Positions 1 to 50,881 of a stretch of 50,881 nt of DNA are shown in pieces. The stretch comes from Ruminococcaceae bacterium UBA2656 (GTDB lineage: Bacteria > Bacillota > Clostridia > Oscillospirales > Acutalibacteraceae): the NCBI GenBank assembly GCA_002359465.1, contig DENA01000015.1:76913-127793 (forward strand). Reading direction: 5' to 3'. The stretch's first letter is position 1; the number at the start of each line of letters is the position of its first letter. A program made the translations under genes and the position numbers. The notes beneath the pieces were generated by a model, which saw nothing but the letters and a program-made list of their open reading frames with translations, was not told the origin of the DNA and ran no database searches.

Positions 1-633
1 GTAAACATTGATTCCCAGTGTCTGGGCGGCGATTTCGTTATCGCGGATTGCTGAAAGCGAGCGTCCAAGCTGCGAGCGGCGGATACGTTCCACCAGTAAA
101 GCAACAATGAGCACAAGAAACGCCAAAACATAGAACCACTCGTTATAGTTCGCAGGCGACCAGCCAAAAATTCTGAGTGTGCAAATATTTGAAATTCCGT
201 CAGGTCCGCCGAATAAAGGTTTATAGCTCAGATAAAACGACCATGTAACCTGCACTAAGCCAATGGTGGCAAAAGTAAAATAAGTGCCGCTCAGCCGGTT
301 CAGAACCATTCCAATCAGGTATGCCGTCACTGCGGCTACAAGCAGAACGATTACAAGTGTAAGGGAGGTATCGAGCCAGAAGCCTTGGCGCCCGGAGCAT
401 AAATTTGCAGTAAAGTAAGCTCCCAGGCCCATAAAGGAAACAGCCGCAAAAGAAAGCTGGCCGCCTAAGCCAAGCATGACCGAGACCCCGTAGGCCGCAA
501 TGGAATAAATTAAACCCAGATTTAAAATCATCATCGAATATCCCTGGTTCACCAACGGAACCACAGCGACAAATATCGCCACCGCAATGAATATAAGATA
601 TGTGGATGGTTTTAAAATTTTCTTCTTTTTCAT
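1..633 (-). CDS. livM: Branched-chain amino-acid type ABC transporter permease LivM (3' part cut by window edge)
   Basis: The frame is open from an ATG at 633 to the left edge, giving 211 residues with no stop, so the C-terminal part is outside the window. The N-terminus is basic (MKKKKILKP) and is followed by repeated hydrophobic segments and the stretch GLGGQLSFAAVSFMGLGAY, which is typical of LivM permeases, as is the later LSAIRDNEIAAQTLGI segment. A strong Shine-Dalgarno (AAGGAGA) lies just before the ATG and overlaps the livH stop, so the two permeases should be translated together. With LivH it would form the membrane channel for branched-chain amino acids, amides or related solutes. 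The ATPase genes livG and livF are expected beyond the left edge, but I cannot see them. Confidence 0.9.
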   Translation of the reverse strand, partial: MKKKKILKPSTYLIFIAVAIFVAVVPLVNQGYSMMILNLGLIYSIAAYGVSVMLGLGGQLSFAAVSFMGLGAYFTANLCSGRQGFWLDTSLTLVIVLLVAAVTAYLIGMVLNRLSGTYFTFATIGLVQVTWSFYLSYKPLFGGPDGISNICTLRIFGWSPANYNEWFYVLAFLVLIVALLVERIRRSQLGRSLSAIRDNEIAAQTLGINVY

Positions 634-642
634 ATTGTCTCC

Positions 643-1539
643 TTACGCCTTATCGGCAATTTTCTCGCCGAACAGTCCCTGCGGCCTGACTAACAGGAAC
701 GCAATCATAACAAGAAAAACGACAGCGTCTTTGTACTGCGAAAATTGAATGGTGCTGAAAGCTTCTACCAGTCCAATGATTAAGGAGCCAAGAATCGCTC
801 CTTTAATATTCCCGACTCCGCCGATTACAACACCGGCAAAAGCGCGGAGCTGCAGTGTACCAAGAGTATTGCTTACCATAAAAATCGGAGCAATCATATA
901 TCCGCCTGTTGATGCCAGAGCAACAACAATGACATAAGTCGCCATGGTGGTCAAAATGGTAGGAATACCAAGCAGTTCAGCCGCATATTTGTCCTGCGCG
1001 GCGGCCTGCATCATTCTTCCGGCGTAAAGCTTGTCAAACAGAACAAATACTAAAAAGATAAAAACAGCTCCCACAATGATCGTAAGGATAAACTGCCACT
1101 GGATGGAAATTGTACCTATTTTCAAAACGGCGGCTTTACCGTTTTTCGCATTTTTCATGAGTGAGGGCATGGAACGGGGCAGACTTCCCCACACCAGTGT
1201 TGCAATTTCTTTCAGTGCCATTGCCGCACCCATTGTTGAGATAACGGTTGCAGCGGGGTAAGTCGCATTTCTTAGAGGCCAGTAGGCTGTAAACATAAAA
1301 ACAATACCTACAACAGCAAAACAGAGCATCGATATTGGAATCATTGCCCAAAGAGGCAGCTTAAGGTCAACTGTGAGCCAGCATGTAATAAACGCGCCAA
1401 ACATCAGCAAATCACCCTGTGCAAAGTTCATTACACCGATCGCTCTAATTAACAGGATTAATCCCATTGCCATCAGGGCATAAATCATGCCCATAGAAAT
1501 ACCGTTTACCGCCAATGAGACCATGGTATTTATATTCAT
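643..1539 (-). CDS. livH: Branched-chain amino-acid type ABC transporter permease LivH
   Basis: This 298-residue membrane protein has about eight hydrophobic segments. It carries the LivH signature around residues 16-45 (GMIYALMAMGLILLIRAIGVMNFAQGD in part) and the cytoplasmic loop AAAQDKYAAELLGI near residue 180, which contacts the ATPase subunits in this family. Length and topology match LivH proteins. The start is supported by GAGGTGA upstream. It sits between the binding-protein gene (298 bases upstream) and livM (9 bases downstream), all on the minus strand, so it is the second gene of a liv-type operon. The substrate cannot be fixed from sequence; this family also moves urea, short amides and aromatic compounds. 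Confidence 0.92.
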   Translation of the reverse strand: MNINTMVSLAVNGISMGMIYALMAMGLILLIRAIGVMNFAQGDLLMFGAFITCWLTVDLKLPLWAMIPISMLCFAVVGIVFMFTAYWPLRNATYPAATVISTMGAAMALKEIATLVWGSLPRSMPSLMKNAKNGKAAVLKIGTISIQWQFILTIIVGAVFIFLVFVLFDKLYAGRMMQAAAQDKYAAELLGIPTILTTMATYVIVVALASTGGYMIAPIFMVSNTLGTLQLRAFAGVVIGGVGNIKGAILGSLIIGLVEAFSTIQFSQYKDAVVFLVMIAFLLVRPQGLFGEKIADKA

Positions 1540-1722
1540 CGTGTCACCTCATAAAATGAAAAATAAAGTTATTCATTGTGCTTCTAAGGTTCGTTTTAAA
1601 ACCTGCGGCATAAGACTAAGTATTTACACCAGCCAGTGCGCCCGGCGACAGGATTTTTTTCAATGAAATGTCTAAATCACACTAGTTTCCAAAATGTCAT
1701 GTCGAGCCTGCAGGATTGTAAA

Positions 1723-1772
1723 GCATATCCCAAAATGAGAGGAACTCTTTTGGGTACTATTTTGGGATATGC
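1723..1772 (-). repeat. Intercistronic inverted repeat between the liv binding-protein gene and livH
   Basis: A perfect 14-base inverted repeat (arms 1723-1736 and 1759-1772, arm GCATATCCCAAAAT) encloses a 22-base spacer. It lies in the 298-base gap after the binding-protein gene and before livH. No U-tract follows on the minus strand, so a simple terminator is unlikely. Such hairpins often stabilise or partly terminate the transcript so that the binding protein is made in excess over the permeases. That role is inference. Apart from this element I see nothing else in the gap. Confidence 0.6.
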
Positions 1773-1837
1773 CTTAATACAACCCATTTATTTACACCAT
1801 ATCTGTTTGTGTCGGATAAAACTGGTTTTAAGAATAC

Positions 1838-3070
1838 TTATCTGGTCTTAACTGTGTCGATCATCGTAGCGAGGCCGTTCTTGTTGAGTGTCAAAAACTG
1901 ACTGGTGCTGAAGCAGTGATTTTCCGCATAAGTGTAGGTGGACATAGCTCCCTTGTAATCTTTGATTTCTTTAAGGGCGTTATTGATCGCTTCTTTGTCT
2001 GTGGTGGTTTTTGCAATTTCGCAGGCATTTTTAAAGAGCATGATAGAATCATATGCCGCTACGGCCGGCATATCGGAGTCAGCCTTGTAAGTATCTTTAT
2101 AAGTTTGTGCGAATTTCTTACCTTCCTCGGTTGTAACCTCGACTGTCCAGTCAGCAACACCGTACCAGCCATCGGCAGAAGCACCTGCATTCTGGCGGCA
2201 AACGGCGGAAGCCCATGAAGAGGAGCCAATCATCGGCATGTCGAGGCCGCTTGCGTCGATCTGCTGGCAGATAACGGCTGCCGGCATCTGATTACCGATT
2301 GCGATCAGGCCGTCAGCACCGGAGTTCTGGATCTGAGCGATCATAGGAGCAAAGTTTTTCTCATCATTAACGTAACCGAATTGGTTTTTATCCGGAACAG
2401 TAATGCCCAATTTCTTTAAAGCTTTAATTGTTTGATCCCTTAGTCCTGTTCCGAAGCTCTCAGTGGAATAAAGGATAGCAGGGTTTTTCATTTCAAGATT
2501 CTGTGTTGCGGCTTTTGCAAGAAGCATACCTGACTGATCATCGGTCATACGAGCCTGCCACACATATGGGTTCGCATCTTTTGGAATGTTCGCGGAAGAA
2601 CCGCCGGCAAACATTGGAATTTTTTTCTCACGGACGTTGGGAGAAGCCGCGATACAGTTTGCAGAATAAGTAGAGCCAAAGAAAGAAACAACATCCGGGT
2701 AATTCATGATTTTAACCATCGCATTGACGGAAGCCTGCTGGTTATCGACTTCGTCTTCAAAAACCAATTTCAGTTCCTTGCCGTTGATCCCGCCGGCATC
2801 ATTGATTTCCTTCAATGCAAGCTTTGCTCCGTTTACCACATACTCGCCTACCATCTTATTGGTTCCGGTTATTGGGGCAACTACGCCAAAAGTAACGGAC
2901 CCGTCAAAGCCTGCTGCAGCTTTGCTTTCAGTGGACGCGGAAGCTGCAGTTGAGGCTGCAGCGGACGCGGCGCCGCTTGCGGCTGGCTGGGTTGGCGCCG
3001 TGGTAGAACAACCGGCCATTGCAGTCATTGCCAATGCCATGGTAAGCGCGATAAGTCTGCGTGTTTTCAT
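1838..3070 (-). CDS. livJ: ABC transporter substrate-binding lipoprotein, LivJ/periplasmic-binding family 6
   Basis: The protein has 410 residues. The N-terminus is a lipoprotein signal peptide with lipobox AMAGC (Cys20), followed by an Ala/Ser/Thr linker to about residue 55. The mature domain starts with VTFGVVAPITGTNKMVGEYVVNGAKLAL, a classic opening of type I periplasmic-binding proteins for branched-chain amino acids, and continues through FGSTYSANCIAASPNV and AYDSIMLFKNACE. Anchored outside the membrane, it would deliver ligand to LivH/LivM. It is first in the liv operon and is preceded by GAAGGA upstream of the ATG. The ligand is not determinable here. A GntR/FCD regulator lies just upstream and is a candidate controller. 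Confidence 0.9.
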   Translation of the reverse strand: MKTRRLIALTMALAMTAMAGCSTTAPTQPAASGAASAAASTAASASTESKAAAGFDGSVTFGVVAPITGTNKMVGEYVVNGAKLALKEINDAGGINGKELKLVFEDEVDNQQASVNAMVKIMNYPDVVSFFGSTYSANCIAASPNVREKKIPMFAGGSSANIPKDANPYVWQARMTDDQSGMLLAKAATQNLEMKNPAILYSTESFGTGLRDQTIKALKKLGITVPDKNQFGYVNDEKNFAPMIAQIQNSGADGLIAIGNQMPAAVICQQIDASGLDMPMIGSSSWASAVCRQNAGASADGWYGVADWTVEVTTEEGKKFAQTYKDTYKADSDMPAVAAYDSIMLFKNACEIAKTTTDKEAINNALKEIKDYKGAMSTYTYAENHCFSTSQFLTLNKNGLATMIDTVKTR

Positions 3071-3594
3071 TTACATTTTCCTTCTTTCTTATCATTTCTT
3101 ACAAACTTAAATTATCTAGCATATGTCAGACATAAACCGGACAAAAAGTTTCAAATGATGGACACCGCTTTATTGTGTTCTTATAAACACAACTGAGTAA
3201 GACCGCCATAATGAAATGCCGCCAAAAGCAAAATTGAATTTGTAAAGCAGTTTCATTAATATTGCTTTCCAAAACTCAACTTTATAGTCATCTCACTATT
3301 TCAATTTGCTATATTATGATAGCCTGGTACTAACTTTTTTGCTTAAAGTCATAATACATATGACGTCATACTTATCACGAAATTATATTATCATATTGCA
3401 CAATTTTTGTCAACTTGTTTTTTTATTAATGTATGAATGAAATAACTTTTTTTATCAATAATCTGTAGATTTCAGGAAAATTAGCGTTATTGAACAATAA
3501 AAGTATTCCAAATATATAAAAATATTCTAAAATGTCTAATAGATAAAACAGCTTAAACTTCAAGTTGTTTTTTATAAATTATGTAATTATTATA
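3071..3594. other. Long AT-rich intergenic region upstream of the liv operon, with one perfect palindrome
   Basis: About 520 bases without a credible gene. The stretch from about 3200 to 3600 is strongly AT-rich. The clearest element is a perfect 12-base palindrome at 3359-3370 (TATGACGTCATA), which resembles operators of GntR-type dimers and recalls the ATACGA/TCGTAT palindrome upstream of the GntR gene. The liv promoter should lie here on the minus strand, but I could not pick a convincing -35/-10 pair. I see no small RNA or riboswitch. Confidence 0.5.
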
Positions 3595-3644
3595 CATAAA
3601 AAACAGCTCCTGCATTTACGAGTCACTGTAAATGCAGGAGCTGT
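3595..3644 (-). terminator. Strong intrinsic terminator of the GntR/FCD gene
   Basis: A perfect 17-base stem (arms 3603-3619 and 3628-3644, starting ACAGCTCCTGC) has an 8-base loop. On the minus strand it is followed directly by a run of six or more T. It begins 12 bases after the stop codon of the GntR/FCD gene, so that gene and the liv operon are separate transcription units. Confidence 0.93.
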
Positions 3645-3655
3645 TAGAATATGTC

Positions 3656-4375
3656 TTAATTTTCCTTATCAGCGTTATCGAATTGATCTTTTAATCCCAT
3701 AAGATTGCGTTTGTTGTAGGATAAATGCCTGATCATCGCGTCGCTCGCCCATTTGGGATCATGGGCGGCAATCGCGTCAATGATTTCATGATGAAGGCGG
3801 ACAGCCTCCATGCGTTCCACCTGATAAGGGAAAAAGTTAAACAGTACAATACCGCTGTTAATGGTCGGTATAAGGCTGGGCATAACAAGATTCCGGGTAC
3901 ACTGCGCAATGCGGGTATGCAGTTCCACATCCAAGTTTGTATAGTTACCGCCGGATTGCGCCACTTGCTCTATTTCCGCGCTTATCCGTCTCATTTCGGA
4001 TATTTCGGCCTCCTCAGCCTTCTCCGCTGCTTTGGCTGCAATCTGAGGTTCAAGGATATATCGGATTTCCATCAAATCAAGAGCCAGCTTATACTTGTCA
4101 CTAAAAAAAGCAAGCCCCAGAGGGTCTTTTATGACGCCCGGTTCCTGAGAAACAAACGTGCCCTTCCCCCTGCGGATTTCAAGCACATTGCGTGAAACCA
4201 ACAGCTTTACGGCTTCTCTCACCGTTCCCCGGCCAACCTTTAAACTGCCGGCAAGTTCAAATTCGTTGGGAAGTTTTTGGCCGCTTACAAGATTATTGCT
4301 GATGATCAACTCCACGATTTGGTCAGCCACCTGTTCGGCTAACAGCTTTGGGTTTTCCATCACTGTTTCAAACAT
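3656..4375 (-). CDS. GntR-family transcriptional regulator, FadR/FCD subfamily
   Basis: The protein has 239 residues. Residues about 10-75 form the winged helix (LAEQVADQIVELIISNNL, then LPNEFELAGSLKVGRGTVREAVKLL, a typical GntR recognition helix). Residues about 90-225 form an all-helical FCD ligand/metal domain, with conserved-type residues in DLMEIRYILEP, DVELHTRIAQ and HHEIIDAI. FCD regulators usually respond to organic acids, amino acids or sugar acids. The gene lies upstream of the liv operon on the same strand but is separated by a strong terminator. It may control the liv genes and itself, since palindromes occur near both. A second possible start is the ATG six codons in (MENPKLL). 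The ligand is unknown. Confidence 0.9.
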   Translation of the reverse strand: MFETVMENPKLLAEQVADQIVELIISNNLVSGQKLPNEFELAGSLKVGRGTVREAVKLLVSRNVLEIRRGKGTFVSQEPGVIKDPLGLAFFSDKYKLALDLMEIRYILEPQIAAKAAEKAEEAEISEMRRISAEIEQVAQSGGNYTNLDVELHTRIAQCTRNLVMPSLIPTINSGIVLFNFFPYQVERMEAVRLHHEIIDAIAAHDPKWASDAMIRHLSYNKRNLMGLKDQFDNADKEN

Positions 4376-4430
4376 GATTTACACCCCATTATTAAAATAT
4401 TATAATTTTATGATTGTGATAAGTCTCTGT

Positions 4431-4465
4431 TACTGCTTACGCAGTACAGACATACGACATCGTAT
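4431..4465. promoter_or_regulatory. Two adjacent palindromes upstream of the GntR gene, candidate operator
   Basis: TACTGC-TTAC-GCAGTA occupies 4431-4446 and ATACGA-CA-TCGTAT occupies 4452-4465, about 55-90 bases upstream of the GntR start. Symmetric sites of this size suit dimeric winged-helix regulators, and autoregulation is common in the family. The assignment rests only on symmetry and position. The rest of the 220-base gap is AT-rich with no gene. Confidence 0.4.
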
Positions 4466-4595
4466 ATTGATTGTCTTTACTTTAACACAATTAGTTAAAA
4501 TCATCAAGAGGATAAAATAACTTTTTATTTCTATTATAATATTTATGGCGTGTATGCTCAGCTGAAACATTCCCCGTAAATTTTTAAATATATTC

Positions 4596-5831
4596 TTATC
4601 CGTATTCGCTTACTCCAACCTTTTCAACAGCACAAAGTCCTATGATAAACCCCACTGCAGCGGCAATAAGTCCTACAAAAAGCATTCCGCCTGTACCTGA
4701 ACTGTCTAAGAGCCATCCGCCAAGAAGGCTTGCAGCCACACCGCCAAGTGTAATAGCGCTTGTCATAAAAGCCTGACCTTTTGCAAGGTCATCTTTTTTA
4801 ATTATTTCGTTCACATAATATACTGAAGCAGGAATAAACAGCGCATAGGAACTGAATTGAAATATTTGTGCCGCATACAGCATCCACACATTAGTTGCCG
4901 ACATCGTAAGCGCCGCTTTGACCACAAAGAAAAAAAAGGACAATTTCAGGATGGAGCTGCAGCGAATCTTTTTTACCCAAAAGCCAAATAAAACCATGGC
5001 AGGCAATTCGATCGCTGCTGCAATCCCAGTGGCGATTCCCATGTCTTTTGCAGTACCGCCCACATTTTCCGTAATTTGAATAAAATAATTGTTTATCATG
5101 GAATGTGAACAAAACATAAGTGATACCGCTGCCATCAATGCAGTGAATTTTTTATTATGCATAAAAAAGGAAAACAAATGATTCGTATCAGCAATTCCCG
5201 TTTCATCTGTAATGTCAATACTTTCTGAAAGAATCGCATCCCCTGCGGTATGGGGGGACTGCTTCTTAGTAAATGTATAAGCTGCTGTTCCAAGCGCTAT
5301 GTATAACGCCACGGAAACCATCGGAAGGGAATCTGTACCTAAATTTTCTACAAGAACGCCTAACAAAACGGAGAATACCGCATATGTCATGGAACCCACC
5401 CCTCTGGCGAGTCCAAAGTTAACTCCAATTCCTTGATTAATGAGCTGCATTCCCAGAGAATTTACAAAAGGCTGCAATGTAAGAAGAATGGTAAGCTCAA
5501 GGATGAAAACCAACGAAAGTACAATAAAATACTCCGACAGAAAATATCGGGCTGTCGCAAGCGCTCCCGCCATTCCTACAAATATTACAATTAAGTCCTT
5601 CATAGATATTTTCCTGGTCGTGTCGGCAAATGCCGCCACGGCAGGCTGCAGCAATACAGAAAGGATGTTGGCTATTGCAAGCACTATGCCTATTTGGCTG
5701 TTTCTAAAATGCTTAGACAACAAGAATACTGATGCAAAACTAAGGCTGCTGCAAAAAACAGACCAATAAAAGCTGTGAACAGCCGAATACTTTATTGTAT
5801 ATTTTAGATTAATATTGATATTATGAACCAC
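4596..5831 (-). CDS. Major facilitator superfamily transporter
   Basis: About 411 residues from a GTG at 5831. I chose this start because GGAG lies 7 bases before it and because the protein then opens with a normal cytoplasmic N-terminus (VVHNININ) leading into helix 1 (SAVHSFYWSVFCSSLSFASVFLL). The frame stays open a further 52 codons upstream to an ATG at 5987 without a Shine-Dalgarno. Twelve hydrophobic segments are visible in two halves, joined by a charged central loop around SPHTAGDAILSESIDITDE. The fold resembles the MFS_1-like/nucleoside-sugar symporter group (residues KHFRNSQIGIVLAIANI after helix 1). No substrate can be assigned. It is a single-gene unit with its own promoter. Confidence 0.82.
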   Translation of the reverse strand: MVHNININLKYTIKYSAVHSFYWSVFCSSLSFASVFLLSKHFRNSQIGIVLAIANILSVLLQPAVAAFADTTRKISMKDLIVIFVGMAGALATARYFLSEYFIVLSLVFILELTILLTLQPFVNSLGMQLINQGIGVNFGLARGVGSMTYAVFSVLLGVLVENLGTDSLPMVSVALYIALGTAAYTFTKKQSPHTAGDAILSESIDITDETGIADTNHLFSFFMHNKKFTALMAAVSLMFCSHSMINNYFIQITENVGGTAKDMGIATGIAAAIELPAMVLFGFWVKKIRCSSILKLSFFFFVVKAALTMSATNVWMLYAAQIFQFSSYALFIPASVYYVNEIIKKDDLAKGQAFMTSAITLGGVAASLLGGWLLDSSGTGGMLFVGLIAAAVGFIIGLCAVEKVGVSEYG

Positions 5832-5945
5832 CTTTTCTCCGAAATTAAATTTTCTGCAGCCCCAGTATTGCCCTGCACACGGAAGAGCGATGATATTTTT
5901 GCGTTCGCTGATTTCCAATAGATGTGCCTTACATATCACCCGGAT

Positions 5946-5978
5946 GTTATCTTCCCCGCCAAAGGCGGGGAAGATAAC
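5946..5978. repeat. 33-base perfect palindrome, GC-rich core
   Basis: Arms of 15 bases (5946-5960 and 5964-5978) flank AAA; the core is CCCCGCC-AAA-GGCGGGG. It lies in the leader of the MFS gene, between its promoter and start codon. A near-identical design occurs at 45594-45626. The remaining leader (5832-5945) is an open extension of the MFS frame with no other feature. Confidence 0.75.
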
Positions 5979-6025
5979 AAAATTCATTCTACTGCATTTT
6001 TGTAACTACTGTAACCGTTTACTTT

Positions 6026-6054
6026 ACTGTATACTATATTCCATTTTGCGTCAA
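6026..6054 (-). promoter_or_regulatory. Sigma-A type promoter of the MFS gene
   Basis: TTGACG (6049-6054), a 17-base spacer, then TACAGT (6026-6031), reading on the minus strand. It predicts a leader of about 190 bases that includes the 33-base palindrome. Confidence 0.6.
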
Positions 6055-6136
6055 TACAACATTATTCTGCCTGATAAAAAAATTACCACGCATTTCTATG
6101 TATGCGATTATGGGCACGTGCTAAAGCCACAACGTG

Positions 6137-6170
6137 AATCGGGCCAGCATCTAAAGACGCTGGCCCGATT
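6137..6170 (-). terminator. Terminator-like hairpin after the PTS/polyol operon
   Basis: A perfect 12-base stem (6137-6148 with 6159-6170, arm AATCGGGCCAGC) has a 10-base loop. It starts about 25 bases after the stop of the Fe-alcohol dehydrogenase gene. No clear U-tract follows on either strand, so it may be a weak or factor-assisted terminator or a 3'-end stabiliser. Confidence 0.6.
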
Positions 6171-6194
6171 GATGTATGATTGGGTTTACACAGG

Positions 6195-7367
6195 CTAAGC
6201 CTTATGCCCCTTCTCCCCGTAATAGACCTCCAGAATTAAGTCCTTCATCTCTTCCGTCGTAGGCTTTACCGGAGTAAACGGCGTACAGACATCCGACATG
6301 GCTTTCTGCACAAGTGCGTCGATTTTTCCAAGGACGTCCTGTTCATCGGTTACGACATCCTTCATGCGGGGAGGTACATTGATACGCTTGCGCAGGGCCA
6401 GAATTCCATCCAGCAGGGATGTTTCTCCCACAAAGGCAGCCAGCTCGTCATAGCGCGCCTGTGTATGGCTGCTGCGGGAATTGAACTGCAGCCCGTAGGG
6501 AAGAACAATCGCATTCGCCATGCCGTGCGGTACACCGTATTCCGCGCCGAAGGTGTGCGCGATGCTATGCACAATGCCCAGCGCGCAGTTGGAAAATGCA
6601 ATGCCTGCCATACAGGAAGCTTCCAGCATCTTCGCTCTGGCTTCCAGATTTTTTTCGTCCTCATAGCAGACGGGCAGATTTTTGTAGCCGTAAATAAATG
6701 CAGCCATTGCCATGCCGTCCGAGAACGGATTGGCAAGCGGCGTAACATAGGATTCAATGGCATGGGTCAGCGCATCCATTCCGGAAGCGGCCGTCAGACT
6801 CTTCGGCATAGTCATGGAAAACGCCGGATCAAGAATGGCCACGTCAGGCACCATGCGGCCTTTCAGGCAGCGGATGGAATATTTTTTCTTTTTTACGGTA
6901 TCCTTAATCAGCGCCGCGCGGGTCGCTTCGCTGCCGGTACCCGCGGAAGTGGGAATACAGGCGACGCGCGCTTTTATTTTCAGATTTTTGATCTCATTCG
7001 GAGGCATCACATCCTCCAGTTCCCGATACTCCGGATTCTCATAGAAAACCCACATGGCCTTTGCCGCGTCCATCGCGGAGCCGCCGCCGAATCCGATGAC
7101 CCAGTCCGGCTCAAACTCCATCATGTCCGCCGTGCCGCGTTTTACGGTTTCAAAGCTGGGCTCCGGCTCCACGTCGGTGTAGGCTTTCCACCCAAAACCG
7201 GCCTCTTCCAGAACGTCTGTGACAATTTTGAGCTGGCCCAGCTCCTGCAAAATGGTGCCGCTCATGACAATATAGGCTCTCTTGCGGGCAGCGGGCAGTT
7301 CCTTCAGGTACTGTACCGCGTTTTCCCCGCAGTATATATGTTCACAGCCAAGCTTGATCGAATACAT
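6195..7367 (-). CDS. Iron-dependent (group III) alcohol dehydrogenase
   Basis: About 390 residues from the ATG at 7367 (opening MYSIKLGCEHIY). A GTG five codons earlier is placed too close to the AAGGAG. The N-terminal NAD(P) domain contains GGGSAMDAAKAMW near residue 95 and the PTSAGTGSEAT segment near 140. The metal-binding residues of the family are present at about Asp198, His202 (GMDALTHAIES), His267 and His281 (GIVHSIAHTFGAEYGVPHGMANA). These enzymes reduce small aldehydes such as lactaldehyde, glycolaldehyde or propanal, or oxidise the alcohols. As last gene of the PTS operon, 20 bases after the Zn-dehydrogenase, it probably disposes of the aldehyde released by the class II aldolase. 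Confidence 0.9.
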   Translation of the reverse strand: MYSIKLGCEHIYCGENAVQYLKELPAARKRAYIVMSGTILQELGQLKIVTDVLEEAGFGWKAYTDVEPEPSFETVKRGTADMMEFEPDWVIGFGGGSAMDAAKAMWVFYENPEYRELEDVMPPNEIKNLKIKARVACIPTSAGTGSEATRAALIKDTVKKKKYSIRCLKGRMVPDVAILDPAFSMTMPKSLTAASGMDALTHAIESYVTPLANPFSDGMAMAAFIYGYKNLPVCYEDEKNLEARAKMLEASCMAGIAFSNCALGIVHSIAHTFGAEYGVPHGMANAIVLPYGLQFNSRSSHTQARYDELAAFVGETSLLDGILALRKRINVPPRMKDVVTDEQDVLGKIDALVQKAMSDVCTPFTPVKPTTEEMKDLILEVYYGEKGHKA

Positions 7368-7387
7368 TGTTTGTTTTCCCACTCCTT

Positions 7388-8416
7388 CTAATCATCGTAT
7401 ACAATGCAGTTTTTGATTACCGAACCGGAGGCGTGTTCGCGGATCGCCTTTTCCAAATCCGGCAGATGATATTCGTTCTGAATGAAATCATCGCTTGAAA
7501 TGACGCCCATTTTCAGAAGCTCCAGCGCCGTCATGACATGGCGCGGGGTTGTGTGGAACACCCCTTTAATCGTGATCTGTGAGTAATGCAGCAGAGTGGC
7601 GTCCACCGTGAGCTCGCTGCCGGATTTGGTGCCGCCGAACAACAGTACAAACCCACCTTTTCGCACCATCTGCACACTGGTTTTCCATACATTGATCAGA
7701 CCGGTGGCCTCGATGACAATATCCGCGCCGCGCTTCTCATCCGTCAAATCGCGGATGGCCTCCATCGTGTTTTCCACGCCGGTCAGATTGCAGGTTTTCC
7801 AAACACCCATCTTTTCCGCCAGTTTCAGACGGTTTTCCATCATGTCCGTCACAATGACCTTAGCGCCCTTCAGCACGGCCAGCCGCGCGAACATGAGGCC
7901 GATGGGACCGGCGCCGTTGACAATAACCGTATCGCCCAGATGGATGGGGCAGTTCTCAATTCCGTACACCGCGCAGGAAAACGGCTCCATCAGGGAGGCT
8001 GTTTTATGGGAGACCGAATCATCCAGCAGAAACATATTCTGCCGCACAATGGCTCGCGGCACCTTAACATATTCCGCGTAGCTCCCGCGGTTAAACGTCA
8101 TGTTGGAGCACATGGAATAAAGACCTTTTTTGCAGTAATAGCACTCATTGCAGGGGGCGGTGTTGTGCACCGCGACGCGGTCGCCTTCGTGAAATCCCTT
8201 GACATCTTTTCCCACGGCGGCAATCACGCCGGAAAATTCGTGTCCGTAAGGATGCGGTGGCTTCAGCAGCGGATACCCTCTTTTGAAATTCTTCACATCG
8301 GTTCCGCAGGTAGTTGAAATCTTATTTTTAATCAGCACCTCGCCCGGACCGATTTCCGGGATCGGCATTTCCACGATGCGGATATCCTCCACACCATACA
8401 GCATAGCTACCAGCAT
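7388..8416 (-). CDS. Zinc-dependent medium-chain alcohol/polyol(-phosphate) dehydrogenase
   Basis: The protein has 342 residues and two domains. The GroES-like domain has catalytic zinc ligands Cys37 (TTCGTD), His59-Glu60 (GHEFSG) and Glu144. The structural zinc loop is complete with Cys89, 92, 95 and 103 (CNECYYCKKGLYSMC). The Rossmann domain carries GAGPIG at 168-173. It belongs with sorbitol, threonine and galactitol-1-phosphate dehydrogenases. Given the galactitol-type PTS upstream, the natural proposal is oxidation of an imported polyol phosphate to a ketose phosphate. The exact substrate cannot be read from sequence. The gene lies 25 bases after the aldolase and 20 before the Fe-dehydrogenase. 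Confidence 0.9.
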   Translation of the reverse strand: MLVAMLYGVEDIRIVEMPIPEIGPGEVLIKNKISTTCGTDVKNFKRGYPLLKPPHPYGHEFSGVIAAVGKDVKGFHEGDRVAVHNTAPCNECYYCKKGLYSMCSNMTFNRGSYAEYVKVPRAIVRQNMFLLDDSVSHKTASLMEPFSCAVYGIENCPIHLGDTVIVNGAGPIGLMFARLAVLKGAKVIVTDMMENRLKLAEKMGVWKTCNLTGVENTMEAIRDLTDEKRGADIVIEATGLINVWKTSVQMVRKGGFVLLFGGTKSGSELTVDATLLHYSQITIKGVFHTTPRHVMTALELLKMGVISSDDFIQNEYHLPDLEKAIREHASGSVIKNCIVYDD

Positions 8417-8441
8417 ATTCTCATTCTCCTGTTAGTTTGGT

Positions 8442-9122
8442 TTAGTAACCCATTCCGTCTTTTTTCTCATCTGCCTTTTTTGGCTGTCCGTAGCTTTTAA
8501 AGCTCTCCATAACCGTGTCCATTTCCTCAGCGCTCAGGACGTAGGGGGAACCGACACAGGAAGCTCTCCACTGCATTTCAGCCACAAATTCAAGGTTGAC
8601 GGCCAGGCCAAAGGCTTTGGCAAGGCTTGGACCGCTGGTGACAAGCCCGTGGTTCGCGAGCAGAACGGCTTTGCTTTTGCCAATCGTCTTTTCAACGTTC
8701 TCCGCCAGCTGCTGGGTTCCGAAAGTCGCGTATTCCGCACAGGGAACTTCGGGCACACCGGCGCCGCCGATGACATAGTGAACCGCTTTCAGCGGAACAT
8801 TCAGACATGCCAGCGTTGTGCAGAAGGTGGAATGGGTATGAACGACCGCACGGGCTTCCGGCTTGTTCAGATACATCACCGTATGAAGGCCGTGTTCGCT
8901 GGAAGGCTTCCGATTACCGTCTATAATATTGCCTTTCAAGTCCATTACAACCACATCTTCGGGCTCGGTCTCAAAATAGCCCAGGCCGGAAGGGCTGATT
9001 GCCATATAGCCGGTCGCCGGGTCATAAATGCTGATATTGCCGCTGGTTCCCTTACTCAAGCCGGAAGAGCTCATCTTACGGCCGTATTCCGCGATTTCTT
9101 TTCTTTCTTTTTCCATTAACAT
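8442..9122 (-). CDS. Class II aldolase/adducin family protein (fuculose/ribulose-phosphate aldolase-like)
   Basis: The protein has 226 residues. The zinc-binding histidines of the family are seen at His95 and His97 (VVHTHSTF) and His158 (LLANHGLVTSG). The catalytic acid is Glu76 (PSSEHGLH), and the phosphate-binding loop is TSGNIS near residue 27. The family cleaves ketose-1-phosphates to dihydroxyacetone phosphate and a short aldehyde; some members instead decarboxylate 2-oxo-tetronate phosphates. Both reactions fit this operon, which also encodes polyol, aldehyde and 2-hydroxyacid dehydrogenases. The start is supported by AAAGGAG nine bases upstream. The aldolase role is the simpler reading, and I leave the substrate open. 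Confidence 0.88.
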   Translation of the reverse strand: MLMEKERKEIAEYGRKMSSSGLSKGTSGNISIYDPATGYMAISPSGLGYFETEPEDVVVMDLKGNIIDGNRKPSSEHGLHTVMYLNKPEARAVVHTHSTFCTTLACLNVPLKAVHYVIGGAGVPEVPCAEYATFGTQQLAENVEKTIGKSKAVLLANHGLVTSGPSLAKAFGLAVNLEFVAEMQWRASCVGSPYVLSAEEMDTVMESFKSYGQPKKADEKKDGMGY

Positions 9123-9190
9123 AAATCATTTCTCCTTTTCTCATGCGGGGAACAGCCCCGGCTGATTTATTCCATGCCGACAAAATGCTG

Positions 9191-10246
9191 TCAGCGCTTA
9201 ATGTCTCTCAGGTTCACAACCATATCACTCTTGCCGGTTTCCCAAAACGCTTTGATCGTTCGTGCAAGCAGCAGTGGGGATTTTGGAAGGGCATCCACTA
9301 CGTTGCCCGCATTGTGCGGTGTCATGGTCAGATTGTCCAGTGCCAGAAGCGGGTCATCTTTCGGGATTGGTTCTTCCCAGTACACATCCAGCGCGGCCCC
9401 GCCGATCGTCTTATTCTGCAGCGCATTCACAAACGCGTCCTTATCCAGCACACCGGCACGCGACGTATTGATGAGATAAGCGGTAGGCTTCATCAGGCCG
9501 ATCAGCTTTTCGCCGACACTGTTTTTCGTCTCGGGAGTCAGGCGAAGGTGCAGCGTCACAATGTCCGCCGTTCTGAACAGTTCTTCCTGACCGACCAGAT
9601 GAACCGGAAGCCCCATTTCATCCAGGGACTCCTGTTTGACATACGGATCATAGGCAATGACCTTCATTCCCACACCGGCAGCCTTCTTGGCAACGAGCTT
9701 GCCGATATGTCCCAACCCTACCACGCCCATCGTCATTTCGCACATCGACGTGGTATAGCCGCCGTTCACATACTCCTTGCGCCACTCGCCCTGTTTCAGC
9801 GCCGCGTGCGCGCGGGCGATGTTGCGGGTTTCCGCAAACATAAGTCCAATTGCGAAATCCGAAGTTGCCTCCGCGTTGCGGATGCAGTGGATTACGGGAA
9901 TGTTGTATTTGGTTGCCGCGGCCACGTTCACATGTTCCATACCGCCGCGGCAGGTACCGATCAGTTTCAGTTGCCTGCCGGCCGCGATAAGATCCTCAGG
10001 GACCGGGCAAAAATGCGTCAGCAGAATGTCCGCGTCCACAATCTCACGGTAGACCTCCTCAGGAACTTTTTCCGCGGTAGGGCCGTTTTTTTCTATGTTC
10101 TGTGCTTTCTTCTGGAATTCCTGGCGCGTTTCAGACGGCCACACAATCGGTACGACTGTGTTTTGACCGGGCGTTCCCAGGGATTCCGCCGCCTCTGCCA
10201 GCAGCCGGCAGGGCACGACGATATCGCCGATCACTACAATTTTCAT
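9191..10246 (-). CDS. D-isomer-specific 2-hydroxyacid dehydrogenase
   Basis: About 351 residues from the ATG at 10246 (MKIVVIGDIV), which has AAAGGAA just upstream; an alternative start 11 codons earlier lacks one. The NAD-binding motif GLGHIG lies in VVGLGHIGKLVAKKA. The catalytic triad of the family is present as Arg in INTSRAGVLD, Glu in WEEP and His in TPHNAGN. The substrate domain includes LIGTCRGGMEHVNVAAA. Relatives act on phosphoglycerate, glyoxylate, hydroxypyruvate or 4-phosphoerythronate. It is the first catabolic gene after the PTS permease gene and is separated from it by a strong hairpin. The substrate is unknown; a sugar-acid or C2-C4 hydroxyacid intermediate of the pathway is likely. 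Confidence 0.88.
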   Translation of the reverse strand: MKIVVIGDIVVPCRLLAEAAESLGTPGQNTVVPIVWPSETRQEFQKKAQNIEKNGPTAEKVPEEVYREIVDADILLTHFCPVPEDLIAAGRQLKLIGTCRGGMEHVNVAAATKYNIPVIHCIRNAEATSDFAIGLMFAETRNIARAHAALKQGEWRKEYVNGGYTTSMCEMTMGVVGLGHIGKLVAKKAAGVGMKVIAYDPYVKQESLDEMGLPVHLVGQEELFRTADIVTLHLRLTPETKNSVGEKLIGLMKPTAYLINTSRAGVLDKDAFVNALQNKTIGGAALDVYWEEPIPKDDPLLALDNLTMTPHNAGNVVDALPKSPLLLARTIKAFWETGKSDMVVNLRDIKR

Positions 10247-10269
10247 AGAGTTTCCTTTCTCTCTTAAAC

Positions 10270-10310
10270 AAGCATTCATTCTGCCGCCTAAAACGTCAGA
10301 ATGAATGCTT
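10270..10310 (-). repeat. Perfect intercistronic hairpin between PTS IIC and the catabolic genes
   Basis: Arms of 14 bases (10270-10283 and 10297-10310, AAGCATTCATTCTG) enclose a 13-base loop. It lies in the 104-base gap after the IIC gene. There is no long U-tract on the minus strand, so it may act as a partial terminator or as an mRNA 3'-end stabiliser that sets transporter and enzyme levels apart. Confidence 0.7.
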
Positions 10311-10350
10311 TTCCGTCAGTCTCTCATACTATAAATTTTCCCAGGCAGGT

Positions 10351-11787
10351 TCAGGCGTTGACAGCAGGCTGAGGAGCGACATACGCCTCACCCAAAGCAC
10401 CCTTTTCCAGATATTCTTGAACAGAGACCTTATTTTTCTTATACAGGACAAACAATACCAGATACACTGCAACCACCGCGAAGATGATAACCGGATTCAT
10501 GGTCAGGAATGCCATGGTAATGATACCGGCCGTGCAGTTGGACATGATAAAGCCAATGATGAGCGTACCCCCCGCCAAGGCAGTGGTAGCCGCTTCAAAG
10601 CCGGCTCCGGCCGCTACCTGGGTAAAGACGGTTGCCCAATAGGAAGCCATCATAATCTTCGCACTGAACACGATGCATCCCATCAGCCAGGATTTTACAA
10701 TGTTGCCATTGCTCAGGCAGACGGGGATTTCAACCATGTAGGGCAGAGAAGGCAGTACCATAACGGGGATGACCACATTGCCCGGCAGTAGGAAGGCAAG
10801 CAGAACGGCAAAAGGAATTACCAGAAGGCCGGTTGTCAGGGTAGCCGGCTCGCCATAGCCCAGCGCGTCGTTGACGGCGATGATAAATTCACGGTCCTTG
10901 CCGTATTTGCTGTTCTTCAAGGTCTTGCGGGAATAATCGGTCAATGTTGTGAATCCGGAAGCAAACAGTCCCGCAACCTTCGGGAAAATCGCCATAACTG
11001 CGGAGCAGGTCACGGATACGTTGACAACCTGTCCCCAGGCGGCCATGCTGTTCAGCGTGGTGATGTTGCCGACTACGCCCAGAATAATGCCGACAATCAG
11101 TCCTATGTACATTGGTTCGCCCATAAATCCGATCTTCTTGCGGATCGTAACGGGATCGGCCTTAATTTTGTCCATTCCCAGCTTGCTGAACAAAACATTC
11201 AGCACGAGGTACATGGGAGCGTCGCCGTTGTGGTGCGGCGCGGTCATTGCGCAGGAAGGATAATGGTAATAGGTGGACCATCTCTTTTGCAGGACCTCTG
11301 CAATCAGCAGGGTAACCAGATTGATAAAGAGCATCAGCACAAACGCCATCGGCAGATTGTGCGTAAGCTGGTACATCATGGAACCCCATACAATGATGGA
11401 ATAATTGTTCCACAGGTCGGACGGCATAAAGATATCGGTCCATTTGACCAGCCAAAGCACAATCTGGAAAATCAGGCCGACGCCGATAAACATCATACCG
11501 ATGTTGGTGGAGTAGGCAACGGAGGCAACAGCCTGCCAGCCAATGTCAAGCGCGGGCAGATTCAGGCCGCTCGCCTTTACAATCTGTTTTACCAGCGGGG
11601 ACAGCACGGCCCCGAACTCGGTGGTGATAAAAGCCATGCCTTTCAGGCCGACACCGATGAGAACAGCCGATGAAAAGGCTTTTTTCGTAGGCGCCTTGAA
11701 CAGCTTGCAAATAACAAAAATAATAAGGGGTACCGTGATATAGTTGCCAAAGGTGTCAAATACACTTTTCAATACTGTAAAAAACAT
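10351..11787 (-). CDS. PTS galactitol-family permease, IIC component
   Basis: A 478-residue integral membrane protein with about ten to twelve hydrophobic segments. Its features match the galactitol/SgcC IIC family: an opening FDTFGNYITVPLIIFVICKLFKAP, the loop MYQLTHNLPMAFVLML, the IGFMGEPMYIGLIVGIILG segment and the VNDALGYGEPATLTTGLLVIP segment, which probably lines the substrate site. It moves a polyol or related sugar into the cell while IIB phosphorylates it. It is encoded directly downstream of IIB (64-base gap) in an operon with IIA, Enzyme I and HPr. Galactitol-family permeases take galactitol, pentitols and other substrates, so the name gives only the family. Confidence 0.9.
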   Translation of the reverse strand: MFFTVLKSVFDTFGNYITVPLIIFVICKLFKAPTKKAFSSAVLIGVGLKGMAFITTEFGAVLSPLVKQIVKASGLNLPALDIGWQAVASVAYSTNIGMMFIGVGLIFQIVLWLVKWTDIFMPSDLWNNYSIIVWGSMMYQLTHNLPMAFVLMLFINLVTLLIAEVLQKRWSTYYHYPSCAMTAPHHNGDAPMYLVLNVLFSKLGMDKIKADPVTIRKKIGFMGEPMYIGLIVGIILGVVGNITTLNSMAAWGQVVNVSVTCSAVMAIFPKVAGLFASGFTTLTDYSRKTLKNSKYGKDREFIIAVNDALGYGEPATLTTGLLVIPFAVLLAFLLPGNVVIPVMVLPSLPYMVEIPVCLSNGNIVKSWLMGCIVFSAKIMMASYWATVFTQVAAGAGFEAATTALAGGTLIIGFIMSNCTAGIITMAFLTMNPVIIFAVVAVYLVLFVLYKKNKVSVQEYLEKGALGEAYVAPQPAVNA

Positions 11788-11851
11788 AATTCCTAACCTT
11801 CCTCTTTTCGGTAGTTTCTTCTGAAAAAGGGAACCTCCCGCGTACGCCGCT

Positions 11852-12154
11852 TTATCCCAGATCCAGCTTGCTTAGCACAGCAAGAAGCTCCTCCACAAAC
11901 TCGTCCTCGTTGATTCCGACCAAAAAGCCCGTCGCATTCAGTACCGGGATACCATAAATGTCATCCACCGGGCTTGTGTAGGCGATCAGATCATAGCCGC
12001 CGTTCGCCACCGCAAGCTCCACGCCGCCGGGCGCGACTTCCGTGGACTCCATTTTGTACCCGTGTTCCGCCAATACATCCTCCAGTTTGGATGACAGCAT
12101 CGCAGAACTGACTGTGCCGGAACCGCATACCGATAAAACCTTTACTGCTCGCAT
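11852..12154 (-). CDS. PTS galactitol-family IIB component
   Basis: About 100 residues. The phosphorylation loop at the N-terminus is VLSVCGSGTVSSAML, where the Cys (residue 10 counted from the ATG at 12154) is the expected phosphoacceptor from IIA. The rest has the IIB Rossmann-like pattern (AEHGYKMESTEVAPGGVELA, YDLIAYTS). A TTG one codon earlier is possible; GGGAGGAG supports either start. It is a cytoplasmic subunit acting with the IIC encoded next and the IIA encoded 22 bases upstream. Confidence 0.9.
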   Translation of the reverse strand: MRAVKVLSVCGSGTVSSAMLSSKLEDVLAEHGYKMESTEVAPGGVELAVANGGYDLIAYTSPVDDIYGIPVLNATGFLVGINEDEFVEELLAVLSKLDLG

Positions 12155-12176
12155 CAAGATTCTCCTCCCTTTGTTG

Positions 12177-12662
12177 TTATGATTCGTCTTCCAAAGAGTT
12201 CAGGCACTGCATGATTTCCGCCTTGCTCTTAGAATCCTTCAACTTTTCCAGCAACTCACTGTTTTGAATGATCTTCATGATCTTTTTCAGCATACCTATC
12301 TGCTGCTTGGAATCCTTGACCACCAACGGCAGAATGATTTCACAATTCAGCGTGGTTTCCTTATCACCCATCATATGAAATTCGACCGGTTTCCGCGGAA
12401 TAATGACCCCGACTGCCGGCCTGATTACCAGCTTGTTATTCGTATGCGGGATAGCAAGGTTAATCTTCTTTCCAGGCAGCCCGGTGGGCAGGGTTCTTTC
12501 GCGTTCAATCACCGCGTCTCCGTATCCCGGCATGACGTATCCGGATTCTTCAAAGCGGGTAGCCATCAGCCGGATACAATCCTCGTCGCTGTTTACATTC
12601 GCATCCAAAACGATAAGCCGTTCATCCAGTAATGCTCCTATTATAGCCGCCTCCTCTTTCAT
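12177..12662 (-). CDS. PTS IIA component, fructose/mannitol/galactitol type
   Basis: The protein has 161 residues and a single PTS_EIIA type 2 domain. The active histidine is in NLAIPHTN (about His93), the motif that takes phosphate from HPr. Flanking conserved features are MATRFEESGYVMPGYGDAVIERE before it and LILPLVVKDSKQQIGMLKKIMKII after it. It passes phosphate to the IIB Cys. The gap of 139 bases before it is the largest inside the regulon and could hold an internal promoter, though I found no strong -35/-10 pair. The gap does contain a 21-base imperfect palindrome (TATGT...ACATA). The ATG has only a weak Shine-Dalgarno. Confidence 0.9.
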   Translation of the reverse strand: MKEEAAIIGALLDERLIVLDANVNSDEDCIRLMATRFEESGYVMPGYGDAVIERERTLPTGLPGKKINLAIPHTNNKLVIRPAVGVIIPRKPVEFHMMGDKETTLNCEIILPLVVKDSKQQIGMLKKIMKIIQNSELLEKLKDSKSKAEIMQCLNSLEDES

Positions 12663-12801
12663 TTCTCTTCAACCAGTTGATATGAATATGTCGCTGTTTA
12701 CAACATACCATATTACGTCTTTACAAGAAAGACCAAGTTTTTTCACAGATTGTACAGTTAATTTTGCAATAGTCTGAGCTATTTTGTGCAAACAGGCACA
12801 C

Positions 12802-13293
12802 TTAGTAACAAATTATTTGCAGCAGCGCAAACGCAGAAATCACCGCGGCAGCAACACGAATGATTATTTTCGTTTTATAAATACCGAATTTCTGGTAACG
12901 CTCATACCGGGTAAAGACCAGAGGACATACGCAGGCGGCAATGCCCATTCCAAGCAAAGGCAGATAGGTCCACCGTGTTGCTGTCTGTAAGGAAAGCAGA
13001 ACCAAATTCGCCACTACAAGAGTCAGCAGCACCATATAGAACGGCGTCCGGCCGTGCGAATCGTATTCCACAAACTGCCTTGTCTTGTCCAGGCACTCCG
13101 CGCTGCAGCAGGGCAGCTCGTGTTCAGCACCCTGATTGATGATATATTGCCTGCAGAGCGTCGGTTTTCCGCAATACAGGCAGGGCTCCTCCTGTATTGT
13201 CCTGGCAGCGCGTTCTTTTTCTTTCTGTTTTCTTGCCTCCTGCGCTTTGGCCGCCTCTCTGCTTTCTGCACGCCTTTTGGCTTCTGATTTCAT
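12802..13293 (-). CDS. Unrecognised zinc-ribbon membrane protein inside the PTS operon
   Basis: I do not recognise this 163-residue protein. Residues 1-35 are a highly charged Lys/Arg/Glu/Ala helix, probably a coiled coil. Residues 38-67 hold a probable metal site with Cys38, 41, 47, 62, 63 and 67 (CLYCGKPTLC, then CCSAEC). Three hydrophobic segments follow at about 84-102, 109-126 and 143-162. The gene begins 13 bases after the Enzyme I stop with a good Shine-Dalgarno (GGAAGGGG), so it is co-transcribed with ptsI and lies before IIA. Its topology would place the cysteine domain next to the membrane. A link to the PTS is suggested only by position. Confidence 0.75.
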   Translation of the reverse strand: MKSEAKRRAESREAAKAQEARKQKEKERAARTIQEEPCLYCGKPTLCRQYIINQGAEHELPCCSAECLDKTRQFVEYDSHGRTPFYMVLLTLVVANLVLLSLQTATRWTYLPLLGMGIAACVCPLVFTRYERYQKFGIYKTKIIIRVAAAVISAFALLQIICY

Positions 13294-13306
13294 CCGGCAC
13301 CCCTTC

Positions 13307-15028
13307 CTATTCCGCGGTATGCTCCGCTAGCAGTCTTTTTACTTCTTCGATGCTGTCGCTGGCAAGCACCTGTTCCGTCAGGCCGGAAAGCTTGCCCAGA
13401 TCATATTGACCAATCAGGTATTTGACTCTGCCCACCTGTTTTGGCACGACACTGAACTCGTCCAGTCCCATTGCCAGCAGAAGCGGCGTCAGCCTCTCAT
13501 CCGAGGCGACCTCACCGCACATGCCGACGGGAATCCCCTCCTTATGCGCATTCCGGATGACCAGATCAATAGAGCGCAGCACTGAAAGATTGCAGGGGTC
13601 ATACAGATGCTGGACGCTCTCATTCATCCGGTCGGTCGCCGTGGTGTATTGGATCAGGTCGTTAGTGCCGATAGAGAAAAACGCGGCTTCCTTTGCCAGT
13701 TTGTCACTGATAAGAACCGAGGCCGGCGTTTCAATCATGATGCCGACGGGAATATTTTCTTCAAAGTCGATTTTTTCAGCACGGAGCAGCGCTTTGGCTT
13801 TTTCCACCATCTTTTTTGCCTGCCTCAGTTCCTCCAGTGTTACAATCATGGGAAACATAATCTTTATATTTCCAAAAGCGGAAGCACGAAGAATTGCGCG
13901 CAGCTGCGTGAGAAAAACCTCCTCGCGGTCAAGGCAAATGCGGATTGCCCGGTAACCCAGAAACGGATTGTTCTCTTTTGGGATTTTCATGTAATCGAGC
14001 TGCTTGTCCCCGCCGATATCCAGTGTTCGGATAATGACCTCTTTCCCCTGCGCACTTTCCGCAATCTTCCGATACGTCCGGAACTGCAACTCCTCATCCG
14101 GATAATCATGCTGGTCCATAAAGAGGAACTCGGTGCGGAACAGGCCCACACCGTCACACTGTTCCACCCGGAAATTCCGCAGGCTTTCGGCATCGCCGGA
14201 ATTCATGCAGACAGCCACTTTGTGCCCGTCCACCGTAACAGCCGGTTTTTCCGCCATGGCGGCATAGAGCTTTTTCCGCTCGTCTATCCCGGTTTTTTCC
14301 TTGAGAAAATCGCGCACGAAAGCCTCGTCCGGCTCCAAAACCCCGTAGCCGCGGTCGCCGTCAATAAAAATTGTCTGACCGGAACGGGCTTCCTGCATGA
14401 TCCCGGCTGCGCCCACAACTGCCGGAATGCCCAGCGTTTTCGCCAGAATGACGACATGGGAAGTAATTCCGCCCTTTTCGGTTATAAAGCCCCGCAAAAA
14501 ACGCTTGTCAATGCGGATGGTGTCCTCCGGGGAAAGATCCTCCGCCACCAGAATAAAAGATTCGCGCATATTCTGCGTTTCCTGCCCGGTTCCGGTCACC
14601 CCATTGAGACGCCGGATCACCTCGTCACATACATTGCGGATGTCGTTTGACCGCTCCTGCATGTAAGCGTCTGACATAGAAGCAAATTTGGCGCTGATTT
14701 TTTCCTTTTCCTGTTCAATCGCGTAATCAATGCCGATATGTTCTTCCCGCACCGTTTGGATGGGGTTTTTAAATAAAAAGTCGTCTTCAACAATCGTACG
14801 GTATGCTTTAAAAATACCGGCGGTTTTCTCTCCTGCATCAGCCAGCGCGGTATGGTACAGTTTCTCCAACTCCCCGGCATATTCGCACCGCACTTTTTCA
14901 AAACGTTTTATTTCCTGTTCACAGTCATCCACAGCCTTTTTTTCCAATATCAGCTTCTGTCTGTGCAGAATCACCGTCTGTGATACATCGCGTCCTCCCG
15001 CTCCCGCGAGGCCGGTAAATTTTTTCAT
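13307..15028 (-). CDS. ptsI: Phosphoenolpyruvate-protein phosphotransferase (PTS Enzyme I)
   Basis: At 573 residues it is full length for Enzyme I. The phosphohistidine loop GGITSHVVILAKTLGIPAVVG places the active His at 191. The C-terminal PEP-binding TIM barrel has FRTEFLFMD, GGDKQLDYM, FSIGTNDLIQYTTATDR and the catalytic Cys in VGMCGEVASD. It takes phosphate from PEP and gives it to HPr. The start has AAGGAG 12 bases upstream. Its first 104 bases overlap the 3' end of the PRD-activator frame. An Enzyme I and an HPr gene inside an operon for one sugar suggest that this strain's PTS is dedicated to, or induced with, this substrate. Confidence 0.95.
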   Translation of the reverse strand: MKKFTGLAGAGGRDVSQTVILHRQKLILEKKAVDDCEQEIKRFEKVRCEYAGELEKLYHTALADAGEKTAGIFKAYRTIVEDDFLFKNPIQTVREEHIGIDYAIEQEKEKISAKFASMSDAYMQERSNDIRNVCDEVIRRLNGVTGTGQETQNMRESFILVAEDLSPEDTIRIDKRFLRGFITEKGGITSHVVILAKTLGIPAVVGAAGIMQEARSGQTIFIDGDRGYGVLEPDEAFVRDFLKEKTGIDERKKLYAAMAEKPAVTVDGHKVAVCMNSGDAESLRNFRVEQCDGVGLFRTEFLFMDQHDYPDEELQFRTYRKIAESAQGKEVIIRTLDIGGDKQLDYMKIPKENNPFLGYRAIRICLDREEVFLTQLRAILRASAFGNIKIMFPMIVTLEELRQAKKMVEKAKALLRAEKIDFEENIPVGIMIETPASVLISDKLAKEAAFFSIGTNDLIQYTTATDRMNESVQHLYDPCNLSVLRSIDLVIRNAHKEGIPVGMCGEVASDERLTPLLLAMGLDEFSVVPKQVGRVKYLIGQYDLGKLSGLTEQVLASDSIEEVKRLLAEHTAE

Positions 15029-17102
15029 TTATGCAATGCTCCTTGTCATTTTGATATAGTTGTTTAATTCCATTGACGTGATTAGGGTCATTGAAATAGT
15101 GGTAGATGCTTTCGAGTACCGCCCAGTGTGAATAAGAGTCCTTTGTTGCAAGTCCCACCAGAATGCCGGCATTCTCTCCGTCAGGGCAGTTCAGGCCTTT
15201 GGGCGCCAGTGCGATGCAGACATCTATTTCGGGATTCGCGTCCCCCTGAAGGGGAAAATGCACCAGCACGACATCCCCCTGAATGCGGTAGGTCTGAAGC
15301 TTCTTATTCTGCACCAGATTAAGCATTCTCTGCGCAAGGCGCTGACCTGCTGCTCCCTGCCGCAGCAGCTTGCTGCAGCTGAGAAGGGTCTGATTCAGGT
15401 CCGCCGTATCCGGGAGTACCAAAAACCGGTTCTGTTCAATCTTCTCATAGAAAATATCGCTTTTGGCGCGGGGCTGTTTGCCGCGTTCTTTTTCCTCAAA
15501 ATATCGGAAAAGGTCGAGATACAGCTTATCGTCCTGCACATTCCCGTCAACACTGCCTTTTACGCGCTTTATAATTTCGCATATCATTTGGTCATAACGG
15601 GCGACGGAGCGGTCGCCGCGCAGGATTTCCATAATGCGGCGCTGGGTGTTTTCCGTGATGATGGGCCCGGTTTCCACAATTTTTGTGCAGGAAAAGCTTT
15701 TGTTCAGCGGCACCAGAGAAACCACCAGGGCATAATCCCCCAGCATCCATTCGCGGAGCTTGCTCTGGCTGATCACGCGGTAGTCCAGCGAAAGGCCAAA
15801 CAGATCCTGCAGCTGTTCCCGCATTAATACGGCAACCGCCATGTTCTCTGCTCCCACAATCAGCACACCCTTGCTGTCCGCATTTTCCTTAACCAGATAT
15901 TTTTCGCTGAGATTACTGACAAAATAAACACACAGATACGCCAGCTCATCTTCCGAGATTCCTCCTGCGGGAAGATCTATCTTTGCCTCCTGTAAGGCTT
16001 TGCGGGTAAAATCAAACACAAACGGATACATGGCTTTAATATCCTTGACCAAAGGATTTTTATCAGGGATGCCGTATTTGATTCGGTAATACATGGGGCG
16101 GATATGATGGCTGAGCTGCTTCTGCAGCCGCTCGCGGTTTGGAAACGAAAGGCAGGCGATGCGCTCGAAACTCAGCACCAGTTCCTCCGCAAATCCCGTT
16201 ATAAAAGTATCCTCCTGTTCCTGAGAGAGAAAATCCGTGGTCTGAATGCCAAGAAACAGCGTCGTAATATAATAGGTCTCCTGCATGGCGACCTCCACTC
16301 CATGGACACGCAGCTTTTGAAGGCTGAACTCTACCGAGCGGAACGAAAGGCTCTTCATTAAGGCCAACTGCTCATCGCTGCTCAGCTGAATGATATTGCC
16401 CTTGCTGCTGCGAATCCAGGACACCTGAATCATCATTCCGATCAATTCAATGTTTGCCAGAATATAATCGCCGTGAATATCTGTTTCGTACTGCTTGATC
16501 AGGCAGCGGCACAGTTCACCGAAATCAATTTCATTGTGATAAAGGCGGACAAGACTTTTTTGCAGAAAATTATGGATACACGTCTGACAGCCGGGACTTG
16601 ACAGCATTTGGAACTGCTCTCCCAGCATTTTCCGGATGGTCATTTCCTCACCCAGAATCAGATAACCGGATTTGATGGTACTGTTCAGGGAAAGCCCCCA
16701 TCCGTCCAGCATGGCACGAACTTCCCTGATGTCGCTCAGGACGGTGTTTTTACTCACTCCAAACAGCTCCATCAGGTGGTTGATCGTAATGATTTTACTG
16801 GAAAGTGAAATATGTACAACCTCCATTGCACGGCGCTCTTCCACTGAAAAAAAGTAAGTCGTCCCCTCCCGCAGCTGTTGATCCAGCGCTGCCGCATCCG
16901 GCACTTCCGCACGGATGACCTGCCCGGAAATGACTACTTTTCCCAGCCTATAATGTTTTAGCCAATCATTGATTTTCTCCAAATCGTAATACATGGTACG
17001 TTTTCCCACGCCCAGCTTTTCAAGGAACTCCTCGGGTGCAACACCATTTTCCGTCGTCAGCAGGACGCGCAAAATATAAGTCTGCCTGCTCTTAAGTTCC
17101 AT
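14925..17102 (-). CDS. BglG/MtlR-family PTS-controlled transcriptional activator (HTH-PRD-PRD-IIB-IIA)
   Basis: A 725-residue regulator. In order it has an N-terminal HTH (about 5-60), an Mga-like HTH (about 90-150, LMELFGVSKNTVLSDIREV), two PRD domains (about 180-410), a IIB-like domain and a IIA-like domain with His in VVLVHFPLQG. In PRD2 the first regulatory His is kept (HIRPMYYRIKYGI), but the second site reads YLCVYF where a His is usual. The IIB-like loop VLIVGAENMAV lacks the usual Cys. The architecture is that of DNA-binding activators rather than RNA antiterminators. Its last 34 codons run in another frame over the start of ptsI, so the true C-terminus is uncertain. It is 22 bases after the HPr gene. 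Confidence 0.88.
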   Translation of the reverse strand: MELKSRQTYILRVLLTTENGVAPEEFLEKLGVGKRTMYYDLEKINDWLKHYRLGKVVISGQVIRAEVPDAAALDQQLREGTTYFFSVEERRAMEVVHISLSSKIITINHLMELFGVSKNTVLSDIREVRAMLDGWGLSLNSTIKSGYLILGEEMTIRKMLGEQFQMLSSPGCQTCIHNFLQKSLVRLYHNEIDFGELCRCLIKQYETDIHGDYILANIELIGMMIQVSWIRSSKGNIIQLSSDEQLALMKSLSFRSVEFSLQKLRVHGVEVAMQETYYITTLFLGIQTTDFLSQEQEDTFITGFAEELVLSFERIACLSFPNRERLQKQLSHHIRPMYYRIKYGIPDKNPLVKDIKAMYPFVFDFTRKALQEAKIDLPAGGISEDELAYLCVYFVSNLSEKYLVKENADSKGVLIVGAENMAVAVLMREQLQDLFGLSLDYRVISQSKLREWMLGDYALVVSLVPLNKSFSCTKIVETGPIITENTQRRIMEILRGDRSVARYDQMICEIIKRVKGSVDGNVQDDKLYLDLFRYFEEKERGKQPRAKSDIFYEKIEQNRFLVLPDTADLNQTLLSCSKLLRQGAAGQRLAQRMLNLVQNKKLQTYRIQGDVVLVHFPLQGDANPEIDVCIALAPKGLNCPDGENAGILVGLATKDSYSHWAVLESIYHYFNDPNHVNGIKQLYQNDKEHCINEKIYRPRGSGRTRCITDGDSAQTEADIGKKGCG

Positions 17103-17124
17103 TTATGCCTCCCGTCTTCCGCCG

Positions 17125-17388
17125 TCAGTCGGAAAGGTTCTGTAAAAAATTAATCACCTTCGGGCCCGCCGTCTGTTCGTCAGAGCCTTTTACCTGCACC
17201 AGAAGCTTTGTGCCCTGATAAACGCCTCCGCTCAAAATACTTAAAATACTTTTTGCATTGATTTCTTCATTTTTATCGGTTTTCAGGATAATATCGCTGC
17301 TGATGTTTTTACAAAACTCCACCAATTCCGATGCCGGACGTGCATGCAGCCCCGTTTTATTATTGATTACAACTTCTTTTTGATACAT
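17125..17388 (-). CDS. ptsH: Phosphocarrier protein HPr
   Basis: At 87 residues it is the usual length. His15 lies in TGLHARPA, the site phosphorylated by Enzyme I. The regulatory serine is Ser47 in NAKSILSILSGG, the HPr-kinase site used for catabolite control in Firmicutes. It is the first gene of the PTS regulon and has GGAGGG upstream. The same transcript should encode the activator, Enzyme I and the substrate-specific subunits. Whether the genome has another HPr cannot be seen here. Confidence 0.95.
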   Translation of the reverse strand: MYQKEVVINNKTGLHARPASELVEFCKNISSDIILKTDKNEEINAKSILSILSGGVYQGTKLLVQVKGSDEQTAGPKVINFLQNLSD

Positions 17389-17443
17389 TTTTTTCTCCCT
17401 CCAAGGCTTTGTCTTTTTGTAAGTTTACTATATTAAATATTTT

Positions 17444-17473
17444 ATTGTATGTAGCTTAGCATATATTGTTCAA
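17444..17473 (-). promoter_or_regulatory. Putative promoter of the HPr-led PTS operon
   Basis: On the minus strand, TTGAAC (17468-17473), an 18-base spacer and TACAAT (17444-17449), about 55 bases before the HPr start. The match is moderate, as expected for an activator-dependent promoter. I see no clear cre site in this 275-base gap. Confidence 0.45.
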
Positions 17474-17624
17474 ATTGACTATTACCAAAAACATTCATGG
17501 CCGCGCAGGGAATCTGTGCAAAGAATTGTTTTTTTCATCGTTTCCCGCACAATTTTTTGCACTGACAAATCTGAGATGAAATTATCTAAAGCTTTCCCTT
17601 TTATGATCTTCATTTTATGGTATG

Positions 17625-17653
17625 AAAAAAGCACCCTCGAAAGGGTGCTTTTT
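17625..17653. terminator. Terminator of the LacI regulator gene
   Basis: Stem GCACCCT/AGGGTGC (17631-17637 and 17642-17648) with a 4-base CGAA loop is flanked by A6 on the left and T5 on the right, so it can work on both strands. On the minus strand it closes the maltodextrin operon 12 bases after the lacI-type stop codon. Confidence 0.9.
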
Positions 17654-17663
17654 GCGAACGATT

Positions 17664-18695
17664 TTATAAAATATGTTTGGTGGATTCCCGAACCACTAAT
17701 TCCGCCGGAAAAATCTTATGCTGCGGCGGCGCTTTTTTCTGGATCAGATCAAAAAGGATTTTAATCGTTTCTCTCGCAATTTGCTCCACAGGCTGCCGGA
17801 TGGTTGTAATGGAAGGGTTATAGTAGAACGCGATATCAAGCCCGTCGAAGCCGGCAACCGAATAATCCTCCGGAATTCTTTTTCCGGATTCCAAAATTGC
17901 CTTGCACGCACCGACCGCCAGGCTGTCTGATATTGCATAAACCGCGGTAAATTCTTCTTGGGACTGCAAAAGCTCTTTCGTGACCACATACCCGTTTTCC
18001 ATGGTATAGCTTTCAATATTTTCTTTCATACAGCGGACTAAGTTTTCCTTTACCTCCAGCCCGTGGTCTTCCAATGCTTTCTTGTACCCCTCGTACCGTA
18101 ATTTGCCAATGCTTTCATCTTCCATGGATGCGGTGATGATGGCTATTTTTTTATGACCGAGGCCGAGCAGATAATCCACCATCTTATAGCTTTCCTGAAA
18201 GTCGTCAACGGATACGGAAGAGTAGTTGTTTTGATCTACCCCGGCAGTCATTCCGATCGTACTCAAAACAAAGGGAACGGTCAACTGGTCCAGCTTTTCT
18301 TGGGAATGTGAAAAGTACCCGCCTAAAAATACAATCCCTTTTAGGCGCTTTTCTTTTTCTATTTCAATCGCCACATCAATTTCATCCTGATTTTCATCTA
18401 CACGCTGTAAAATGTAAGAATACTTGCGCCTTTTTGTTTCCTTTTCAAACACCTGCAGCATCCGGTTAAAAAACGGGTTGGTGATTCCCTTGATTAAAAC
18501 CGCTATCGTTTTTGAAGCGGAGCGCTTCAGATTTCTCGCGCTGTTATTGGGAACGTAATGGTTTTCCCTGATCACCTGCAAAATCATTTCTTTCGTTGCT
18601 TCACTGATATCAGGGTGATTGTTAATGGCCCTTGAAACGGTGGTAACACCAACTCCACACATTCTTGCAACATCTTTAATTGTTATCGTGTCCAT
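17664..18695 (-). CDS. LacI-family transcriptional regulator of the maltodextrin operon (MalR-like)
   Basis: The protein has 343 residues. Residues 3-50 are the LacI HTH and hinge (ITIKDVARMCGVGVTTVSRAINNHPDI and NSARNLKR). The rest is a periplasmic-binding-like effector domain ending in SITTIRQPVEQIARETIKIL. It is last in the operon after malQ (96 bases), an arrangement common for local maltose repressors. Two tandem sites of the CG-centred LacI/CcpA type lie just downstream of the operon promoter and are its likely targets. The effector would be maltose or a maltodextrin. CcpA itself is less likely because of the operon context. Confidence 0.9.
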   Translation of the reverse strand: MDTITIKDVARMCGVGVTTVSRAINNHPDISEATKEMILQVIRENHYVPNNSARNLKRSASKTIAVLIKGITNPFFNRMLQVFEKETKRRKYSYILQRVDENQDEIDVAIEIEKEKRLKGIVFLGGYFSHSQEKLDQLTVPFVLSTIGMTAGVDQNNYSSVSVDDFQESYKMVDYLLGLGHKKIAIITASMEDESIGKLRYEGYKKALEDHGLEVKENLVRCMKENIESYTMENGYVVTKELLQSQEEFTAVYAISDSLAVGACKAILESGKRIPEDYSVAGFDGLDIAFYYNPSITTIRQPVEQIARETIKILFDLIQKKAPPQHKIFPAELVVRESTKHIL

Positions 18696-18791
18696 AACTA
18701 TTCTCCCTTTTGACCTGTGAAATAGCGAATTTTTCTGAATATAATAAATATAGCAATTAAATCCGTAAAATGCAATGAATACTGCGCTGAT

Positions 18792-20282
18792 TTATTTTCT
18801 GCCGTATAATTCGGTAAACCTGGCCATTTTGCTCAAAAGCTCCTCGGTTATTTCGCCGTTCAGCAGCCTCCATTTCCAGTTGTTGCCCAAAGTAGACGGC
18901 TGATTCATTCTGGCTTCTGTCCCAAGCCCCAAATAATCCTGAATCGGAATAATCGCGAGGCACGCGACGCTGCTCAGCGCCAAGCGTATAAAGTCCCAGT
19001 GAATATCTTCCAGCGCCGTTTTATCGTTGACCATATACTCAACCGACAGCATTCTATCTTCGGGAACGATACTTTGGTACCAGCCCTTAATTGTATCATT
19101 GTCGTGCGTCCCTGTGTAAACCACGCAGTTACGGTCATAGTTGTGCGGCAGATAATCACTTTTTTCTCTGGAATCAAAGGCGAATTCCAAAACCTTCATG
19201 CCCGGGTAACCGGTATCTCTCACCAGCTTGCGCACACTGTCCGTTATATATCCCAAGTCTTCGGCAATGATATTCATGGCGCCCAGTTTTTTGCTCAGCG
19301 TTTGGAACAAGTCCGCCCCCGGCCCCTTTTCCCAATGGCCGTTTTCGGCAGTAAGTGCGCCGAACGGGATGGAATAATATTCATCCAACCCGCGGAAATG
19401 GTCCACGCGCACCCAATCATACAACTCGAAGCAGTAGGAGATGCGCTGAGTCCACCATGCGTACGAAGTATTTTTATGATACACCCAATTATAAAGCGGA
19501 TTTCCCCAAAGCTTGCCTGTCACGGCAAAGCCGCCCGGCGGGCAGCCCGCCACTGCCACCGGATTTTCGAATTGATCGAACTGGTACAATTCCGGATGCG
19601 ACCAGCTGTCCGCACTGTCGAAAGCTACATAAATCGGGATATCCCCGATAATCTGTATTCCATTATGGTTGGCATATTCTTTTAACTTTTTCCACTGTTT
19701 TGCAAATATATATTGTATAAATTTATAAAATTGAATTTCACTTTCAAGCTGACGCACATACTTTTCCAAGGCATCCGGACGTCTCAGCCGGATGTCCTCA
19801 TCCCATTGATTCCAGCTGACCTCACCAAAGTAATGCTTTACGGACATATACAGCGCGTAATCGTTCAGCCAATACGCATTGCCCAATTCAAAAGCTTTAT
19901 AGGATTCGTCTTCGTTAATCCGGCTTCTGTCATAAGCCTTTTTTAGCAGCTTAAATCTGGCGCGATAGATTTTTTCATAATCGACGTAACGCGGATTATC
20001 CCCAAAATCATATGCTTCACATTCCGCTGCTTCAAGAAGTCCTGTTTCCACCAAGCCATCTGGATCAATAAAATAAGGATTGCCCGCAAAGGTAGAAAAC
20101 GACTGATAAGGAGAATCACCGTAACCCGTTGGTCCAAGCGGAAGAATCTGCCAATAGCTCTGTCCGCTTTTTTTCAACTGATCTACAAATGTATAAGCCT
20201 CTTTTGAAAAGCACCCTATTCCATATTTTGACGGCAGACTGAATATGGGCATCAGAATCCCGCTTGCTCTCATCTTCATCAT
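18792..20282 (-). CDS. malQ: 4-alpha-glucanotransferase (amylomaltase, GH77)
   Basis: The protein has 496 residues, normal for the short bacterial MalQ form. It opens with SGILMPIFSLPSKYGIGCFS. It has the substrate-binding run GPTGYGDSPYQSFSTFAGNP and the nucleophile Asp in WVRVDHFRGLDEYY. The acid/base Glu is in IIAEDLGYIT, and the third acid is in YTGTHDNDTIKGWY. It transfers glucan segments between maltodextrins in the cytoplasm, releasing glucose. The start codon overlaps the stop of the upstream permease by four bases (ATGA), so translation is coupled. It processes the oligosaccharides brought in by the ABC transporter encoded before it. Confidence 0.96.
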   Translation of the reverse strand: MMKMRASGILMPIFSLPSKYGIGCFSKEAYTFVDQLKKSGQSYWQILPLGPTGYGDSPYQSFSTFAGNPYFIDPDGLVETGLLEAAECEAYDFGDNPRYVDYEKIYRARFKLLKKAYDRSRINEDESYKAFELGNAYWLNDYALYMSVKHYFGEVSWNQWDEDIRLRRPDALEKYVRQLESEIQFYKFIQYIFAKQWKKLKEYANHNGIQIIGDIPIYVAFDSADSWSHPELYQFDQFENPVAVAGCPPGGFAVTGKLWGNPLYNWVYHKNTSYAWWTQRISYCFELYDWVRVDHFRGLDEYYSIPFGALTAENGHWEKGPGADLFQTLSKKLGAMNIIAEDLGYITDSVRKLVRDTGYPGMKVLEFAFDSREKSDYLPHNYDRNCVVYTGTHDNDTIKGWYQSIVPEDRMLSVEYMVNDKTALEDIHWDFIRLALSSVACLAIIPIQDYLGLGTEARMNQPSTLGNNWKWRLLNGEITEELLSKMARFTELYGRK

Positions 20283-21115
20283 CCTTTAACAGCCCCCGCT
20301 ACCGCACCCTTGATAATGTATTTTTGGCAGGACAGGTAGAAAATAACGACCGGCAGAATCGCCAGCACCAGCATTGCCATCATCGCGCCCATATCCTGAG
20401 AGCCGTATCCGCCCCTCAGGTACTGCACAGCGATCGGAATCGTCTTATAGTTGCTGCCGATTACAAGATACGGAAGCAGATAGTCATTCCAAACCCACAT
20501 GGCATTCAGAATAGCGACCGTAATGGCAGCCGGCTTGAGGATGGGAAATACAATCAGGAAGAATGTCTGAATGGGGCTGCAGCCGTCAATGGTCGCGGCC
20601 TCTTCAATATTCAGCGGGATTCCCTTTACAAATCCGCTGAATATAAATACCGAAAGACCCGTGCCGAAGCCCAGATAAATCACGATGATTCCAACGGGAT
20701 TATCCAGGTGAAGGATATTCGCCATTTTTGACATGGTGAACATAACCATCTGGAACGGCACAATCATGGAAAACAGGAACAGGTAGTACAGCACAGAATT
20801 GAATCTTGATTTTACACGCGTAATATACCATGCCGTCATGGACGTAAACAGTACAATGACCACGACTGAACAGACGGTAATGAACAGCGAATAACCGAAT
20901 GCCTGTATAAATCCGGTTTTCTGGATTCCATTGACATAATTGGTTATGCTTGCGAACGTCTCGCCGTTCGGCAGGTCAAAAGGCGTGTCAACGATGAAAA
21001 ACCTGCCCTTAAAGGAATTCATTAGCACGATTAAAATCGGCGCCAAAAACACAATGGAGAGAACAAGCAGTAAAATAAATAAAAAATTGTCGCGAAGCTG
21101 CGCTTTTGCTTTCAT
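20279..21115 (-). CDS. Maltodextrin ABC transporter permease, MalG type
   Basis: The protein has 278 residues and six hydrophobic segments. The ATPase-contact EAA loop reads EEAATIDGCSPIQTFFLIVFPILKP near residue 180. The sequence ends GAVAGAVKG, as is usual for CUT1 second permeases. It starts one base inside the stop of the MalF-type gene and ends overlapping malQ. An MsmX-like shared ATPase is probably encoded elsewhere, because no ATPase gene is in this operon. The sugar specificity is inferred from malQ and the LacI regulator. Confidence 0.9.
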   Translation of the reverse strand: MKAKAQLRDNFLFILLLVLSIVFLAPILIVLMNSFKGRFFIVDTPFDLPNGETFASITNYVNGIQKTGFIQAFGYSLFITVCSVVVIVLFTSMTAWYITRVKSRFNSVLYYLFLFSMIVPFQMVMFTMSKMANILHLDNPVGIIVIYLGFGTGLSVFIFSGFVKGIPLNIEEAATIDGCSPIQTFFLIVFPILKPAAITVAILNAMWVWNDYLLPYLVIGSNYKTIPIAVQYLRGGYGSQDMGAMMAMLVLAILPVVIFYLSCQKYIIKGAVAGAVKG

Positions 21116-21960
21116 CAGTTTTCAACCTCCCTGCTTCTTGTCAGGCGAATCTGCACCAGTGCAATCAGTGCAACAATAATAAAGAACACCACTGCCTTTG
21201 CCTGGCCTACGCCCTCATACCCCATACGGCCGTAGAAGGTGTTGTAGATGTCTAGCGCAAGCATGGCGGAACTGTTGCCGGGCGCGCCGGCGGTCAAAGC
21301 GAAATTTTGATCAAAGAGCTTGAAAGAATTCGTCAAGGTCAGAAAGGTGCAGATGGTGACGGACGGCATGACCATGGGAATCGTCACACTCTTTAAAGTC
21401 TGCCACGAATTTGCGCCGTCAATCTTTGAAGCTTCTATCAAATCCGAAGAAATGCTCTGGAGGCCGGCCACATAAATAATCATCATATACCCTATCATTT
21501 GCCAGTTCATCAATACAACAAGGCCCCAAAAGCCAAAACTTGCGTCGAAAGTAATATCCACACCAAACGTGGCCAGGACGCCGTTGATAATCAGCTGCCA
21601 TATGTAACCCAGTATAATGCCGCCGATCAGGTTCGGCATAAAGAACACGGTACGAAAAATATTGGTGCCGGGAATCTTGCGGGTGAGCAGCAAAGCGAGC
21701 GCAAATGCCAATACATTAATGAGCACCACGGAGACGATGGTAAATTTCACTGTGAAGACCAGCGTGTTAAGAAAATCCTGGTCGGAAGTAAACGCGCGTA
21801 TGTAATTGCTGAATCCTACCCAATGGGCGTCGTTCACCGTGGTGAATTTGGTGAACGAGAGATAGATGCCCATCAGGAACGGTATGAGGAATGCGATTAA
21901 AAACGCAAGTACCGTGGGCAGGGTGAAAAAAGCGAAATATTTTTTCATTGTCTTTTGCAT
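21115..21960 (-). CDS. Maltodextrin ABC transporter permease, MalF type
   Basis: The protein has 281 residues and six hydrophobic segments, without the large periplasmic insertion of enterobacterial MalF, which is normal in Firmicutes. The EAA loop is SDLIEASKIDGANSWQTLKSVTIPMVMPS near residue 185. It follows the binding-protein gene by 109 bases, a gap that holds a strong hairpin, and is coupled to the MalG-type gene by a one-base overlap (TGATG). Confidence 0.9.
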   Translation of the reverse strand: MQKTMKKYFAFFTLPTVLAFLIAFLIPFLMGIYLSFTKFTTVNDAHWVGFSNYIRAFTSDQDFLNTLVFTVKFTIVSVVLINVLAFALALLLTRKIPGTNIFRTVFFMPNLIGGIILGYIWQLIINGVLATFGVDITFDASFGFWGLVVLMNWQMIGYMMIIYVAGLQSISSDLIEASKIDGANSWQTLKSVTIPMVMPSVTICTFLTLTNSFKLFDQNFALTAGAPGNSSAMLALDIYNTFYGRMGYEGVGQAKAVVFFIIVALIALVQIRLTRSREVEN

Positions 21961-21983
21961 CGTTGTTTCTCCTTCTCAAATGA

Positions 21984-22023
21984 AAAATAGTGAGTGAGTC
22001 GTGAAAACTACACTCACTATTTT
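21984..22023 (-). repeat. Perfect intercistronic hairpin between the mal binding-protein and permease genes
   Basis: Arms of 13 bases (21984-21996 and 22011-22023, AAAATAGTGAGTG) enclose a 14-base loop. It lies 46 bases after the binding-protein stop. The A/T-rich base of the stem gives a short U-tract on the minus strand, so partial termination that keeps binding protein in excess is plausible. Confidence 0.72.
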
Positions 22024-22069
22024 CGGGAGTTATGAAAAAGGTTCTTGTATGACAAATGAGCTGTAAGCT

Positions 22070-23473
22070 TTATTTACCGCTTTCAGACTTCCACTGATCG
22101 ATAACCAGCTTCTTCACATCATCCCACTTTTTGGTGCCCTGCGCATACTGCAGCAGTGCCGCGCCAAAGTTATCCTTAAAGGTCTGGCTTGGGAATACGG
22201 TGAAGTTCCACGGAACATTGGTAAGGCTTGCGTTTCCCATATAGCGGAGCACTTCCTTAGCAAGCGGGTCGGTTGGTCTTTCGTTTTCCTTAAAGGTATC
22301 GAAAGGAGCGATGAATTTTAAATCGTTGGTAACAAACGCCTTGCCCTTGTCGCTGGTATAGAGCCATTTCAGGAAGTCTGTGGCCAGCTTCTGCTGGTCG
22401 GCGGACGCTTTTTTGTTGATGGCGAAGAAATTTTCCGTGCCGATACAGATCGATTGTTTCTCTTCGCCCTTTATGCCTGTATAAATGGGCATAAACTTAA
22501 TATCGCTCTCCTTGACAACATTTCCGTCAACCCCGGATATCTGGCTCCATGCCCAGTTTCCATTCTGCACCATTGCGGACCTGCCCAGTGCAAACTCCGC
22601 CATGGAATCGTCTACACTCTTACTGCCCAGCATTTTGGGGCTGGTGACAGAGTTATTTAAATAGAGGTCAAAGATATTTTTATAATTATCGGCATATTGG
22701 AATTTAATTTCACTGGTATCGCTGCTCTTCAGATCAATTTTGTTGTCTTTAAACTCATAGTAAACCGGAAGATTCGCAAGATGGGTCTGCCAGCGCCAAT
22801 CATCGCCCTTTTTAAGAGATGTGGAAGAGAACACGCCCTTAATGCCGAGCTTGCCTTTTTGCGCTGTCATATCCTCAACAACTTCCTTTAATTTTGCGAA
22901 GTTGTTGATCTCATCCATAGATTTTGCCTTTGCGCCGCTCAGCGCGAAATATTTCGTCATGATGGCATTGTTGTAAATAATGCCGTAGCCCTCAACAACA
23001 TAAGGAATCCCGTATACGCCGTCTCCATCGGTAACCGCCATGGTCTTATCGGTAAGGTGCTTATACAGCTCAGTATCCTTCAAATCTGCGCAATAATCCT
23101 TCCAGTTTGCATAGCCCTTGGGCCCGTTGATCTGGAAAAGCACCGGCGCGTCGGTTTTGGCCATTTCCGACTTCAAAGTCTGTTCGTATGTACCGGACGC
23201 GGCAGTCACAACCTTCAGGGTAACCCCGGTTTCCGCTTTGTAGGCGTCTGCGATCTTTTTGTAGACATCGGCAATTTCAGGCTTAAAATTCAAGTAATAA
23301 ATTTCCCCCGATCCAGTTGCAGCCGTAGAAGCCGCCCCGGAAGGAGCCTCGGATGCCGGTGCCGCCGAAGCGGCTGTTGAAGATGACCCTGCCGCACCGC
23401 CGCAGCCAGCTGCCATGCTGATAATGGTGGCTGTCGCTAAAGTGAGCGCCAAAATTTTCTTAAACCTTTTCAT
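22070..23473 (-). CDS. Maltodextrin/sugar ABC transporter binding lipoprotein (SBP bac_1 family)
   Basis: About 467 residues from the ATG at 23473 (MKRFKKILALTLATATIISMAAGC), chosen because GAAAGAAGG lies 8 bases upstream; a TTG six codons earlier overlaps that site. The lipobox is MAAGC with Cys near residue 24, followed by a Ser/Ala linker. The mature part is a typical CUT1 sugar-binding protein (GVTLKVVTAASGTYEQTL, then ALGRSAMVQNGNWAWSQI and TDFLKWLYTSDKGKAFV). It is first in the operon and is exported and lipid-anchored. Maltodextrin as ligand is inferred from context. Confidence 0.9.
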   Translation of the reverse strand: MKRFKKILALTLATATIISMAAGCGGAAGSSSTAASAAPASEAPSGAASTAATGSGEIYYLNFKPEIADVYKKIADAYKAETGVTLKVVTAASGTYEQTLKSEMAKTDAPVLFQINGPKGYANWKDYCADLKDTELYKHLTDKTMAVTDGDGVYGIPYVVEGYGIIYNNAIMTKYFALSGAKAKSMDEINNFAKLKEVVEDMTAQKGKLGIKGVFSSTSLKKGDDWRWQTHLANLPVYYEFKDNKIDLKSSDTSEIKFQYADNYKNIFDLYLNNSVTSPKMLGSKSVDDSMAEFALGRSAMVQNGNWAWSQISGVDGNVVKESDIKFMPIYTGIKGEEKQSICIGTENFFAINKKASADQQKLATDFLKWLYTSDKGKAFVTNDLKFIAPFDTFKENERPTDPLAKEVLRYMGNASLTNVPWNFTVFPSQTFKDNFGAALLQYAQGTKKWDDVKKLVIDQWKSESGK

Positions 23474-23542
23474 ACCGTTTCCTTCTTTCAAATTTATAGC
23501 TGTTCAATTTCGAAATACGTTCCCGGATGAATACAACAATTT

Positions 23543-23580
23543 GGTATCGTTTTCGGTAAGCTTATCGGTAACGTTTTCAA
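23543..23580. promoter_or_regulatory. Tandem LacI/CcpA-type operators of the maltodextrin operon
   Basis: Two sites with a central CG pair read on the minus strand as TTGAAAACGTTACCG (23566-23580) and CCGAAAACGATACC (23543-23556). Both fit the LacI/GalR family half-site pattern and come close to the cre consensus. They lie just downstream of the -10 box, which suits repression by the LacI protein encoded at the end of the operon. Confidence 0.72.
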
Positions 23581-23588
23581 TTGCTTAT

Positions 23589-23617
23589 ATCATATCACAC
23601 CGTTCTATATTTTCCAA
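23589..23617 (-). promoter_or_regulatory. Sigma-A promoter of the maltodextrin operon
   Basis: On the minus strand TTGGAA (23612-23617), a 17-base spacer and TATGAT (23589-23594). The rest of this 328-base gap up to 23801 holds the YaaH leader, in which I could not identify a convincing sporulation promoter. Confidence 0.7.
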
Positions 23618-23801
23618 TAGGTTTTCCGAAAAAAATTAAACTTTTTTATCTATTATCATCAACATTCTATAGACTTATGCTCTTTTTGTGTTAGCTATCA
23701 TGGATTTCACCTATTCTGGGGTTGCATTTGCAGGGCCGGTTCAAATTTTTCACATACTTCAGTAAAGCAACATATATTATGAGATAAGAAGGTGGTGCGT
23801 T

Positions 23802-25226
23802 ATGTTTATTCATGTAGTCATGCAGGGGGAAACGCTTTGGCAAATTGCGAACAGATACAATGTGGCCATGTCGGAAATAGCAGCGGTCAACGAGCTTCCT
23901 AATCCCGACCGGCTTGTCATCGGCCAGGCTTTGGTCATTCCAAGTGAAGATCTGCTTTATACCGTGAAGCCCGGAGACACTTTATGGAATATTGCTCAAA
24001 CATATGGAACAACAGTGCAGGCAATCCTTCAGAATAATCAGATTGCGGATCCGGACAAACTGAATCCGGGTATGATATTGTATCTCCCGGCCCGCCGGCA
24101 CCGTGTTCAACCCGGAGAAACTCTGTGGGGAATCGCGCAAAGGTACGGCGTTTCGCTGCAGGCTCTCATGAAGGTTAACGGAATTTCCGATCCCAATCTG
24201 ATCGCTTCAGGAACCATATTGATTATTCCACACAGGCCGGGGCCTTTGATGAATGTGAACGGCTATATCTATTCCTACGGGGAAGATGCCGTTCCGATCG
24301 TCGGAGAAGACGGCAGATATCTGACATACCTCAGCCCGTTTGCTTATTTAATCAAAGAGGACGGAACCCTGCAGCCGATTGATGATGTACCCGCTATTCA
24401 AGCTGCTCAGGCAGAAAAAGTGATCCCCATGATGGCAATTACGAACTTTACGTCAACATCCCGTGGAGAAAACCTCGCGTCGATTGTGCTGAACAGTCAG
24501 CAGACTGTCGAACGCCTGCTGACCGAGATCATCCGCCTGATGAAAGAAAAAGAATATCAGGGATTAAATATCGATCTTGAAAATGTACTTCCCGCCGACC
24601 GTGAAGCATACAACCGTTTTCTTCAGCGCACGGTAGACCGTCTGCATCCGGAGGGCTTTTTTGTATCCACGGCGGTTGCGCCGAAAACATCCGGGCAGCA
24701 AGCCGGTTTGCTGTATGAAGCGCATGATTATGCGGCACACGGCAGGATCGTTGATTTCGTGATTCTGATGACTTATGAATGGGGATATCGAAAAGGACCG
24801 CCTCAGCCGATTTCCCCATTGGATCAAATTAAGCTGGTTCTTGACTATGCCGTCACGGTTATTCCGCGGGAGAAAATCTATTTTGGATTCCAGATTTATG
24901 CAAGAGATTGGCTGCTGCCCCATGTGGAAGGGCAGGAGGCCGAAACCGTCAGTTGTCAGGAGGCCATCGCAAGGGCTGCTCGGTACGGCACGGTTATTCA
25001 GTATGACTGGGTTGCCCAGGCGCCTTTTTTCCGGTATACGGACGATCAGGGAAGAGGGCACGAAGTATGGTTTGAAGATGCGCGCAGCGCTCAGGCGAAA
25101 TTCAATACAGTAAAAAATTATAACCTTGGCGGAATAAGCTATTGGGCTCTGGGATATCCGTTCCCTCAAAACTGGGTTCTGCTTGAGGATAACTTTACGA
25201 TAAATAAATTTCACTCACCCACATAA
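23802..25226 (+). CDS. Spore germination/cortex hydrolase: three LysM domains plus GH18 (YaaH/SleL-like)
   Basis: The protein has 474 residues. Three LysM repeats are clear at about 3-47, 52-96 and 99-144 (GETLWQIANRYNV, GDTLWNIAQTYG, GETLWGIAQRYGV). The GH18 domain covers about 150-470, with catalytic Glu260 and Asp258 in GLNIDLENV. The order matches YaaH/SleL, an N-acetylglucosaminidase that works on cortex muropeptides during germination. It has two LysM repeats in Bacillus, so three is one more than usual. No signal peptide is present, as in SleL, which is loaded into the spore. It is a plus-strand single gene with AAGGTGG before the ATG. It supports a spore-forming host. Confidence 0.9.
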   Translation: MFIHVVMQGETLWQIANRYNVAMSEIAAVNELPNPDRLVIGQALVIPSEDLLYTVKPGDTLWNIAQTYGTTVQAILQNNQIADPDKLNPGMILYLPARRHRVQPGETLWGIAQRYGVSLQALMKVNGISDPNLIASGTILIIPHRPGPLMNVNGYIYSYGEDAVPIVGEDGRYLTYLSPFAYLIKEDGTLQPIDDVPAIQAAQAEKVIPMMAITNFTSTSRGENLASIVLNSQQTVERLLTEIIRLMKEKEYQGLNIDLENVLPADREAYNRFLQRTVDRLHPEGFFVSTAVAPKTSGQQAGLLYEAHDYAAHGRIVDFVILMTYEWGYRKGPPQPISPLDQIKLVLDYAVTVIPREKIYFGFQIYARDWLLPHVEGQEAETVSCQEAIARAARYGTVIQYDWVAQAPFFRYTDDQGRGHEVWFEDARSAQAKFNTVKNYNLGGISYWALGYPFPQNWVLLEDNFTINKFHSPT

Positions 25227-25345
25227 CCCCCCTTCCGCCGCTATCCCTGAGCAAGCATACCGGAAATTCCCTCTATAGCAGCAAAAAGGGCTCGGATACG
25301 TGGTTTCCAACATTCGAAACGCCGCATAATCGCGGCATGATGAGA

Positions 25346-26317
25346 TCATTTCAGCTTGGGAATCTCCCGAAGGCAGGCTTGCACCTGTTCTAATGACGGC
25401 ATCGCGGGAATTGCACCTTTCCGTGTGGTTGCCAAAGAGCCCGCCGCGTTTGCAAAAGAGACGATATCCTCAAGTTCATCCCCGGACAGTCCTTTGATAT
25501 CGTCCAGGGACTTGTTCCGAAGGCGATAATGTACGGCGCCCAGAAAAGCGTCGCCGGCCCCCGTGGTATCCACCGTCTTTACGTCATACGCCGGCAGCAT
25601 ACCGCAGGTTTCTCCGCTGCTGTAAAAAGCGCCCTTTGCGCCAAGAGAAACCAGAATCAAAGACGCGCCGTACTGTGCAAGTTTTTTTGCCCCCAACTCC
25701 AGGTCCGCATCCCCTGTCAGCAGAGACAACTCCTCCCGGGACACTTTGACGATATCAGCCAGTGTGAGCGCTGCAAGCATTTCACGCTTCGCTTCTTCTT
25801 CGCTGCTCCACAGCAGCGGGCGGTAGTTGGGGTCATAGCTGATAATTTTCCCGGAAGCCTTTGCCAGCTTCACCGCATAGAACGTAGCCTGCCGTGAGGG
25901 TTCATCCGTAAGTGAAACGGAACCAAAGTGCAGAATTCTGCAATTTTTTATAAGCCCATCGGAGATATCCGATTTCTCCAGCATCATGTCCGCGCCGGGT
26001 TTCCGATAAAAGCTGAACGAACGGTCTCCCCGTTCATCCAGCTGCACAAAAGCAAGCGTCGTGTTCACCGTCTCGGAAACAGCAAGTCCGTCGGTACAGA
26101 TTCCGATCCGTTCCAGCGTTACCTTCAAAAAATCGCCGAACGCGTCCCTGCCCACCTTGCCGATAAACGCAGTCTTTCCCCCCAACCTGCTGTTGGCCGC
26201 AAGCACATTTGCCGGCGCTCCGCCGGGATTGCGCGCAAACAGCGCACACCCCTGGTCATTGCTGCCATTCGGGGTAAAATCGATCAGAAGCTCCCCTACG
26301 GCGACTACGTCATACAT
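25346..26317 (-). CDS. PfkB-family carbohydrate kinase, fructokinase-like
   Basis: The protein has 323 residues. The N-terminal PfkB pattern is NPGGAPANVLAANSRLGGKTAFIGKVG. The C-terminal catalytic motif is DTTGAGDAFLGA with Asp as the base. Other conserved parts are DPNYRPLLW and VSREELSLLTG. These match bacterial fructokinases (ScrK group), which phosphorylate fructose in the cytoplasm with ATP. Close relatives use 2-keto-3-deoxygluconate or nucleosides, so the substrate is not certain. It is a single gene with its own near-consensus promoter and does not belong to an obvious sugar operon here. Confidence 0.88.
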   Translation of the reverse strand: MYDVVAVGELLIDFTPNGSNDQGCALFARNPGGAPANVLAANSRLGGKTAFIGKVGRDAFGDFLKVTLERIGICTDGLAVSETVNTTLAFVQLDERGDRSFSFYRKPGADMMLEKSDISDGLIKNCRILHFGSVSLTDEPSRQATFYAVKLAKASGKIISYDPNYRPLLWSSEEEAKREMLAALTLADIVKVSREELSLLTGDADLELGAKKLAQYGASLILVSLGAKGAFYSSGETCGMLPAYDVKTVDTTGAGDAFLGAVHYRLRNKSLDDIKGLSGDELEDIVSFANAAGSLATTRKGAIPAMPSLEQVQACLREIPKLK

Positions 26318-26373
26318 CTATGTTTCTCCTCCCGTCCGGTTTCCCCTATATAAATATTCGAAAAATTATTTTA

Positions 26374-26402
26374 ATTATATCTGCGTCTTCACTGTTTTTC
26401 AA
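26374..26402 (-). promoter_or_regulatory. Promoter of the PfkB kinase gene
   Basis: On the minus strand TTGAAA (26397-26402), a 17-base spacer and a perfect TATAAT (26374-26379), about 57 bases upstream of the start codon. Confidence 0.75.
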
Positions 26403-26460
26403 TAAATCTTTTATCATATCATAGTATCGTGATCATAAACTTTCGTTCCAACATATGCAC

Positions 26461-26502
26461 AGAAAGAGCGAGATACGGTTTTTTCCGTACCTCACTCTTT
26501 TG
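26461..26502 (-). terminator. Terminator after the flavodiiron protein gene
   Basis: A 16-base stem with two imperfect pairs (arms AAAGAGCGAGATACGG and CCGTACCTCACTCTTT) around a T-rich loop follows the flavodiiron stop codon by about 35 bases on the minus strand. Confidence 0.7.
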
Positions 26503-26536
26503 GTAACACATGCGAACATATAAACAAGTTGCAAAA

Positions 26537-27739
26537 TCACTTCATAGACGCGATAATACTGTCGGCAAGGGCATCCATTTCCGGCAGGTTATCCTCGTTC
26601 ATGGCGGAATTCAGCGTCAGCTTTTCGTCCAGAACATTGATTTCTTTCATCTCATTGTCCAGGAACTCGCGCATCAGTGTGCCGGATTTGCAGGCCCAGG
26701 AGCCGTTTTCCACAATGGCGACGGTACGCTTCTGAAGGTTCAGCGCCTTCATATCCATCAGATAATTGTGCATCGGCGGATAAATTCCCAGATTATAGGT
26801 AACGGAAGCCAGCACCACGTGGCTGAGGCGGAAGGTCTCTGAAATCAGGTAGGAGACATGGGTATTGGACACGTCGTACATAACCACATTGGTCATGCCC
26901 TTCTCCACCAGCCTGGAGGCCAGGGCGCCGGCGGCGCTCTCGGTATTGCCGTACATGGTGGCGTAAACGATCATGACACCCTTTTCTTCCGGTTCATATC
27001 TGCTCCATTTGTCGTACTTATCGAGGAAGTATCCCAGATTGCTGCGCCAGACCGGCCCGTGCAGGGGACAGATAATCTTGATGTCGATTCCGGCGGCTTT
27101 CTTCAGCAGGGCCTGAACGTGCGGTCCGTATTTCCCCACGATATTGGTATAATACCGCCGGGCATCGTCGATCCAGTCGCGGTCAAAATTAACCTCATCG
27201 TTAAAGAGCTTTCCATCCAGCGCGCCGAAAGAGCCGAAAGCATCCGCGGAGAACAGGACGCCGTTGGTCGTATCGAAGGTCACCATGGCCTCCGGCCAGT
27301 GAACCATCGGCGCGGACACGAAGGTCACCACATGCTTGCCAAAGGTTCTGGTGTCGCCCTCCTTGACTTCCTCCATCCGTCCGTCAACATGGAAGCCAAA
27401 CTGACGCATCAGCATAAAAGCTTTTTCGGTGCTGATAATTCTGACTTTGGGATAGCGCAGAAGAATTTCTTCAATAGACGCGCCGTGATCCGGCTCCATG
27501 TGGTTGATTATCAGGTAATCGAGCGGTCTGCCGTCCAGAACAAACTCGACATTCTCCAAAAACTGACGGCAGGCCGACCAGTCCACCGTATCGAACAGCA
27601 CGGTCTGCTTATCCAGAAGCAGGTACGAATTGTAGGAAACCCCGCGCGGAATAGGATGAATATTTTCAAAAAGAGCCAGCCGGCGGTCATTGGCCCCTAC
27701 CCAATACAGATTATCCGTTACTTTTCTTACACAATGCAT
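26537..27739 (-). CDS. fprA: A-type flavodiiron protein (O2/NO reductase, FprA)
   Basis: The protein has 400 residues. The metallo-beta-lactamase domain (1-245) carries all expected di-iron ligands: His80, Glu82, Asp84 (HMEPDH), His147 (MVHWPE), Asp166 (SADAFG) and His227 (PLHGPV). The flavodoxin domain begins near 256 (IVYATMYGNTESAA). Such proteins reduce O2 to water, or NO to N2O, in the cytoplasm of anaerobes, taking electrons from rubredoxin or F420H2. It is 50 bases after a gene whose protein ends in a rubredoxin domain, so a donor-acceptor pair is likely. AAGGAGG precedes the ATG. It has no rubredoxin or flavin-reductase extension of its own. Confidence 0.94.
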   Translation of the reverse strand: MHCVRKVTDNLYWVGANDRRLALFENIHPIPRGVSYNSYLLLDKQTVLFDTVDWSACRQFLENVEFVLDGRPLDYLIINHMEPDHGASIEEILLRYPKVRIISTEKAFMLMRQFGFHVDGRMEEVKEGDTRTFGKHVVTFVSAPMVHWPEAMVTFDTTNGVLFSADAFGSFGALDGKLFNDEVNFDRDWIDDARRYYTNIVGKYGPHVQALLKKAAGIDIKIICPLHGPVWRSNLGYFLDKYDKWSRYEPEEKGVMIVYATMYGNTESAAGALASRLVEKGMTNVVMYDVSNTHVSYLISETFRLSHVVLASVTYNLGIYPPMHNYLMDMKALNLQKRTVAIVENGSWACKSGTLMREFLDNEMKEINVLDEKLTLNSAMNEDNLPEMDALADSIIASMK

Positions 27740-27789
27740 GGTTCAATCCTCCTTGAAACTCAATCGTTATTTTTAGGCAGCAGTGCCTC

Positions 27790-29694
27790 TCAGACCTCTA
27801 TAAACTGATCTTTTTCCTCGCCGCATTCCGGGCAGATCCATTCTTCCGGAAGCGTGTCGAACAGGGTTCCGGGACGGACGTCGTTCTCCGGATCGCCGAC
27901 GGCGGGATCATATTCGTACCCGCAGCCATTGCAGACATAGCGTTTCCATGTGGGAATGACCTTCTTGGGGACGGCCCGCTTCATTTTCTTCATCGGGGGC
28001 GCCGGTTTTTTGGCTTCGCCGTTGTCCAGGGCGGCGGTAAGCAGCGGAAGGATTTCCAGCACGTCGCCAACAATGCCGTAGTCGCAGTTCTTAAAGACGG
28101 GCGCGTTGGGATTGTTGTTGATGGCGACAATCGTCGTGGCGTCCTTAATGCCCTTCAGATGCTGGCCCGCGCCTGAAATGCCGCAGGCTATGTACAGATT
28201 GCCGCTGAACTTCTGTCCGGACATGCCCACATAGCGGTTCAGCGGAACATATTTCAGCGTTTCCGCCACCGGACGGGAGGAGCCGAGCGCCGCGCCCGCC
28301 TGAACGGCAAGGGCTTTCACCAGTTCCATATTTTCCTTCGCGCCGATGCCCTTTCCGGCGCTGACCACACGCTCCGCCTTGGTGATGGGCGTATCGATAT
28401 CAATGCCGACGGTAAAGTCGTAGCCGTCCGCTTTGAGAGCGTCCACCAGCGTGTTTACCCGCTCTACGGAGGTACCCTCTTTCAGTATCATCTTCTTGCG
28501 CACACCGGTCACCGGCCCGTGCTGAGCTGCGGCGGGAACGTCGTTCTTCGGCATTTTCCCAATAATATGGGAGGCAATGACCACCCTTTGAATCTCATTA
28601 GTTCCCTCGTAAATGGTGCAGATTTTCGCGTCACGGTAAGCACGCTCTACTTCCATCCCCTTCAGATAACCGCTGCCGCCGAAAATCTGGAGCGCGTCGT
28701 TGACAATCTCAAGGCAGACGTCGGAGGCATACTGTTTGGCCATGGCGGACTCCATGCCGTAAGGCTCGTGGTTCTGTTTAAGTTCGGCGGCGCTGTAGAT
28801 CAGCAGCCGCGCCGCGCGGAGCTTGGTTGCCATGTCGGCTAATTTGAAAGCAACAATCTGTTGTTGGCAGATGGGTCTGCCGAATTGGACGCGCTCTTTG
28901 GAATACTCCAGCGCGTTTTCATATGCGCCCTGCGCGATTCCCAGAGCCTGTGAAGCGATGCCGATGCGTCCGCCGTCCAGCGTAGACATGGCAATCTTAA
29001 AGCCCTGCCCTTCTTCACCCAGCAGATTTTCCTTTGGAACCTTCACATCGTTGAAAATCAGCTCCGCGGTAGAGGAGGAGCGGATACCCATTTTGTCGTA
29101 ATGGTCGCCGAAGGTGAAGCCCTCCCAGCCCTTTTCCACAATGAAAGCACTGATGCCGCGGGTACCGATGTCCGGGGTGGTGACGGCGAATACCACATAG
29201 GTATCGGCCTTGTCGGCATTCGTAATGAAAATTTTACCTCCGTTCAGGATGTAATGATCGCCATCAGGAACAGCGGTGGTTTCCGTGCCGCCCGCGTCGC
29301 TGCCCGCGTTCTGCTCGGTCAGTCCGAAGGCACCCAGTTTTTCGCCCTTTGCCAGCGGAACCAGATATTTCTGCTTCTGCTCCTCCGTGCCGTAGGCGAA
29401 AATCGGCCATGACCCCAGCGAGGTGTGCGCGGAAAGAATAACGCCGGTGCCGCCGTCCACACGGGACAGCTCCTCCACGGTGACGGCGTAGCTGACCATA
29501 TCCAGGCCCATGCCGCCGTACTCCTTCGGATAAGGGATTCCCATCCACCCAAGCCCGCCCAGCTTGCCAACGATTTCTACGGGAAATTCATTTTCCTTGT
29601 CCAGCAGAAACGCCAGAGGTTTTACCTCCGATTCCGCAAACTCCCGGACTTTTGCACGAAGCTCCTCGTGATCTTCCGTCGTTTTAAAAGACAT
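27790..29694 (-). CDS. Acyl-CoA dehydrogenase - EtfA FAD-binding domain - rubredoxin fusion protein
   Basis: The protein has 634 residues in three parts. Residues 1-380 are a complete short-chain acyl-CoA dehydrogenase with [30 protein letters not shown] and the catalytic Glu363 in YEGTNEIQR. Residues about 440-560 match only the C-terminal FAD-binding domain of electron-transfer flavoprotein alpha ([53 protein letters not shown] and [12 protein letters not shown]). The EtfA N-terminal domain and EtfB are absent. Residues 586-634 are a full rubredoxin with Cys588, 591, 621 and 624. The chain suggests electron flow from acyl-CoA through two flavins to rubredoxin, then to the flavodiiron protein encoded next. 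A good Shine-Dalgarno (GGGAGG) precedes the ATG, and nothing looks frameshifted. Confidence 0.93.
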
Positions 29695-29818
29695 ATTGCT
29701 TCCTCCCTTTGAAATAATCAGTTATATTTGATTTCTATGAATTCTGTTCAGAAAAATTCATAAAACAGGATGCGCAGCTCTGCGGCGGCAGATCAAAATC
29801 CGGCCGCCTTCTATACTT

Positions 29819-29831
29819 GATAAATTTTATC
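29819..29831. promoter_or_regulatory. Palindrome upstream of the fusion gene, possible Rrf2 site
   Basis: GATAAA-T-TTTATC is a perfect 13-base palindrome about 125 bases upstream of the acyl-CoA dehydrogenase fusion start. Read on the minus strand it shares ATAAAAT with the larger palindrome at the Rrf2 promoter. The link is weak. I found no clear promoter of the fusion gene in the 187-base gap. Confidence 0.35.
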
Positions 29832-29881
29832 CACTTTAGAAGTAAAAAAACACACTGGCAATATAAATCATTTTTTAAGCC

Positions 29882-30292
29882 TTATTCGTCTTTAAATAAC
29901 ATCTGGTGCAGGCTAAGCGCGCGCAGCTCCGCGTCCAGCACACCCTGAATCCGCAGCAGCTGCTGATGGACTGTGCAGGGTGAACTGCATTTTTGCTGCC
30001 ACGCACATTGAAATCCTGGCTGCATACAGGCGCTGATCATCTTTTCGGCCTGCATAATTTCCGTCAAATCGTAGAGGCTCACCTTTTTAAGGTCTGCAAT
30101 CAGCCGGCAGCCGCCGCCCACGCCACGGGTAGTTTGTACAAGTCCGGCACGCTCCAGTTTTTTAAGAATCTTATATACAAACTGCTGCGGAAGCAATTCC
30201 CGCCGGCAGATGTCCCCCGTCGTAACCTGTTCCCCGCCCGACATTGCGCGCAGGACGCGCAGGGCATAATCTGTTTCCCGTGTAATCAGCAG
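29882..30292 (-). CDS. Rrf2-family regulator with Fe-S cysteine cluster (IscR/NsrR-like)
   Basis: About 136 residues if started at CTG 30292, which gives the standard Rrf2 opening (M)LITRETDYALRVLRAM and sits 6 bases after GGAGGGG. The alternative is GTG 30307, which overlaps that Shine-Dalgarno. Residues about 1-65 are the winged helix (ITRETDYALRVLRAM, LLPQQFVYKILKKLERAGLV, GVGGGCRL). After it come Cys89, Cys96, Cys102 and Cys106 (CTG numbering) in SACMQPGFQCAWQQKCSSPC, the spacing expected of a cluster-binding Rrf2 sensor of Fe-S status, O2 or NO. It is upstream of, and co-directional with, the dehydrogenase-rubredoxin and flavodiiron genes, so it is their likely regulator. Confidence 0.88.
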   Translation of the reverse strand: MLITRETDYALRVLRAMSGGEQVTTGDICRRELLPQQFVYKILKKLERAGLVQTTRGVGGGCRLIADLKKVSLYDLTEIMQAEKMISACMQPGFQCAWQQKCSSPCTVHQQLLRIQGVLDAELRALSLHQMLFKDE

Positions 30293-30310
30293 AATGAACC
30301 CCTCCACTCA

Positions 30311-30331
30311 ATAAAATCCGTAAGATTTTAT
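30311..30331. promoter_or_regulatory. Operator palindrome at the Rrf2 promoter
   Basis: A perfect inverted repeat ATAAAATC-CGTAA-GATTTTAT lies between the -10 box and the start of the Rrf2 gene, covering roughly +5 to +25. Its size and place suit autorepression by the encoded Rrf2 dimer. Confidence 0.75.
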
Positions 30332-30342
30332 TCATTATTGAC

Positions 30343-30371
30343 AGTATATCATTCTGGATAAGTTTTGTCAA
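30343..30371 (-). promoter_or_regulatory. Strong sigma-A promoter of the Rrf2-led unit
   Basis: On the minus strand a perfect TTGACA (30366-30371), a 17-base spacer and TATACT (30343-30348). The operator palindrome follows immediately. Confidence 0.85.
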
Positions 30372-30409
30372 GTTTATATCCGATATTTTTCCATCATTCA
30401 GACGACCGC

Positions 30410-30437
30410 CGGAATCCGCCGTCCCGGGCGGATTCCG
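30410..30437 (-). terminator. Hairpin after the exporter operon
   Basis: A perfect 11-base stem (30410-30420 with 30427-30437, CGGAATCCGCC) and a 6-base loop stand 19 bases after the HlyD-like stop codon. The U-rich stretch is delayed, so termination strength is uncertain. It separates the exporter operon from the Rrf2 promoter. Confidence 0.65.
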
Positions 30438-30455
30438 AAATCTTGCAACGGCGTT

Positions 30456-31088
30456 CTATTTAATCCTGATTTTCACTGTCGCATTGGTACCGATGATGTT
30501 GCCCAGAAAAAGCCCGTCGTCAAGGGTAATTTTCACCGGGAGCAGCTGAACAACCTTCGTGTAGGTTCCGCTGGTGGTCAGAGTGGTGGTGTTCCCCTTC
30601 AGGGCCGACTGTGTCACCTGATCGACCTGCGCAATATGCCCGCTGAAGGTCTGCCCCGGGTAGGCGTCAAGTTTCACGGAAACCTCCTGCCCAGCCTGAA
30701 CCTTCAGGATATTGTTCTCCTCTATATTGGCGCCCACATAGGCTCCCGCCGTATCCGCCAGCACTGCAACGGCAGTCGCGGGGGATACCGTCTGGCCGGA
30801 TACTACATCACATTTCACAACCTGACCGCTTACGGGAGCCTTCAGCGCCGGGCCGTCATCAATACGGGCGATGATTTCATCCTGTTTTACCGCCGTTCCC
30901 TGTGTAATCTTCAGCTTTTCAAGCTTGCCGCTGGCGGAAGGGACAACCGTATACAGGGTCGCTGTTACTTTCGCGTTGTCGGTGGTAAGGAAATGCTCAT
31001 TTTCCCAGTAAAAGTAATACCCCACGCCCAAGCCGATGATAACGAGGACGGCAACAACCGAAAGCACCCTTTTTGTCACTTTTTTCAT
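30456..31088 (-). CDS. Short HlyD/EmrA-type membrane fusion (adaptor) protein
   Basis: The protein has 210 residues. One N-terminal membrane anchor (about 8-28) is followed by HFLTTDNAKVTATLYTVVPSASGKLEKL and a lipoyl-like half (ITQGTAVKQDEIIARID, LKAPVSGQVVKCDVVSGQTV). A beta-barrel part follows (VGANIEENNILKVQAGQEVSVKLDAYPGQTFSGHI). The long coiled-coil hairpin of typical HlyD/EmrA proteins is missing, which explains the small size. It is the last gene after two ABC exporter halves (53-base gap). An adaptor beside a drug-type heterodimeric exporter is uncommon in Gram-positive bacteria. It may link the pump to the cell wall or bind substrate outside. Confidence 0.85.
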   Translation of the reverse strand: MKKVTKRVLSVVAVLVIIGLGVGYYFYWENEHFLTTDNAKVTATLYTVVPSASGKLEKLKITQGTAVKQDEIIARIDDGPALKAPVSGQVVKCDVVSGQTVSPATAVAVLADTAGAYVGANIEENNILKVQAGQEVSVKLDAYPGQTFSGHIAQVDQVTQSALKGNTTTLTTSGTYTKVVQLLPVKITLDDGLFLGNIIGTNATVKIRIK

Positions 31089-31141
31089 AAGCGTTATTCC
31101 AACCTTTCAGTCAATAAAATAAACTCTGCCGGTGAAAAGTT

Positions 31142-33007
31142 TTACTCTTCTCCCTGTGAAAACTGGCTGTTATACAGATCGGCATAGAAGCCGTTCTTAT
31201 CCAAAAGCTGCTGGTGGTTACCCTGCTCCACAATATTGCCGTCGCGCATTACCAAAATAATGTCTGCGTTTTTGATCGTGGAAAGACGGTGCGCTATCAC
31301 AAAACTGGTCCGGTTTTTCATCAGGCGGTCCATCGCGCTTTGAATCAGTGTTTCCGTTCTTGTATCCACCGAACTGGTGGCTTCATCCAAAATCAGAATT
31401 TTGGGGTTCGCAAGGATTACCCTGGCTATGGTCAGCAGCTGTTTCTGTCCCTGCGAAATATTGCTGGTTTCCTCATTGAGCATCATGTTGTATCCGTCGG
31501 GGAAGGTATGTATGAATTCGTCGCAGTGCGCCGCCTTTGCCGCGGCAATGACCTCCTCGTCTGTGGCGCCGAAAGTCCCGTAACGGATATTTTCCATGAT
31601 TGTCGCGTTATAGAGCCACGTTTCCTGCAGTACCATTCCAAAGCAGGAACGAAGCTCATCCCGCGTAAAGTCGAAAATATTGATGCCGTCAATCAGGATC
31701 TTCCCTTCATTGATATCATAAAAGCGCATCAGCAGCTTGACAATCGTGGATTTTCCCGCGCCGGTGGGGCCGACGATCGCAATTTTCCGGCCTGCCCCGA
31801 CCTCGCCCGAAAAATCACGAATGATAAGCTGGTCTGGGTTGTAACCAAAGCTGACATGTTCAAAAACAACATTGCCCGCAATATCCGTATTCTCCGGCAC
31901 TGTGTCCCTGTCGGGAGACTCCACCGTTTCGTTCAGAAATTCAAAAACGCGTTCAGCCGCTGCCGCAGTGGACTGCAGCGTGTTGGAGATGGAGGCCAGC
32001 TGTCCCATCGGCTGTGTAAACGAGCGCATATACTGGATGAAAGCCTGGATGTCGCCGACATCCACCACCTTCTTCACAGCCAGATACCCTCCCAGAATAC
32101 TCACCATCACATAGCAGATATTGCCGACAAACGTCATTACAGGCATCATCATCCCGGAAATAAACTGTGATTTCCACGCCGAACCATACAGATCATGATT
32201 GATTTTTTCAAATCGGTCAATCGCGTCCCGCTCCCCGTTGAAGGCCTGCACCACGTTGTGGCCACCGTACATTTCCTCCACCTGCCCGTTGATTTCACCG
32301 ATTGACTTTTGCTGCTCTTTGAAATACCCCTGCGAACGCCTGATGACAATCCCCAGAATTCCCATGGAAATGGGAATGATCAGAAGCGCGGCCGCCGTCA
32401 TAAGCCAGCTGATGGAAAGCATCATGCAGAGCACCCCCAGAATGGTGGTGACGGAGGTGATCAGCTGCGTCAGGCTTTGGTTCAGCGTCTGGCTGACTGT
32501 GTCGACATCATTGGTGACGCGCGATAAAATTTCGCCGCGCGTATGGGTGTCGTAATAATTCAGCGGAACGAGATGCATTTTTTCTGCAATTTCTTTGCGG
32601 AGCTGGTAGGTTACATTCATGGAAACCCGGGACATCATAAAGGCCTGTACGTAGGAGCACAGAGCGGAAATGATATACAGGACGATCAGCAAAGCCACAA
32701 GGCTGCCCATATAGGGAAAATCCGTCAGCAGATCGCTTCCCGTCAAATAGGCAATGATTCCTTCAACAAGCTTTGTGGTTACCTTTCCCAGAAGTTTTGG
32801 TCCTACGATAGAGAAAACAGTCGAGAGCAAGGCAAAAAACACCACTGCCGCGATGGTAGCCTGATATTCCCGAAGATACCTCCAAAGGGCAAAAATGGTC
32901 TTTTTAAAATTCTTGGGTTTGGCACCTGGACCCATGCCGCCCATGCCGCCCATATGCATTCCCCTTCCGGAGGAAGAAGGAGCCTGCCGTTCTTTTTCTT
33001 CGCTCAT
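31142..33007 (-). CDS. Heterodimeric ABC exporter subunit with intact ATPase site
   Basis: The protein has 621 residues. A Gly/Met-rich N-terminal extension (MHMGGMGGMGPGAKPK) leads into six transmembrane helices and a C-terminal ATPase domain. Walker A is GPTGAGKST, the signature is ISQGQ rather than LSGGQ, and Walker B ends ILDEATSSVD with the catalytic Glu present. It overlaps the upstream partner gene by four bases. The pair matches BmrCD/LmrCD/TM287-288-type exporters, where the sites differ between subunits. Such pumps export drugs, lipids or peptides. The TetR gene and HlyD-like gene flank the pair. Confidence 0.93.
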   Translation of the reverse strand: MSEEKERQAPSSSGRGMHMGGMGGMGPGAKPKNFKKTIFALWRYLREYQATIAAVVFFALLSTVFSIVGPKLLGKVTTKLVEGIIAYLTGSDLLTDFPYMGSLVALLIVLYIISALCSYVQAFMMSRVSMNVTYQLRKEIAEKMHLVPLNYYDTHTRGEILSRVTNDVDTVSQTLNQSLTQLITSVTTILGVLCMMLSISWLMTAAALLIIPISMGILGIVIRRSQGYFKEQQKSIGEINGQVEEMYGGHNVVQAFNGERDAIDRFEKINHDLYGSAWKSQFISGMMMPVMTFVGNICYVMVSILGGYLAVKKVVDVGDIQAFIQYMRSFTQPMGQLASISNTLQSTAAAAERVFEFLNETVESPDRDTVPENTDIAGNVVFEHVSFGYNPDQLIIRDFSGEVGAGRKIAIVGPTGAGKSTIVKLLMRFYDINEGKILIDGINIFDFTRDELRSCFGMVLQETWLYNATIMENIRYGTFGATDEEVIAAAKAAHCDEFIHTFPDGYNMMLNEETSNISQGQKQLLTIARVILANPKILILDEATSSVDTRTETLIQSAMDRLMKNRTSFVIAHRLSTIKNADIILVMRDGNIVEQGNHQQLLDKNGFYADLYNSQFSQGEE

Positions 33008-34737
33008 TTTAAAAGCTCCTCCTCACTGAGCTGCGAACGCGCGATCTGACTGTAAACCTCACAGGTTTTAAGCAGTCCGGCATGCGTGCCCACACCCGCA
33101 ATCCGGCCGTTTTCCAGAACGACAATCTGATCAGCATCCACAATTGTGCTGATTCTTTGCGCGACCAGCAGAATGGTGCTGCTGCCCGTTTCCCTTTTCA
33201 GGGCCGCACGCAGCCTGCTGTCGGTTTTGAGGTCAAGCGCCGAAAAGCTGTCGTCAAAAATATAAATCGGCGCGTTCTTGACCAGTGCCCGCGCGATGGA
33301 AAGCCTCTGCTTCTGACCGCCGGACACATTGGTTCCGCCCTGTGCAATGGGCGTACAAAGGCCTTCCTCCTTTTCAGAAATAAATTCCGAGGCCTGCGCT
33401 ACATCCGCGGCTTTTTGAATGCGCCGCATATCGGCATTTTTATCGGCATACTGCAAATTCGACTGGATCGTACCGGAAAACAAGATGCTCTTTTGCGGTA
33501 CATACCCGATCTTCTCCCGCAATTCTCTGCGCGAAACGGAACGGATGTCTTTGCCGTCCACCAGAATCTGGCCGTCCGTAACGTCGTAAAACCGCATAAT
33601 AAGATTGACAACAGTGGACTTTCCACTGCCGGTGGAACCGATGATCGCGGTCGTCCGGCCGGCCTTTGCGGTGAAATTCAGGTTGTGCAGCACATCATCC
33701 TCTCCGCCGGAATAACGGAAGCTCACATTCCGGAACTCCACGTCGGAACGGAAATCATCGCCAAAATGCACCGGATTTTCCGGGTCGTTGATGCTTTCGG
33801 CCGTATCCAGCACCTGCGCGATGCGGTCGGCGGAAACCGTTGCGCGGGGAATCAGGATAAACATCATCGCCAGCATCAGAAAGGACATAATAATCTGCAT
33901 GGCGTACTGCATATACGCCATCATGTCGCCGATTTCCATATTCAGGGCGGAAACCTGCTTTGCACCCACCCATACAATCACGACTGTCGTAAGATTCATA
34001 ATCAGCATCATCGTCGGCATCATGACGGACATAGCGCGGTTTACAAACAGGTTGGTGTCCGTCAGCTCATGGTTGGCCCTGTCAAACCGCTCAAGCTCAA
34101 ATTTCTGTGTATTAAACGCGCGGATGACCATTACGCCCTCCAGATTCTCACGGCTCACCAGGTTAAGACGGTCAATGAGCTTTTGTACCAATTGAAACTT
34201 GGGTATTGCAATGACAAAGAGCAGTATAATCAGGCCAATTAAGCAAATAACCGCCACGCCGATTACCCACGACATGGATTTGCTCTTGGAAAGCGCCTTG
34301 ATGACGCCGCCCGTACCCAAGATCGGCGCGTAAAATACCATGCGGATCACCATTACCAGAAGCGTCTGTATTTGTGTGATATCATTTGTTGTGCGCGTGA
34401 TGAGCGAGGCCGTGGAATACTGATCAAATTCGGCGGCGGAAAACCCTTCTATCTTTTTGAACACATCCAGACGCATGTCGTGCGACACGCCGGCCGCCAC
34501 CAAAGCGGCAAAATATCCTACCGTCACGGATGAAACCGTACCCAGAAACGTGACGAGCAGCATAGTGCCGCCCGTCTTCCAAATATAGCCCGTGTTGCCG
34601 GACATGACGCCGGTATTTACAATCTGCGACATATAATCCGGCAGCGCAAGGTCGCACATTGCCTGTACAAACAGCAGTACAATTGCACAAAAAATGATAA
34701 AAGCATAGGACTTTATGTACTTTAGAAGTTGAAGCAT
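33004..34737 (-). CDS. Heterodimeric ABC exporter subunit with degenerate ATPase site
   Basis: The protein has 577 residues: six transmembrane helices (residues 1-320) and an ATPase domain (about 335-577). Walker A is GSTGSGKST and the signature is VSGGQ. Walker B reads YIFDDSFSALD, with Asp where the catalytic Glu normally stands, the hallmark of the degenerate-site partner in heterodimeric exporters. It lies 12 bases after the tetR-type gene and overlaps the second subunit by four bases, so all are one operon. The substrate is unknown; TetR control suggests induction by a toxic or signalling small molecule. Confidence 0.93.
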   Translation of the reverse strand: MLQLLKYIKSYAFIIFCAIVLLFVQAMCDLALPDYMSQIVNTGVMSGNTGYIWKTGGTMLLVTFLGTVSSVTVGYFAALVAAGVSHDMRLDVFKKIEGFSAAEFDQYSTASLITRTTNDITQIQTLLVMVIRMVFYAPILGTGGVIKALSKSKSMSWVIGVAVICLIGLIILLFVIAIPKFQLVQKLIDRLNLVSRENLEGVMVIRAFNTQKFELERFDRANHELTDTNLFVNRAMSVMMPTMMLIMNLTTVVIVWVGAKQVSALNMEIGDMMAYMQYAMQIIMSFLMLAMMFILIPRATVSADRIAQVLDTAESINDPENPVHFGDDFRSDVEFRNVSFRYSGGEDDVLHNLNFTAKAGRTTAIIGSTGSGKSTVVNLIMRFYDVTDGQILVDGKDIRSVSRRELREKIGYVPQKSILFSGTIQSNLQYADKNADMRRIQKAADVAQASEFISEKEEGLCTPIAQGGTNVSGGQKQRLSIARALVKNAPIYIFDDSFSALDLKTDSRLRAALKRETGSSTILLVAQRISTIVDADQIVVLENGRIAGVGTHAGLLKTCEVYSQIARSQLSEEELLK

Positions 34738-34749
34738 CCAAGGCCTCCG

Positions 34750-35331
34750 TTAATTTTTACTGAAAAAATGAGTGAGAAGGATATCGATCTGCTTCTGAAC
34801 ATCGGGCAGCTCAGAGTGGCAGACCGAAGGTATGATAATATTGGGGCCTACCGCCGCGCACATCAGCTGAACAGAAAGCATGCGCAGAGTCAGAGAATCG
34901 GTTTCGCCGGTAATGTCTGCGATAGTCGCCTTGACCTTTTCAAATCCAAGCCCTTTCAGATAGGACGAAAATTCATAGTCGTTATGGAATGTGGAATCAT
35001 TTTTTGAAACCATCCACCGCAGACAGTCCCGGTAGATGGAGTGATTGATTGTGAAAGCTGTTAAAAACTGTCTGAGCCGTTGTGTTGGAGACAACTCGGA
35101 TTGGTCCAGCAATAAGATATTCTCTTTGATGGACTGCAGAACCTCTTTCGTTGCAATGTGAAGCAGGTTTTCCTTGCTGCTGAAATAATAATTAACCGCT
35201 CCAACGTTGACATCGGCCGCTTTGGCGATTTGCCGCACCGTCAGGCTGTTCAGCCCGCCGGACTTAATCATCTCAACCGTTATTTTCAGGATTTTCTCCC
35301 TTGTACCGGTATCGGCGTTATCTTCTTTCAT
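34750..35331 (-). CDS. TetR-family transcriptional regulator of the ABC exporter operon
   Basis: About 193 residues from the ATG at 35331 (MKEDNADTGTREKILKITVEMI), which has GGAAGGAGC upstream; the open frame 52 codons further up crosses the promoter and is rejected. The HTH is LTVRQIAKAADVNVGAVNYYFSSKENLL, a typical TetR recognition helix. The C-terminal ligand domain shows no recognisable subfamily. It is first in the operon, with a perfect consensus promoter and an operator palindrome just downstream of the -10 box, so autorepression of the whole operon is likely. Confidence 0.92.
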   Translation of the reverse strand: MKEDNADTGTREKILKITVEMIKSGGLNSLTVRQIAKAADVNVGAVNYYFSSKENLLHIATKEVLQSIKENILLLDQSELSPTQRLRQFLTAFTINHSIYRDCLRWMVSKNDSTFHNDYEFSSYLKGLGFEKVKATIADITGETDSLTLRMLSVQLMCAAVGPNIIIPSVCHSELPDVQKQIDILLTHFFSKN

Positions 35332-35353
35332 GAATTGCTCCTTCCTTTGAATC

Positions 35354-35376
35354 AAACACTGTTTCAAATGGTGTTT
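35354..35376. promoter_or_regulatory. TetR operator palindrome
   Basis: A 23-base palindrome with 9 of 11 symmetric pairs (AAACAC...GTGTTT) begins right after the -10 box of the exporter operon, a normal place for a TetR repressor site. Confidence 0.72.
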
Positions 35377-35405
35377 ATTATAATACGCAATTGGGAGAAT
35401 GTCAA
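35377..35405 (-). promoter_or_regulatory. Consensus sigma-A promoter of the TetR/ABC exporter operon
   Basis: On the minus strand a perfect TTGACA (35400-35405), a 17-base spacer and a perfect TATAAT (35377-35382). Such a strong promoter implies tight repression by the TetR protein. Confidence 0.9.
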
Positions 35406-35495
35406 TAACTGGAAAGTATGTTGCGGGCGCTGTTTGTTGCGCGGTACAAACGAATTCTTCCACATAGAAGATTATGGATTTCTCCATGAACGAAA

Positions 35496-35532
35496 GCAGG
35501 CAGAAGCAATCAGGACGATTGCTTCTGCCTGC
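35496..35532 (-). terminator. Terminator of cysK
   Basis: A perfect 16-base stem (35496-35511 and 35517-35532, GCAGGCAGAAGC in part) with a 5-base loop follows the cysK stop codon by 14 bases; a short T-run follows on the minus strand. Confidence 0.85.
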
Positions 35533-35546
35533 TCTGTCATATCATT

Positions 35547-36479
35547 TTATTCAGCAAAAAGAGGAGTGGACAAATATCTTTCCCCGGTATCCGGCAAGAG
35601 TACCACGATAACCTTTCCTGCATTTTCCGGCCGCTTTGCAAGTTCGACAGCCGCCCATACGGCAGCCCCGGAAGAGATGCCGGTGAGCAGTCCCTCTGTT
35701 TTGGAAAGTTCTTTTCCGGTTTGGAAAGCATTCTCATTTTTTACTTTTATAATCTCATCGTACACCGACGTGTTCAGAACCTTGGGGACAAAACCCGCGC
35801 CGATTCCCTGTATTTTATGCGGCCCGGGCTTGCCTTCCGAGAGAACCGGAGAATCATACGGCTCCACGGCAATCACCTTTACGCCGGAATTTCTGGATTT
35901 TAAATATTCCCCGACCCCTGTGATAGTCCCTCCGCTGCCGATACCCGCCACAAAGAAATCAACTTTACCGTCGGTATCGTCCCATATTTCCGGCCCGGTG
36001 GTCTGCTTGTGCGCCTCCGGGTTAGCAGGATTGACAAACTGGCCGGGTACAAAGGAATGAGGTATTTCAGCGGCAAGTTCATCCGCCTTCTCAATAGCGC
36101 CCTTCATGCCCCTGGCGCCATCGGTCAGCACAAGCTCCGCACCGTAGGCTTTCAGGAGATTGCGACGTTCCATGCTCATGGTTTCCGGCATGGTAAGAAT
36201 CACGCGATAGCCTCTTGCGGCGGCAACGGATGCAAGGCCGATGCCGGTATTGCCGCTGGTCGGTTCAATAATAACGGAATCCGGCTGTAAAAGCCCTTTT
36301 GCCTCCGCATCATCAATCATGGATTTTGCAATCCTGTCCTTTACACTTCCCGCGGGATTAAAATATTCCAGCTTTGCAATAATTTTTGCTTTCAGGTCAT
36401 ACTTTTTCTCGTAATTCGTGAGTTCCAGCAAGGGTGTTTTTCCAATGAGATCGGTTAGACTATTATAAATTTTTGGCAT
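35547..36479 (-). CDS. cysK: Cysteine synthase A (O-acetylserine sulfhydrylase)
   Basis: The protein has 310 residues, standard CysK length. The PLP lysine is in [11 protein letters not shown], the substrate loop is [12 protein letters not shown], the PLP phosphate loop is [12 protein letters not shown], and the C-terminal part has LTGISSGAA. It makes cysteine from O-acetylserine and sulfide in the cytoplasm. It is transcribed away from a CymR-type Rrf2 gene through a 250-base region with two good promoters. In Bacillus, CysK also forms the repressor complex with CymR, so the neighbourhood suggests the same control here. Confidence 0.96.
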
Positions 36480-36542
36480 CTAAGAAACCTCCGTTCAAAT
36501 TTACGATGATTCATAATTTCATATATGTTTAATATATAAAAT

Positions 36543-36571
36543 ATTCTAACCGGAAGACGTCGTATTGTCAA
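36543..36571 (-). promoter_or_regulatory. Promoter of cysK
   Basis: On the minus strand a perfect TTGACA (36566-36571), a 17-base spacer and TAGAAT (36543-36548), about 60 bases upstream of the start. Confidence 0.8.
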
Positions 36572-36609
36572 TAGAGACAAAGGGGACGTTGCAAAACCTG
36601 CGCCCCCTC

Positions 36610-36638
36610 TTGACGGAATCCTTCTTTCAAGATATGAT
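36610..36638 (+). promoter_or_regulatory. Promoter of the CymR-like gene
   Basis: TTGACG (36610-36615), a 17-base spacer and TATGAT (36633-36638) on the plus strand, predicting a leader of about 85 bases. Confidence 0.78.
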
Positions 36639-36663
36639 AAATAGGTATTATAAAATTTTATCT

Positions 36664-36716
36664 TTACAGCAATTCCAAAAATTTGTTTTTTAAGTTCTAA
36701 TTTTAAATTGCTGTAA
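36664..36716 (+). promoter_or_regulatory. Inverted repeat in the cymR leader ending at the Shine-Dalgarno
   Basis: An 11-base perfect inverted repeat (TTACAGCAATT at 36664-36674, AATTGCTGTAA at 36706-36716) encloses an AT-rich 31-base spacer and ends directly against AAGGAG. As RNA it could restrain ribosome access; as DNA it could be a pair of regulator half-sites. Confidence 0.55.
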
Positions 36717-36729
36717 GAAGGAGAAAACC

Positions 36730-37176
36730 ATGAGAATTTCTTCAAAAGGAAGGTACGGACTTGCCTCCATGATCACCATGGCGCAAAATTATACCAGCAA
36801 TGAATGCATTACGATTGTGAGCATATCGGAAAAGCTGGGAATTTCCAAAATCTATCTGGAGCAGGTGTTTTCTCTTTTAAAAAGGGCAGAACTGGTTATT
36901 GCCGTCAAAGGGGCTCAGGGCGGGTATAAGCTTGCGATGCCCCCTCAGAAAATAAATGTCTATGCCATCCTGCGGTCGCTTGAGCAATCCCTTTTTGAAA
37001 AAACGGAAGAATCGGTGGAGAAAAAAGTCCCCGCAATGGAACAGGCCATGCAGCATTCTGTTTTTTCCGTCATTGATTCCGCTATCGAATCCGAGCTGAC
37101 AAAGATTACACTTTACGATATTGCAGACGACGTAGAAAAACGGACGCAGGAAGCGGGATTTATGTTCTATATTTAA
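36730..37176 (+). CDS. cymR: Rrf2-family regulator, CymR-like (cysteine metabolism)
   Basis: The protein has 148 residues. The winged helix starts MRISSKGRYGLASMITMAQNY, with the recognition part VSISEKLGISKIYLEQVFSLLKRAELV and the wing VKGAQGGYKLA. There are no cysteines in the region where IscR or NsrR hold their cluster, which agrees with CymR, a cluster-free Rrf2 protein. The divergent partner is cysK, the usual CymR co-repressor, which strengthens the name. It probably represses sulfur-uptake and cysteine-synthesis genes when cysteine is plentiful. AAGGAG precedes the ATG, and a strong terminator follows. Confidence 0.87.
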   Translation: MRISSKGRYGLASMITMAQNYTSNECITIVSISEKLGISKIYLEQVFSLLKRAELVIAVKGAQGGYKLAMPPQKINVYAILRSLEQSLFEKTEESVEKKVPAMEQAMQHSVFSVIDSAIESELTKITLYDIADDVEKRTQEAGFMFYI

Positions 37177-37183
37177 AAAATCA

Positions 37184-37225
37184 GGCCCGGGAAGGCGTTT
37201 GGTAACGCTCTCCCGGGCCATTTTT
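37184..37225 (+). terminator. Terminator of cymR (and possibly pta)
   Basis: Arms GGCCCGGGA (37184-37192) and TCCCGGGCC (37211-37219), with further pairing inside, are followed by TTTTT on the plus strand. It lies between two convergent genes. Confidence 0.9.
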
Positions 37226-37262
37226 ATAAATTATGATTTGCATGTCTGTATCGGGATGTTTC

Positions 37263-38273
<1,011 letters not shown>

Positions 38274-38293
38274 TTAAAATAGATTGTCTTTTT

Positions 38294-38322
38294 ACTATAG
38301 CACTCATATGCCGATTTTACAA
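38294..38322 (-). promoter_or_regulatory. Promoter of pta
   Basis: On the minus strand TTGTAA (38317-38322), a 17-base spacer and TATAGT (38294-38299), about 40 bases before the start. Confidence 0.65.
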
Positions 38323-38447
38323 TCCTTTCTCCTCTCTTTTGGAAAGTGCTGTCGGCATTATGTTACCAAGTCACAGAAGAAGCAGGAAAATGCGGCTATA
38401 CTATAACAACAGGAAAATCCGTATAAAAAAGAAAAGGTGATCTAAAA

Positions 38448-38789
38448 ATGCTGAGAACATTATTCAAAACAAAGACATATCAGAATATTTCCCCAAAAGA
38501 AGCCAAAAAAAGGCTGGATGAAAATCCGGACATTTTGCTGCTCGACGTCAGGACCCCGGAGGAATACCGGGAAATCCATATTCCGGGAAGCAAGCTGGTG
38601 CCTCTGAATCAGCTGGATCGTGAAATTGAGAAAGCTGCTCCAGACAAAGGTCGGGAAATTCTTGTATATTGTCTGAGCGGCGCAAGGGCCGCGAATGCCT
38701 GCAGTCAGCTGTCCGCAATGGGATACACTCATGTAAGCAGTATGGGTGGAATCCGTTCCTGGCCGTATCAGACGGTAAGCGGCCGGTAA
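38448..38789 (+). CDS. Single-domain rhodanese-like protein
   Basis: The protein has 113 residues and one rhodanese domain: ILLLDVRTPEEYREIHIPGSKLVPL, then the active-site loop VYCLSGARAANA with Cys near residue 74, and SSMGGIRSWPY at the end. It has no signal peptide, so it is cytoplasmic. Single-domain rhodaneses carry persulfide sulfur for sulfide handling or thiolation. Its closeness to cysK and cymR may reflect shared sulfur metabolism, but pta lies between. It is transcribed away from pta and closed by its own terminator. Confidence 0.92.
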   Translation: MLRTLFKTKTYQNISPKEAKKRLDENPDILLLDVRTPEEYREIHIPGSKLVPLNQLDREIEKAAPDKGREILVYCLSGARAANACSQLSAMGYTHVSSMGGIRSWPYQTVSGR

Positions 38790-38797
38790 AATCCGTT

Positions 38798-38840
38798 CAA
38801 AAGGGACTTGAAGCATGATTGCTCCAAGTCCCTTTTGAAT
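38798..38840 (+). terminator. Terminator between the rhodanese and GGDEF/HD-GYP genes
   Basis: A 13-base stem (CAAAAGGGACTTG at 38798-38810, CAAGTCCCTTTTG at 38825-38837) has extra AGCA/TGCT pairing in the loop. The genes on both sides converge, so it may serve both. Confidence 0.85.
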
Positions 38841-38880
38841 TTACTTTCGTTTCAGCGGCATTGTGAAACCGCGCAATCGG

Positions 38881-41454
38881 TTAAACAAGCAGGGATTTCT
38901 CGACTGTTTTGACGAAAAGATCTACAATGTACGGATCAAACTGCGTGCCCGCGTTTCGGCTCAGCTCCTGAAGAGCGTCTTCCGCCTTCAGTGCTTTCCG
39001 GTAAATCCTGTCGTTCGTCATTGCGTCATAAGCGTCCGCCACAGCGAGGATACGGCACAGAATGGGAATATTCTCACCGCTGAGCCCTCTTGGATAGCCC
39101 TTTCCGTCCCATCGTTCGTGGTGCGACAGAATATACTCGGCCACCACCAGCAGTTCCGGCGTATTCTGGGCAATACGGTACCCGATTTCCGGATGTCTTT
39201 TCATTTCTTCCCACTCGCTGGGTGTCAAAGATCCGTTTTTTTGCAGGACGCTCTGGTGAATACCCACCTTGCCGATATCGTGCAGGATGGCAAGCAGCGA
39301 CAGTTCGTTCATGTCTTCTTCAGAAAGCTTCATCTGCGACCCAATGGCGCGGCAGGTATCTTTCAGCCTTTCCGCATGCTCTTCCGTTTCCATGCTTTTT
39401 TCATATAAGGTCGCAAGCAGCGTGTTGATGATGCTGTTCTTGTAGCTTTTTCCCTCCAGCAGCTTCTGATGATACATACTTTCCTCCGCCTGCTGAAGAG
39501 CGCGCTGCAAAGCCTCCTCCGACACCGTTTTTACCGCGCAGCCCAGAGAAACGCTTAAATGTAAAGCTCCTTCACTTTCCCTTGCAAATTGGTTTTCCAT
39601 TCTTCGGATGGTCTTCTGTGCAGCTTCCATGGTAGTACGGGGCAGTAAAATTAAAAATTCATCCCCGCCCCACCGTGCTATGATGTCCTCCTGACGGCAG
39701 TTATCCTGTAAAATACTTGCGGCTTTCTGCAAAAGTCTGTCCCCCGCCTCATGACTGAAAACGTCATTGGTAATTTTCAGCCCGTTGACATCCCCCATGA
39801 TGACCGCCAGCGGAAGCTGATCCGGGGTATCCAGCCGACCCATTTCCTTTTCCAGAAAGCGGCGGTTGTAAAGGCCCGTCAACGGATCATGGTAGCTCAG
39901 GAAAAGGATTTGCTCCTGCTGCTCCTTGTCCCTGCTCACGTCACGGAAAACCATGACCACCCCAAAAATCTCTTCCTTATCATTCTTGATCGGCGCCGCG
40001 CTGTCCGCTATGGGGATGGGGACTCCCTGTTTATTAATAAGCACGGTATGATTAGCCAGCCCGATTACCTTGCCCGTTTGCAGCACCTTGGAAACAGGGT
40101 CTTCCACCGTCTTTCCCGTCTCTTCACTCCTGAGCTGAAATACATCCGTAAACCGGCAGTTTTTTGCTTCCTGATTTTTCCACCCGACGATTTCCTGAGC
40201 GGCCTTGTTCAACGAAGTAATCCTGCCGTTGATATCTGTTGTAACCGTCCCGTCACCGATGGACTCCAGGGTAGTGCTCAACAGCTCCTTTTCAAAATAA
40301 AGGTCTTCCCGGTATTTTTCCCTGTCCGTTACATCAAAAATGATGGAAAAAAGCTGGGTCTCCCCGCCATATTGAATCGGAGAAGAATAAACATCAACCA
40401 GCCGGATTTCCCCGCTTTTCAGCCTGTGCGGAAACAGGAAATACCTTTTATCGCGGTGCATCGCCATGGAGCGGCGTTCCACCACTTCCTCCCTCGGCAG
40501 TATGTTGATATCATGGATAGCAAGCCGCAGAATTTCTTCCCGGGAATAGCCGTAAAAGGCGCAGGCGGATGGATTGGCGTCCAGAATTTCCCCCGTTTCC
40601 GGTTCTACAATCAGCATGACGGCCGAATGCTCATTGAACATGGACTGAAGACGCAGCAAAAGCTCGTCTTTCTCTTTTTGCAGGCGCTTTGATTCCGTGA
40701 TATCTTTCCGCGAACCGATCAGGTATCTGGGAATGCCGTTCTCATACACAGGCGTCAGACTGGTCAGAAAATATCTTTCGCCCTGCTTCAGATTCAGCTT
40801 TTCTTCATAGGTTGTCTCTTCCCCCGACAGCATACTGGCGAGATATTTTTTCTGAAGCACCGCGCCGACTTCTTCGCCCCACAGCTCAACGGGCGTTTTC
40901 CCCTGCACATCCTGTATGCGGAAACCCGACAGCTTTTGATGGGCGGTGTTCAGTCTGATGTAATTTAACGTCTGCTCATTGTATTCGGCAAGGAACATGG
41001 CGTCATGCGTGCTGTTAAAAACGATATCCAGATCTCTGTAGGCGGTTTCAATCTGCTTTTTCTGATTTTCTAACTGCTCGATATTCCGCATTTCAGCAGT
41101 AAGATCCTGAACAATGGTAACAAAGCAGCCCGGCTGAGGCGAAAAAGCTGTGGTTTTGTACCAGTGTTTCAGACTGTCCATATACTGTGTGGTTTCACGA
41201 GTCTCCCCCGTCAGAACGACCTCTCCATAAAACGCAACCCAGTTAAAGCTGCCAGTCTTTACATCGGCAACCACTTCCGTCACTTTTCTCCCCAGAATGG
41301 ATTCTTTCACAAGCCCCGTCATCTTTTCAAAAGCGCTGTTCACATCAAGAAATATGTAATCCTCCGCCTCGCCCCGGTCATTTAAAATCATCCGGTGGTA
41401 AGCATAGCCAAGCGGGAGCTGGTCAAGTAAATTCTGCACAAATTGATCCGCCAT
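38881..41454 (-). CDS. Multi-PAS GGDEF/HD-GYP cyclic-di-GMP signalling protein
   Basis: The protein has 857 residues. Four PAS-type modules can be seen at about 10-125, 140-255, 270-378 and 390-508. The GGDEF domain covers about 515-670 with an intact GGDEF at 596-600 and an RxxD inhibitory site at 587-590. The HD-GYP domain is about 680-857, with HD at 725-726 (LHDIGK), HHERWDGKGYP at 778-788 and ADAYDAMTNDR. Both synthesis and breakdown of c-di-GMP are therefore possible in one chain. No transmembrane segment is present, so it senses cytoplasmic signals. It is a single-gene unit with an extended -10 promoter. Confidence 0.94.
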   Translation of the reverse strand: MADQFVQNLLDQLPLGYAYHRMILNDRGEAEDYIFLDVNSAFEKMTGLVKESILGRKVTEVVADVKTGSFNWVAFYGEVVLTGETRETTQYMDSLKHWYKTTAFSPQPGCFVTIVQDLTAEMRNIEQLENQKKQIETAYRDLDIVFNSTHDAMFLAEYNEQTLNYIRLNTAHQKLSGFRIQDVQGKTPVELWGEEVGAVLQKKYLASMLSGEETTYEEKLNLKQGERYFLTSLTPVYENGIPRYLIGSRKDITESKRLQKEKDELLLRLQSMFNEHSAVMLIVEPETGEILDANPSACAFYGYSREEILRLAIHDINILPREEVVERRSMAMHRDKRYFLFPHRLKSGEIRLVDVYSSPIQYGGETQLFSIIFDVTDREKYREDLYFEKELLSTTLESIGDGTVTTDINGRITSLNKAAQEIVGWKNQEAKNCRFTDVFQLRSEETGKTVEDPVSKVLQTGKVIGLANHTVLINKQGVPIPIADSAAPIKNDKEEIFGVVMVFRDVSRDKEQQEQILFLSYHDPLTGLYNRRFLEKEMGRLDTPDQLPLAVIMGDVNGLKITNDVFSHEAGDRLLQKAASILQDNCRQEDIIARWGGDEFLILLPRTTMEAAQKTIRRMENQFARESEGALHLSVSLGCAVKTVSEEALQRALQQAEESMYHQKLLEGKSYKNSIINTLLATLYEKSMETEEHAERLKDTCRAIGSQMKLSEEDMNELSLLAILHDIGKVGIHQSVLQKNGSLTPSEWEEMKRHPEIGYRIAQNTPELLVVAEYILSHHERWDGKGYPRGLSGENIPILCRILAVADAYDAMTNDRIYRKALKAEDALQELSRNAGTQFDPYIVDLFVKTVEKSLLV

Positions 41455-41524
41455 CTTCAGCTGTCCTTTCGCGTAGCATTCGGCACAAAGGGATGCGTAT
41501 ATGGATGAGAGTGTTATTTAGAAA

Positions 41525-41553
41525 ATTATACCATTAATCATTTGTATTGAAAA
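41525..41553 (-). promoter_or_regulatory. Promoter of the GGDEF/HD-GYP gene
   Basis: On the minus strand TTTTCA (41548-41553), a 17-base spacer and a perfect TATAAT (41525-41530) preceded by TGG, an extended -10. Confidence 0.7.
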
Positions 41554-41562
41554 GATAGAACG

Positions 41563-41606
41563 AATAACAAATATATATCGTATTATATGAAGATTTATTT
41601 GTTATT
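41563..41606. repeat. Inverted repeat between the histidine kinase and GGDEF/HD-GYP genes
   Basis: AATAACAAATA (41563-41573) and TATTTGTTATT (41596-41606) form an 11-base perfect repeat around 22 AT-rich bases, which include one ATGAAGAT octamer also found at the two promoters near 45.7 and 46.4 kb. It could be an operator for the downstream gene or a weak terminator of the kinase gene. Confidence 0.5.
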
Positions 41607-41655
41607 TTGTCATAATTTCCAATGAGCGCGTCCGCTCCCTTGCTGCCGTTCCGCT

Positions 41656-43044
41656 TCAGGATTTCGGCAGGCAGACGGCAAAGACGGTCCCCCGGTCCAC
41701 TTCGCTCGTTACGATGATGGTCCCTTTATGGGCTTCCACAATCGCTTTCGTGATGGTAAGCCCCAGCCCCAGGCCGCCGGTCATCCGGTTGCGTGACCGG
41801 TCTGCCCGGTAAAACCGTTCAAAAATATACGGGATATCCCCGGACGGAATGCCTTTCCCGCTGTCGCTTACGATCAGTTCGGCCGCGTGTTCCGTCCCCC
41901 GTACGCGCACATCCGTATGTCCTCCCGCAGGCGTGTATTTCAGCGCATTGGAAACAAGATTTGTGATGACCTGGCTGATTTTATCCCTGTCGGCCCGGAT
42001 GATTTCCGGCTCCCCCTCAAAAGACAGCGCAACGCCCTTCCTTTGAAATTCCGTTTCAAAATTATGGAGGATATGACGGATGAGCTCGGAAACATCGAAT
42101 TCAGAAACCGTCAGGGATGCATTCTCCGCCTCGTACCGTTCCAGCCTTTCCAGATCGCCGACCAAACGGTTCAGCCGGATGATTTCCTCGTGGCAGCTCT
42201 CCAGCCTTTCCCCGCTCGGCTCCCAGATTCCGTCAATCATTGCCTCCATGGAGCTTTGCAGGTTTGCAAGGGGCGTCCTCAGCTCATGGGCGACATCGGC
42301 GGCCATCCTTTTTCGCAAGTTTTCCTGCTCCTCCAAAGAATCCGCCAGATGGTTGATGGTGTCCGTCAGCTGTGCCATTTCCCTTGTCCCGGAGGTTTCC
42401 GTTATCCTCTGCTTGAAATTTCCTTTCGCAATCTGCCCTGCGGCTTTCACGGATTTAGAGATCGGCCCGCTCATCCGCTTTGCCATGAAAGCGCCTGCAA
42501 GCAGCGCCATAACAAGGGAAAAAACACCTGCCCACACCAAAATGGTGTTGATACTGTTTAAGAAGGCAATGTCGTTATCCGTAAAATAATAGGGGCCGTA
42601 ATACCCCAGTTCAACATGCCCTACTTCCCGGCTTCCGGCTTTGACGGAATAAACCTTTTGCTCATATCCGCCCTTAAAGCCGGGATAACGGCTGTTCATA
42701 TTCTGCGACATGTGCGTGAGCATCTGCACACAAAGGCCGTTATTGTGAACCGTGGCGTCCCAGACCGTTTTTCCGTCTTCGCTTTTCAGTTTGACAATGA
42801 CGCCCTGTTCCAGCGCATTTACGCCGATATTTGCGATGACACCCGTATTCCAGCCGTCAAAGGCATTGTACTGTTTTTCAATTATACCGACAATGTCGCT
42901 GTTTTTTTGCTCTCGCTGTTTGATTACGTAATTCTGAAATTGGCTTTGCAGCAAAACGTTGATGCAAAAGCTGATAACGGCCACCAGCAGCAGCGATATT
43001 ACCGCGTAGGAAAACGACAATTTGGATTTTAAACTGTACTTCAG
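41656..43044 (-). CDS. Sensor histidine kinase of the metal-linked two-component system
   Basis: About 462 residues if started at CTG 43044, one base after the response-regulator stop, with GGAGG eight bases before; this gives the usual kinase opening (M)KYSLKSKLSFSYAVISLLL. A TTG at 43020 is the alternative. Two transmembrane helices flank an extracellular domain of about 130 residues that contains one Cys, several His and Met (NNGLCVQMLTHMSQNMNS). A HAMP follows (about 188-240). The phosphoacceptor His is in AADVAHELRTPLANL (about 253), and the ATPase boxes are NLVSNALKY, VSDSGKGIP and GGLGLGL. The Met/His-rich sensor part would suit copper or silver sensing, but this is inference. Confidence 0.9.
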   Translation of the reverse strand: MKYSLKSKLSFSYAVISLLLVAVISFCINVLLQSQFQNYVIKQREQKNSDIVGIIEKQYNAFDGWNTGVIANIGVNALEQGVIVKLKSEDGKTVWDATVHNNGLCVQMLTHMSQNMNSRYPGFKGGYEQKVYSVKAGSREVGHVELGYYGPYYFTDNDIAFLNSINTILVWAGVFSLVMALLAGAFMAKRMSGPISKSVKAAGQIAKGNFKQRITETSGTREMAQLTDTINHLADSLEEQENLRKRMAADVAHELRTPLANLQSSMEAMIDGIWEPSGERLESCHEEIIRLNRLVGDLERLERYEAENASLTVSEFDVSELIRHILHNFETEFQRKGVALSFEGEPEIIRADRDKISQVITNLVSNALKYTPAGGHTDVRVRGTEHAAELIVSDSGKGIPSGDIPYIFERFYRADRSRNRMTGGLGLGLTITKAIVEAHKGTIIVTSEVDRGTVFAVCLPKS

Positions 43045-43045
43045 C

Positions 43046-43738
43046 TCAATCGCCTCCGAACTTATAGCCGACTCCGTGAACCGTCAAAATATACTGCGGA
43101 TTTTTGGTATCCGTTTCAATCTTCTGGCGGATATTCTTGATATGGGTGTCGATCACCCGGTCGAATCCGTTAAAGTCATCCCCGCTGACAATGGTGATCA
43201 GTTCCTCACGGGTAAACACCTTTTTCGGGTGCCTTGCCAACGCGCTGACGATTTTAAACTCATTGGGGGTCAGTCCGGCCGTCTGCCCATCCCTCTGAAC
43301 GTCATGACCATCCAGATCCACCGTCAGTTCGCCCTGACGGAAGGAAATAACCGCGGGCGAGTCGCTTTCCGTCCTGCGTAAAACCGCTTCCACCCTTGCG
43401 ACAAGCTGTCGAGGGCTGAACGGTTTGGGCACGTAGTCGTCCGCACCGATATGCAGTCCGTGCAGAATATCCTCCTCCTCCACTCTGGCTGTCAGCATAA
43501 TGATCGGCACACTGGACTTTTTCCGGAGCGTGCGGCATATTTCTTCCCCCGTGATATCCGGAAGCATCCAGTCGAGAATAATGAGAGCGGGCTTCTCCCT
43601 TTCAAAGCTGTCAAAGGCTTCTTTTCCGCTGAAAACGCCGTTAACGGCGTAACCGCTCCTCTCAAGATAGGACTTTACAACCTCCACAATCTTCGGCTCA
43701 TCATCAACAATCAGAATTCGTTTTTCATTCCGGCTCAA
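43046..43738 (-). CDS. OmpR/PhoB-family response regulator
   Basis: The protein has 230 residues. The receiver domain has the acidic pair in IVDDEPK, the phosphorylated Asp56 in LIILDWMLPD, and Lys in YVPKPFSP. The C-terminal winged helix includes LTPNEFKIVSALARHPKKVFTREEL and IDTHIKNIRQKIE, then VHGVGYKFGGD. The start is a TTG at 43738 behind GGAGGCGGAG; no ATG fits. It is directly followed by its kinase. Its likely targets include the promoters at 45648-45693 and 46337-46373, which share TTCAT elements at the spacing expected for OmpR-type activators. Confidence 0.94.
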   Translation of the reverse strand: MSRNEKRILIVDDEPKIVEVVKSYLERSGYAVNGVFSGKEAFDSFEREKPALIILDWMLPDITGEEICRTLRKKSSVPIIMLTARVEEEDILHGLHIGADDYVPKPFSPRQLVARVEAVLRRTESDSPAVISFRQGELTVDLDGHDVQRDGQTAGLTPNEFKIVSALARHPKKVFTREELITIVSGDDFNGFDRVIDTHIKNIRQKIETDTKNPQYILTVHGVGYKFGGD

Positions 43739-43857
43739 TATACTCCGCCTCCAAAGACAGAAGCCTCTTTAAAAAGGAGCCCTGCCGTTTTGATCCATCA
43801 TCGTCCGTCTCCTGCTGCCACCGCACAGGCGGCGAACCGAAGAGACATAAAAACCAA

Positions 43858-43890
43858 TGGTATAATAACCGCTTTGCGGTTATTATACCA
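43858..43890 (-). terminator. Perfect 33-base palindrome, probable terminator after the LDCC-type gene
   Basis: Arms of 15 bases (43858-43872 and 43876-43890, TGGTATAATAACCGC) around TTT, followed on the minus strand by GGTTTTTATG. It lies 24 bases after the small-protein gene and before the response regulator. Confidence 0.72.
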
Positions 43891-43913
43891 CATTTTGCTT
43901 CGGAATTTAGATG

Positions 43914-44066
43914 TTACCCGCGGTATTTCTCCGGCCGGTTATCCGCCGGACGGTTCATTTTACAGCAGTCCGGTATCCCGCCGCCAAACTGTTTTTGATT
44001 TTCCCTCGCCATACGGTCCAAAGACCGTTTAACCGAAGCTTTGATTCTGTCCAAAATTTTCAGCAT
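43914..44066 (-). CDS. Small 50-residue LDCC-type putative metal-binding protein
   Basis: Fifty residues, MLKILDRIKASVKRSL then DRMARENQKQFGGG, followed by IPDCCKMNRPADNRP. It starts at the ATG at 44066 with AAAGGGA upstream; longer frames overlap the SafE-type gene and are rejected. I recall small Clostridial proteins with a basic N-terminal helix and an LDCC motif proposed to bind metal; this one has PDCC in that place. It is encoded 22 bases after the HMA-SafE-cupredoxin gene, so it is co-transcribed and may be a metallochaperone-like peptide of the same system. The function is not established. Confidence 0.75.
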   Translation of the reverse strand: MLKILDRIKASVKRSLDRMARENQKQFGGGIPDCCKMNRPADNRPEKYRG

Positions 44067-44088
44067 ATCAATTCCCTTTCTTCGCTGT

Positions 44089-45528
44089 TTATCCGCAGCA
44101 GCCCGCCGCCGCAGCGTTTGCCGTGGAATCACCGGGCTGCTCCACATCCTGCGGAGTAATATTCGTCAGATCGGAAACCACCGTAAGATCGCTTCTGATC
44201 ATTCCCATCCAACAGGTATAGGTGATTTTGCCGGTTTCCTGCGGGGTAAATTCAATTTGGTTGTCGCCCGGTTCCAATGTCTTGGTAATGTTGTACTGAG
44301 GGATCGTAAGCGTCCTGTTGCAGCCGTTGATCGCGTCCGCGTCAGCCTGAATGGTCCACTTTACCGGAATGCCCTTCTGCACGACAAGCGGGCTGTAGCT
44401 GCCGGACTGCAGCTTTGTGGATACGGTCTGAATGTTGTTTTCGATTCTGGCGACATTGTCCGACCCGGTTGCCTGGGCGGTGATTCCGCCGGGAAAGCTG
44501 ATTCCCGAAAGGGCAAAGCCCCGGTTGAGCATGACGACGCCCAGAAGCATAACGAGTACGGCGCTGACCTTCATCATTTTATGCGTAAATTTGCTGCTTA
44601 AAAAAGAACTGAGCGCGCCAAAGCCAAACATCAGAGGAACAGTGCCAAGGCTGAAAACAAACATCGAGGCTGCGCCCGCGAAAAAGCTTCCCGTGCCCAG
44701 CGCGTAGATCTGCATGGCCTGAAGGGGGCCGCAGGGCATCAGCCCGTTTAAGAGTCCTACGTAAAACGGCCCGCGTTTCCCCTGATTTTTATAAATCCGG
44801 CTGCCGAAGAATTTGGGCATTCTTGGAACAAACCTGCGCAGCCACGGAAACACGTCGAGCATGTTCAGCCCCATGATCACCATGAAGACGCCCGACAGAA
44901 TCGCGACGATGCCCTTCGCCGTTCCGGAAAAGCTGACGACCGAGCCAAGCGCGCCGGCAATACCGCCGACAGCCGTATAGGAAATTACCCTGCCCGCGTT
45001 ATACATCAGGCTCGGTTTCAGCTTTGACCATTTGCCTGTATCATTCTCTTCATACCGGTAGGACACGCACTGGGAAAGATTGATTCCGCCGCACATCGCC
45101 ACACAGTGAAGTGAGGTGATCAGGCCCACCACAAACAGAATCCCGTACCCCATATTCTGTGAAACCTCGGGAATAAAGTTCAGACCGACCGTATTTTGCA
45201 CAATCAGGTATCCGGCAAACAGGAGCAGACCGATGCCGATCAGCTGATTGATGAATTTCCGGTCTGTCTTTTCCTGTGTTTTTTCTTTTGCCGGAATATT
45301 TTGATTCTGACCGTTTTTTACTTTGTAATCCAGTTGTTCAATCGCGGCAATGATTTTTTCAATGCCGATGACTTCCGGGTCGTAGGCAACGGTCACCGTG
45401 CCGCCGTAGCTTGCGGACGCTTTTTTGACCCCGTCCAGCCCGCTGAGCGTACTTTCAATTTTAACCGCGCAGTTCGCGCATGTCATTCCTTCTATGGTTA
45501 GTGTTTTTTGAACCAGCTTCTGTTCCAT
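44089..45528 (-). CDS. HMA - SafE/CcdA-like membrane - cupredoxin-like fusion protein, probable copper handling
   Basis: The protein has 479 residues. Residues about 8-72 are a heavy-metal-associated domain with MTCANC (Cys17, Cys20). A linker and six or more transmembrane helices follow, in the TauE/SafE-DsbD_2 group (GLITSLHCVAMCGGINLS, NGLMPCGPLQAMQIYALGTGS), with paired Cys and Met likely in the metal path. Residues about 360-460 resemble a cupredoxin with NGCNRTLTIPQYNITKTLEPGD and ITYTCWMGMI as possible copper ligands. The tail ends GCCG. This set fits a copper relay across the membrane. It has its own promoter with a TTCAT direct repeat and heads a unit with the LDCC-type gene. Confidence 0.9.
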   Translation of the reverse strand: MEQKLVQKTLTIEGMTCANCAVKIESTLSGLDGVKKASASYGGTVTVAYDPEVIGIEKIIAAIEQLDYKVKNGQNQNIPAKEKTQEKTDRKFINQLIGIGLLLFAGYLIVQNTVGLNFIPEVSQNMGYGILFVVGLITSLHCVAMCGGINLSQCVSYRYEENDTGKWSKLKPSLMYNAGRVISYTAVGGIAGALGSVVSFSGTAKGIVAILSGVFMVIMGLNMLDVFPWLRRFVPRMPKFFGSRIYKNQGKRGPFYVGLLNGLMPCGPLQAMQIYALGTGSFFAGAASMFVFSLGTVPLMFGFGALSSFLSSKFTHKMMKVSAVLVMLLGVVMLNRGFALSGISFPGGITAQATGSDNVARIENNIQTVSTKLQSGSYSPLVVQKGIPVKWTIQADADAINGCNRTLTIPQYNITKTLEPGDNQIEFTPQETGKITYTCWMGMIRSDLTVVSDLTNITPQDVEQPGDSTANAAAAGCCG

Positions 45529-45593
45529 ACCATCTCTCCCATCAGGATAGCCCTTTTTCTACAGCAACTTTTCAGATATACGGATTCTTTCCC

Positions 45594-45626
45594 GCTGTCC
45601 CCCCCGCCTATGGCGGGGGAGACAGC
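45594..45626. repeat. 33-base palindrome in the SafE-type leader
   Basis: Arms of 15 bases with one mismatch (45594-45608, 45612-45626) flank TAT. The core CCCCGCC-TAT-GGCGGGG is shared with the palindrome at 5946-5978. It lies between the promoter and start codon of the HMA-SafE gene, so it would fold in the leader RNA. Confidence 0.75.
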
Positions 45627-45647
45627 ATATATATATTACTCTTAATT

Positions 45648-45693
45648 GTTATAAGCGAATCCTATCAGTTCGCTATGAAGATTTTATGAAGAT
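45648..45693 (-). promoter_or_regulatory. Promoter of the HMA-SafE gene with response-regulator direct repeat
   Basis: The -10 is TATAAC (45648-45653, minus strand). Upstream are two copies of ATCTTCATA-type sequence with an 11-base period (plus-strand CTATGAAGAT at 45673 and TTATGAAGAT at 45684). The proximal TTCAT ends 21 bases from the -10. There is no good -35, as expected for an activator-dependent promoter. Confidence 0.65.
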
Positions 45694-45730
45694 CGAAACA
45701 GGAATTCGTCCCGCCGGTTATTGGGATAAA

Positions 45731-45766
45731 GAAAAGCAGAACCAACGGCCGTCGGTTCTGCTTTTC
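45731..45766 (-). terminator. Terminator of the DUF2318 gene
   Basis: A 36-base palindrome with one imperfect pair (GAAAAGCAGAACC on one side, GGTTCTGCTTTTC on the other) starts 7 bases after the DUF2318 stop codon. The U-tract on the minus strand is made by the base of the stem. Confidence 0.8.
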
Positions 45767-45772
45767 CATGCG

Positions 45773-46306
45773 TCATCTTTTCCAGTTTTCAAAAAGGGTT
45801 TTGCTCTGCTGCAAAAAGTCCTGTGAAACGGTAATCGTCGTTCCGCCGTCCTTTTTGTTTTCGTCTAAAATCGGCACGGGGTTGCATCCGTCCTTCTGCT
45901 TTTCCACCCGGCTGATTTTAAACCGGTTCCCGCAATTCTGGCAGACCAGCTCGTCGCCCTCCTGCACATAGTACCCTCTGCCGGAATCGTAGCAGACCTG
46001 ACAGGTATTCAGCGCCGTTCTGACAGTGCCGTCCGGCGCTTTCACCGCGATCAGTTCCATATTGGTGCCCCCGGCATTATAAGGAATAAATTTTGCGGTT
46101 TCGGTAATCTCGCTTTTTGCAATCGAAACATCCGAACCCGACGGCGCCCCGCCGACCTGAGAATCAGTCTTAGGGCCGATCAGCCCTTTTAAGGCAAAAA
46201 AAGCCGCGGCAAGGACGACCAGACAGCCGACGCTGATAAAAACACCTTTGCTGTTTTTCTTCCCATCTGCTTTATGATCAGGTGTATGGTTCTGTGGTTT
46301 TCCCAT
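45773..46306 (-). CDS. DUF2318-type membrane-anchored metal-binding protein
   Basis: About 177 residues from the ATG at 46306 (MGKPQNHTPDHKADGKK), 8 bases after GAGGAG; a GTG three codons upstream is too close. After a His-containing cytoplasmic tail comes one membrane segment (about 22-42), and the rest is outside. The DUF2318 pattern is complete: NTCQVC (Cys102, 105), LVCQNCGNRF (Cys122, 125) and DGCNPVPI (Cys141). The family is linked to iron and copper uptake systems (FtrD type) and may carry a metal or Fe-S centre. It sits beside the HMA-SafE gene and shares its promoter motif. Confidence 0.88.
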   Translation of the reverse strand: MGKPQNHTPDHKADGKKNSKGVFISVGCLVVLAAAFFALKGLIGPKTDSQVGGAPSGSDVSIAKSEITETAKFIPYNAGGTNMELIAVKAPDGTVRTALNTCQVCYDSGRGYYVQEGDELVCQNCGNRFKISRVEKQKDGCNPVPILDENKKDGGTTITVSQDFLQQSKTLFENWKR

Positions 46307-46336
46307 ATCATGCACTCCTCAATCTGTTTTGACCAT

Positions 46337-46373
46337 ATCTTATCAGCACAGTGTGGAGAAGTTATGAAGATCG
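46337..46373 (-). promoter_or_regulatory. Promoter of the DUF2318 gene with shared TTCAT motif
   Basis: The -10 is TAAGAT (46337-46342, minus strand). TTATGAAGATCG (plus strand, 46362-46373) places TTCAT exactly 21 bases from the -10, the same geometry as at the HMA-SafE promoter. A second, degenerate repeat copy may lie on the promoter-proximal side. There is no good -35. Confidence 0.6.
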
Positions 46374-46384
46374 GGAATTCCGTG

Positions 46385-46924
46385 TTACAGCTTTACGGCG
46401 GCGCTCACCGCATTAAAAATATCTTCCACGTCGGCGAGCGCGCCCTTTCCCACAGTTGCGCACGCCAGAAGGCTTTCTTTCGGTTCAATGAACTGATATC
46501 CGTATTTTTTTAATTTCGCTATATTCTCCTGTACAATAGGGTTCTCCCACATATTGGTGTTCATCGCCGGCGCAATCAGAACCGGCTTGTTTCTGACTGC
46601 CAGAATCGTGGTGGAAAGCATATCGTCCCCGATGCCGGAAGCAATCTTGCCGATGATGTTGGCGGTGGCGGGAGCGATCAGCACGACATCCGCCTTCTTT
46701 GCAAGGGAAATATGCTTGATCTCATGGGGAAAATCGTCCTGAAACACATCCGTGTACACGCGGTTCTGCGTCAGGCTGCGAAAGGTCAGTGGCGTTATGA
46801 ATTTCGTCGCGCCGTTCGTCAGGATCACCTCCACCTCATACCCGGCCTTAAAAAAGCGGTGTGCCAGATCGGCGGCTTTATAAGCCGCAATGCTTCCGGT
46901 CACTCCAAGAATCATATGTTTCAT
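46385..46924 (-). CDS. coaC: Phosphopantothenoylcysteine decarboxylase (stand-alone CoaC)
   Basis: The protein has 179 residues. It is the flavoprotein half of coenzyme A biosynthesis with GVTGSIAAYKAADL, the active His71 (EIKHISLAKKADVVLIAPATANI), the PAMNTNMWENP clamp with Asn, and Cys155 in SLLACATVGKGAL, where the family has LACGxxGxGR. It decarboxylates 4'-phosphopantothenoylcysteine to phosphopantetheine. It overlaps coaB by four bases (ATGA). Most bacteria have a fused CoaBC; the separate form is known from streptococci and some other Firmicutes. Confidence 0.93.
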   Translation of the reverse strand: MKHMILGVTGSIAAYKAADLAHRFFKAGYEVEVILTNGATKFITPLTFRSLTQNRVYTDVFQDDFPHEIKHISLAKKADVVLIAPATANIIGKIASGIGDDMLSTTILAVRNKPVLIAPAMNTNMWENPIVQENIAKLKKYGYQFIEPKESLLACATVGKGALADVEDIFNAVSAAVKL

Positions 46925-47706
46925 ACTTTTCCCTCCAAAAGCTTTTTCAGCACGCTGTCCGCTATTCCCTCTGCAATCTGTTCTTTGCCAGAAAATTTTA
47001 TATAATCCCCGTTTTCATCCACAAGAAAACCCTCATGGTTCCCACCGCGGAAGGAGTCCGTATCGTTTGCAAGGACAAAATCGCACCGGTTCCTTTTCAG
47101 CAAAGCACACGCCGTTTCTATCAGCGTTTCCCGGCTTACCCCGCTGAGCAGCTTAAATCCGACCAGAAGTGTTTTGGGGCTGGTCTTTTTAATCATGCCG
47201 ATAATCTTCGGCGTTTTCTCCAGCACCAGCACCGGGTGCTCCAGTTCAGAGCTGATTTTGTGCTCCGCGCTGAGCGGCCGCGAGGCAATCGCCTGTGTGA
47301 CCGCCCGTTGCCACTCCGCTTCGGAAAGTGCCGGCTGCGGGCCGCGGAATCTTTCCGCCAGCGCCTGCGCGATCTGTTCCGGCGTTGTAACACTGCTTAC
47401 TTTATAGTCGCTCACCGCCATGGAGTGGATGACCGCGTCGATCTTCTTCTCCGTCAGCAGCCGGGTTAACGTATTTTGAAGCTGCTCCGTGCCTTCAACA
47501 CGCATGATGTGAATCTTTTCGTCCTTTATGCGGGGAAGGCAGGCGCCTGTCCCGCACAGATAATAGATCTCGTATTCTTTTTCTTCAAGCCTTCGCGCCA
47601 GTTCCTCCGCAATCAGGCTGCCCAGCCTGCCCGTCGCCTCGTTCGCAATGGTTCTGACCGCGTCGATTCTCTCCCGCGTACCGCCCGCTGTGATAATAAA
47701 ATTCAA
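46921..47706 (-). CDS. coaB: Phosphopantothenate-cysteine ligase (stand-alone CoaB)
   Basis: The protein has 261 residues. Conserved CoaB parts are NFIITAGGTRERIDAVRTIANEATGRLG at the N-terminus, HSMAVSDYKV in the middle, LEKTPKIIGMIKK, LLVGFKLLSG and FVLANDTDSF near the end. It joins cysteine to 4'-phosphopantothenate using a nucleotide triphosphate; which one is not clear from sequence. The start is TTG at 47706, nine bases after AAGGA. It lies directly before coaC in a two-gene operon with a consensus -35 promoter. Confidence 0.93.
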   Translation of the reverse strand: MNFIITAGGTRERIDAVRTIANEATGRLGSLIAEELARRLEEKEYEIYYLCGTGACLPRIKDEKIHIMRVEGTEQLQNTLTRLLTEKKIDAVIHSMAVSDYKVSSVTTPEQIAQALAERFRGPQPALSEAEWQRAVTQAIASRPLSAEHKISSELEHPVLVLEKTPKIIGMIKKTSPKTLLVGFKLLSGVSRETLIETACALLKRNRCDFVLANDTDSFRGGNHEGFLVDENGDYIKFSGKEQIAEGIADSVLKKLLEGKV

Positions 47707-47768
47707 GCGCTCACGTCCTTACGATAGTGATGTTCAGTCCCTGTTATCTATTAATTTACCGTGATTTT

Positions 47769-47797
47769 AATGTATATGATTTCGCAGGATTTGTCAA
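47769..47797 (-). promoter_or_regulatory. Promoter of coaB-coaC
   Basis: On the minus strand a perfect TTGACA (47792-47797), a 17-base spacer and TACATT (47769-47774). Confidence 0.72.
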
Positions 47798-47910
47798 TCG
47801 GCCTTTTTCCTATTTTGCGCCCGTATGACAGCCGTTATCCGGACAATCGGTTTCTTCTATTTTTACCGTCTACCCAATAAACCCAGAAACAAAAATGCCC
47901 TTTCAAAATA

Positions 47911-47948
47911 TTATGGAACGAAGGCCCCTTCGGGGGGCTATTCCATAA
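47911..47948 (+). repeat. Leader hairpin before the Tgl operon
   Basis: Outer arms TTATGGAA (47911-47918) and TTCCATAA (47941-47948) pair perfectly. Inside, GGCCCC and GGGGGGC pair around TTC with a small mismatch. It ends 20 bases before the start codon of the unknown gene and has no U-tract. It may influence translation or be a decayed palindromic repeat. I found no convincing sporulation-type promoter in this 262-base gap. Confidence 0.55.
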
Positions 47949-47968
47949 CCGAAAGAGGCGGGATTAGA

Positions 47969-48970
47969 ATGAATTCGGGCAATCACGGCCCAACAAACCA
48001 GCTGGACCGTACCAGACGTACACGGGGAGCGGATGCCTGCAGATTTATTTTTATCACAACGGAAAAAAGAAGCAGGCAAAATGCCGTCAGGCTGATCAAC
48101 GACAGCAGGCTCCTTTTTGCTTCCCTGTTTGTCCTCCAGCAAGAAATCAGGGAGCTGGATCTTTATCAGGAACTCAGTGAGCGCAACCAAACTGCGCTGA
48201 ACATATGCCAAAAAATAACGGACGCAAAACATTCGGCAGGCGGGCCGGGCGGCGGATTTTCTTTAAAGAGCGAGGCCGTCCATTCCGTATTGCTGTGGAT
48301 GTTCAATACCGGCATGCTCGACGACGGTATGAGCGGCCAGTTTGACCAGATTCTGGATATCACCGCATCCGTTCTGGTGAAAACACACCACGAAAAAACA
48401 GTTCTGCCGGTAATGGCGGAATTGATCTTTCAGCGGAACCGGAAGGGCGTTTACAACCATGATTTGATCTGGGCCTTTTTCCAGTCCCGTGACGCGCAGT
48501 CACTGCGCCACATTGCGGCAAGGCTGCGCTCCCCCGTTCAGCAGGACGTGGAGCTGGCGCGTGTGCTGCTGAACATCCCGAAGGATACTCCTCTGCGGAC
48601 AAACAGCGACAAGCAGAAGCAGTACGCCGCCTATCTGGCGTGGCTGAAAGACAACAGCCCTTATGTCTATTTTACAGGGGAAAGCATGCAGCTGACCAAC
48701 TCTCCCTCTGTCTGCGGAGTGAGCCTGGAGGCGAAGTATCTGTGTAAAGGCGTTTCTCCGCGCTGCAACAAGCCGCTGACCCCCCTGACCGACGAGGAAC
48801 GCTTGAATCTGGAGCGCTTTTATAACGCCAAAGAGGAAGAAAGAGCCGCGCTTGCAAACTATTCCAACACCCTACATTCCAAAAACCAGCCGTCCTGGAA
48901 TGAATGGATGCGGTATCCGGTGAACAGGCAAATAGACATCGCCAAATACGGCCGGAGGGAACTTGTATGA
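47969..48970 (+). CDS. Unrecognised protein encoded with the spore transglutaminase
   Basis: I do not recognise this 333-residue protein. I start it at the ATG at 47969 behind a purine-rich AGAGGCGGGA; the frame is open further up but crosses the leader hairpin. The N-terminus is polar (MNSGNHGPTNQ). Residues about 40-85 and 130-205 look helical and HEAT-like (ILDITASVLVKTHHEKTVLPVMAEL in part; AQSLRHIAARLRSPV). A glycine run GGPGGG is at 91-96. Cys249, 259 and 266 cluster in SPSVCGVSLEAKYLCKG and VSPRCNKP. It is rich in Gln and Lys and has no signal peptide or membrane segment. Its stop overlaps the tgl start by four bases, so it may be a substrate, partner or localiser of Tgl. Confidence 0.8.
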   Translation: MNSGNHGPTNQLDRTRRTRGADACRFIFITTEKRSRQNAVRLINDSRLLFASLFVLQQEIRELDLYQELSERNQTALNICQKITDAKHSAGGPGGGFSLKSEAVHSVLLWMFNTGMLDDGMSGQFDQILDITASVLVKTHHEKTVLPVMAELIFQRNRKGVYNHDLIWAFFQSRDAQSLRHIAARLRSPVQQDVELARVLLNIPKDTPLRTNSDKQKQYAAYLAWLKDNSPYVYFTGESMQLTNSPSVCGVSLEAKYLCKGVSPRCNKPLTPLTDEERLNLERFYNAKEEERAALANYSNTLHSKNQPSWNEWMRYPVNRQIDIAKYGRRELV

Positions 48971-49728
48971 TTGTGATAGCGGGCAACACGGTTCAGCCGG
49001 AAAGTATAGGGGAATTCGCACCGGGAAGCATAGAAGGCATTATTTTGAACGCGCTCGCTTCCAGCAGCTCAAAAAACGCATACGATTCCGCAGATCAGCT
49101 GAAATTCGAGCTTACCATGCGCAGGGAAATCATCGAAGCCTCCAAGCAGCTTTACCGAAGCGGATTGGGGTTTGAAATTTTTCGGGAAACCAGATGCAAT
49201 CCGGATTACTGGAAAAGGACGGCGGAAGGGGGCTTCCTCCTGAAAGACGGCATAAGGCCCTCCCAGGCGATCATGGATATTTACAAAAACAGCTCCAAAT
49301 ACGGTACGGAATGCGCGACTGCCATGATGATTGTCTATTATAAGGCGCTCTTAACCATTTACGGGGAAGACCTGTTCGACAGAACCTTTCCGAAAATTGA
49401 GCTGATGAACTGGCATCACATTGACAGGCTTCTTCAGGAAGTCGGCTATATCAGCAAAAGAGACGTGTACCTGCCGGGGGACCGCAGGTATTTCGCAAAT
49501 CCCGACGTCGACCCGCTGACCCCCGAGTGGCAGGGTGAAAATGTCATTGACCTGAGCGGAGGCAAGTATTACGGGCACGGCATCGGCATCCACGACGCGG
49601 AAGCGATTGTCCGCGCGCTGAACGAAAACCGGAGCGAAGACGCGGATGAATCCGCTCATCTGCTCGACTCTGCGGGGCGTCCGAACTTCAAAAGGCTTTT
49701 TGATATCTACCGCCGCCCCGCCGCCTGA
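48967..49728 (+). CDS. tgl: Protein-glutamine gamma-glutamyltransferase Tgl (spore coat cross-linking)
   Basis: The protein has 253 residues from the ATG at 48967, behind GGAGGG and overlapping the previous stop (ATGA). It matches Bacillus subtilis Tgl along its length: LKFELTMRREIIEASKQLYRSG, ECATAMMIVYYKALLTIYGEDLF, WHHIDRLLQEVGY, YFANPDVDPLTPEWQGENVIDL and YYGHGIGIHDAEAIV. The catalytic Cys116 and preceding Glu115 are kept, and Glu191 stands in the WxGEN motif equivalent to the second catalytic acid. It forms epsilon-(gamma-glutamyl)lysine bonds in the spore coat. A good terminator follows. It indicates a sporulating host. Confidence 0.92.
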   Translation: MIVIAGNTVQPESIGEFAPGSIEGIILNALASSSSKNAYDSADQLKFELTMRREIIEASKQLYRSGLGFEIFRETRCNPDYWKRTAEGGFLLKDGIRPSQAIMDIYKNSSKYGTECATAMMIVYYKALLTIYGEDLFDRTFPKIELMNWHHIDRLLQEVGYISKRDVYLPGDRRYFANPDVDPLTPEWQGENVIDLSGGKYYGHGIGIHDAEAIVRALNENRSEDADESAHLLDSAGRPNFKRLFDIYRRPAA

Positions 49729-49748
49729 CGCCGTTCACTTCCTCCTAT

Positions 49749-49789
49749 TGCCGCCCCTGCGGATTTTTGCAGGAGGCGGCAGTTTCTTT
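49749..49789 (+). terminator. Terminator of the Tgl operon
   Basis: TGCCGCCCCTGC (49749-49760) pairs with GCAGGAGGCGGCA (49769-49781) with one bulged base, followed by GTTTCTTTTT. Confidence 0.9.
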
Positions 49790-49818
49790 TTCCCTCAGGA
49801 TAAGAAGCCTTATTTTCC

Positions 49819-49847
49819 TTGTATTTGACAGGTAAGTATTTTATAAT
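49819..49847 (+). promoter_or_regulatory. Promoter of uppP
   Basis: TTGTAT (49819-49824), a 17-base spacer and a perfect TATAAT (49842-49847), about 50 bases before the start codon. Confidence 0.7.
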
Positions 49848-49899
49848 AGAAGCTAACCAGGCGAAAGCACCGGTTAAACTGATAAGGAATATGTGAGTG

Positions 49900-50733
49900 A
49901 TGATTATGGTTATAATTGATATCTTCAAGGCGTTTCTCTTAGGAATTATTGAAGGGCTTACCGAATGGCTGCCCATCAGCAGCACCGGGCATATGATTTT
50001 GGCCGATGAATTCATCAAACTGAACGTGTCCCCCGCTTTTAAGGAAATGTTTCTGGTTGTGATTCAGCTTGGCGCGATCATGGCCGTCGTCGTGCTGTAT
50101 TTTCATAAGCTGAATCCCTTCTCCCCTAAAAAGACGGCCGGCCAGAAACGGGAAACCGTCGACCTTTGGCTGAAAGTTCTTGCCGCCTGTGTACCGGCGG
50201 GCATTATCGGCATCCTGTTCGACGACAAGATTGACAAAATCTTTTACAATTATCAGACCGTGGCGGTCACGCTGATTTTATACGGCGTCCTGTTTATTTT
50301 GATCGAGAACCATAATCGAAACAGAAGGCCGGCCATACGCAATTTCTCACAGTTCACATACAAAACGGCCTTTTTCATCGGCATTTTCCAAATTCTTGCC
50401 CTGATTCCCGGAACCTCCCGCTCAGGGGCTACTATCATCGGCGCCATGCTGATCGGAACATCCAGAAGCGTGGCCGCGGAATTTACATTTTTCCTCGCGA
50501 TACCCGTCATGTTCGGCGCCAGCCTTATCAAAATTTTAAAATTCGGTTTTGTATTTACCTCCGGCGAAGCCCTGATTCTGATCACCGGTATGATTACAGC
50601 ATTTATCGTGTCGGTCTTCGCGATAAAATTCCTGATGGGGTACATTAAAAAACACAACTTCAAGGCTTTCGGTTATTATCGGATTGTACTGGGGCTGGTG
50701 GTTATTCTCTATTTTCTTCTGGCCGGAAAATGA
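49900..50733 (+). CDS. uppP: Undecaprenyl-diphosphatase UppP (BacA)
   Basis: About 277 residues with roughly eight membrane segments. The two catalytic regions are present: [15 protein letters not shown] near the N-terminus and [11 protein letters not shown] near residue 170. It dephosphorylates undecaprenyl pyrophosphate to recycle the lipid carrier of cell-wall synthesis and gives some bacitracin resistance. ATG 49900 has AAGGAAT at a usable distance; GTG 49897 and ATG 49906 are alternatives. It is a single-gene unit with a promoter and a terminator. Confidence 0.95.
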
Positions 50734-50734
50734 T

Positions 50735-50774
50735 AAAAAAATTGCCTGTTCCTTTACGGTACAGGCAATTTTTT
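50735..50774. terminator. Bidirectional terminator after uppP
   Basis: AAAAAATTGCCTGT-type arm (to 50749) pairs with ACAGGCAATTTTTT (50761-50774) around an 11-base loop. A-runs and T-runs on both flanks let it serve uppP and the convergent gene at the right edge. Confidence 0.93.
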
Positions 50775-50798
50775 GTATGGTACTGCCGCAACAGGTCT

Positions 50799-50881
50799 TT
50801 ACCGGATAAAATTTGTTCTCTGCGGCTCTTCCTCCTCCGGAAGGGTAACGCCCGCCTTTCTTCCGGCCTCAATGGATTCTG
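50799..50881 (-). CDS. 3' end of an unidentified minus-strand gene
   Basis: Only about 26 codons are inside the window. The frame ending at the TAA at 50799 reads ESIEAGRKAGVTLPEEEEPQ, then RTNFIR and stop, and it lies just before the shared terminator. The fragment is too short to name. The terminator position supports it being a real gene end. Confidence 0.5.
   Translation of the reverse strand, partial: ESIEAGRKAGVTLPEEEEPQRTNFIR

What the first reader, a model, noticed from the sequence alone, without database searches (positions are those of the whole stretch)
26537..30371. Acyl-CoA dehydrogenase - EtfA domain - rubredoxin fusion paired with a flavodiiron protein and a cysteine-cluster Rrf2 sensor
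Seen: one 634-residue chain holds a complete acyl-CoA dehydrogenase (catalytic Glu363), only the FAD-binding domain of EtfA, and a full rubredoxin with four Cys. The next gene, 50 bases on, is a flavodiiron protein with all metal ligands. Upstream is an Rrf2 regulator with four clustered Cys. Known: flavodiiron proteins take electrons from rubredoxin and reduce O2 or NO; EtfA domain II is the mobile flavin that accepts electrons from acyl-CoA dehydrogenases. Inference: electrons from a saturated acyl-CoA such as butyryl-CoA pass through FAD and rubredoxin to the flavodiiron protein, giving an ETF-free oxygen or NO defence fuelled by a fermentation product, switched by an Fe-S sensor. I do not know of a description of this circuit.
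Basis: partly seen in the sequence, partly recalled or inferred. Interest (0 to 1): 0.85.

Follow-up and report, generated by a model that had tools for sequence, protein, structure and literature searches.

The report
Butyryl-CoA-powered oxygen-reducing enzyme pair (BOOR)
This gene trio encodes a known enzyme pair with which oxygen-shy fermenting bacteria burn a fermentation intermediate to turn oxygen into water, next to its probable iron-sulfur switch; it was described from Fusobacterium in 2024, so the locus is ordinary, though a likely switch-binding DNA site is a small new detail.

Summary
Window 27790-29694 (-) encodes one 634-residue chain: short-chain acyl-CoA dehydrogenase, FAD-binding domain of EtfA only, and rubredoxin. 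A flavodiiron protein follows 50 bases on; an Rrf2 regulator lies upstream. But the circuit is already described: butyryl-CoA oxygen oxidoreductase (BOOR; [quoted passage not shown] A July 2026 preprint already reports the Rrf2-BCR-FDP neighbourhood in gut Clostridia. The window fusion is 85% identical to one of Fusobacterium ulcerans. A flavodiiron gene follows the fusion in 57 of 59 loci examined (one miss is a contig end). The genome also carries thl-crt-hbd-bcd-etfBA and Rnf genes. Small additions: a 19-bp palindrome, CTKGAYAAANTTTRTCMAG, at the rrf2 and bcr promoters and, at one mismatch or fewer, nowhere else in this 86%-complete genome (probable Rrf2 operator); three of the four clustered Cys are conserved, the fourth is not; and a rubredoxin-less variant beside superoxide reductase and hemerythrin genes in two relatives of one genus.

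The parts
26537..27739 (-). Flavodiiron protein (diiron beta-lactamase-like domain + flavodoxin), FDP subunit of BOOR
   Evidence: Pfam ODP + Flavodoxin_1; aligned with solved FDPs, ligands kept; 70-79% identical to the FDP next to the fusion in four Fusobacteriaceae loci
27790..29694 (-). Acyl-CoA dehydrogenase-EtfA(FAD domain)-rubredoxin fusion, BCR subunit of BOOR
   Evidence: 85% identical to F. ulcerans P0119 over the full length
28564..29679 (-). Short-chain acyl-CoA dehydrogenase part (residues 6-377, catalytic Glu363)
   Evidence: Pfam; best PDB match the Bcd of the C. difficile Bcd-Etf complex 5ol2_C by sequence and fold
28144..28386 (-). EtfA FAD-binding domain (residues 437-517)
   Evidence: PF00766; aligned to 1efp, 5ol2 and 1efv EtfA, with the SR, GISGA-QHL and IVAIN stretches kept (that these line the FAD is recalled)
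27802..27942 (-). Rubredoxin (residues 585-631; Cys588, 591, 621, 624)
   Evidence: PF00301, PDB rubredoxins, Cys invariant in 24 aligned sequences
29882..30307 (-). Rrf2-family regulator; probable start CTG at codon 6 of this ORF; conserved Cys94, 101, 111 and Asp (residue 8 from the CTG)
   Evidence: PF02082; alignment of 12 Rrf2 proteins; start region
30354..30372 (-). Predicted Rrf2 operator in the rrf2 promoter, CTTGACAAAACTTATCCAG, overlapping a -35-like TTGACA (30366-30371; -10-like TATACT 30343-30348, 17-bp spacer; promoter read by eye)
29816..29834 (-). Predicted second Rrf2 operator upstream of the fusion gene, GTGGATAAAATTTATCAAG

Best explanation
A butyryl-CoA:O2 oxidoreductase (BOOR) locus with its local Fe-S regulator. 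The dehydrogenase domain oxidises butyryl-CoA (or a similar short acyl-CoA) to the enoyl-CoA; electrons go from its FAD to the FAD of the fused EtfA domain, then to the fused rubredoxin iron, and on to FMN and the diiron site of the separately encoded flavodiiron protein, which reduces O2 to water. The enoyl-CoA can be re-reduced by the genome's Bcd-EtfBA (presumed bifurcating, not tested), so O2 removal does not spend NADH directly. Rrf2, probably with an Fe-S cluster held by three Cys and Asp, represses from a palindrome at its own and the fusion's promoter and is released when the cluster is oxidised. Shown here: genes, domains, cofactor residues, conserved order, butyryl-CoA pathway and Rnf genes in the genome, palindrome. 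Reported elsewhere for the F. nucleatum homologue: the reaction and the complex. Inferred: activity of this copy, order of electron steps, cluster, repression, signal.
For: Domain order and residues; 85% identity to a Fusobacterium ulcerans fusion; FDP directly downstream on the same strand in 57 of 59 full-length fusion loci, this one included; biochemistry of the homologous pair FN1424-FN1423 as reported in PMC12288474 (passages) and PMC12630350 (passages); Rrf2-BCR-FDP neighbourhood in preprint PMC13404960 (passages and section 13); thiolase, crotonase, 3-hydroxyacyl-CoA dehydrogenase, bcd, etfB, etfA in a row on contig C20 with a CoA transferase on the other strand, RnfC and an RnfD-family gene on C27 of the same genome; operator-like palindrome at both promoters.
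Against: No activity data for this copy. FN1424 itself was not compared; kinship was measured to F. ulcerans and Fusobacteriaceae loci. Rrf2 is adjacent in only 17 of 58 loci, so the regulator is not an obligate part. The palindrome pattern was written after looking at 14 of the loci, so upstream of rrf2 only L043, L127 and L144 test it independently: two of three match, at 3-4 mismatches; five of 17 Rrf2-linked loci lack it, and the second site before bcr is found in only 5 of 18. crt in this genome is interrupted by an N and reads in two frames, probably an assembly flaw.
Confidence: 0.9

Rival explanations
1. The pair mainly reduces NO: a flavodiiron NO reductase fed by acyl-CoA, with an NsrR-like Rrf2 as NO sensor.
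For: Closest solved FDP by sequence is the E. coli NO reductase flavorubredoxin; the NCBIfam best match has that name but scores 228.5 bits against a cut-off of 635; Rrf2 has the three-Cys plus Asp arrangement that the preprint compares with NsrR.
Against: The review states that the F. nucleatum BCR-FDP complex showed no NO reductase activity (PMC12288474).
Confidence: 0.06
2. The preferred substrate here is not butyryl-CoA but hexanoyl-CoA or a longer acyl-CoA made by chain elongation, the nearest named relatives being Caproiciproducens.
For: Closest named homologue is from Caproiciproducens sp. CPB-2, 92%; that the genus makes caproate is recalled.
Against: Best PDB sequence and fold match is a butyryl-CoA dehydrogenase; the substrate pocket was not analysed. 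It would not change the kind of system.
Confidence: 0.2
3. The fusion works in the other direction, as an enoyl-CoA reductase that takes electrons through its rubredoxin, with FDP only a neighbour.
For: NCBIfam best match is acryloyl-CoA reductase AcrC, but below its cut-off, 476 against 640 bits.
Against: Near-constant FDP adjacency and the reported butyryl-CoA-driven O2 reduction of the homologue.
Confidence: 0.03

Closest known systems
BOOR, butyryl-CoA oxygen oxidoreductase of Fusobacterium nucleatum (BCR FN1424 + FDP FN1423)
   Same: Same domain order (Bcd, C-terminal part of EtfA, rubredoxin) and same neighbouring FDP in a two-gene unit; 85% identity to the F. ulcerans fusion
   Different: An Rrf2 gene stands directly upstream here; of four Fusobacteriaceae loci, three (L041, L050, L056; 1.9-5 kb upstream held) have none and L043 only a distant one 487 bp away
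Rrf2 (UniRef50_C0FN14)-BCR-FDP neighbourhood of gut Clostridia, preprint PMC13404960
   Same: Rrf2 upstream of BCR and FDP; three Cys and Asp8; proposed O2/ROS switch
   Different: It counts 149 neighbourhoods (BCR in 123, FDP in 115) but the parts read give no operator sequence; identity of the window Rrf2 to C0FN14 was not measured
Bcd-EtfAB electron-bifurcating complex (PDB 5ol2)
   Same: Dehydrogenase and EtfA FAD domain are homologous
   Different: No EtfB and no PF01012 domain in the fusion, so no second ETF flavin site of that kind; the electron acceptor is a fused rubredoxin
Flavorubredoxin / rubredoxin:oxygen oxidoreductase (PDB 6etb, 1e5d)
   Same: Homologous FDP, rubredoxin as electron donor (recalled)
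   Different: Electrons come from an acyl-CoA through the fused dehydrogenase, not from NAD(P)H

Membership tests
BOOR | One chain with acyl-CoA dehydrogenase, EtfA FAD domain and rubredoxin | tested here: met
BOOR | Flavodiiron gene adjacent, same strand | tested here: met
   50 bases downstream; conserved in 57 of 59 loci
BOOR | Full-length sequence kinship to the Fusobacterium proteins | tested here: met
   85% to F. ulcerans P0119; fusion 74-77% (three loci) and FDP 70-79% (four loci) to Fusobacteriaceae; FN1424 and FN1423 themselves not compared
BOOR | Catalytic Glu, rubredoxin Cys and FDP metal ligands present | tested here: met
BOOR | Butyryl-CoA supply and Rnf in the genome (context, not strictly defining) | tested here: met
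   crt interrupted by an N in the assembly
BOOR | Butyryl-CoA-dependent O2 reduction by a complex of the two proteins | not testable with these tools
   needs purified proteins
Fe-S Rrf2 regulator (NsrR/IscR-like) | Rrf2 family with three conserved Cys (plus Asp8 as in NsrR) | tested here: met
   start codon, hence number 8, inferred
Fe-S Rrf2 regulator (NsrR/IscR-like) | Bound Fe-S cluster | not testable with these tools
   needs purified protein
Fe-S Rrf2 regulator (NsrR/IscR-like) | Specific DNA site at the controlled genes | tested here: inconclusive
   palindrome at both promoters, no other place with 1 mismatch or fewer in the genome; binding not shown, site missing in 5 of 17 Rrf2-linked loci
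Electron-bifurcating Bcd-Etf | EtfB and the PF01012 domain of EtfA present in the unit | tested here: not met
   PF01012 absent from the fusion; the adjacent genes read are rrf2 and FDP

The most novel reading that the evidence does not exclude
The acyl-CoA dehydrogenase-EtfA(FAD) unit is an exchangeable 'acyl-CoA head' that different anaerobes join to different oxidant-removing partners: via fused rubredoxin to a flavodiiron protein (this window, BOOR), and, in a rubredoxin-less form, directly to the desulforedoxin-type iron of a superoxide reductase beside a hemerythrin (two relatives of one genus), giving an acyl-CoA:superoxide oxidoreductase. In the Rrf2-bearing group the BOOR pair is a one-locus regulon controlled from the 19-bp palindrome.
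Probability: 0.25. Interest if true: 0.5.

Novelty: already known. Interest (0 to 1): 0.2.

Why it matters
What this adds is a testable operator for the regulator, a check that the fuel pathway sits in the same genome, and a rubredoxin-less variant next to superoxide reductase.

Tried and rejected
Rejected: that the fusion is a chance readthrough or assembly join. Of the 120 listed homologues (7999 candidates scored, best 120 shown), 117 are 84% identical or more over the full length; the other three (P0006, P0008, P0032) are longer proteins with 77-82% over 60-92% of the query. In the class sample 31 of 391 genomes, own included, have a match reaching residue 632 or beyond. Rejected: an FDP-free role for the intact fusion; L052 (Allobaculum, 60% identical) is the only clear case without an FDP, with about 5 kb held on either side. 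Considered: a wider Rrf2 regulon; the only third palindrome-like place in the genome (C9:106412, 2 mismatches) lies inside another reading frame, and the reversed-pattern control also gave one place; the genome is 86% complete, so sites could be missing. The AlphaFold model (mean pLDDT 81.8, pTM 0.66) gave butyryl-CoA dehydrogenase as best fold match, but its linkers are low-confidence, so no inter-cofactor distances were taken from it.

Rows left out of counts. One search used 58 loci (L006-L012 with 1.5 kb flanks, L036-L057 with up to 5 kb, L125-L153 with 1.5 kb); L013 (rubredoxin-less) and L058 (fusion cut by the contig end) were left out; L156 was added. In L051 and L057 the fusion reads in two frames; they were counted as fusion loci as they stand. 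Later loci L161-L175 and L182-L197 were not scanned for FDP, apart from regions refetched as L177-L181. Loci L059-L115 match only the dehydrogenase part and were not used. One search used 59 loci (the 58 plus L058).

Literature. Bystrom & Wolthers 2024 is not held and is known here only through passages of PMC12288474, PMC13404960 and PMC12630350. Two searches, for an Rrf2 binding motif with flavodiiron and Clostridia, and for a desulfoferrodoxin / acyl-CoA dehydrogenase / ETF fusion, returned no paper; each asked for four terms together in open-licence papers only, so this is weak evidence of absence.
Full report
What is there. The three genes are on the minus strand: rrf2 (29882-30307), the fusion (27790-29694) and the flavodiiron gene (26537-27739), with 187 and 50 bases between them. 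Pfam gives the fusion a complete acyl-CoA dehydrogenase (residues 6-377), the FAD-binding domain of EtfA (437-517) without the ETF domain PF01012, and a rubredoxin (585-631). The catalytic Glu363 and the four rubredoxin Cys are invariant, and the EtfA stretches SR, GISGA-QHL and IVAIN invariant or nearly so, in 24 aligned sequences (63-92% identical to the window). The EtfA part aligns with 1efp, 5ol2 and 1efv. The flavodiiron protein keeps His80, Glu82, Asp84, His85, His147, Asp166 and His227, aligned with solved flavodiiron proteins.

What it is. A fusion of exactly this order beside a flavodiiron gene has been studied biochemically in Fusobacterium nucleatum. A 2025 review (PMC12288474; passages read) states that FN1423 (FDP) is bicistronic with a protein made of a butyryl-CoA dehydrogenase domain, the C-terminus of EtfA and a rubredoxin; that the two proteins form a complex; [quoted passage not shown] that the complex had no NO reductase activity; and that many Firmicutes, including butyrogenic gut bacteria, encode it. 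The enzyme is called butyryl-CoA oxygen oxidoreductase, BOOR (primary paper Bystrom & Wolthers 2024, not held). A second paper names FN1423-FN1424 (PMC12630350; passages). The window fusion is 85% identical over the full length to a Fusobacterium ulcerans protein, and 74-77% to the fusion in three Fusobacteriaceae loci. FN1424 itself was not compared.

The regulator. A July 2026 preprint (PMC13404960; passages and section 13 read) found an Rrf2 regulator, UniRef50_C0FN14, whose close homologues in gut Clostridia are almost all next to BOOR gene pairs. It describes three conserved Cys plus Asp8 and proposes that oxidation of the cluster lifts repression. The window Rrf2 fits. In the window and in L007, L008 and L036 the likely start is a CTG that is codon 6 of the window's GTG ORF, behind a purine-rich GGAGGG or GGAGGGG; the conserved Asp is then residue 8.

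How constant is the pair. In 58 loci with a fusion from three searches, a flavodiiron gene lies directly downstream on the same strand in 56; L049 ends 217 bases after the fusion and cannot be judged, and L052 (Allobaculum, 60% identical) has none within about 5 kb. A 59th locus, L156, also has it, giving 57 of 59, the window's own included. An Rrf2 gene (phmmer E 1e-5 from the window Rrf2, within the flank held) lies upstream on the same strand in 17 of 58, one of them (L043) weak and 487 bp away. Occurrence is patchy: in the class sample 31 of 391 genomes, own included, carry a match reaching residue 632 or beyond. In a family sample 20 of 398 genomes carry a fusion match, 19 of them with a frame long enough for rubredoxin.

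The fuel. The same genome (2.69 Mb in 39 contigs, 86% complete) carries, in a row on contig C20, genes of the thiolase, crotonase, 3-hydroxyacyl-CoA dehydrogenase, acyl-CoA dehydrogenase, EtfB and EtfA families, with a CoA transferase on the other strand beyond, and RnfC and an RnfD-family gene on C27. The crotonase reads in two frames around an N, which looks like an assembly flaw. The review's scheme of BOOR, bifurcating Bcd-Etf and Rnf could thus run here; that it does, and that this Bcd-Etf bifurcates, is inference.

A probable operator. Reading the promoters of 14 Rrf2-linked loci showed an imperfect palindrome, CTKGAYAAANTTTRTCMAG. In the window it occurs with one mismatch at 30354-30372, over a -35-like box of rrf2, and at 29816-29834, upstream of the fusion (3 matches with up to 3 mismatches, 0.31 expected, 1 of 100 shuffles reached 3). 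In the whole genome only these two places have one mismatch or fewer; a third with two mismatches lies in a reading frame, and the reversed-pattern control gave one place. Upstream of rrf2, 12 of 17 loci match with 4 mismatches or fewer (10 with 2 or fewer); between rrf2 and bcr, 5 of 18 do (L006-L009 and L144); upstream of the fusion in loci without adjacent Rrf2, 5 of 41 do (one with 3, none with 2 or fewer); the reversed pattern never came below 5 mismatches in these 76 stretches. The misses upstream of rrf2 are L042, L043, L044, L045 and L047. The pattern was derived from 14 of these loci, so the independent ones are L127 (4 mismatches), L144 (3, and 4 at a second site) and L043 (none). 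It is a predicted site, not a shown one, and not universal in the Rrf2-linked group.

A related but different thing. Some fusions lack the rubredoxin. Of eight such loci read closely (L119, L154, L155, L177-L181), none shows a flavodiiron or Rrf2 neighbour in the 12-14 kb held; two, from genomes of one genus (G051, G595), have a desulfoferrodoxin-type superoxide reductase 38 or 18 bases upstream and a hemerythrin 69 or 170 bases downstream, all on one strand (Pfam for L119; L181 by similarity to the L119 proteins). This suggests that the dehydrogenase-EtfA unit can serve another oxidant-removing partner. It rests on two related genomes and adjacency alone; the other six do not show it.

Verdict. 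A correct observation with a largely correct mechanism of a system that is already known. The NO branch is not supported for the characterised homologue. Interest is low for the locus itself, with modest extra value in the operator prediction and the superoxide-reductase-linked variant.

Noticed in passing
L119:6061-8753 (G051) and L181:4456-7226 (G595): Rubredoxin-less acyl-CoA dehydrogenase-EtfA fusion in a same-strand row desulfoferrodoxin (superoxide reductase) - fusion - hemerythrin, gaps 38/69 and 18/170 bases.
   Followed up: partly
L154, L155, L177, L178, L179, L180: Other rubredoxin-less fusions: in L178-L180 beside an IscU-like/DUF134-like/Mrp-like cluster (families recalled from the sequences, not scanned), in L155 beside 3-hydroxyacyl-CoA dehydrogenase and acetyl-CoA hydrolase genes; electron partner unknown.
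   Followed up: partly
L052:5001-6869 (Allobaculum mucilyticum): Most diverged full fusion among those compared (60%) and the only clear one without a flavodiiron neighbour.
   Followed up: partly
window 29735-29763: Second inverted repeat in the bcr leader, TTATGAATT...AATTCATAG on the minus strand, similar in two close relatives (L007, L008); not the Rrf2 palindrome, role unknown.
   Followed up: no
window 30280-30310: rrf2 probably starts at a CTG codon just inside the GTG-started ORF, the GTG lying against the ribosome-binding site.
   Followed up: partly
L129, L136, L138: A second flavodiiron gene lies upstream of the fusion on the same strand as well as the one downstream.
   Followed up: no
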